Shown here in pieces: positions 1-30,992 of a stretch of DNA of 30,992 nucleotides. The notes below the pieces were generated by a model. That model saw only the letters and a list, made by a program, of their open reading frames with translations, was not told where the DNA came from and did not search any database. The translations under genes were made by a program, and so were the position numbers. Each line of letters begins with the position of its first letter. Positions within the stretch are counted from its first letter, which is position 1. The stretch lies in the IMG/VR virus record IMGVR_UViG_3300021961_000390, positions 1 through 30,992 of that record. One strand, given 5' to 3'. The stretch is from a virus.

Positions 1-1147
1 AGTCCATGTAGAGGACGTTGGTTGGTGGTTTGGGTTCGGCGAAGATTTCTTTGCCGGTTGCTAGTGCGGCTGCGATGTAGAGCGCGAGCAACGATTTGCC
101 TGTTCCGCCTGGTGCGAAGATGACGACGAGTTGGTTGCGTGGGATGATGGGTTCGATGAGCCAGTCTTCGGCTGGGAATGATTGGTTCCAGAAGTCTGTC
201 CAGTTGATGAGGATGTTGTCGGTCTTTGATGGTTGCTCGACTGGTACCAACGCTTTGCCTTCTTGTAGGAGCTTCTTGGCGAACGCTGATCGGTCGCCGT
301 TGTGGTGCATGGCGGCGGTGTAGCCGAACCGTGTGTATGCGCCCGCAGGTAAGCCTGGGATGCTTGTGGTGAATACTTTGAGGATGTCTTTGCCTTGCCA
401 TCCTGTGGTGGCTGAGGTGCCTTCTCGAATGTCTTTGCCTGGTCGTACCCAATGTGATTCGCCTGTTTGGTCGGTGTGTGCGAGTGTCCAGCCGTCTTGC
501 CTTAATAGTTCGGGCCATGTGGTTGCGGCGCAGTAGCGGGATGCTGGTCCGTCTTCTTCGAGCAGTAGTGATGGTGGTGTGGTTGGTGTGGTTGGTGTGG
601 CTGGTTCGGCTTTCGCTGTGAGGAGTAGCACCATCCAGAGTGGCATGTCTGCTGGTTTGTGGTCGGCAATCGAGCGTTCGTCTGTCCATTGATATTCTTT
701 GCCGTTCGGGTGAACTGTTGGTGGTGCTAGGACTTGTCCGCCTATGCCACGGATGTCGATGCCTTGTCCAAGTTTGCCTGACGCTTCGTTACGGATCGGT
801 GCGTCGGTTAGGAAGTAGATGTGTCGTCCGCCGGAGCCTGTGATGACTTCGAGTGTGTCGGGTAGTTTGCCGTGTAGTTGTTCTAGGTCGGCGAGTGTGT
901 CTGAGCCACGGTATTGTTCGCGGTCATCAATGTCTACGACGATTAGGTAGCGGTTGCGACATTCGCCTGTTGCGATGCCTAGTCCGCAGTCTTTGAACTG
1001 TCCTTCAAACCATTGTCGGATTGTGGTCGGGTCGGTTGTGGCGGCGTTCTGCCAACCTGACATTGGTGGTCGTTTCTCGCCTTGTTTGATTGGTATGACG
1101 CGCACACCTTTGTTGGCGTACGCGAGTGCAGTGTTTAACACGGACAT
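1..1147 (-). CDS. Prim-pol/RepA-like helicase fusion (3' end cut by window)
   Basis: DNA primase-polymerase fused to a P-loop ATPase; it should prime and unwind phage DNA at replication. I read 382 residues before the window edge. An N-terminal prim-pol domain covers roughly residues 1-190: acidic VVDIDDR (D72, D74), SGGRHIYF with H109, then GIDIRGIGGQVLAPPTVHP around 129-146. After a Pro/Thr linker comes a W-L-L-x-x-D-G-W...WVRPGK...SATT block seen in phage primases. The ATPase begins with Walker A APGGTGKS at about 345-352. The ATG at 1147 has AAGGAGA just upstream. The Walker B and the end of the helicase lie outside the window. Family assignment is firm; the helicase role is inferred from the P-loop. 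Confidence 0.93.
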   Translation of the reverse strand, partial: MSVLNTALAYANKGVRVIPIKQGEKRPPMSGWQNAATTDPTTIRQWFEGQFKDCGLGIATGECRNRYLIVVDIDDREQYRGSDTLADLEQLHGKLPDTLEVITGSGGRHIYFLTDAPIRNEASGKLGQGIDIRGIGGQVLAPPTVHPNGKEYQWTDERSIADHKPADMPLWMVLLLTAKAEPATPTTPTTPPSLLLEEDGPASRYCAATTWPELLRQDGWTLAHTDQTGESHWVRPGKDIREGTSATTGWQGKDILKVFTTSIPGLPAGAYTRFGYTAAMHHNGDRSAFAKKLLQEGKALVPVEQPSKTDNILINWTDFWNQSFPAEDWLIEPIIPRNQLVVIFAPGGTGKSLLALYIAAALATGKEIFAEPKPPTNVLYMD

Positions 1148-1167
1148 GGTTCTCCTTAGGTGCAGGT

Positions 1168-1183
1168 CAGTCTAGTGAGACTG
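1168..1183 (-). promoter_or_regulatory. Small hairpin in the primase leader
   Basis: A perfect 6-bp inverted repeat (CAGTCT, loop AGTG, AGACTG) sits in the 43-nt gap between the stop of the upstream gene and the primase ATG, just 5' of a CTGCAC hexamer and the ribosome-binding site. It could be a weak terminator or mRNA-processing site. Nothing else in the gap is recognisable. Confidence 0.35.
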
Positions 1184-1190
1184 TCTGCGG

Positions 1191-1646
1191 TCACTTGGTT
1201 TGTTTGCGGATGTTGCCGAGTATGTCGGCAGGTACTTCTCGGCCACGCAGGTCATAGAGGAAGGTGACGAATCCGATCTCGTCTACTTTCTCAACTTTGT
1301 TTTCCATGAATGATGTGGCGAGTGCGTTGATTGGCCAGATGACGAACCATGGTTCGCTGTCGTCGGCGACTTCACCCCACCAACCATCTTGCTTCGAGTG
1401 ACCGTACTGGACGATGAACGATGGGATCTTTGCCATGTTGCCGAGCTGTGCGAGTGTTTTCGCGCCGACATTGATTAGGTCTAAGACGGCGTGTTCGTGT
1501 TTGTAGTCGATGAGTGCTTTCGGTACACACTTGTCGTATTCGACCATGAGGAAGTCGATGTCCATCGCTGGTGTGTTGTAGCCCCAGGTGCGATGTCGGC
1601 CTGATAGCCAGGCGTCTCGTTTGAAATGCTGTTCATTGGATGTCAT
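1191..1646 (-). CDS. Small PD-(D/E)XK-like protein
   Basis: A 151-residue protein. The N-terminal part has a nuclease-like signature: WGYNTPAMDIDFL (D29, D31), then MVEYD and ALIDYKHEHA (D47, K49). This matches the D...(D/E)xK spacing of the PD-(D/E)XK fold. The rest is aromatic-rich without clear motifs. The ATG at 1646 was chosen over an upstream in-frame start because AAGGAG lies right before it and it overlaps the preceding stop as ATGA. It probably takes part in DNA processing with the neighbouring primase. The fold call is inference; an unrelated phage protein is possible. Confidence 0.65.
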   Translation of the reverse strand: MTSNEQHFKRDAWLSGRHRTWGYNTPAMDIDFLMVEYDKCVPKALIDYKHEHAVLDLINVGAKTLAQLGNMAKIPSFIVQYGHSKQDGWWGEVADDSEPWFVIWPINALATSFMENKVEKVDEIGFVTFLYDLRGREVPADILGNIRKQTK

Positions 1647-1861
1647 TGTTGCTCCTTGTTTTTCATGCTTGGATGATTGCGTCGAGTTCTTGCGCCAGGG
1701 TATTTGATGCCGTTGCGCAGTAGTTCGTGGAATGTGAGTGCTTCGAATATGCGATCCATTCCGCCTTGGATTAGTGCGTCTGCTAACAGGTCGCAGCATT
1801 GCCGTTCTTTTTCTAGTTCGGATGTGAGTTTGATGAATAGTTCTTTTTCTTGTTTGTTCAT
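1643..1861 (-). CDS. Small charged protein, unknown function
   Basis: 72 residues, highly charged and probably helical in the first half (KQEKELFIKLTSELEKER). A C-C pair falls at residues 22-23 and the tail is basic. The ATG at 1861 has AGGAG with CCTGCAC between it and the start. Its stop overlaps the next gene's start (ATGA), so translation of the two is probably coupled. I do not recognise a family. Confidence 0.65.
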   Translation of the reverse strand: MNKQEKELFIKLTSELEKERQCCDLLADALIQGGMDRIFEALTFHELLRNGIKYPGARTRRNHPSMKNKEQQ

Positions 1862-1879
1862 GTGCAGGTCTCCTATTTC

Positions 1880-2125
1880 CTAATCGTCTTCGAGTAGTTG
1901 TCTTGCTATTCGTAGTTTCTCGGCAGCTCCCGCTGATTCGAGTAGCCCGATAGTAGTAGATGTGACCTGTTCAGGCGGGCATATAGTGAAAAACTTTTGT
2001 TCGGTTGTCACATAGTTTTGGATGGTGGCGACCAGCACATAGGCGGTGCAAACATTGTCGGCGTCTACCTGTGACTCGATGAAGTATTTGATGCGGTCAT
2101 CAATCGGGTCTTCGCTCTCATTCAT
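1880..2125 (-). CDS. Hypothetical acidic protein
   Basis: 81 residues, acidic at both ends, with a hydrophobic central stretch (TAYVLVATIQNYV) too short and polar to be a clear membrane helix. GAGGA lies just upstream of the ATG at 2125. It lies in the tightly packed early-gene run between the 29-residue Cys-rich ORF and the charged 72-residue protein. No family recognised. Confidence 0.65.
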   Translation of the reverse strand: MNESEDPIDDRIKYFIESQVDADNVCTAYVLVATIQNYVTTEQKFFTICPPEQVTSTTIGLLESAGAAEKLRIARQLLEDD

Positions 2126-2207
2126 CGTCGTCCTCTAGTTTCTCGCCGCAAACGGGTTTGCGTGGCAGGATGCGGTTCGGTAGGCAGGCGCAGAGTCGGG
2201 CTTCCAT
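2118..2207 (-). CDS. 29-residue Cys-containing mini-protein
   Basis: A short ORF that fills the gap between two real genes. It starts at an ATG overlapping the upstream stop (TAATG) and ends inside the start of the downstream gene. It carries a C-x-C near residue 6 and another Cys in PVCGEKL at about residue 20, so it could hold a metal, although only three cysteines are present. Support is positional (coupled start and stop); coding is not proven. Confidence 0.5.
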   Translation of the reverse strand: MEARLCACLPNRILPRKPVCGEKLEDDDE

Positions 2208-2524
2208 TATCGTTCCGCCACTGTGCGCGGGAACGGTAGGTCGTTGTAGGCCTGGTTGAGTAGGCCGAGGTATCCGATCGCGTCGGCGAGTGTGTCGTGG
2301 TGTAGTCGGTTCTTTTCTAGGTTGGTGCGGAGTCTTGCCATCTTGACTGACACCATGAACAGGAGCGCGTCCGACATTGACATTCGGATGCCGGTTAGTC
2401 CTTCGAAGATTTGGATGACTTTGCTGTAGTCGTCTACGACGTTGCCGTAGTCGTTGTTGCGTGGTCCTGTGACCAACTGGTGTGCTTCGAGGAGGATGTC
2501 TGCTCCGACTGATTCTGTTTTCAT
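2207..2524 (-). CDS. DUF6378-like phage protein
   Basis: 105 residues. It resembles the small phage family with an ILLEAHQLVTGPRNNDYGN opening, a central SDALLFMVSVKMARL helix and a closing DTLADAIGYLGLL. That pattern (R-x-x-D-Y-G, then K-x-A-R-L, then D-x-x-G-Y) is that of DUF6378-type proteins, which often lie among phage replication and nucleotide genes. Biochemical role unknown. The ATG at 2524 has AAGGAG and overlaps the methyltransferase stop (ATGA), implying co-translation. Confidence 0.75.
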   Translation of the reverse strand: MKTESVGADILLEAHQLVTGPRNNDYGNVVDDYSKVIQIFEGLTGIRMSMSDALLFMVSVKMARLRTNLEKNRLHHDTLADAIGYLGLLNQAYNDLPFPRTVAER

Positions 2525-3789
2525 TGTTTCTCCTTTGCGTGGTTGATTCTTGCTTTGGCGATCTCAGCGTATTCTGCTGATTGTTCTATGCCGATGAAGT
2601 TGAAGCCTTCTAGTGTTGCGGCTTTGCCTGTTGAGCCTGATCCTGTGAACGGGTCGAGCACCGTGCCGTTTGGTGGTGTGATGAGTCGGCAGAGGTATCG
2701 CATTAGTTCTGTTGGTTTGACTGTTGGGTGATGGTTGAGTTTTGGTTTATTGCTTCGGTTTCTTGGGTTGTCGCCACCTACACCGTCAGAGATGATGCGA
2801 TCTGCTTCACGCTTCTCAGCAAACCCGTCTAGTCCTTCGTTGCGATCCTTCTTGCTGGCTTTCGCACAATAAAAGAACCGTGCAGCCGAACCACTTTCGC
2901 TTTTTTGATTAGTGTTAACAAGATTTTCATTATCTGAAACAAACGGCGAACGATTCGGTCTTTGAGTTCTAACACCCCACGAACCTGCTGTATCTGGGAA
3001 TAGTTCTAGCACTTCGTCTGAACCATCGTGAATAAAGTTTGCAGGAAACCGACCCGTTGATGGAATGCTTGTGATGACAGAGGATGAACCTGCCGTTAAT
3101 TTGAAGCCAGCGTTAGTTCGTTCTTTCTCATCAAACCATCCTGAAGGTTTTTCACCGTTGTAATCAACTCTGCATCCGTCTATGTTGATGCCACCAACAC
3201 CGTGGGTTAAAACATTGTTCGCTACTGTGCCGTCGAGTGGTTTGCGGGCTAGCACGATTGGTTCGTGTGCGGGTTTAAGTGCTGTTCCCCAACCATCCCA
3301 TTGTTTCGCCTCAGCCGTAGCAGGTGCAATAATCGGAACATCAATCCCTGTTTGCTTTATGCCGACAGCACCACGATTAATACCGCCAAAATTATTATCT
3401 TCTGCAGATACACCAACACCTCTGCTGTATCCGATGATTTCACCCTTTACACCAGCAGCCTTATCAATCGCCTTACTGATATTCAACGATTTTGGAAACC
3501 CTGACCCGTACACCCACATGATCTGGTCACGAATCTGGAATCCTGCATCTTCGATAGCGACAGCGAGGCGATGGTAGGTGCGTGAACCACCGAAGGCGAG
3601 CAGATGACCACCAGGTTTCAATACTCGAAGGCACTCTTGCCAAACGGTTACGTCATAGGCGACACCGGTTGAATCCCACGACTTACCCATGAACCCGAGT
3701 TCGTATGGTGGATCGGTGATGATGGCGTCAACGGAGTTGTCTGCCATTGTCCGCATCACTTCACGGCAATCGCCAACAAGTACGGTCAT
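2521..3789 (-). CDS. DNA N6-adenine/N4-cytosine methyltransferase
   Basis: 422 residues. Catalytic DPPY occurs at 26-29 (AIITDPPYELGFMG) and the SAM-binding DPFTGSGSTG at about 379-388, close to the C-terminus. This motif order is that of the beta class of amino-methyltransferases. TVKPTELMRYL just before the SAM motif is also family-typical. The long middle part, about residues 90-330, should contain the target-recognition region and looks AT-richer at DNA level than its flanks. Start chosen at 3789 because of the ATGA overlap with the preceding gene and because MTVLVGDCREV is the usual N-terminus. It probably protects phage DNA from restriction; no cognate nuclease with clear specificity is visible. 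Confidence 0.93.
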   Translation of the reverse strand: MTVLVGDCREVMRTMADNSVDAIITDPPYELGFMGKSWDSTGVAYDVTVWQECLRVLKPGGHLLAFGGSRTYHRLAVAIEDAGFQIRDQIMWVYGSGFPKSLNISKAIDKAAGVKGEIIGYSRGVGVSAEDNNFGGINRGAVGIKQTGIDVPIIAPATAEAKQWDGWGTALKPAHEPIVLARKPLDGTVANNVLTHGVGGINIDGCRVDYNGEKPSGWFDEKERTNAGFKLTAGSSSVITSIPSTGRFPANFIHDGSDEVLELFPDTAGSWGVRTQRPNRSPFVSDNENLVNTNQKSESGSAARFFYCAKASKKDRNEGLDGFAEKREADRIISDGVGGDNPRNRSNKPKLNHHPTVKPTELMRYLCRLITPPNGTVLDPFTGSGSTGKAATLEGFNFIGIEQSAEYAEIAKARINHAKEKQ

Positions 3790-3971
3790 TGTTCTTTGCA
3801 GATTTCGTATTTGGATTGGCTGAATGCGAGTAGCCGTCCGTTGGGTTCTATGCCGACCCAAGTTGGTGCGTCTGGGTCACAGAGGCATCCTGTGATGCGT
3901 CGTGTGTCGAGCCGGACTTCACCGTCGCACAGTTGGCAGACGATATAGGTGTCGATGCCGATCGTGATCAC
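3786..3971 (-). CDS. Small putative zinc-binding protein
   Basis: 61 residues with C12-x-x-C15 and C29-x-C31, a spacing that could bind one zinc ion. A further Cys is near the end. It starts at GTG (3971), which overlaps the upstream stop as GTGA, and it ends overlapping the methyltransferase start. No family name; a small DNA- or protein-binding accessory factor is a guess. Confidence 0.7.
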   Translation of the reverse strand: MITIGIDTYIVCQLCDGEVRLDTRRITGCLCDPDAPTWVGIEPNGRLLAFSQSKYEICKEQ

Positions 3972-4192
3972 AGTTCGATGCCTTGCTGGATGTGGACGCG
4001 AAGTCGGTCTAGTTGTCCGCCGAGTGATTTGATTCGGTCACGACACGCTTCAAGTTCTTGATGCAGTGACTCTGCTGCGTCAACTGCGTTGTCTCGTTGT
4101 TCGGTCATGTGTTCGAGTGCGACCGATAGTTCGGCGACACGGGTTTGCAACTCGATTATTTCTTGACTCATTGCGAATGTATCGCCAGTCAT
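3968..4192 (-). CDS. Short coiled-coil protein
   Basis: 74 residues, almost entirely heptad-like (EIIELQTRVAELSVALEHM, then LHQELEACRDRIKSLGGQL), so an alpha-helical coiled coil. AAGGAG precedes the ATG at 4192, and the start overlaps the stop of the 43-residue gene upstream (ATGA). Function unknown; it may oligomerise or act as an adaptor. Confidence 0.7.
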   Translation of the reverse strand: MTGDTFAMSQEIIELQTRVAELSVALEHMTEQRDNAVDAAESLHQELEACRDRIKSLGGQLDRLRVHIQQGIEL

Positions 4193-4320
4193 TTCTTGCT
4201 CCTTCTGTCCAGTTCTTGTTTGAGTGCTGCTATTACTTCGAAGAGCCGATCTTGTTCACCGACACCGACGAATTGTCTTTCAAGGAACGCGATTGCGTCT
4301 TGTATATCTTTCTTAGTCAT
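4189..4320 (-). CDS. 43-residue hypothetical protein
   Basis: A very short gene with strong start evidence: GGAGGT followed by AAG and ATG at 4320. It reads MTKKDIQDAIAFLERQFVG and closes with a basic RRSKK. The predicted structure is helical and amphipathic. Its stop forms ATGA with the coiled-coil gene, so the two may be a functional pair. It is the first gene after the hairpin at 4345-4386. Confidence 0.65.
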   Translation of the reverse strand: MTKKDIQDAIAFLERQFVGVGEQDRLFEVIAALKQELDRRSKK

Positions 4321-4344
4321 CTTGACCTCCGCTGGTTGGAACAA

Positions 4345-4386
4345 GAACCTTACTCTGCGTCTCCCTAGTGACGCAAAGTAAGGTTC
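4345..4386 (-). terminator. Long intergenic hairpin
   Basis: Two 17-nt arms (4345-4361 and 4370-4386) around an 8-nt loop fill most of the 83-nt gap between the OB-fold-like gene and the 43-residue gene. Read as minus-strand RNA the stem is fully paired with one G-U wobble; read as plus-strand RNA the same position is a C-A mismatch. The fold therefore fits the direction of the genes. The following sequence is only weakly T-rich, so it may be an imperfect terminator, an RNase site or a 3'-end stabiliser. Confidence 0.6.
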
Positions 4387-4403
4387 GAGCCTTCGTCAAT
4401 TAC

Positions 4404-4802
4404 TTACCAGCGGTCGTCTGTGGCGATCTTCTCAACCTTGGCTGCGAACAGTTTCGGTGCGTTGAAGCCTGCCTTCTTCTCTCCGTCGCCTGAGTATTTG
4501 ACCGAGATTCGATTGCCGGTCAACTCTGTGACTGATGCTTGCTTCGCGGCCTCTCTTATCGCCGTGATCATCGCGCCACGCGCCCACAATGCTGAATCGC
4601 CATTGTTTTCTGTTTTGAGGTTGATGACATACACGAACTTTGGATCGCCGTTTGGCCATGTCTTGGCGACACCGGCTGGATCACGATCTTCCAATTTCTT
4701 GACGTCAAGGACGATGCCCGAGTGAACATCACCAATCTTCTCAAACTTCAAACTTGGCAGTTTGGGTCCGCCTCCTGCTAGGAGATCTTGTTCATCTGAC
4801 AT
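4404..4802 (-). CDS. Putative OB-fold single-strand DNA-binding protein
   Basis: 132 residues from the ATG at 4802, which overlaps the upstream stop (TAATG). The body runs PSLKFEKIGDVHSGIVLDV, then TWPNGDPKFVYVINLKT, then ALWARGAMITAIREA, and ends GFNAPKLFAAKVEKI. This layout of beta strands and one helix is common to small phage proteins of replication modules that I read as OB-fold-like. An in-frame start 75 nt upstream was rejected because it lies inside the preceding gene. Its position next to a RecB-like nuclease supports a role in recombination or replication. The ssDNA-binding call is inference. Confidence 0.6.
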   Translation of the reverse strand: MSDEQDLLAGGGPKLPSLKFEKIGDVHSGIVLDVKKLEDRDPAGVAKTWPNGDPKFVYVINLKTENNGDSALWARGAMITAIREAAKQASVTELTGNRISVKYSGDGEKKAGFNAPKLFAAKVEKIATDDRW

Positions 4803-5257
4803 TATTTGCTCACTTTCTGTTTTTGGGAGTCCGTAGGAGTTCGTAAGAATCCGTAGGAGTCCGTTGATATGTTCCACACGATGTCTTGTTCATCCCAACG
4901 TATGGCGCGACACAGGACAGCGAACTGTTCTGCACACGCCGCGTCGAGATGCCCTACGGCACCGCCTGCCGTTTTGAATAACACACCCTGAATCGAGTGG
5001 CAGAGACTCGTAATCAGGAGTTCGTCACAGTTATCGGACATGATGAGGTCAACTAGACCTCGTCCTATCTGGTATCTGCGATGCGATTTGAGTTGATCTA
5101 ATGAGATCGAATGACCGTATTCGTTGCATTCGGTCGCGATCTTTTTCAGCATTGCCCGCTGGTGCGGACGAAGCGAGTCGAAGTCTGTTTGGAGTTGGAG
5201 TACGCAGGTTCGGTCTACGCCTGTGTCGTATGTTCGGCCTTCGAATGTGTCGATCAT
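4802..5257 (-). CDS. Hypothetical protein in replication module
   Basis: 151 residues, not recognised. It has several cysteines (VLQLQ and ATECNEY regions, SDNCDELL, DAACAEQFAVLC) and looks mainly helical. The ATG at 5257 overlaps the RecB-like nuclease stop (ATGA), so it is probably co-translated with that nuclease. The 3' end of the reading frame is built from a 10-bp tandem repeat (4824-4863), so the last residues are repeat-encoded and likely disordered. Confidence 0.7.
   Translation of the reverse strand: MIDTFEGRTYDTGVDRTCVLQLQTDFDSLRPHQRAMLKKIATECNEYGHSISLDQLKSHRRYQIGRGLVDLIMSDNCDELLITSLCHSIQGVLFKTAGGAVGHLDAACAEQFAVLCRAIRWDEQDIVWNISTDSYGFLRTPTDSQKQKVSK
4824..4863. repeat. Four tandem 10-bp repeats
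   Basis: Plus-strand units TGGGAGTCCG, TAGGAGTTCG, TAAGAATCCG and TAGGAGTCCG follow each other without spacing. The period of 10 is not a multiple of three, so it does not come from a repeated peptide although it lies inside the end of a coding region. One turn of B-DNA per unit would place a bound protein on one face of the helix, as in iterons. Function unknown. Confidence 0.6.
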
Positions 5258-6303
5258 TTCTTTGCCTTCTTGCGTGTCAGTTTCAACGCTGGGTCAGTTT
5301 CAAAGAACTGGACATCGTTCTCGGCTTCAAGCAAGCCGACGATCTTGATGAGTAGGTCTATCTGCTCGTTGTCGGCTTCACCGAGTTTCGGCACATCGAC
5401 AGGCCAGAGTGACCGCAACATTCTCTGTGCCTTGTCTGGTAGATGTTTGATTCGTGCTGTCATCCAGTCACGGCGTTTGTCAAGGCTCGGTTCTAGTTGA
5501 ATGATCTTGGCTGACTCGAATCGTTCGTGTAGGTCGTTGCGTTTACGCCATGCGCGGACATCGAGCGCGAGTTGTAGTCCTTTGCGACCAGCGTTCAGGT
5601 CTACCCAATAGAGGTCGCAGCGTCCTTCGCCTGCCGGTAGATGGAAGACGATTGCTTTGTCTTTTTCGATCATTGGCAGGCTGGTTCGTTCGGTTGTCTG
5701 ATAGTTGTAGATGTGTTGTGCATCGGCGTAGGCAGCCAACTGGATTGCGATTGCCCGCCACGAGTAGGTCAGATCGGTGCCAGTTTTCAGGTCGGCGATG
5801 TACATTCGGCCATTGACTTCAACAATGCGATCCAATGTGCCGGCATACTCTGAATCGTCGTTGATGATTACCGACTCGATGTAGTTCGGCATGATGTGAA
5901 CACCGTACTTTTGCAAAGTTGAAACATAGGCGTCAAGGTCGGCTTGCAAGCCTGGAAGGATTGCTGGTTTTTTGCCGAGGTCAATTAGTTCGGTTAGTGA
6001 GTGAAGTGCTGTACCGAGGTTCGCTCGATGTGAACCGCCACCTGCGGTGATTGCTTCTTCAGCAATTTTGTTGAGCGCATTCTTGTCGTCAAGTTTTGTG
6101 GATGCTTGCGCAAGTAGGTCGGAGCGTTGGATGAGTCCTGTGATGACCATTCGATTCGCCCACGATTTAAGTGCAGCTTCATCGTCTGGTGCTTTGGCGA
6201 TTGTGGTGACACGGGTATAGCCGCGTTGTTTGCCGTCGGGTGTTGTGACGAGGTATCGGCCCCACCGATCTTTCGGTGCTTCTTGTCGTGTTTCTTCAAG
6301 CAT
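5254..6303 (-). CDS. RecB/Cas4-like PD-(D/E)XK nuclease
   Basis: 349 residues. Motifs in order: GTALHSL at 97-103 (the RecB-family G-x-x-x-H), E143 in YIESVI, YAGTLDRI with D158, IADLKTG with D171 and K173, and the downstream QLAAYA (188-193). Together they are the complete catalytic set of phage RecB-like exonucleases that process DNA ends. The start at 6303 has TAAGGAG followed by CCTGCAC before ATG. It neighbours a possible ssDNA-binding protein and a resolvase-like nuclease, so a recombination or replication-repair role is likely. Confidence 0.88.
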   Translation of the reverse strand: MLEETRQEAPKDRWGRYLVTTPDGKQRGYTRVTTIAKAPDDEAALKSWANRMVITGLIQRSDLLAQASTKLDDKNALNKIAEEAITAGGGSHRANLGTALHSLTELIDLGKKPAILPGLQADLDAYVSTLQKYGVHIMPNYIESVIINDDSEYAGTLDRIVEVNGRMYIADLKTGTDLTYSWRAIAIQLAAYADAQHIYNYQTTERTSLPMIEKDKAIVFHLPAGEGRCDLYWVDLNAGRKGLQLALDVRAWRKRNDLHERFESAKIIQLEPSLDKRRDWMTARIKHLPDKAQRMLRSLWPVDVPKLGEADNEQIDLLIKIVGLLEAENDVQFFETDPALKLTRKKAKK

Positions 6304-6345
6304 GTGCAGGCTCCTTATTTTCTTGGGAATCGATGTCGGTATTGA

Positions 6346-6723
6346 CTATATCGGATCGGTGTTCGCTGATGCGGGATTGTCGGGAATGTTTTTGTAGGCG
6401 TTCCAAAGTTTCAAGAACTCGGTCATTGTCATGATCGCATACCAAGTGTCCACTTCGACTGCACCTTGTTTCTTCACGGCACAAACACCGTGATTGGTGC
6501 CACGGTTTTTCTGCTCGATTTCTAGTTCTTTCAACCAGCAACCGATGTCGTGTCGGCGTTGGTCTTTGACTTCTACGGTCAGGTCTTCGACGCCGTCTAT
6601 GTCGCCGCGGTCATCCGACCATCCGCTTCTACTTCTTTCGGCTCTTGGATGTCCGTGGTCTTGGAAGAACTTCGCCACCATCAATTCGGCGCGCGTACCT
6701 TTTCTTCTTTGTGGATTTGACAT
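6346..6723 (-). CDS. Resolvase-like PD-(D/E)XK nuclease
   Basis: 125 residues from the ATG at 6723. It opens MSNPQRRKGTRAELMVAKFF, with E13 in the first helix, then GDIDG (D41, D43) and EVK (E51, K53). This is the E...D...ExK order of archaeal Holliday-junction-resolvase-like phage nucleases. Longer in-frame starts exist (ATG 6756, TTG 6768), but homologous proteins as I know them begin at MSNP and AGGA lies close by. The first 95 nt overlap the end of the WhiB gene in another frame, which is unusual in this otherwise minimally overlapping genome. Confidence 0.8.
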   Translation of the reverse strand: MSNPQRRKGTRAELMVAKFFQDHGHPRAERSRSGWSDDRGDIDGVEDLTVEVKDQRRHDIGCWLKELEIEQKNRGTNHGVCAVKKQGAVEVDTWYAIMTMTEFLKLWNAYKNIPDNPASANTDPI

Positions 6724-7012
6724 GAGTTCCTGCTCTCCTTCGTCGTCGGGTTTCATTCCTTCGTTCAACTGTTGTCAGTCCGCCCCACACGCCGACACAA
6801 TCGTTCGCTATCGCAAAGTCTAGACAAGATTGACGCACCACGCAGATGTCGCAAAGTTTCTTCGCTTCACGCACCGCATGTAGATATCTTTCGTGGAAGA
6901 AGATGTCGGTGCCTTCGCCACGACATGTTCCATATTGTTGCCATTCTGGTCGGAGCAATTCGAATACATTCTTCGACTCCGACCAGACGTCAACTATTCC
7001 GTATTCGCCCAT
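6629..7012 (-). CDS. whiB: WhiB-family iron-sulfur transcription factor
   Basis: 127 residues. The four cluster ligands are C30 (GTCRG), C54, C57 (LCDIC) and C63 (QSCLDF), followed by the G-V-W-G-G turn at 74-78 and a long basic tail (RRRRR, STKKKRYARR) for DNA binding. WhiB proteins bind a 4Fe-4S cluster and contact the principal sigma factor. Mycobacteriophage TM4 carries one that represses host whiB2 and blocks superinfection, so a host-takeover role is plausible here. The start at 7012 overlaps the upstream stop (TAATG). The last 95 nt overlap the nuclease gene, and the tail is longer than the core domain needs. Confidence 0.93.
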   Translation of the reverse strand: MGEYGIVDVWSESKNVFELLRPEWQQYGTCRGEGTDIFFHERYLHAVREAKKLCDICVVRQSCLDFAIANDCVGVWGGLTTVERRNETRRRRRAGTHVKSTKKKRYARRIDGGEVLPRPRTSKSRKK

Positions 7013-7194
7013 TATTTAATTTCTTTAGTCCAGCGACGAACATGGAACATTGCATAGAAGTTGACGATTGCGTAGATGAATATCTCTACGCCGTTCGCCG
7101 GACTTTCTTGCGGCAACCTTGGCATGAATAACAACATCATCCATCCCACGATTATGAACGCCAATGTGAACATTATTTTTTCTTGCGGTTTCAT
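7012..7194 (-). CDS. Small two-helix membrane protein
   Basis: 60 residues with two hydrophobic segments, IMFTLAFIIVGWMMLLFM (about 7-24) and VEIFIYAIVNFYAMF (about 36-50), and a basic end. A strong AAGGAGGA lies before the ATG at 7194. It is co-translated with WhiB (TAATG). Function unknown; it could be an extra holin or an exclusion protein. Confidence 0.72.
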   Translation of the reverse strand: MKPQEKIMFTLAFIIVGWMMLLFMPRLPQESPANGVEIFIYAIVNFYAMFHVRRWTKEIK

Positions 7195-7239
7195 TCTTCC
7201 TCCTTGGTTTAGTAACTCGCCTGTATCAGTTATAGGATA

Positions 7240-7812
7240 TTACGGCACAGATGTGGTGGATGCTTTGCAAACCCGCCAATTACAAGGATTCCATGGCTCA
7301 AAGCCTGAGATCCGGTATAGCACCAGCCCAGCCTTCAAGTTGGTGAGCGGGTTGAGTAGTGGTTCTTGGGTGCAGATGTTCATCTGTCGGCAGACCGCAG
7401 CCCACTTGTTCCGAGACTTGTCATAGTTGACGCCGTTGATCTGCAACAAGCCTGTGTCGGATCGATGGTTCCATTCCGACACACCTGTGATGTTGCAGTC
7501 GGCATCTACTTTGTCTCCGCCACGACGGTTCGGACATCCGCCTGATTCGCGTAGCACCAGTTCGGTCAATTTCGGTATCGCATGGTCAGGCCAACCTGCC
7601 TGCTTGGCGAGCGACGGAAGCCAGGACACGTCTCCGTGACGGAATCTGATGGGTTGGATTGGGTCGAGCCTGTCAGCCATTGGTGGTTGCCAGAGTGGCT
7701 GTAATGCGTTTACAGCGTCGCTGGTGTGGGCTGGTGCGGAGGCTGCCTGTGCTATGCCGAGGCTGATGGTAAGGCTGGTGAGTGTTGCCATGATTGCGGT
7801 GAGTATGCGCAT
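7240..7812 (-). CDS. Secreted lytic transglycosylase-like protein
   Basis: 190 residues from the ATG at 7812. It starts with a signal peptide (MRILTAIMATLTSLTISLGI, cleavage near AQAASA). The lysozyme-like SLT fold follows: LTELVLRESGG with catalytic E89, SDTGLLQINGVNY at about 118-130, and NLKAGLVLYRISGFEPWNPC at the end. Several cysteines (C93, C106, C141, C147, C177, C182) could form disulfides outside the cell. It should cut the glycan strand of peptidoglycan. An upstream TTG start would hide the signal peptide, and AAGGACC supports 7812. Confidence 0.85.
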   Translation of the reverse strand: MRILTAIMATLTSLTISLGIAQAASAPAHTSDAVNALQPLWQPPMADRLDPIQPIRFRHGDVSWLPSLAKQAGWPDHAIPKLTELVLRESGGCPNRRGGDKVDADCNITGVSEWNHRSDTGLLQINGVNYDKSRNKWAAVCRQMNICTQEPLLNPLTNLKAGLVLYRISGFEPWNPCNWRVCKASTTSVP

Positions 7813-7840
7813 CGTGGTCCTTTCGTAAGTGCAGGAATAA

Positions 7841-7868
7841 CGCAACCAGAAGGAGGTGACTGGTTGCG
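7841..7868 (-). promoter_or_regulatory. Leader hairpin with anti-Shine-Dalgarno loop
   Basis: A perfect 9-bp stem (CGCAACCAG paired with CTGGTTGCG) encloses a 10-nt loop that reads TCACCTCCTT on the mRNA strand, identical to the 3' end of bacterial 16S rRNA. It sits about 29 nt upstream of the transglycosylase ATG in a 125-nt non-coding leader, followed by TTATT. It may regulate translation, act as a terminator, or mimic rRNA. Read on the plus strand the loop is a perfect Shine-Dalgarno sequence. Confidence 0.6.
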
Positions 7869-7937
7869 GTGCTACATCAACCCTAGTGGGGAGCGCACCT
7901 TTCAACCTTAGCCGATGGCACCCGATTTTCGCTAGTT

Positions 7938-8201
7938 TTAGCGGTCTTGAGAATTAATTTCTAGATCCATCAACACTTTGATGCCGACAACCATCTTCAC
8001 GGGTATGTGCAGAACGTGGTCGATGTTGTCTTCGTTGCGTGATTGGTAGATGGTGACGTGGTCAGGTTTGCCGCCATCGGATGTGGCGAGCAGGAACCCG
8101 ACTGTTTGGACGATTGCTGGGTCGAGGTCTAGGTCTTTGATGTTGACCCATGATTCGGATCCGCTGTGCGCATCATGCCAGGTGACAAGTACGGCGGTCA
8201 C
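7938..8201 (-). CDS. Small conserved phage protein, unknown function
   Basis: 87 residues. The pattern W-H-D-A near residue 8, SWVNIKDLDLD, VQTVGFLLA, VTIYQS and HIPVKMVVGIKVL is one I associate with small beta-rich phage proteins of unknown function. Start is GTG at 8201, overlapping the upstream stop as GTGA. It sits between lysis genes, which is context only. Confidence 0.7.
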   Translation of the reverse strand: MTAVLVTWHDAHSGSESWVNIKDLDLDPAIVQTVGFLLATSDGGKPDHVTIYQSRNEDNIDHVLHIPVKMVVGIKVLMDLEINSQDR

Positions 8202-8455
8202 TTCTTCTTGCGTGTCGCAACCTGCTTGACCTTTAGGTCTTTGCTCGGCTCCTTGGTTAGATGCCAGTCGAGGTGACTGGTTAGTTTCGCGCCTTGTTTT
8301 CCGACCATGTCGATCAGGTTGTCTAGTCGCTTTTGGACGATGGCGTGGTCTTTGCGGTTTTCTTTGGCGAGGTTGCGCATCTCGATGATGGCGACGATGA
8401 TTCCGCCGAGTGCTGCGACTACTGCGGCGAAGACGACAGCAAGTCCGGCATCCAT
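8198..8455 (-). CDS. Membrane-anchored coiled-coil protein (lysis cassette)
   Basis: 85 residues from the ATG at 8455, one nucleotide after the endolysin stop. One membrane helix (about 3-26, AVVFAAVVAALGGIIVAII) is followed by a charged helical region (NLAKENRKDHAIVQKRLDNL) and a Lys-rich tail. It resembles the DUF2746-type membrane proteins of actinophage lysis cassettes. A holin or spanin-like role is inferred from topology and position. Confidence 0.7.
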   Translation of the reverse strand: MDAGLAVVFAAVVAALGGIIVAIIEMRNLAKENRKDHAIVQKRLDNLIDMVGKQGAKLTSHLDWHLTKEPSKDLKVKQVATRKKK

Positions 8456-8456
8456 G

Positions 8457-8951
8457 TCACACTGCCTCTTGTTTGACTTTGGCGAACGCTTCACGCATCG
8501 CCTCAGGGTTGTTCGACATGGCTGGGCTCACCTCGACATGGATCCAGTCACCCATTGGCGCACCGCTAATTGTTTTCTTGGTATAAATAGACCAACTGCC
8601 ACGGTCACATCGCCAACCTCTGCCGTGTGGCATCGGGAAATAGTCAAAGATTGCTTCGATGCCGAATGCGTCAGCGTTCTTCACAAGGAAGTCGATTGCT
8701 TCCATTGCTTGTTTGCGTCCGCCTTCGGCGATACCACGCTTCTCTTTGGGCATGTGCCGATAAGACAGATCAACTGCTCGGCCTGTGGCATGTACGGACA
8801 AAGTCTTTTTGCCTCGCATCGGTCGGTTCACATAACTGCCGTTATTCCAGAGTGCCGGATACATTTTGGTCATCTGGTTGATGAACACTCTCAACCCTTT
8901 GGTTTCACCTGCCGCAATCCCATCCTTGCTGCCTGTGTATGGTCGTTTCAT
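8457..8951 (-). CDS. Peptidase M15-family endolysin
   Basis: 164 residues. The metallopeptidase signature SVHATGRAVDLSY gives zinc ligands H54 and D61, and GDWIHVEVSP gives the third, H138, with an acidic residue nearby. These are the ligands of VanY/L-Ala-D-Glu peptidase-like phage lysins that cut peptide stems of peptidoglycan. No signal peptide or cell-wall-binding domain is visible, so export depends on holins next door. The ATG at 8951 overlaps the holin-like gene stop (ATGA). Confidence 0.88.
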   Translation of the reverse strand: MKRPYTGSKDGIAAGETKGLRVFINQMTKMYPALWNNGSYVNRPMRGKKTLSVHATGRAVDLSYRHMPKEKRGIAEGGRKQAMEAIDFLVKNADAFGIEAIFDYFPMPHGRGWRCDRGSWSIYTKKTISGAPMGDWIHVEVSPAMSNNPEAMREAFAKVKQEAV

Positions 8952-9223
8952 TTTTTCTTCTTGCCGTTGCTTGCGCCGAATGCTTGTCGAACTTCTTCGG
9001 ATGTGAGAACACCGTCAACCGAAGCGGCTGCGAGTTTCTGCACAACCGTGATCACAGCCATCGCTCCAGCCATCATCGCCGACTTCGTCACCGATACACC
9101 AATGACCGCACCAGTCGTAATCGCTGGGAGTGCTGTCGAGAGGAACAGGCTGAACAGTCTTTGTCCGATGTCAAAGAACTTTGCTGCTGTTGGGTGCTGT
9201 TTAATCTTCATGTCCTGATCCAT
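8948..9223 (-). CDS. Holin-like membrane protein
   Basis: 91 residues with two hydrophobic stretches (LFSLFLSTALPAITTGAVIG at about 23-42 and SAMMAGAMAVITVVQKLA at about 48-65) joined by a short turn. A DGVLTSEEVRQAFG segment and a KKKK end follow. This size and layout, directly before an endolysin, fit an actinophage holin. AAAGGAG precedes the ATG at 9223, which overlaps the upstream gene by 23 nt. Confidence 0.78.
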   Translation of the reverse strand: MDQDMKIKQHPTAAKFFDIGQRLFSLFLSTALPAITTGAVIGVSVTKSAMMAGAMAVITVVQKLAAASVDGVLTSEEVRQAFGASNGKKKK

Positions 9224-9392
9224 CTTCTTCTCCTTTGTCGGTTAATACTCCTGCCAAGTGTAGTGCGAGGGACATGAACGTGAATATCAATGCCCATGTT
9301 TGCAGGCTTCCAGACAAGGTCATGATGGTGATAGCCGACGCTCCGAGCGTGAAACCGAGGGCAAATATCTCTTTGCGTAATTTGGCGAACAT
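9201..9392 (-). CDS. Second small membrane protein of lysis cassette
   Basis: 63 residues with two predicted helices (IFALGFTLGASAITIMTL and TWALIFTFMSLALHLAGVL) and an acidic tail. It begins one nucleotide after the stop of the Thr-rich protein. Paired with the next holin-like gene it may form a holin/antiholin pair; that is inferred from topology and neighbours only. Confidence 0.72.
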   Translation of the reverse strand: MFAKLRKEIFALGFTLGASAITIMTLSGSLQTWALIFTFMSLALHLAGVLTDKGEEDGSGHED

Positions 9393-9393
9393 T

Positions 9394-10839
9394 CTAATTT
9401 TCTCTTCTGCGCAGGCCCGCTCCTACCGCAACAAGTGTATTAGAAACAGCAACCAATGTTCTACGCTGACCGACAGGAATGGTCTGCCCAACCATCTGGA
9501 ACGAATCGAATACGCCCGCGAACACGTTGATTGTGTCTTGGAATGCTTGCTTGACTTTTGTTGGTGCTTCGTTCAGGACTGCGACGAGTTCGTCTGCTTG
9601 TTCGACTGTGATTTCTTCTACGACTAGTTCTTCGAATATCTGTTCGGCTTGGTCTTGGGTGATCGCCGCCAAGACTTCAGGACTTGATGCGATACTGACT
9701 GCCTGGTCAGAAGATAGTGCGGTTGTCAAGATCTGCTCGATGGCTGCGACTACTTGTGCCGGTGACGCATCTTTCAACTCGTCTAGCACTTCGGCGACCT
9801 TCTCGTCTGTGATCGGTTGTTCAGGCTTGATGTCAAGTAGCGTGGTGGTTGATGAGATCTCTGTTGTTGGTGTTGTCGTTTGTGGGATATCTGTTTCTTG
9901 CGTCGGCTCTGATGTTGGCACATTTGTTTCGTCGGACAGAGTTAGAGGCGGAACAGAAGAAGTTGGATCAGTTGTATTGGGAAGAGGTAAGGAAGGATCG
10001 GTTGTAGATGTTTCGAGAATCGTGGTGGATGTTGTGGGTTCGGGTTCAGGCAAGACGGTTGTGGTCGTTGTGGATTGCTCTGGTAAAGAAGTTGACGAAC
10101 TACTAGTTGTGGTTTGAGGAGGAGTGTATGGTGCTTGCGTTGTTGTCGGAGCTGGTGCAGTTGTTGTGGTCGTGGTTGTCGTGGTACTTGTCGTTGATGT
10201 GGTTGTGTCTATCTGAACTTGTTCGGTGGTTGTGGTCGTTTCTTGAGGAAGGGTTGTTGTAGATGAAGAAGTTGAAGTCGTTGTTGTGGATTCTTCAACT
10301 GTTGTCGATGTCGGTGGCAGCGTTGTTGTGGTTGTCGTGGTCGTGGATGTTGTGGTGGTCGTTGACGAAGTAGTGGTAGTCGACGAAGTAGTTGTGGTCG
10401 CAGGGTTGTTTATGACCGCATCAACGCTTCCCTTCTCACCGTACAAGCAATAGCCGATTGGGTCGGGTCTGCCGACACAAGCATTAGAACCCGCCTTCAC
10501 TTTGAATCGCAAGTTCTCGCCGGTGTAGTTGTATATCCATGATCCGAATGTGTAGGCATGGTTCTCCGCTTCTGTCCACACCGCCCAACCTCCTGACTCG
10601 ACTCCGTCTGTCAGTTTGTAGAACTCGACAACATAGATGTCAATGCGGTCATAGTTGCTGACTTCGGGTTCATCCCACTTGACGGTGATGCCGTTGTTGG
10701 CTGCTGGTTCGGTTGTCAGGTTTTGTGGTGCGTTGTAGTACGGATTCGACGGAACTTCAATCGCCGATACAACAGTCGGCCAGAACGCGAACAGGATCGC
10801 TGGTAGCGGTATAAGCCACCTTGTTAGATTGCGACCCAC
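9394..10839 (-). CDS. Secreted Fn3-like protein with Thr-rich linker
   Basis: 481 residues. A signal peptide (RWLIPLPAILFAFWPTVVSA, to about 26) is followed by a fibronectin-III-like domain at about 30-145 (PQNLTTEPAANNGITVKWDE; IDIYVVEFYKL). A mucin-like linker from about 147 to 345 consists mostly of Thr, Ser and Pro. A helical domain (ASPAQVVAAIEQI; QAEQIFEELV) comes next, and the end is a hydrophobic stretch plus RRR (TLVAVSNTLVAVGAGLRRR), like a membrane or wall anchor. Start is GTG at 10839 with poor ribosome-binding sequence. It looks like a host-type cell-surface protein. It may be a virion adhesin or be displayed on infected cells. Confidence 0.82.
   Translation of the reverse strand: MGRNLTRWLIPLPAILFAFWPTVVSAIEVPSNPYYNAPQNLTTEPAANNGITVKWDEPEVSNYDRIDIYVVEFYKLTDGVESGGWAVWTEAENHAYTFGSWIYNYTGENLRFKVKAGSNACVGRPDPIGYCLYGEKGSVDAVINNPATTTTSSTTTTSSTTTTTSTTTTTTTTLPPTSTTVEESTTTTSTSSSTTTLPQETTTTTEQVQIDTTTSTTSTTTTTTTTTAPAPTTTQAPYTPPQTTTSSSSTSLPEQSTTTTTVLPEPEPTTSTTILETSTTDPSLPLPNTTDPTSSVPPLTLSDETNVPTSEPTQETDIPQTTTPTTEISSTTTLLDIKPEQPITDEKVAEVLDELKDASPAQVVAAIEQILTTALSSDQAVSIASSPEVLAAITQDQAEQIFEELVVEEITVEQADELVAVLNEAPTKVKQAFQDTINVFAGVFDSFQMVGQTIPVGQRRTLVAVSNTLVAVGAGLRRREN
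10140..10410 (-). repeat. ACC/ACT codon repeats (poly-Thr linker)
   Basis: Low-complexity stretch of Thr codons with occasional Ser, within the secreted Fn3-like gene. Synonymous codons are mixed, so the repeat is kept at protein level rather than being a simple DNA microsatellite. Likely an O-glycosylated or stiff spacer. Confidence 0.8.
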
Positions 10840-10842
10840 ACT

Positions 10843-11139
10843 TTAAGACTCGGCAGGTTCTTCAACTACAGGTTCTTCAACTACAGGTGCAACAAACTCG
10901 TCAGCAACAGGGTCATAGGTGTAACCGATACCTGCGTATGTGCCACGAAAGTTTCCGTTGTAAGAAGTGCGTTTACAAGTCAAGCCTGAGTGCCACGGTT
11001 GGTTCTCGTAGAATTGTTCCCACGCTTCAGTCGAACCACCAACTTCTACGCCGTTATCTAGTTGCGTAACTGTTTCATCAACGCCCGTGATTACTTTCAC
11101 GACAATGTTGTTGCTATCTATAAGTGCGTAGTGTGCCAT
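10843..11139 (-). CDS. Small conserved tail-region protein
   Basis: 98 residues from the ATG at 11139, overlapping the Gly-rich fibre stop (TAATG). It reads MAHYALIDSNNIVVKVITGV, then WEQFYENQPW, LTCKRTSYNG and RGTYAGIGYTYDP, ending in a VVEEP repeat. The same order (MAHYA, ID-N-VV, CKRTSYN, AGIGYTYD) is found in many marine and freshwater phages next to tail-fibre genes. Probably a minor virion protein; exact role unknown. Confidence 0.78.
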   Translation of the reverse strand: MAHYALIDSNNIVVKVITGVDETVTQLDNGVEVGGSTEAWEQFYENQPWHSGLTCKRTSYNGNFRGTYAGIGYTYDPVADEFVAPVVEEPVVEEPAES

Positions 11140-12035
11140 TATGACCAACTCACATTCCCTGAACCAGCAGTAATTGAAACGACTGTATCAGTTCCGTCTA
11201 TTACTGATGATGATGTTAAGCCTGCACCAACAGTTATATTAAGCGTGTTTGAGTAACGGAAAATGACTATACCTGAACCGCCTGCTGCGCCCTGCCCAGT
11301 CGTGTTGCTTTGCCTTCGTGCGCCACCGCCACCGCCACCAGTATTGACTGTGCCTGCTGTTCCGTTGTTGTTGCTTGTGCCGCCTGCGCCACCTCCGCCT
11401 GATCCGCCACTTCCTGCTGTGCCATTACCGCCACCGCCACCGCCACCAGCATAATCAACTGATGAGCCTGTTATTGAAGACGATTGCCCAGCACCACCAT
11501 TACCACCGTCAGAGCCACCACTAACATTTGTGCCGACTGCGCCTGCGCCACCACCGCCAGCCCCACCGAATGAGTTGGCACTTTGACCGCCATTATTGCC
11601 CTGCGAAGGACTTGTCGCTGGCGTGTTTCCAGTTCCACCAGTATTCGTTCCCGAACCACTTGCACCGCCACCACCGCCACCCGAACCACCGTTGAGACCA
11701 GAACTAAATCCGTTTGCGCCACCGCCACCGCCACCAGCAGATGTGATAGTAGAAAAAACTGAACTACTACCAGAGCCACCTCTAGCGGTGCTGCCACCGC
11801 TGACATTAGTTCCTGCACCACCACCGCCGATTGTGACGGTGTAATTTGTGTCAGCATCAATAGCAAATGCTGTGTCTGTTCTAAATCCACCGCCACCGCC
11901 ACCAGCGCCTTGTGAAGCACCGCCACCGCCACCACCTGCAACAACAAGAACATCAACGACAAAAGGATAAGAAAAAGTATTTCCCCAACTTGATACCGCT
12001 TGCCCTACCCGTGTGCGAGAACCGTATCTAGACAT
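11139..12035 (-). CDS. Glycine-rich tail fibre/adhesin
   Basis: 298 residues, with runs of Gly broken by Ser, Asn, Thr and Ala from about residue 32 to 245. FSYPFVVDVLVVAGGGGGG opens the repeat region and GGSGIVIFRYS closes it; that end box is typical of phage Gly-rich fibres. Polyglycine-II sandwich packing, as in phage S16 adhesin gp38, is the known structural precedent. It should help recognise host surface. TAAGG lies 9 nt upstream of the ATG. The repeats also make long shadow frames, which I left out. Confidence 0.83.
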   Translation of the reverse strand: MSRYGSRTRVGQAVSSWGNTFSYPFVVDVLVVAGGGGGGASQGAGGGGGGFRTDTAFAIDADTNYTVTIGGGGAGTNVSGGSTARGGSGSSSVFSTITSAGGGGGGANGFSSGLNGGSGGGGGGASGSGTNTGGTGNTPATSPSQGNNGGQSANSFGGAGGGGAGAVGTNVSGGSDGGNGGAGQSSSITGSSVDYAGGGGGGGNGTAGSGGSGGGGAGGTSNNNGTAGTVNTGGGGGGARRQSNTTGQGAAGGSGIVIFRYSNTLNITVGAGLTSSSVIDGTDTVVSITAGSGNVSWS

Positions 12036-12044
12036 TGTTAAACC

Positions 12045-12407
12045 TTACGCCGTGATTCGGTTTACATAACCTGCAATGTTCACCACATCTGCCGTTGCAC
12101 AAAACGCCCGAACGATTAACGGTGTTGCGTTGCCTTTGATAACAAGACCAGGCACTATCAGAAACAAACCTGATTCGGAAGGAACAGTGAACTCAATCAA
12201 GTCATCAGGCGAAGAAACACCACCCCACTCAATCGTCAATTTACGGTTAGTAGTATCCGAGTTCACCGCATACAACCAAACCTCATCAAAAGTTGTAGCC
12301 GTAGCCGAACCAGTATGAATTGTTGTGCCAGCCGTAGCAGTAGCAGCGACTTTAATCATTCGCCCGTCTGTGCTACTCGATAAAGCGATTTTGCTGAATG
12401 TTGCCAT
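12045..12407 (-). CDS. Small beta-rich virion protein
   Basis: 120 residues, rich in Thr, Ala and Val with beta-strand pattern (IKVAATATAGTTIHT; FDEVWLYAVNSD; KLTIEWGG; LFLIVPGLVI). Such jelly-roll-like small proteins occur near baseplate or fibre genes of actinophages. AAAGGA precedes the ATG at 12407. No specific family identified. Confidence 0.72.
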   Translation of the reverse strand: MATFSKIALSSSTDGRMIKVAATATAGTTIHTGSATATTFDEVWLYAVNSDTTNRKLTIEWGGVSSPDDLIEFTVPSESGLFLIVPGLVIKGNATPLIVRAFCATADVVNIAGYVNRITA

Positions 12408-12419
12408 TGTGTTCCTTTG

Positions 12420-12698
12420 CTATCCGAAGACTTGTGTGCCTAAGACTATCTGATCACTGTCACCGCTCGCACCGAATTGGTTCCAAGATGCTCCGTCATA
12501 GTAATAAACAGAATTATCTGCATCAATGTAGGCGAACATTCCTTCTGCCAAAGTTGGTTCACCGGCACCACCGAACGCTGCATCTCTAGCTGCCGTGGTG
12601 GCAAACCGCATGATGCTTTGATCCATCAAATAGGTGTTGACTTGTGCAGCTGTTAATACATCGCCACTGACGAAAAGTTTGGATCCTGCGCCTGCCAT
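12420..12698 (-). CDS. Short tail-fibre-like protein
   Basis: 92 residues. GDVLTAAQVNTYLMDQSIM is a well-known opening of actinophage minor tail proteins, followed by ATTAARDAAF and an end pattern EGMFAYIDADNSVYYYDGASW. These proteins are thought to lie at the tail tip or fibre base. AGGAA precedes the ATG at 12698. Confidence 0.8.
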   Translation of the reverse strand: MAGAGSKLFVSGDVLTAAQVNTYLMDQSIMRFATTAARDAAFGGAGEPTLAEGMFAYIDADNSVYYYDGASWNQFGASGDSDQIVLGTQVFG

Positions 12699-12706
12699 AT
12701 TGATTC

Positions 12707-13951
12707 CTATACTAGCCCAACATCGACATCGTCGAGTTCGGACTGATCGAGTATGAATGCGGTCAAGAGTTGTGCTTGACCTAACCCGAATCTTATCCGA
12801 TGATCAGAGGTTGTGATGTCGTGATTGACGGATTCGATGAACACCGAATCGGTGCGGGTTAGCGGTAGTCCTGTTGTGTAGGTTTTGGTGACGTTGATGA
12901 CATCGCCGACATCGAGTGCCAGCACGGTCGGCCAGAGTGCTGTACCGCAAGCGTTCAGGCTGGTTGATATCTCGTTGAAGCGGATGATTGGTTCTTTGTA
13001 TTTGTCGAGCAGGTTTTGTGCCAATGCCGACCCAGCCGCCTCATCAACTAGCGGTACTTGCGAAAACGATAAAGTTTGCACACCATATTTGCCTTGGCTT
13101 GTCGAGTCGGCTGCGACTTGTGCTGCGGTACCACCTTCAACATCTACCTGTACACGGTTGAACAATGTTTCTTGACCGTATGCGACACCGATAGACAGGA
13201 TCGGTATCTCGTTGGTGGCTGTGCCACCGAACGATGCGATGGCGGTTGAGAACGTGAAATCTATTCTCGGATCAAACACAATCTGGTTTTTTCGATTTGC
13301 GAAGAGCCTGCCGTCCTCTGCGACTGCGACTGCTTGTAACGCAGTCAACGTGTTTGTGTTGTCCGGATAGGCGACGGTGCCGCATGTTGCGACGCCTGTG
13401 GCGATGTCACGCAATGCCGTTGAGTAGGCAACCTCGGCTCGATCCAAGATCGCTGTGACTCGCGCCGAAGTCAACTGTGACGATGGAGTGAACGCAGTCA
13501 AACTGGTTCGGCTCAACTCGTACAGACCGTCTGCTGCGATGATAGATGCGAACGACAGGTTCGGCATCTCATAGGTGATGTCGAGGTCGGTGATTGCACC
13601 AACGAACAGTTCGGCTGTGCCGGCAAGAACCTTAATCGCACGTCTCGGTGCTAGATCGAAGTCGCCCGCATACCAAGTTGACGCGGTATTCGCTGGGTCG
13701 AAGAGTCGACCTGATGCGCGGTCGTCAGCCAAGATGCGGCAGGTACCTGGTTGGAATTGTTCTGTTTGTGCGCCACGGCCACGCTGAACCGATACGGCGA
13801 GAATGTATTCGGTTGCGTCCACGAAATCGGTTGAACCATTCAACACATCCGTACCATCAAGCGTTGATGAGTCGAGTATGAATGCGTCAGTGATCGCACC
13901 GACATCTAACAGAACCGAATACTCTTGACCCCACTTGAGTGTCTTAGGCAT
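12707..13951 (-). CDS. Minor tail protein (distal tail/hub-like)
   Basis: 414 residues directly after the tape measure, where distal tail or baseplate-hub proteins usually lie. Beta-rich throughout, with VSVQRGRGAQTEQFQPGT near 53-70, a pattern common to actinophage minor tail proteins. A 16-residue motif, F-I-L-D-S-S-T-L-D-G-T-D-V-L-N-G, appears at residues 24-39 and a degenerate copy (FILDQSELDDVDV) ends the protein. The same motif occurs twice in the repeat protein at 27310-28059. Role as tail-tip protein is by position and pattern. Confidence 0.82.
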   Translation of the reverse strand: MPKTLKWGQEYSVLLDVGAITDAFILDSSTLDGTDVLNGSTDFVDATEYILAVSVQRGRGAQTEQFQPGTCRILADDRASGRLFDPANTASTWYAGDFDLAPRRAIKVLAGTAELFVGAITDLDITYEMPNLSFASIIAADGLYELSRTSLTAFTPSSQLTSARVTAILDRAEVAYSTALRDIATGVATCGTVAYPDNTNTLTALQAVAVAEDGRLFANRKNQIVFDPRIDFTFSTAIASFGGTATNEIPILSIGVAYGQETLFNRVQVDVEGGTAAQVAADSTSQGKYGVQTLSFSQVPLVDEAAGSALAQNLLDKYKEPIIRFNEISTSLNACGTALWPTVLALDVGDVINVTKTYTTGLPLTRTDSVFIESVNHDITTSDHRIRFGLGQAQLLTAFILDQSELDDVDVGLV

Positions 13952-13953
13952 AA

Positions 13954-16152
13954 TTACGCAACCGCGAACTCTAAGAAGTTCCCACCAGCGATCCGACTAT
14001 ATTGCTGCAACACCTCAACAATCTGACGACCAGCCTCAACACCATTCGTGCCGATACCCGTGTTGATATTGACATTCACACCTGTGCCACCACGAACATC
14101 GGAAGGTGCAGTAGGCGAAACAGGTGTTGGTACAGTCGGCAAAGATGGGATGGTCAAGTTGGGTCGACCTGTGTTCTTGGCTGCATCAGTAGCGGCTTTG
14201 ATTGCTTCGGCGAGACGCTCATATGCTTCAGTTTCGGCATCTATCGCATCAGTCAACTTTTCTGATGCAGAAGTTTGACGTTCTTTTGCGTCATCGACTT
14301 CTTTCAATAGTTTGTTGTAAAGATCAGAGCCAACGACAGCACCGTTGACTGCTTCGTTAAGTATGAATTGTGCGTCAGCCAAACCGTTTGTTGCTTCTTC
14401 TTGGGCTTCGGTTGCGTCTTTGACCGCAAGTTTTGCTTCAGCCAAATCAATCTCAGCCTGACGGATAGCCTGCGCACTTGAGGTCGGGTCGGCTCGAAGT
14501 TCGGCAAGTTTCTTTTCAGCATCAGCAACAGCGAACACCGACTCTTCAACTCGATATCCAGCCGCTTCAACATTGCGTTGAGCTTTGCTTAGTTCCTTCT
14601 GGGCTGCTTTAGCCTCAGCAGAATCCGCACCATAGCCTGCGACTGCTTTGTTGAATCGGTCTTGTGCTGCGGCAAGATCGGTGTTGGCCGAGTTCAAAGA
14701 CTTCTGCGCATCAGCAGTAGCCTTCTGCGAGCGAGTATAAGACTTCGAAGCAACCTCGGATTGTTTCAACGCATCCGTGTACTTCTTCATTTTTTCGGCG
14801 GCAGTTTCAACGGTTTTTGAAACACCACCAGTCGCCTTATCAAACTGACCATACGACACTTTGGTGACACCCAAAGAGAACGCTAGTTGTGTCAACCGAT
14901 CAGCCTGTGTCGCTAATTGTTTGGCGATTGGCACTTTTAGAATCTCGCGACATGCACCAGCAATCTCAAGATATTTTGTACCAATCTGTTCGGCAATAGG
15001 AATTGATCGATACTGTGTTTCAGCAATTTCTTCTGTTCGTTTCTTGACATTCATCATCGGAATGTCAAGCGGAAGGATGATGTTTAGAAGGCTGTTGAAA
15101 CCATTAACTACCTTCTGTGTCATAATCCAAAGATTTTCAAAATTGCCGGTCACTTTAATAATCACCAAAGTCAAGGCGGCGACACCTGCAATAAATAGGC
15201 CGAGCGGATTCGCTACCAATAACGCATTCCAGATTGCTTGTGCTGCTGCGACCGCAGCGATTCGAAGCGGAAGAAGTTTCAGATAGGTGGCATAGAGAAG
15301 AACGGCACCAGCAACAGAAGTGAAGGTGATGACAAGCGCACCAAACAATGTCGAATGTTGCTGTGCCAATGTTGCCAATGCTTGAAACAATGGCAGAATT
15401 GCAGCCAACGCCGGCAACAATAGTTGACCCAATGACGTCTGCAAGTCATTGAAACTATTTCTCAACGCCTGCATCTGTCCTTCAGGTGTGTCTCTCAACG
15501 TCTTGTTGAAACCTTCATATGTCGAGTTGAGTACCTCGACAAGTGCCGCAGATCGTTGCGCTTCCGTACCGTTCTTGATCAACTCTTTTGTGTTCGCGTC
15601 TAGTACGAAACCGCTCTTTGTGAGGCTTGCGAAGTTGCCTTGCAGTGCTTGTGCAAGTCCATTGGTCATTGACTTGAACTCTTCGGTGCTTGCAGCCGCA
15701 CCTTTTTCTGCTGTTACATAGTCAAGGATTGCAGGTGTCAGTCGTTTGATTGTGTCTACTGACAAATCGAATGTGGCCAACTGAGATTGAACGACCGATG
15801 TTGTGCCTGCTGATACAACACCGACTCTTTGTAGTGCTTCGGCTTGATAGTTGAGAGATTCAATTTGATCATCTGAAGCATCGACGGTTTGTCTGAGTAT
15901 CGTGGCAAGACGGGTTTGTTCGGCTTGGGCTTGTAGTGCGGCTTGAACCGAATTGGTCATCAGTGCGACACCGGAAGCGAAACCTGCGGCGGCTGAGATG
16001 GTTACTTGCTTGAAGATGCTTTCAAGTTGTTTGGATTGAACACCTAACGTACCTGTGGCTTTTTCGCCTTCGGCTTGTAGTTTCTTGAACGCGGCGACAG
16101 CACTACCTGCGTCACCGAGAATCTTTACAACGAATGTGCGTTCACCTGCCAT
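13954..16152 (-). CDS. Tape measure protein
   Basis: 732 residues, the longest gene in the window. The N-terminal part is helical (GSAVAAFKKLQAEGEKATG), and several hydrophobic stretches lie around 230-330 (LLLPALAAILPLFQALATL; LGLFIAGVAALTLVIIKV). A very long coiled coil rich in Ala, Lys and Glu follows (about 440-670), then a Pro/Thr hinge. This is the classic tape-measure layout, setting tail length and possibly aiding DNA entry. At about 1.5 angstrom per residue the tail would be near 110 nm. No good ribosome-binding site precedes the ATG at 16152. Confidence 0.93.
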   Translation of the reverse strand: MAGERTFVVKILGDAGSAVAAFKKLQAEGEKATGTLGVQSKQLESIFKQVTISAAAGFASGVALMTNSVQAALQAQAEQTRLATILRQTVDASDDQIESLNYQAEALQRVGVVSAGTTSVVQSQLATFDLSVDTIKRLTPAILDYVTAEKGAAASTEEFKSMTNGLAQALQGNFASLTKSGFVLDANTKELIKNGTEAQRSAALVEVLNSTYEGFNKTLRDTPEGQMQALRNSFNDLQTSLGQLLLPALAAILPLFQALATLAQQHSTLFGALVITFTSVAGAVLLYATYLKLLPLRIAAVAAAQAIWNALLVANPLGLFIAGVAALTLVIIKVTGNFENLWIMTQKVVNGFNSLLNIILPLDIPMMNVKKRTEEIAETQYRSIPIAEQIGTKYLEIAGACREILKVPIAKQLATQADRLTQLAFSLGVTKVSYGQFDKATGGVSKTVETAAEKMKKYTDALKQSEVASKSYTRSQKATADAQKSLNSANTDLAAAQDRFNKAVAGYGADSAEAKAAQKELSKAQRNVEAAGYRVEESVFAVADAEKKLAELRADPTSSAQAIRQAEIDLAEAKLAVKDATEAQEEATNGLADAQFILNEAVNGAVVGSDLYNKLLKEVDDAKERQTSASEKLTDAIDAETEAYERLAEAIKAATDAAKNTGRPNLTIPSLPTVPTPVSPTAPSDVRGGTGVNVNINTGIGTNGVEAGRQIVEVLQQYSRIAGGNFLEFAVA

Positions 16153-16168
16153 GGTGACGCAATTCTAC

Positions 16169-16882
16169 TCAGTTTATGCCTGCTCGTTTCTTGAAGTCAG
16201 CCCACTCAACTTGAATGCTTCTATGTATCTGTTGCTGTGTCATGCCATCATATTTTGACAAGTCAACTGGTGCATCCCACCAACGCGGATCTGTGACATG
16301 ACGATTTTTCTTTGTGCTGGTGCGTTGCACAGTCGAGCGGATGCTCGGTGTTGAGAATGTGCGTGTCGGTGCTGCGATATCTGTGATGGTCGGGTCAAGG
16401 AATCGCCAACCTGAATGATGTGTGTGGAATGGTTGACCTGCTTCGTGTTGTGGCAGATAGAAGATACGGGCAGGATCTTTGGTGGCTGGGTCGCCTTTGA
16501 GACGAAGTCGCTCATGTGTCTCATGCCAGACTTCTTCCCAATTCTGTACCGGCACAGCTTGTTCGAATGGAACGACAACGTGCCAGTGTGGGTCATTGTC
16601 GCGATGTGACCAGGTTGTGTACGCAAAGTGTATATACGATCCGAGATCAGCCTGCTCGAATGCTTCACCGTCAAGGTCGGCAACCAATGCCCAGACATGT
16701 GACACATTGCGATTGCCACGGGTCGTGTACTCGCGATAGGTGACTGGTGAGTACAATTTGCCGTCGGACTTCTGTTCACGTTCTTGATGGTTGCCGAGTA
16801 TTGCTGCGAAGTCCATCCAAGATGTGGCGATGGTTTTTGGGTAGATGGATTTGACGGACGGGAAACCGACGACTTCAAACAT
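16169..16882 (-). CDS. Primase-like (AEP-like) replication protein
   Basis: 237 residues. VWALVADLDG (D69, D71) resembles motif I of archaeo-eukaryotic-type primases. YIHFAYTTWSH and DPHWHVVVPF (H99, H101) could provide the motif II histidine, and DPARIFYLPQ follows near 136-145. Phage and plasmid primase-like proteins share this order. The C-terminal part (about 175-237) is basic and probably flexible. AGGAGG lies before TTCTGCAC and the ATG. It sits between structural tail genes, where a replication gene is unexpected, and a hairpin separates it from the gene upstream. Fold assignment is moderately sure; activity is unproven. Confidence 0.6.
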   Translation of the reverse strand: MFEVVGFPSVKSIYPKTIATSWMDFAAILGNHQEREQKSDGKLYSPVTYREYTTRGNRNVSHVWALVADLDGEAFEQADLGSYIHFAYTTWSHRDNDPHWHVVVPFEQAVPVQNWEEVWHETHERLRLKGDPATKDPARIFYLPQHEAGQPFHTHHSGWRFLDPTITDIAAPTRTFSTPSIRSTVQRTSTKKNRHVTDPRWWDAPVDLSKYDGMTQQQIHRSIQVEWADFKKRAGIN

Positions 16883-16901
16883 TGTGCAGAACCTCCTAGG
16901 T

Positions 16902-16920
16902 TCAGGATAGCGAATCCTGA
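16902..16920 (-). terminator. Hairpin upstream of the primase-like gene
   Basis: Perfect 7-bp inverted repeat (TCAGGAT and ATCCTGA) with a 5-nt loop in the 52-nt gap between the gp10-like and primase-like genes. An adjoining AACCT/AGGTT pair overlaps the ribosome-binding site of the latter. No T-run follows, so this may regulate translation or processing rather than stop transcription. Confidence 0.4.
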
Positions 16921-16934
16921 GCCGAATGCAAGTA

Positions 16935-17519
16935 TCAGCCGATATCTAGTTTTTTGACCACATCTTCAATGCCATCTAGGTATCTTTTGGCAATCTCGTT
17001 CTTTTTCTTGCGAACAGTCGGCCAGAAGAAGTAGCCAGATTGTCCTCGATGTCTCAAGAATTGTTTCGTGGTCGGTCTGGCACCGCCACCGAACTCTGCA
17101 CCGAAGAACACATCACCCATCGTCACTTTGCGTGTCAGACCTGGACCTTGTACTAAACCACGTTTACGATTTGACCTTGATTTAGATTTGAAGTGCATGT
17201 TTGGTTGTAAACGGATTGAAGGCACACGATCTTTTCTTACCTTCAACCCTCGCGTGACTTCTAATGCTTGACGCGAACGACTGACAGTTCCAGCCTCAAC
17301 TCTTACCGCAGCCAACAAGTCAACTGCCAAATCGGTTGATACTTTACGAACCATCTCGTTGAAGAATGGGCTTGCTTTAGAGAAGCCACGAAGCATGTCA
17401 TATAGACCTTCGACTTCTACTGCGATGCCAACTCCGCCAGCTCGACCAACAGTTGAACCTAGATCACCTGGCTGATTAGGGAATGCCGACTTGAGATTCT
17501 TCGGTACTGGGAATGCCAT
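16935..17519 (-). CDS. HK97 gp10-like head-tail/tail-completion protein
   Basis: 194 residues. The C-terminal half shows FFGAEFGGGARPTTKQFL, then HRGQSGYFFWPTVRK and a closing helix KRYLDGIEDVV. This G-A-E-F-G-G...Q-F...H-R-G...Y-F-F-W-P pattern is that of gp10-like proteins of siphoviruses. Its position after the chaperones and before the tape measure is unusual for gp10-like genes, which generally come before the major tail protein. The ATG at 17519 overlaps the end of the frameshifted chaperone (TAATG). Confidence 0.78.
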   Translation of the reverse strand: MAFPVPKNLKSAFPNQPGDLGSTVGRAGGVGIAVEVEGLYDMLRGFSKASPFFNEMVRKVSTDLAVDLLAAVRVEAGTVSRSRQALEVTRGLKVRKDRVPSIRLQPNMHFKSKSRSNRKRGLVQGPGLTRKVTMGDVFFGAEFGGGARPTTKQFLRHRGQSGYFFWPTVRKKKNEIAKRYLDGIEDVVKKLDIG

Positions 17520-17937
17520 TATTTGATCCTCTGTGGTGGGTTGGATTTGATGTTCTTCCAGCGCAGATATCCGACCATCGTGTACAGCATTCTAGGTGAT
17601 TCTTGCAATAGCAAACTTGGCGCGATATGTGTTTCGCAGGCAAGATATGCGATCAGCCAGTGGGCTGAGGATTCTCCAAAGGGACGATCACCGAATCATC
17701 GGTTGCGACCTCCAACATCTCAACTGTCTCGGTCCATTCTTCAAATGTGACTTTGACCAAGTTGCGACGCTTCAACGAATGCCAACACAACCATGCAAGG
17801 TCAGTCAATTTGACATCGCTTTGCATACTTGTGATTGGACGATTCTTTTCGCTTTCGAAGGCGATGAAGTCCGCGAAGTGTGCAGTGACTTTTTCTTTGA
17901 CGCCCGTGTTGAGCGTTATTTCCATTGCTAATTTCAT
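17519..17937 (-). CDS. Tail assembly chaperone, -1 frameshift product
   Basis: Ribosomes that slip back one base at CCCTTTG leave the 94-residue frame near VIVP and continue PFGESSAHWLIAYLACETHI, ending YTMVGYLRWKN...PPQRIK. The new frame stays open to a stop that overlaps the next ATG. The H-W-L-I-A-Y-L-A...P-x-x-L-L box is typical of the C-terminal part of the longer chaperone in siphoviruses (the gpGT analogue). This fusion would be about 139 residues and work with the short form to assemble tail protein around the tape measure. Confidence 0.85.
17653..17937 (-). CDS. Tail assembly chaperone, short form
   Basis: 94 residues in the unshifted frame, starting at ATG 17937 after a strong AGGAGGT. 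It contains KEKVTAHFADFIAFE and TDLAWLCWHSLKRR, a layout matching gpG-type tail chaperones between major tail protein and tape measure. It ends 24 nt beyond the slippery site. The short form should be made in excess over the frameshifted one. Confidence 0.85.
   Translation of the reverse strand: MKLAMEITLNTGVKEKVTAHFADFIAFESEKNRPITSMQSDVKLTDLAWLCWHSLKRRNLVKVTFEEWTETVEMLEVATDDSVIVPLENPQPTG
17677..17683 (-). promoter_or_regulatory. Programmed -1 slippery site
   Basis: On the mRNA strand the heptamer is C CCT TTG in the zero frame, a perfect X-XXY-YYZ slippery sequence. It lies near the 3' end of the short chaperone frame, the position where siphoviruses shift. No clear downstream pseudoknot was worked out. 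Confidence 0.8.
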
Positions 17938-17965
17938 TCTTACCTCCTGATTGTTTTGTTAAGAA

Positions 17966-18376
17966 TTATGCAGTTGTCTTGGTGATTGTTCCGCTGATCG
18001 GCCACGTTACGTCGGCTGTGTTTAGCTCGCCCACCGCACCGTTTACGGGCGACCATTCCGTTACAAGAACCTGGAACTGGAAATGTGGCGAGGCCGTACT
18101 TGCTGCGGCTGTGCCGGCTGGTTTGATAACCATGGTCACGGCTGTCGAGCCAACGAGTGGATAGATCAAGCCTTCGACTGACGAGTATTCGTTGTGAAGT
18201 GAAAGTGTCACCGAGTTGTCAATCAAGCCTGCGACGCGAGTTACTGCACCACCAGATCCGAATGATGTTGTTGGTACTTCTGCGGCTGATGTGGACAATG
18301 TGATTGCAGCGACATCGTTTGAGATGTCTGTGCCATTAAGTGTGACCACTGAGTTTGTGAGAACTAACTTTGCCAT
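17966..18376 (-). CDS. Major tail protein
   Basis: 136 residues, beta-rich (VLTNSVVTLNGTDISNDVAAI; FQFQVLVTEWSPVNGAVGE; VTWPISGTITK). It directly precedes the chaperone pair, as major tail tube proteins do, and a 136-residue length fits small tube proteins of actinophages. The ATG at 18376 has AGGAGAT and overlaps the preceding small gene by 13 nt. Identification rests on position and secondary-structure pattern. Confidence 0.82.
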   Translation of the reverse strand: MAKLVLTNSVVTLNGTDISNDVAAITLSTSAAEVPTTSFGSGGAVTRVAGLIDNSVTLSLHNEYSSVEGLIYPLVGSTAVTMVIKPAGTAAASTASPHFQFQVLVTEWSPVNGAVGELNTADVTWPISGTITKTTA

Positions 18377-18546
18377 GATTTTTTATCTCCTGCCTTGTCG
18401 GCGATAGAAGTTGATTTTTCTGCCACCAGAACAATGCGACCCGATGCCAGTAGAGAGTCTAGATGGTCAACTTCGTTGCCATCAATAGTGGCTGGATATT
18501 GTTTGTCTAGAACCGTGAAGCCCTGGACGACCTGATATTTTGCCAT
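18364..18546 (-). CDS. Small neck/tail-region protein
   Basis: 60 residues from the ATG at 18546 (MAKYQVVQGFTVLDKQYPAT, then LDSLLASGRIVLV). A longer in-frame start would lie in the upstream gene. No recognisable ribosome-binding site. Short proteins of this kind often lie between neck and tail-tube genes; role unknown. Confidence 0.65.
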   Translation of the reverse strand: MAKYQVVQGFTVLDKQYPATIDGNEVDHLDSLLASGRIVLVAEKSTSIADKAGDKKSWQS

Positions 18547-18550
18547 AGGT

Positions 18551-18961
18551 CTAAGCGTACACCACGACACGGAAATCGACTGTCAGATAGGTTGTGTCAT
18601 TCGCGTCAACGGTTGTGATGTTGGATGCTTCTTCGACGATCAATGTTTTGGCGTATCCGCCGAGGGTTGTGTCGGCTTCGATTGCGGCACGAATCCCATT
18701 GTCATAAGACAGGTAGGTGTCCATCAGGTTTTGTGCTGTGCGTTCGGCTGCACGACCCACGATCACGCTCACTGTGAAGACGTGGGTGACTAAGCCTGCT
18801 CGCATCGCGCCGTGATAGGTGATTGACTCCAAGGTTGGCCATGCGATACCGCCGATGGACGGGTTTACTTGGTCGGGTTGTTGTGCGTAGGCGCGAAGGT
18901 TCGTGATTGTTTCAAGCCGAGTCTTGATGCCGTTCTTTAGTTCGGTGACTGTTGCGCTCAT
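18551..18961 (-). CDS. Tail terminator-like/minor capsid protein
   Basis: 136 residues. N-terminal helix ATVTELKNGIKTRLETI, central VTHVFTVSVIVGRAAERTAQNLM and closing strand DFRVVVYA follow the pattern of gpU/tail-terminator-like proteins that cap the tail tube. Position between connector and major tail protein agrees. The ATG overlaps the connector stop as ATGA. Confidence 0.72.
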   Translation of the reverse strand: MSATVTELKNGIKTRLETITNLRAYAQQPDQVNPSIGGIAWPTLESITYHGAMRAGLVTHVFTVSVIVGRAAERTAQNLMDTYLSYDNGIRAAIEADTTLGGYAKTLIVEEASNITTVDANDTTYLTVDFRVVVYA

Positions 18962-19584
18962 GCGAACATCCGCATTCGGCGATATGGCTCGACAAGTTGT
19001 GCGACGTCTGGGTCGAGTGCGCGTGTCACTCGTATCGCACCCAAGTCTCCGAAGCCGGCAACGCCGAGCGGTGAATCGTAACGCTTAAAGATTCTCGATG
19101 CCTGAATGATCACAGCCTGTGTGATTGGTTCAGGTACAGATGGCCAACCGTAGATAGCGGTGAGTTGCACCAATGCTTCCGATCCGAAGTTCGCGTTCAA
19201 TGTCGGGAACAGATAGTCGCCGACTGCACGAATGCGTGTATATGCAACGGTCAGTCCGTCCAAGATTCCGTTGACTGGTTCTAGTTGATAGTCGGATGCT
19301 GTCCATGTGACATCGAAGTTGCCGTCTGCGTTCGTTGAGGTTTTGAGTGTGATCGCAGTTGATGAGATGTCGTCAATCTCGCAAACAAACTCGTCGCCTG
19401 CCGTGAACACTCTGGTTGTCGCCGAACCGTAAACCCAGAACTGTCGGTTTGCATAGCCGTCAATTAGTCGCGAAGCAGCACCGGCACAGTTGTCAATCAG
19501 TTCGTCGTCTTGTGTGTCGGCTGTGCCGATACGAAGAGCAGCCTTGATCTGGTTGCGTGTGGCGTAACCGTTAGTGATGGTCAT
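18958..19584 (-). CDS. Head-tail connector (gp6-like)
   Basis: 208 residues. The N-terminal helices (QIKAALRIGTADTQDDELID, AASRLIDGYANRQF) and the later VQLTAIYGWPSVPEPI with a closing helix ASRIFKRYDSPLG match HK97 gp6/SPP1 gp15-type connectors that extend the portal ring. AGGA lies upstream of the ATG. It is the first structural gene downstream of the glycosylation block, showing that the block interrupts the usual capsid-connector order. Confidence 0.85.
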   Translation of the reverse strand: MTITNGYATRNQIKAALRIGTADTQDDELIDNCAGAASRLIDGYANRQFWVYGSATTRVFTAGDEFVCEIDDISSTAITLKTSTNADGNFDVTWTASDYQLEPVNGILDGLTVAYTRIRAVGDYLFPTLNANFGSEALVQLTAIYGWPSVPEPITQAVIIQASRIFKRYDSPLGVAGFGDLGAIRVTRALDPDVAQLVEPYRRMRMFA

Positions 19585-19596
19585 GGTCTTCCTATC

Positions 19597-20214
19597 CTAC
19601 TCAACAATCAACAATTCGTGAGATGGTTGCAGTCGGAAGAATCTTACTCCATACAGTTCACGCAACTTGCCGACAACCACACCGAACTGCTGACGCCAAC
19701 CATCCATCGCACCATTCGACTTGCGATATCCAGCGAAGTTCTCTTGCCCATCTATCAATCCCAAGTCAACGCCGACAAGGTTGATTTGTGACGCACCCAT
19801 GTAGCAGGCAAGGTGCATCGCGATATGTGCCGAAGTGCCGCCACAAACCAGCACATCAGGATCGGTCGGCCAACCAGCCTCAGGGTTCCAGAACGGTTTG
19901 TGTGGACGGAACGTCACATTGTTGCCGACACCGACATGAGTGGCAGTCATGTCTGATGCCTCAAGATTCATGTCGGGACAGACAACGATGATGTGCGGAT
20001 AGTCGGCGACATTCTTTGCGACAACTGGATGATGTGTCGAATAGTTTGTCGCCACATAGAAATCGGCAAGTCCGAACACATACCCGACCTCATTGATAGC
20101 GACCACAGTTTTGCCTTCAAAGAATTGTGGTGTCACCCATCCCATACTTGGACCAGATCCACACACCCAAATCTGTTCACCTTTGTGACGGTCTTTCAGA
20201 TCAGGCAGAATCAT
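19597..20214 (-). CDS. MptE/DUF115 or GT42-like protein
   Basis: 205 residues. It opens EQIWVCGSGPSMGWVTPQFF (GSGPS at 19-23), a nucleotide-binding loop shared by DUF115/MptE-like and sialyltransferase GT42-like families, then TVVAINEV, ADFYVATNYS, VCGGTSAHIAMHLAC and INLVGVDLGLIDG. DUF115 relatives act in surface glycosylation in bacteria. It ends the glycosylation block, and its ATG overlaps the preceding stop (ATGA). Which sugar it transfers, or whether it is a transferase, cannot be told from sequence. Confidence 0.72.
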   Translation of the reverse strand: MILPDLKDRHKGEQIWVCGSGPSMGWVTPQFFEGKTVVAINEVGYVFGLADFYVATNYSTHHPVVAKNVADYPHIIVVCPDMNLEASDMTATHVGVGNNVTFRPHKPFWNPEAGWPTDPDVLVCGGTSAHIAMHLACYMGASQINLVGVDLGLIDGQENFAGYRKSNGAMDGWRQQFGVVVGKLRELYGVRFFRLQPSHELLIVE

Positions 20215-20876
20215 TCAGCCAACTTCGGCGGCCAATCCTCACCAGGTATCACACGACCAGACTTCAACAACTGGCAGAACTCGACAACATCCTGTTCAGC
20301 CTGCCTGTCAGGTTGAGCTGTCAACGCATCATCGTGCCGAACCCAAGTCCACACACAACGCGAATCAAACGACGCTTCAACGTTATGTGAACGCATCTCG
20401 CACCAATGAACCCAATCAACATACTTGTGTGAACGGTAAGGAATCTTCAACCAAGTCTTGCGACGAATCACTGCCAACCCTGGCATACCGTTGTTGCCCA
20501 TGTTCAACAGATTGTGGTATTGGTCAGGTGTGCCGTAGCACAGTCCGCCGTTCCATCTGCCACGCACATTCACCGCGTCACCTTGCAGAACAAGACCATC
20601 AAAGAAGTTCGGGTCCATCGTGTCATCGACTGGAAGATGTGTACACCATTCCGCTGACGCTTCACGCACACCCACGTTCACACACGGCCAGATGCGATCA
20701 TCCCAATACGGCACAACCTTCCACCAAGACGGCACATCAACTCTGGCACGAGTCACAAGAATCACTTCCTGCGGCTTGACTGTCAACGCCTCAATGGATG
20801 CAATGAACCCTTCACCGAACCGATCCCAATAGTTCTGTTCGAATGGTGAGATGATTGCTACCGGCGTCGATACCAC
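20211..20876 (-). CDS. GT-A-type glycosyltransferase
   Basis: 221 residues. VAIISPFEQNYWDRFGEGF opens it, then VILVTRAR and an acidic LPVDDTMDPNFFDGL (82-95) that can serve as the metal-binding DxD of GT-A transferases. NVGVREASAEW precedes it as in family 2 folds. Start is GTG at 20876, overlapping the GT17-type gene by 19 nt. Substrate unknown. Likely part of a shared glycan pathway with its neighbours. Confidence 0.75.
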   Translation of the reverse strand: MVSTPVAIISPFEQNYWDRFGEGFIASIEALTVKPQEVILVTRARVDVPSWWKVVPYWDDRIWPCVNVGVREASAEWCTHLPVDDTMDPNFFDGLVLQGDAVNVRGRWNGGLCYGTPDQYHNLLNMGNNGMPGLAVIRRKTWLKIPYRSHKYVDWVHWCEMRSHNVEASFDSRCVWTWVRHDDALTAQPDRQAEQDVVEFCQLLKSGRVIPGEDWPPKLAE

Positions 20877-21592
20877 GACAACGGTGCCTTCCCTTCACGG
20901 ATCCACGGAATCCACGAATCATCCATCTGTACTTCAATCAACTGTTCGCCGCGTATCGAGCGACCGATCCGATAGTTCTCAGCCATGAATCCTTCAGGGT
21001 CATCGACCATAAGTTCTTGGTGCGAGAAGGATCGCATCTTGTTCGCGGCCCATTCAGGTCCACCCATCCAAGACACATGCCAACCTGACCGCAAATTAGG
21101 TAGCCGTTCACGGTTGGATCGTAGATGTTGCGCACCACCAGCGCGTCGCCCGTAAGGACCTGCGACCATAGTGTGTTCATCCGATAGACGCCAATAAGCG
21201 GACATCACTAGGCGTTTCATTAGGTAGACACGCCAACCTTCTTTCAGTATGTCGATGTCGGCTGGGTTCCAGATCTCGTCACAGTCGGCAACGGTCACGA
21301 TGTCGTCGGCTTCTGGTGCGAACTCTTGCAATGCGACAAACAGATGGTTGCGTTGTGCGTGTTCAGCCGCCCAACCTAACTGGTGCGGGTTCGGTTCGAA
21401 TGTTTCGTAGTGGATTTTGTCGCGCCACTTGTAGAACCTGTCAAGGTCAATGCCGTGTGGTTTGGGTTGGCCCATAAAAGTTGTTGACGATTCGACAATG
21501 ATCATCTTGTCTACGACATCGCCGAGTTCAGAGAGGCGACATTCGAGCATGTCGTGTTCTTGGTTGAACAGGATGCAGTCAAAGATTCTCAT
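20858..21592 (-). CDS. GT17-type glycosyltransferase
   Basis: 244 residues from ATG 21592. IFDCILFNQEHDMLECRLSE and VVDKMIIVESSTTFMGQPKP are hallmark boxes of family 17, named for beta-1,4-mannosyl-glycoprotein N-acetylglucosaminyltransferase. VTVADCDEIWNP (ADCDE at 102-106) gives the acidic metal site. Bacterial and phage members probably add a sugar to surface or phage glycans. The ATG overlaps the methyltransferase stop (ATGA). A longer upstream frame would lie inside that gene and was rejected. Confidence 0.88.
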   Translation of the reverse strand: MRIFDCILFNQEHDMLECRLSELGDVVDKMIIVESSTTFMGQPKPHGIDLDRFYKWRDKIHYETFEPNPHQLGWAAEHAQRNHLFVALQEFAPEADDIVTVADCDEIWNPADIDILKEGWRVYLMKRLVMSAYWRLSDEHTMVAGPYGRRAGGAQHLRSNRERLPNLRSGWHVSWMGGPEWAANKMRSFSHQELMVDDPEGFMAENYRIGRSIRGEQLIEVQMDDSWIPWIREGKAPLSWYRRR

Positions 21593-22161
21593 CGTCGTGA
21601 CTGCCCAATCAATAGAACACGGTTGTCGTTCATCACAATCTTTGTGTCGATGGTGCAATGTTTGTTGAACTCGCGTATCAAATCGAATACGTCCGGCACA
21701 TGCCATTCGGTTTCTATCGGGACATATTCGTGAACGATCAACCAGTTGCATCTTTTGGCTGCTTCGGCGATAACTTCACGCCAGTCAGGTTGCACATACA
21801 AGGTTTGTGACATGACCGCGCAATCGTACCCACCTGACTTCGCTGCGGTCAGACCGTCACCGACACGGAAATCAATGTTCGGATATGACGCTTTCGCTTT
21901 ACGGATCGCCATCTCCGAAATGTCATAGGCGACAATCCTTCTGCCACGCAACGCCATCAGATGTGTTTGCGCACCTTTACCACAACCGATATCCAGTATC
22001 GAAGTGAACGAGAACGCCGACATCACCGTGGACAGAAGCCGATAGCTGATAGGTCGCAGATCCGACTGATACCACGCATCGAAGTCTTCTTCTTGTTCGG
22101 CTTGATACATTGCGTCAAAGTCTGCGCTGGTCGGCGAAAGATAATCGTGGTATCTGGCCAT
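21589..22161 (-). CDS. SAM-dependent methyltransferase (class I)
   Basis: 190 residues from ATG 22161, whose first base is the last base of the upstream stop (TGATG). SILDIGCGKGAQTHLMALRG (about 54-73) is motif I, followed by RRIVAYDISEMAI (motif II) and YDCAVMSQTLY. No nucleic-acid-specific motif is seen. Placed among glycosyltransferases, it most likely methylates a sugar or lipid-linked glycan, but a small-molecule target is also possible. Confidence 0.87.
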   Translation of the reverse strand: MARYHDYLSPTSADFDAMYQAEQEEDFDAWYQSDLRPISYRLLSTVMSAFSFTSILDIGCGKGAQTHLMALRGRRIVAYDISEMAIRKAKASYPNIDFRVGDGLTAAKSGGYDCAVMSQTLYVQPDWREVIAEAAKRCNWLIVHEYVPIETEWHVPDVFDLIREFNKHCTIDTKIVMNDNRVLLIGQSRR

Positions 22162-22814
22162 CAATCCCAACTCAAATCAATGCGCCGTTGCAAATCCCAT
22201 TCACCAGCATCAAGACGCACATTGCGCAACTTGAACAACTCAAGGTTCGATTCGAAGGTTGCCTGGTTCTTGGCGATGAATGTCGGGTCGGATTGCAATG
22301 TGGATGAGTTGTCGTGATAGACGATCGCCTGTGATTTGGTTATCTGTTTACCCATGCGCAATGCGCGACGCTCATAGTCGTTGTCTTCGAAATATGCCGG
22401 ATGGAATGCTTCACAAAATAAGCCGACATCTTTGACTACTTGTGAGCCGATCCACGCACAGCACCAACCTGGTTGACCTGCTAAATGAATCTCGTCTGTG
22501 TGGCATTCACGGTAGAACTTTTGAAGTTCGCCGCGCTCGAAGAATGCGTCCGAGTTTAGAAGAATCCAACCCGATGCGAACGGTGTCATCTTGATACCAA
22601 GATTCCAAGATGTCGCCACACCGAGATTGCTCGGCATATCCAAGACATATCGGTTCTTGATGTTTGAGTTCTTCGGCAACGACAAACAATCCTTCTCGAT
22701 CATTCCGCCGTTGTCGATGATGATCAGATGTTCAACCGCATAATCGATTGTTCTGATACATCGTTCAAGTAGGTCATATCGGTTGAGTACGGGTATGACT
22801 ATGACCGGCACCAT
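22161..22814 (-). CDS. GT2-family glycosyltransferase
   Basis: 217 residues from ATG 22814, which has AAGGAG eight bases upstream. VPVIVIPVLNRYDLLERCI, then LIIIDNGG, PSNLGVATSWNLGI (61-74) and ILLNSDAFF (NSD at 87-89) are the nucleotide-sugar and metal-binding boxes of rhamnosyltransferase-like GT2 enzymes. FEDNDYERRAL follows as the ED catalytic box. It overlaps the GT4 gene end by 16 nt, so the two are co-translated. Confidence 0.9.
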   Translation of the reverse strand: MVPVIVIPVLNRYDLLERCIRTIDYAVEHLIIIDNGGMIEKDCLSLPKNSNIKNRYVLDMPSNLGVATSWNLGIKMTPFASGWILLNSDAFFERGELQKFYRECHTDEIHLAGQPGWCCAWIGSQVVKDVGLFCEAFHPAYFEDNDYERRALRMGKQITKSQAIVYHDNSSTLQSDPTFIAKNQATFESNLELFKLRNVRLDAGEWDLQRRIDLSWD

Positions 22815-24094
22815 GCAGACAGCTCCTTCATTGCAGGCTTCCAAAACTGCTCAAAAACCTTGTCGGCTCCATACCCTAGGGCATGGGTGATCGCGTCCTG
22901 AGAACGGCTTCTAGGCGCGTTATAGGCCATCTTCAAGGCATTGACGATGTCAGGCACGTTCGGTGTGAAGAACCATGAAGCCTGCGCCGCATCCCACCAC
23001 GGCTGACCATCAACCGTCCAGCCGTCACCGACCAGTTCAGGTTGCGCCGTAAAGTTAGAAACAATCACCCGCGTCCCACAGGCCTGTGCCTCAATGACTG
23101 GAATGCCGAATCCTTCACCCATCGAGCAGGCAAGAAGAACATCGGACGCCGTGTACATCGCAGCCATCACATTCTGAGGCAACGAATGACGATACGCATA
23201 CTGGTCAACAACCTTGTATTTATCCTTCGACACACCGACCGCATCCAACAATGTCGGCAAACTAATCCCAGACATCGCACCATCAGGCTCCGTGTACAAA
23301 TACAACACAGCATCAGGATGATCCTTGGCGAAGATAGAGAACGCAAGAATGTTCTCGGCCCAAGCCTTACGAGCAGGCTGCGAACCTTTATTCGTCGCAA
23401 CCATAGACACCACGAACCTGTCCTCTTCCCAACCCATGAACTCTCGACCAGTCATCTTGCGACCGTTGGCAAGCATCACAGAATCGGTCGGCTGAAACAC
23501 AGGCTCGATTGCGTGAGGAACATACAAGTGTTCGACACCTGCCGTCTCCAACATTCGTGAACCAAACTTGGACATCGCTATCGGACGCACATTGTCACGC
23601 TCACACCATCTCAACACATCTGGCGGTGTCGGCTGATGATCAATAGGAACCCACGATGCGATGTTCTTCAAAGTTTTCAATGATTCAGATTTCAACACCC
23701 ACACATCAAACAAAGTCATCAACAACGTAGGTGTCGACAGATCCTGATTTGCCCACTCCATGGTGTGCGCGACAACGACATCGTCGCTGTATGTTGCGAG
23801 TCCTTGCGGATAGATTTTGAAACCATTCCAAGTTGATGTCGCGCCTGACAGGCCGTACATCGCGTGGACTGCTACTTGGTGGTCTTCTTTCGCGAGCCTT
23901 TGGATGACTTGCGCGGTTTGCTGTCCGTATCCTGTGGAAGCCCATGGAGCATTGCTGTACCAGAGGACTCTGAGTCTGTCGGGATTGGTAGGTCGGACAC
24001 TTCCAACGAGTGCGCTACGCCCGCTCGGAGCAAACGCTCCGCTAAATACCCTGGCATCTCCACCGGTATGCCTTTGACTATTACGGTTTGCCAC
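22799..24094 (-). CDS. GT4-family glycosyltransferase (GT-B fold)
   Basis: 431 residues if started at GTG 24094, the only start codon in frame before residue 79. The fold proper begins at RLRVLWYSNAPWASTGYGQQ (about 40-59), and the donor-binding EGFGIPVIEAQACG (E327, E335) is the E-x7-E of GT4 retaining enzymes. The first 39 residues look like translated filler, and the opening 222 nt also encode the small protein at 23872-24096 in another frame. Either both frames are used from one ribosome-binding site, or a frameshift delivers ribosomes into this frame. It begins the glycosylation block. Confidence 0.82.
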   Translation of the reverse strand: MANRNSQRHTGGDARVFSGAFAPSGRSALVGSVRPTNPDRLRVLWYSNAPWASTGYGQQTAQVIQRLAKEDHQVAVHAMYGLSGATSTWNGFKIYPQGLATYSDDVVVAHTMEWANQDLSTPTLLMTLFDVWVLKSESLKTLKNIASWVPIDHQPTPPDVLRWCERDNVRPIAMSKFGSRMLETAGVEHLYVPHAIEPVFQPTDSVMLANGRKMTGREFMGWEEDRFVVSMVATNKGSQPARKAWAENILAFSIFAKDHPDAVLYLYTEPDGAMSGISLPTLLDAVGVSKDKYKVVDQYAYRHSLPQNVMAAMYTASDVLLACSMGEGFGIPVIEAQACGTRVIVSNFTAQPELVGDGWTVDGQPWWDAAQASWFFTPNVPDIVNALKMAYNAPRSRSQDAITHALGYGADKVFEQFWKPAMKELSAWCRS

Positions 24095-24096
24095 AT
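23872..24096 (-). CDS. Small protein overlapping the GT4 gene
   Basis: 74 residues starting at ATG 24096 after AGGAGG. MWQTVIVKGIPVEMPGYLAE and RLLRAGVAHSLE resemble small proteins seen after actinophage capsid genes, and it ends in a basic GSRKKTTK tail. It overlaps the GT4 gene over nearly its full length in a different frame. The start codons overlap as ATGTG and share one ribosome-binding site. Function unknown; structural or neck role is a guess. Confidence 0.65.
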   Translation of the reverse strand: MWQTVIVKGIPVEMPGYLAERLLRAGVAHSLEVSDLPIPTDSESSGTAMLHGLPQDTDSKPRKSSKGSRKKTTK

Positions 24097-24125
24097 GATC
24101 CTCCTAAGAATAGTGCAGAAATGGA

Positions 24126-24164
24126 AAGTCCACGGCCAACCCTGCACGAAATGGCCGTGGACTT
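24126..24164 (-). terminator. Terminator-like hairpin after major capsid gene
   Basis: Perfect 13-bp inverted repeat (AAGTCCACGGCCA and TGGCCGTGGACTT) with a 13-nt loop, followed on the mRNA strand by a modest T-rich run (TTTCCATTTC). It lies 54 nt past the capsid stop and 30 nt before the next ATG. It probably limits read-through so that capsid mRNA exceeds the glycosylation-block mRNA. Confidence 0.7.
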
Positions 24165-24174
24165 AATCCTAGTC

Positions 24175-24192
24175 ACAGTCCTTGCGGACTGT
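24175..24192 (-). promoter_or_regulatory. Second small hairpin after capsid gene
   Basis: Perfect 7-bp inverted repeat (ACAGTCC and GGACTGT) with TTGC loop, just before the 13-bp hairpin in transcription order. A UUGC or GCAA tetraloop is stable. It may shield the capsid mRNA 3' end or add to termination. Confidence 0.45.
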
Positions 24193-24217
24193 CATGTCTG
24201 TTTATCGGTTGCTCTAA

Positions 24218-25414
24218 TTAAGCAGCATTACCGATGAAGTGTTTGACATGTGATGTTTGTGGCAAGTTGCCATCAACACGCATTGTTGCGCGGAAGGTAA
24301 CAAGGCCTGAGCTGAATGCGAAGTCATCGCTTCGATCCAACTTGATGCCGCCAACTTGACGAACATAGTACGAAGGAAGGTGTCCAAAGATTACCGACTT
24401 CGCGCTAACTGCTGTGTCAACGATTGCTGGGTTCTCGTATACCGGATATCCAAGGAGCAAGTCTTGTGCATCAGCATTCAATGCTGGTGAGAAGACGTAG
24501 TTGCCTGCGGTGTCCTTCAACGAACGCATCTTCGCGATTGAAGACGAGTTCATCTGGAAGCCCGAACCTGCAAGACGACGACCTGCTGTGTCTACCGAGT
24601 AGACCAGGCTGATCAAGTTGTCTGCTGTGAACGCACCCGACACACCCGTTCCGCCGGTGACGCCGAGCGATGAAGCCACGACGATACCTTTTGGTTGGTT
24701 TGTGCCTGAACCAGTTGTCAACGCTGCGTTGACACGGTAGCCAAGTTCGTTGCCGACTTGATCTGCCAAGAATGACAAGATGTCGACACCGCTGTCTTCG
24801 ATCAACTCTGTTGAGAGTTGAACAAGGAACGAATACTTGTACGCACCAAGAGTGACGAACTGATTAAATACAGGATCGCTCTCAGCGATTGCTGTACCTT
24901 CACCTGTGATTGCTGCCGTTGAATACTGAGCAAGTGATGGAATCTGAAGATTCTCACCCGATGCAGTGTTCAATACAGTTGATGTCTGGAGCATCGGACC
25001 AACGTGACGAGCAAGCATGATGACCTGATCGTAGAAAGATGTTGGAACTGGTGAACCAGTTGATGTCTTTACAACATCACGCTTTTCAAACGAGTACGAA
25101 CGAAGTTCGCCTTTTGCCATCGAGCGGATAACTTCTGCATCCGAACGAACACCGCGTGGTGCATCAGCGACTGGACGAACCTGGTCTGCGATGTCACGAG
25201 TTGCTGCTTCAAGACGAAGTTCACGGGCCTCATCGGCGCGGAGCTTCTCGATTGTTGCTTGGCGATCCTCAAGTTCTTTGGTGATGCGCTCGTATGACTG
25301 TGTTTCTTCTGCTGTCAGGTCACGCTTCTCAGCGGCTGCAACATCAAGAATCTTCTTTGCGGCTTCCCACGCTGTAGCGCGTTGAGCCATTTGTTGTTCA
25401 ATGAATTGTTTCAT
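24218..25414 (-). CDS. Major capsid protein (HK97 fold)
   Basis: 398 residues. Residues about 1-85 are a helical delta-domain scaffold (EKRDLTAEETQSYERITKEL). The HK97 fold follows: VPTSFYDQVIMLARHVGPM, FNQFVTLGAYKYSFLVQLST, ELIEDSGVDILSFLADQVG and closing FRATMRVDGNLPQTSHVKHF. The protease encoded just upstream should remove the scaffold during maturation; a site near residues 95-115 is expected. GGAGA precedes the ATG. It is preceded by a 121-nt gap and followed by a terminator, consistent with a strongly expressed single gene. Confidence 0.96.
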   Translation of the reverse strand: MKQFIEQQMAQRATAWEAAKKILDVAAAEKRDLTAEETQSYERITKELEDRQATIEKLRADEARELRLEAATRDIADQVRPVADAPRGVRSDAEVIRSMAKGELRSYSFEKRDVVKTSTGSPVPTSFYDQVIMLARHVGPMLQTSTVLNTASGENLQIPSLAQYSTAAITGEGTAIAESDPVFNQFVTLGAYKYSFLVQLSTELIEDSGVDILSFLADQVGNELGYRVNAALTTGSGTNQPKGIVVASSLGVTGGTGVSGAFTADNLISLVYSVDTAGRRLAGSGFQMNSSSIAKMRSLKDTAGNYVFSPALNADAQDLLLGYPVYENPAIVDTAVSAKSVIFGHLPSYYVRQVGGIKLDRSDDFAFSSGLVTFRATMRVDGNLPQTSHVKHFIGNAA

Positions 25415-25535
25415 GATTTCTCCATGATTGGTTGATATGTGGATGCGCAGGATTGTTTATTCCGATGGCGCGGGTCGCTGACCAATCTCTAGTCGTAGCG
25501 GGACGCTTACCGACAGACCGAGTGTATATGAGAAA
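25415..25535 (-). other. 121-nt gap before major capsid gene
   Basis: Non-coding stretch between the protease stop and capsid ATG, the longest gap in the head region. It holds GGAGA for the capsid start. A TATACA-like box near the protease end could be a -10, but no convincing -35 was found. A capsid promoter here is likely by position only. Confidence 0.4.
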
Positions 25536-27038
25536 CTAGAAAGTTTTCAACAGTTCAAGATGTTTCGCCAACAGATTCACCGACGAAGGAACCTTGGCTG
25601 GTTCGGCTCGAAGTTTGCTGACCGCGCTCGACAACAGATCAGCCGACTCATCCGACAAAGTGCCACCAGCCTCAAGGACCGTGATCGCTTCAGCGAGTTT
25701 GTCTGCGTCAACACCTGTGCGCTCGGCAAGGATGTCAAGAGATCGGACAGAAGCCGAAGTGGCCGTGTAAGCAGGGAACCCTGTCACAACCGAAACCTCA
25801 TGCAAACGTACCTGACGCAGTTCGCGAGTCATGCCGTCATCTGACCATTTGTCGCCACCGGATGGAACAGAGAACCCGAATGACATCGAGTCAACATCGC
25901 CGCGCTTCATCAACACCGACAAGTCACGACCGACCGTCGTATCAGGTAGATCGGCGTTCACCAACAAACCTTTTGAATCTTCTTCAAGACGCAAAGTCTT
26001 CGATCGTGTCGAAGCAAGAAGCATTGACGAGTCATGATTCATGTACATCTTGATTGTGTTGCGACCCTTCAAAGATTTCTTAAATGCACCTGGTGCGATT
26101 CGCTCGATGAACGGCAACGGTTCAGAGTCAGAATTGAACACCGCCGCATAACCTGTGAAAGACATTCCGTCACCAGTAGGACCTTGACGCAATTCAAAAT
26201 CGTTGATGTGAATGCGGCGTGTCTCTACAGGCATGGATTCCATGGTTGGAATGTTAGCAAAGTATTCATCCTTCTTGCGATGAAACGAGAACAGTCCACG
26301 CTCGGCCTGTATCGCATCAGATTTTCTTGCGAACCAATCTCGTGCCGGCTGAGGGTTCAACGGGTTGATGCCCCACAAATAATGTGCGACCGCACCCGCA
26401 CCAGGGAACTGATCGTTGGTCGAGTCCGAGTTCTTTGGTGCTTGTAGGTCTACGGCGTGTCGTTGCGCCCATGCGTTCGCTCGCACAACTTTGTCTTCGG
26501 TGATGTCGCCTCGCGCCATGTCTCGTGCCTCACGAACGGTTCTATCGACCAGCCCTTCACCCGCGAGACCTTGACCGTAGTAGTCCAATCCTTTTCGGGC
26601 TGCGGTGCGAATGTAGACAGGAACTTCGAGAGATACTTGACGCACCGATTCTTGTTCTTCTTCTTCTTCCTCCTCTTCCTCTTCCATTTCTTCTTCGTGC
26701 GGTTGCCATGCGTTGCAATAGAATCCGCCGTCAACATACTCATCCCACTTCTCGCACCATGCTTTGAGATTGTCGCCATCTGCGATCACATTGTCATCAT
26801 CGTAGAACGCACAGTTCCCGCAAGCGCGACCTTCAGGAACATCAGCCGACAACGCAGGCCGATAATTATCAGGCAACGCACGTTCACCACCAGGTTCCAT
26901 ATCCTCGGCGATAGACACCGCAACCATCTGATCGATTGCATCCTGTTTCGTCGAGTGACAACCGATCACTTCACCATCTTCTTTAATGGTTGCCCACCCA
27001 GAACAATCTGGTGATTTGTCGGTAATGAAGTAAGGCAT
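25536..27038 (-). CDS. Multidomain prohead protease (S78/HK97 type)
   Basis: 500 residues, more than twice the usual length. Order: a small domain (GWATIKEDGEVIGCHSTKQD, about 14-50); a four-Cys domain (C73, C76, C95, C108) of metal or iron-sulfur-like spacing ending YCNAWQP; a poly-Glu run (115-130); a helical module (VPVYIRTAARKGLDYYGQGL to LWGINP, about 139-245); and the S78 protease at about 275-440. There SFTGYAAVFNSDSE leads, H335 in YMNHDSSM and S386 in SMSFGF are the likely catalytic pair, and HEVSVVTGFPAY closes. It should cleave scaffold from capsid protein. The start overlaps the upstream stop (TAATG). Confidence 0.9.
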   Translation of the reverse strand: MPYFITDKSPDCSGWATIKEDGEVIGCHSTKQDAIDQMVAVSIAEDMEPGGERALPDNYRPALSADVPEGRACGNCAFYDDDNVIADGDNLKAWCEKWDEYVDGGFYCNAWQPHEEEMEEEEEEEEEEQESVRQVSLEVPVYIRTAARKGLDYYGQGLAGEGLVDRTVREARDMARGDITEDKVVRANAWAQRHAVDLQAPKNSDSTNDQFPGAGAVAHYLWGINPLNPQPARDWFARKSDAIQAERGLFSFHRKKDEYFANIPTMESMPVETRRIHINDFELRQGPTGDGMSFTGYAAVFNSDSEPLPFIERIAPGAFKKSLKGRNTIKMYMNHDSSMLLASTRSKTLRLEEDSKGLLVNADLPDTTVGRDLSVLMKRGDVDSMSFGFSVPSGGDKWSDDGMTRELRQVRLHEVSVVTGFPAYTATSASVRSLDILAERTGVDADKLAEAITVLEAGGTLSDESADLLSSAVSKLRAEPAKVPSSVNLLAKHLELLKTF

Positions 27039-27313
27039 TAGAATCTTGACACGAACACATGAACTTGCGGTGTTGCCGAACTTGCTATCGCAAACAATTC
27101 ATCGCCTGGATACAAAACAAGCTTCAAAGTTTCGGTGTCAGGGACATGCAATCCGTTCAATGCAGTTCCCAATGATGAATCGCCGATATATATAGAATCA
27201 TTGCCACCATGATCATGGTTATGAACAATGATCTGCTGCGCCATTACCTGAGCAGGCACAATCTTGGTTGCAGTACCAGCATTCAAAGTGTATTTAGCAG
27301 CAAAGATACTCAT
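27038..27313 (-). CDS. Small beta-rich head protein
   Basis: 91 residues. IIVHNHDHGGNDSIYIGDSS and TLKLVLYPGDELFAIASS follow a pattern of small phage virion proteins with a compact beta fold (V-H-N-H...IYIG...PGD-x-L). It lies between portal and protease, so a decoration or head-fibre role is possible. The ATG overlaps the upstream stop as ATGA. Confidence 0.74.
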   Translation of the reverse strand: MSIFAAKYTLNAGTATKIVPAQVMAQQIIVHNHDHGGNDSIYIGDSSLGTALNGLHVPDTETLKLVLYPGDELFAIASSATPQVHVFVSRF

Positions 27314-28059
27314 GGCATCAACAATAATACTTCAGCGTCGTCGTCAAGAATGCTGAATGTGATCGTGGATGTTGATTGCGATGTCATGCCACCAAGACTC
27401 GTCAAAGATACCGCATAGCGTCGTTTCGGTTGGATGACAGGTATCTCGACGATTGGCTCGATGACGGGTTCAATCTTTTTGCGTGGCGTCGTTGAATAAA
27501 CTCTGCGACCACCAGACGGTGCCGGTGTTGGCTCAGGTTCTGGTGGTGTTGGTATCGAATCAACTGTTGCGACTAGACCGCCGAGGCTTGCTGTTGCGAT
27601 GGCGTTCTGTTCGACTGCTGTGATAGCCGAAGCGGCAAGACCGCCGAGGGTAGCCGATGCGGTTGCTGGTAGTGCAACTGTGGCAGTGGCCGAAGAAGCA
27701 AGACCGCCAAGGTCAGCGGATGCTGTTGCCGGTAGGACAACTGTTGCGGTCGCCGAAGAAACAAGACCACCAAGATCGGCAGACGCCGTCGCAGGTAAAA
27801 CAACTGTCGCGGTCGCGGTACTCGACAAACCATCAAGCGACGCTGAAGCAGTAACCGAATGTGCAACGGTCGCTATCGCTGACGCCGACATTCCACCAAG
27901 CGACGCTGAACCTGTGGCTGTGGTTAAGAACTCTGCACCATCAAGAACTCTTGTGCCATCAAGTGTGCTGGAATCGAGAAGGAATGCAAGACCGCCATCC
28001 AACCCGTAGGTGGCGTCGTTAAGTTCGCTCGTGTCGAGCAGGAATCTTTTGACCGCCAT
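27310..28059 (-). CDS. Repeat-containing virion protein with LD-S-LDG motifs
   Basis: 249 residues. Two copies of the F-x-L-D-x-S-x-L-(D/N)-(G/D) motif open the protein (residues 6-22 and 26-42). Then come about six repeats of 20-21 residues, each like ATASADLGGLVSSATATVVL. A Pro-rich hinge (PTPPEPEPTPAPS) leads to a basic segment (GGRRVYSTTPRKK) and a beta-rich end with one more LGGM repeat. The repeats suggest a fibrous or beta-solenoid rod. It lies in the head module beside the portal, and its motif recurs in the tail protein at 12707-13951. Confidence 0.75.
   Translation of the reverse strand: MAVKRFLLDTSELNDATYGLDGGLAFLLDSSTLDGTRVLDGAEFLTTATGSASLGGMSASAIATVAHSVTASASLDGLSSTATATVVLPATASADLGGLVSSATATVVLPATASADLGGLASSATATVALPATASATLGGLAASAITAVEQNAIATASLGGLVATVDSIPTPPEPEPTPAPSGGRRVYSTTPRKKIEPVIEPIVEIPVIQPKRRYAVSLTSLGGMTSQSTSTITFSILDDDAEVLLLMP
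27626..27877 (-). repeat. 63-bp tandem repeats
   Basis: Copies begin at 27626, 27689, 27752 and 27815, a constant 63-bp spacing (21 codons), with more diverged copies on both sides. They encode the Ala/Ser/Thr repeats of the virion protein. Diverged third positions suggest older duplications kept by protein selection. Confidence 0.8.
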
Positions 28060-28068
28060 CGCGGCCTA

Positions 28069-28452
28069 CTAACTAGCGACAGTTAGCGAAGCAGACAGAT
28101 TGCCAGATGAAATTGTGTATGTATCGCCTGCTGTATAGGCGTTGCCTGTGATCGTGCCTGAGAACAAGAAGTTGCCTGCACTTATATTGTCCCAAGCGGT
28201 GAAGTGTGTTGCGTCTTGCGAACCTGCGATATTCGTCCAACTGATATCGGCATCCGATGTGATCGCACCATTTGACGCAGCACCAAACGAAACAGATTTG
28301 CGTGTCGTTTCGGTCGCAGCATTCGAAGTGCCTGCTGCACCTGGATCACCGACATGAAGTTTGATGTACACAGTTGACACCGAATACGCAGTCGCGTTAC
28401 CGAGCGCGTCAAGAAACGAGTTGCAAAGATAAGCAGATAAACCTGTAGCCAT
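28069..28452 (-). CDS. Phage virion protein, head-fibre-like
   Basis: 127 residues. It opens GLSAYLCNSFLDALGNATAY, then VYIKLHVGDPGAAGTSNAAT, KSVSFGAASNG, THFTAWDNISAGNFLFSGTI and ends with SGNLSASL. This widespread phage family (S-x-Y-L...LL-D...VY-x-L-H...DPG) is thought to be structural, as a head-fibre or minor tail component. The start overlaps the portal stop (TAATG). Confidence 0.82.
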   Translation of the reverse strand: MATGLSAYLCNSFLDALGNATAYSVSTVYIKLHVGDPGAAGTSNAATETTRKSVSFGAASNGAITSDADISWTNIAGSQDATHFTAWDNISAGNFLFSGTITGNAYTAGDTYTISSGNLSASLTVAS

Positions 28453-29981
28453 TACTCTTCAACCCTTTCGGTGATAGTCAAGATTCTACCTTCGGTGTCA
28501 CGTTCAACTGTGCGGACAGTCGGCTTGTTCTCCGGCACGTTCACACGCACCACAGTTTCAGGAACATTGATGACAGGTGCGGCCACGTTTACGTTCGCTG
28601 GTGGAACATTCACAACCACTTCAGGCATCGTCACATTCACGTCACGCTGATTCACGTCATAGGTCGGTGTCGGTTCAGCAACCTGTTGCAAGAGAACTGG
28701 TGCGACGCCTGTGTGAACGATCGGCTCGATGTCAAGTGCTTTCAATACTGATGCTGGTTCGAAACCTGCGTTGATGAGGCGTTGAGCCATCAATGTTTTG
28801 CGGTCAAGTTCGGTGAGTCCAGCAGCGGCAAGATCGACGTTCGCGAGAGGTACACGATAAGCATCGCCACCTTCAGCCGGACGCAAATCCTCGAATCGGC
28901 GAACATCGTTGATTGACAACCAGCCTGCTTGTAGTCCTGATGAGTATCCTGCGACTCGTGAACCGAAGTCGCCGCGCATCAAACCATCAAGGTTGAACTT
29001 CATGAACGCACCATTGGTGAGAAGTTTGTTGGAGTATCCGTCTTCGATCTTGGTGACGTATGGTCGGAGTGTGTGCATTACGAAGTGGATGCCGTTCATT
29101 TCAACCGAAGCGTAAGCTTGCGCACCTGACTGGATCACACCAGCCATCGATGGTGGTACACGGAACGCACGAAGGATTTCTTCGACTGCGAACTGTCGTG
29201 ATTGTAGGAACTGTGAGTCGTCTGGTGCGACCGAAGTTGTCGTGTACTTTGCGCCGCCGAACAGGATGCCTGGACGATGTGAACGACGCAAACCTTTGTG
29301 ACCTTCTTCGAATCCGTCAACAAGCGACTTGGCTTGTTCACGGGTCAGGTTGCCTGGGAACTCGATGATGCCAGAAGTGTGCGAACCTTGACCGAAGAAC
29401 CTCGCAGCGAACTCTTCCAATGCCTTCGACAATCCAAGGTTCTCTTTGATTAGTTCAATGCGTGAACGGCCACGAAGATCACCAGGCAAACGCAACTCGG
29501 ACAGATGAATCATGTCATCATGCTCGATGACATACTGGTTGTCGTAGACGTAGATGATGCGACGTGACTCATCGCGTTTCACTTCAACTTTCAACGGATT
29601 CAAAACCGACAAACCAGCGACACCTTGATCGTCGCGAATAATGCGAGTGAACGAGTTGCCGTTCAACAGCATCGAGACAAGTACCTGTTGGAAGTGGTCG
29701 GTGCGTGACACACCGATTTCGGGCATGTCAACCCATTCTGGTCGTGGTCGGTAAGGACGGCGATCACCATCGACACGAATGTATGTGTCGACTGGCAGAG
29801 TTGAGATAGAGTCAGCGATCAGTCGGACACACGCATACACGGTTCCGATTTTGAGTGAATCTTCTTGTGTGACAACTGTGCCGGCGTTCGTTGTGAATTG
29901 GAATGCGTCACCTGCCGCGAACAAAGATTGGAATGAGATCGCTCTCTCTTCCTCTCTTGGGTTGAACAGTCTTGACAACAT
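28452..29981 (-). CDS. Portal protein (HK97 type)
   Basis: 509 residues. Family boxes: VYACVRLIADSISTLPVDTY (49-68), HFQQVLVSMLLNGNSFTRII, IHLSELRLPGDLRGRSRIEL, FFGQGSHTSGIIEFPG, EEILRAFRVPPSMAGVIQ and WLSINDVRRFEDLRP. These define the dodecameric portal through which DNA passes. The last 75 or so residues are a repeat tail of alternating V-N-V and P (VNVTMPEVVVNVPPANVNVA), unusual for portals and probably extended beta. The ATG at 29981 overlaps the upstream stop (TAATG). Confidence 0.95.
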   Translation of the reverse strand: MLSRLFNPREEERAISFQSLFAAGDAFQFTTNAGTVVTQEDSLKIGTVYACVRLIADSISTLPVDTYIRVDGDRRPYRPRPEWVDMPEIGVSRTDHFQQVLVSMLLNGNSFTRIIRDDQGVAGLSVLNPLKVEVKRDESRRIIYVYDNQYVIEHDDMIHLSELRLPGDLRGRSRIELIKENLGLSKALEEFAARFFGQGSHTSGIIEFPGNLTREQAKSLVDGFEEGHKGLRRSHRPGILFGGAKYTTTSVAPDDSQFLQSRQFAVEEILRAFRVPPSMAGVIQSGAQAYASVEMNGIHFVMHTLRPYVTKIEDGYSNKLLTNGAFMKFNLDGLMRGDFGSRVAGYSSGLQAGWLSINDVRRFEDLRPAEGGDAYRVPLANVDLAAAGLTELDRKTLMAQRLINAGFEPASVLKALDIEPIVHTGVAPVLLQQVAEPTPTYDVNQRDVNVTMPEVVVNVPPANVNVAAPVINVPETVVRVNVPENKPTVRTVERDTEGRILTITERVEE

Positions 29982-30133
29982 TAGTTTTTAGCCGCTTTCT
30001 TTGACCGCTCGAAAGCCAACGTGAAGGCCAACAGAGATACGCCCATAAAGATTAGCCCAAGCGGTAGAGCAATGTAAAATACGCCGACCGCAATCAACAA
30101 AATTGCCACCAGTTCCAATAATAAAATAATCAT
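29981..30133 (-). CDS. Tiny two-helix membrane protein
   Basis: 50 residues. MIILLLELVAILLIAVGVFY and LGLIFMGVSLLAFTLAF are clearly membrane-spanning, and a KKAAKN tail is cytoplasmic by the positive-inside rule. GAGGAG is upstream of the ATG at 30133 and the stop overlaps the portal start, so it is co-translated between terminase and portal. Function unknown; a membrane step in packaging or exclusion could be imagined. Confidence 0.72.
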   Translation of the reverse strand: MIILLLELVAILLIAVGVFYIALPLGLIFMGVSLLAFTLAFERSKKAAKN

Positions 30134-30141
30134 CTCTCTCC

Positions 30142-30992
30142 TCACACTACGAAAAACCCTGGTTGCTGAACACTCTCGACTCGTCTCGTTGCACGATCCA
30201 CAGCCATCGCCAATGCTATCGCAGCGTCAATCTTGCGTTTCGATTTACCTTTAGACAAACGCCAACCCATATCGGTCGAGCGTTGCGCCGCCGACAACAC
30301 TTGATCGGTGAATACTGGATCACCGTTGTGTGAGAGCCGACCGTTCACGATGAACTCGTACAAAGTTCCACAAGCCGGCACCATACGCGCAGTCGACTGG
30401 CTGAACTCAACCATTGTGAACCCTTCATCGGACATCGCTTCTGCTGAACGCTGAAAGAACGCTGGGTCATAGGCGAACTCTTGCACCGTGTACTCGCGAC
30501 CAAGATCACGGATGTGTTGCTCGACTGCGGCCACATCCATCACACCGCCATCAGGATGCCAAATCTTTGCCCGAACAACAATCCGACCAGACTCTTGCGG
30601 TTGCGCAACCACGACCGCAATCGAGTCATGCTTCAACGCCATGTCAATGCCGACGAACACAGGAATGTTCGGATCAAGTTCATCATCGCTACGACACAAT
30701 TCCCACGCACCCTTCGGCAACCACGATTCACCATCTGTGCGAACCCACTGATTCAGGCGATACCGACGGAACGCGACTTCGGCAGTTTGCATCATCGACA
30801 CTTCCATGTCATCCATGTCAAGCAAACCCTCAGCCAAGTTTGGATTGGCTTGCGCCCAAGCATCTCGGTCATGAATCTCGCAGTCCGCTTTTGCTTCCCA
30901 CCACCAGAACCCAAACCGTTCATCCTGTTTTGTGCCTGAGATAATTTCTTTGCCGTAGTTGTAAAGACGGCCACACACCGTATCCAAGTCAT
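30142..30992 (-). CDS. terL: Large terminase subunit, 3' part (start outside window)
   Basis: C-terminal 283 residues in view; the ATPase domain lies beyond the right edge. The nuclease domain is visible: VFVGIDMALKHDSIAVVVAQ with the first catalytic Asp, VQEFAYDPAFFQRSAEAM with the second, and RKIDAAIALAMAVDRATRR with the third, an RNase-H-like triad. It cuts concatemeric DNA during packaging. The stop precedes the small membrane-protein gene by 8 nt. Confidence 0.93.
   Translation of the reverse strand, partial: DLDTVCGRLYNYGKEIISGTKQDERFGFWWWEAKADCEIHDRDAWAQANPNLAEGLLDMDDMEVSMMQTAEVAFRRYRLNQWVRTDGESWLPKGAWELCRSDDELDPNIPVFVGIDMALKHDSIAVVVAQPQESGRIVVRAKIWHPDGGVMDVAAVEQHIRDLGREYTVQEFAYDPAFFQRSAEAMSDEGFTMVEFSQSTARMVPACGTLYEFIVNGRLSHNGDPVFTDQVLSAAQRSTDMGWRLSKGKSKRKIDAAIALAMAVDRATRRVESVQQPGFFVV

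Follow-up and report, generated by a model that had tools for sequence, protein, structure and literature searches.

A two-hairpin leader with an anti-Shine-Dalgarno-like loop upstream of a lysozyme-like gene in uncultured, probably actinobacterial phages

The window, by which we mean the whole analysed stretch of 30,992 nucleotides of viral DNA, carries P0001 (7240..7812, minus strand), whose translation of 190 aa has a signal-peptide-like start and resembles secreted lysozymes or transglycosylases. P0001 matches the Pfam family SLT_3 below threshold (E 0.07), and the proteins that occupy the same place in two more distant clades match it better (clade B, E 5e-6; clade C, E 9e-4). This putative enzyme assignment is drawn from the sub-threshold domain match, the position of the gene and these counterparts. 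The AlphaFold2 model of P0001 was poor (pLDDT 53) and was left out of the conclusions. A profile search of PDB sequences with P0001 gave no match, the phage collection contained no match to the window or to P0001, and neither a copy of the leader pattern described below nor a relative of P0001 was found in genome_contigs.

The likely genes flanking the leader all lie on the minus strand. Next in the operon is the gene of a small membrane protein of 60 aa (7012..7194, minus), which is holin-like by position only. Two genes downstream of the enzyme a WhiB-family gene was observed (6629-7012), and its presence suggests that the host of these phages is probably actinobacterial. Upstream of the leader, a conserved 87-aa protein is encoded at 7938..8201 (minus), and this syntenic marker led to clades B and C. 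Right behind the enzyme stop codon a block, TATCCTATAACTGATACAGG (7220-7239), is kept in most of the clade and could form a small hairpin. The stretch that separates the tail genes from the lysis region encodes a protein that looks secreted and has a long Thr/Ser tract (9394-10839), as well as a Gly-rich repeat protein (11139-12035).

In the leader of P0001 the earlier note had described a hairpin, here called P2 (7841..7868, minus), as a perfect 9-bp stem with a 10-nt loop on the mRNA strand, and both sequence and fold agree with this description. Read on the minus (mRNA) strand P2 is CGCAACCAG-TCACCTCCTT-CTGGTTGCG; the plus strand reads cgcaaccag (7841-7849), aaggaggtga (7850-7859, the loop) and ctggttgcg (7860-7868). 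The last seven bases of the loop (7850..7859, minus; UCACCUCCUU as RNA) are CCTCCTT (7850-7856), which is invariant in all lineages found. The minimum-energy fold of the window leader includes P2, the loop is ~100% unpaired in the ensemble of that leader, and 28 nt separate the end of the hairpin from the enzyme start codon downstream (ATG, 7812-7810, minus). AAGGAGGTGA occurs once in the 31 kb window vs 0.02 expected occurrences. The single-sequence folding energy of the hairpin region is unremarkable (z -0.9), and the conclusion that P2 is not a chance structure is based on comparative evidence instead.

The observation of this hairpin was correct, yet understated: P2 is preceded by another hairpin, and the two together make up the leader. 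The first of them, P1 (7868..7899, minus; GGTGC-GC-TC-CCC-ACTA-GGG-TT-GA-TGTA-GCACC), was recognised by fold and comparison; it is the 5' hairpin, abuts P2 and is interrupted on the 3' side by a bulge of two pyrimidines. Just before P1 lies the -10-like element TAAGGT (TANNNT; 7905..7910, minus), which is invariant in the clade and may have promoter activity. To judge by this arrangement, the transcript probably starts at the base of P1, just after TAAGGT, in which case the RNA begins with P1 and continues directly into P2. Upstream of TAAGGT a palindrome, CGCTA-nnnn-TAGCG (7930-7943), with a variable loop is conserved in most relatives; it could be the terminator of the upstream gene or an operator of this promoter. 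An upstream ORF within the leader (ATG TAG) was considered and rejected, as it is not conserved.

The comparative data are assembled metagenomic viral contigs throughout. A search with P0001 found 33 viral contigs, of which 28 (L001-L025, L027-L029) carry the complete leader; pattern scans contributed two further leader contigs (L034, L040), giving a total of about 30. Within this clade the 5' arm of P2 is CGCAACCAG, CGCAACTCAG, CGCATCAAG or CGCAACCAAG, with matching 3' arms, and the loop is TCACCTCCTT everywhere except in L023 (TTACCTCCTT). The stem has 9 bp in the window (CGCAACCAG/CTGGTTGCG) and, in some relatives, 10. It has diverged through paired substitutions and through paired insertions that lengthen both arms together, while the loop stays constant. 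Most leader columns are invariant, compared with only 16% of the fourfold-degenerate sites in the enzyme gene. Three contigs (L014, L018, L019) keep the leader and have ~0.7 kb of extra sequence between the enzyme and small membrane protein genes, which in L014 appears GIY-YIG-like by eye.

In more distant relatives of P0001 (L026, L031, L103-L150) the leaders are different ones and contain no loop of this kind. L026 has the catalytic domain in common with P0001, but neither the signal peptide nor the leader: on this 98-kb phage contig (8001-8543; also in L097) a similar catalytic domain follows another signal peptide. The distribution of this domain in L026 and L097 suggests domain exchange between phages. 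A CCTCC hairpin after the L026 enzyme gene is probably unrelated, and the matches of a 16-mer scan in L053, L054, L056, L058-L060, L064 and L066 are chance-like and lack the leader. Among L103-L150 a different leader recurs in the last ~100 nt before the enzyme start (e.g. CATAGGCAGG...CCTGTTGYCCTATCCACC...AGGAG), forming in several of these distant relatives a bulged hairpin close to the SD; it has no Rfam match and is possibly a second leader family.

The two-hairpin architecture was found in four lineages, namely the window's clade, L101, clade B and clade C. In L101, whose protein shares 62% identity, P2 is CGCAACCAC-TCACCTCCTT-GTGGTTGCG, with a swapped closing pair and an unchanged loop, next to a P1 whose sequence is wholly unlike that of the window. 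For clades B and C the 87-aa protein was used as a syntenic probe, followed by a mechanical scan for hairpins with CCTCC-type loops in all fetched loci. P2 is CGCACACCT-[C/T]CCCCTCCTT-GGGTGTGCG in clade B (L253-L256, L260, L262-L264) and CGCATCAGTT-TCCTCCTT-GGCTGATGCG in clade C, which is represented by one contig (L274). Both clades keep P1, P2 and CCTCCTT at the same locus on different stems, and their closing U.G pairs can form only on the mRNA (minus) strand. P1 also recurs with a different sequence in each of these lineages (L101; L253 etc.; L274, where its fold lies 1 kcal above the MFE), and just before it stands an equivalent -10-like site (TAGGGT in L101, TAGACT in clade B, TAGGCT in clade C). 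The gene that follows in clades B and C encodes a secreted lysozyme-like protein that is unlike P0001 but matches SLT_3, and is itself followed by a small membrane protein, as in the window; in clade C a WhiB-like protein (by eye) comes next, in the identical order. The statement of the earlier note that the loop equals the 3' end of 16S rRNA holds for the window's clade and L101, and in the distant lineages applies to CCUCCUU only, the last seven bases of the loop, which all lineages have in common.

The earlier note had looked to relatives for stem covariation around an invariant loop, and this is what they display. In a hand-made alignment of nine distinct P2 types pairing was retained in 84/84 cells, six of the ten stem pairs vary with compensation, CCTCCTT is constant, and the pairing score was not reached in any of 2000 shuffles. 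For the structure of the whole leader in the clade alignment (A5), four pairs have changed on both sides, a number as high in 0/500 shuffles, and sliding the partners lowers pairing from 99% to 38-49%. A covariance model (R1) was built from 13 clade sequences only, leaving out L101 and clades B and C; searched against 377 kb, it found L101 (E 4.5e-12), eight clade B loci (E 8e-4 to 9e-3) and clade C L274 (E 3.5e-3) ahead of the next match (E 4.7), all E-values being rough because calibration was shortened. We thus find that a covarying structure has been conserved in front of one kind of gene, as is characteristic of a cis-regulatory structured leader. None of the 4227 Rfam families matched the leader at its gathering threshold, whether the query came from the window or from relatives in any of the lineages, and such a leader is nowhere described in the literature searched. 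The leader is apparently an undescribed RNA element of uncultured, probably actinobacterial phages.

The covarying stem and fixed loop fit a loop that is selected for pairing with SD sequences. As far as sequence comparison can indicate, we see about an even chance that the leader controls translation in cis, its anti-SD-mimic loop pairing either with the SD of its own gene or with that of the next. P2 would then be the effector half of a structured ~95-nt 5' leader RNA, and the target of control would be translation of the phage lysis-type enzyme operon. The loop displays CCUCCUU, a copy of the ribosomal anti-SD, directly adjoining the 3' arm of P2, and so placed it would be able to pair with an SD on the same mRNA in competition with the 30S.

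The nearest candidate partner is the core AAGGA of the enzyme's own SD (GAAAGGACC; 7818..7822, minus; invariant in the clade), ~20 nt downstream. Pairing there would produce an H-type pseudoknot, a topology that we judged by inspection, and could lower or time synthesis of the enzyme. In the window's clade the predicted pairing of loop UCCUU with AAGGA comprises 5 bp at -4.6 kcal/mol, a value that about 10% of shuffled linkers equal, and the loop-SD pairs gain no support from covariation because they are invariant within the clade. AAGGA is also the own SD in L101, where the pairing is likewise 5 bp, and in clade B; clade C has AAAAGAG, and own-SD pairing is lost there (-2.9). Two other partners of the loop region were rejected: the P1 segment GGGUUGA, which would form a bulged helix with the loop (-4.5 kcal/mol), is missing in other lineages, and in L101 an alternative fold (UCCUU with the SD) lies within 0.5 kcal of the P2 fold but is not general.

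The strongest nearby partner would be the SD of the next, membrane-protein gene, which is mostly AAGGAGG and would allow 7 bp. In the window this AAGGAGG (7199..7205, minus) is a 7-bp complement of the P2 loop at -10.9 kcal/mol; across the window's clade, L101 and clade C the values range from -8.0 to -11.3 kcal/mol, and in clade B (AAGGAGGG) from -13.4 to -13.8 kcal/mol. Strong complementarity is also seen where an inserted gene intervenes (L014, L018, L019). By complementarity to the loop this SD is third of the 41 starts in the window. Complementarity is weak evidence by itself, because any functional SD necessarily complements this loop. A strong SD may moreover just mean high expression of the next gene, and its strength therefore does not settle the partner.

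Pairing with SDs need not be confined to the same mRNA, as the leader or a processed fragment of it could act in trans in the manner of the C-rich-loop sRNAs and lower the translation of further mRNAs, from the phage or from its host. The unpaired loop offers seven bases complementary to the consensus SD, the SDs of several window genes complement it at -8 to -12 kcal/mol, and Gram-positive sRNAs are known to aim UCCC/CUCCC loops at SDs (PMC4132741). We nevertheless consider such a role unlikely. P2 is present in a single copy per contig, always at the same locus before the same kind of gene, and the scanned contigs contained neither a terminator after P2 nor the independent RNA or free-standing sRNA copies by which an SD-targeting trans sRNA would be recognised. 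It is quite improbable, in our estimate, that the loop instead binds a protein recognising the 16S 3' end (Era, an anti-SD toxin nuclease or a ribosomal protein) and turns the leader into a sensor or decoy. This would agree with the identity of the window loop to the 16S 3' end, with GAUCACCUCC, which is the 16S site of Era according to the Era papers, and with the actinobacterial toxin RelE1, which cuts beside the anti-SD (PMC12620021). The distant lineages, however, lack the UCA part (CCCCCUCCUU, UCCCCUCCUU, UCCUCCUU), and therefore keep neither the Era motif nor the RelE1 site; judged from these loops, the retention of CCUCCUU alone makes it less likely that the loop imitates rRNA for proteins that bind 16S. 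One mRNA would also be unlikely to titrate factors of rRNA-like abundance.

Two further alternatives, which take in the terminator and plus-strand readings of the earlier note, concern the hairpin apart from SD pairing in the mRNA, and comparison with relatives speaks against both. We regard a transcription terminator or attenuator as highly improbable: P2 is a stable intergenic stem followed by TTATT in the window, but an intrinsic terminator has a GC-rich hairpin with a U tract right behind it, where the window offers no more than TTATT, and relatives neither keep this nor have a U tract (CGTCATGACC, CGTTACCC, CGATATAT). Termination would not need a fixed 10-nt loop, P2 is missing from the list of the terminator scan, and the element lies between the promoter-like site and the gene, at a distance of 28 nt from the start codon. 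There is just as slight a chance that P2 acts as DNA (an operator or cruciform), or that a plus-strand transcript presents a perfect SD in the loop. An inverted repeat near a promoter-like site would suit the former, against which stand the asymmetry of the conserved loop and an arm length that varies by paired insertions. For the latter, AAGGAGG is followed by TTG or ATG at good spacing in many relatives; the short ORF behind AAGGAGGTGA is unconserved, however, with stops in L022 and L023 and an unrelated sequence in L101, and the closing U.G pairs of clades B and C require RNA of the minus strand.

Returning to translational control in cis, which we prefer, a more tentative possibility is that the anti-SD copy encoded in the mRNA inhibits translation competitively from within the message. 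Since an SD would be recognised by the loop in the way the 30S recognises it, the leader would report the supply of free ribosomes and release translation of the lysis gene accordingly, with P1 as scaffold or sensor, a role that is a guess. If this is true, the leader would represent an undescribed RNA family in several lineages of uncultured actinophages. If the loop competes with 16S rRNA for the SD, the inhibitor would duplicate the very sequence with which the ribosome reads messages, and sensitivity to ribosome supply should therefore be directly measurable by loop/SD swaps. The leader is a testable RNA element that may time the attack on the cell wall in uncultured, probably actinobacterial phages.

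A functional precedent is found in T4, where a leader structure of gene e (lysozyme) hides the ribosome binding site and lowers early translation (PMC3014915). Here, too, a leader RNA structure stands before a lysozyme-like phage gene. In T4, however, the longer early transcripts fold the SD itself into a hairpin, whereas the leader described here has a separate upstream hairpin with a conserved anti-SD loop beside a second conserved hairpin, and sequestration by it is putative. The SAM-II and preQ1 riboswitches are leaders in which an H-type pseudoknot sequesters the SD. As in these and in the T4 gene 32 pseudoknot, the part of the loop that adjoins the 3' arm could form a helix with an SD further downstream and stack on the stem; unlike them, the phage leader has no Rfam match, and its second helix would be only 5 bp long, invariant and missing in clade C. 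For the loop itself the precedent is given by LhrC, RNAIII and RsaE, C-rich-loop sRNAs of Gram-positive bacteria that aim a UCCC loop core at SDs (PMC4132741). With these it has in common a C-rich hairpin loop complementary to SDs, but while they are separate trans RNAs, this loop belongs to an mRNA leader fixed before one gene and contains a full 7-nt anti-SD.
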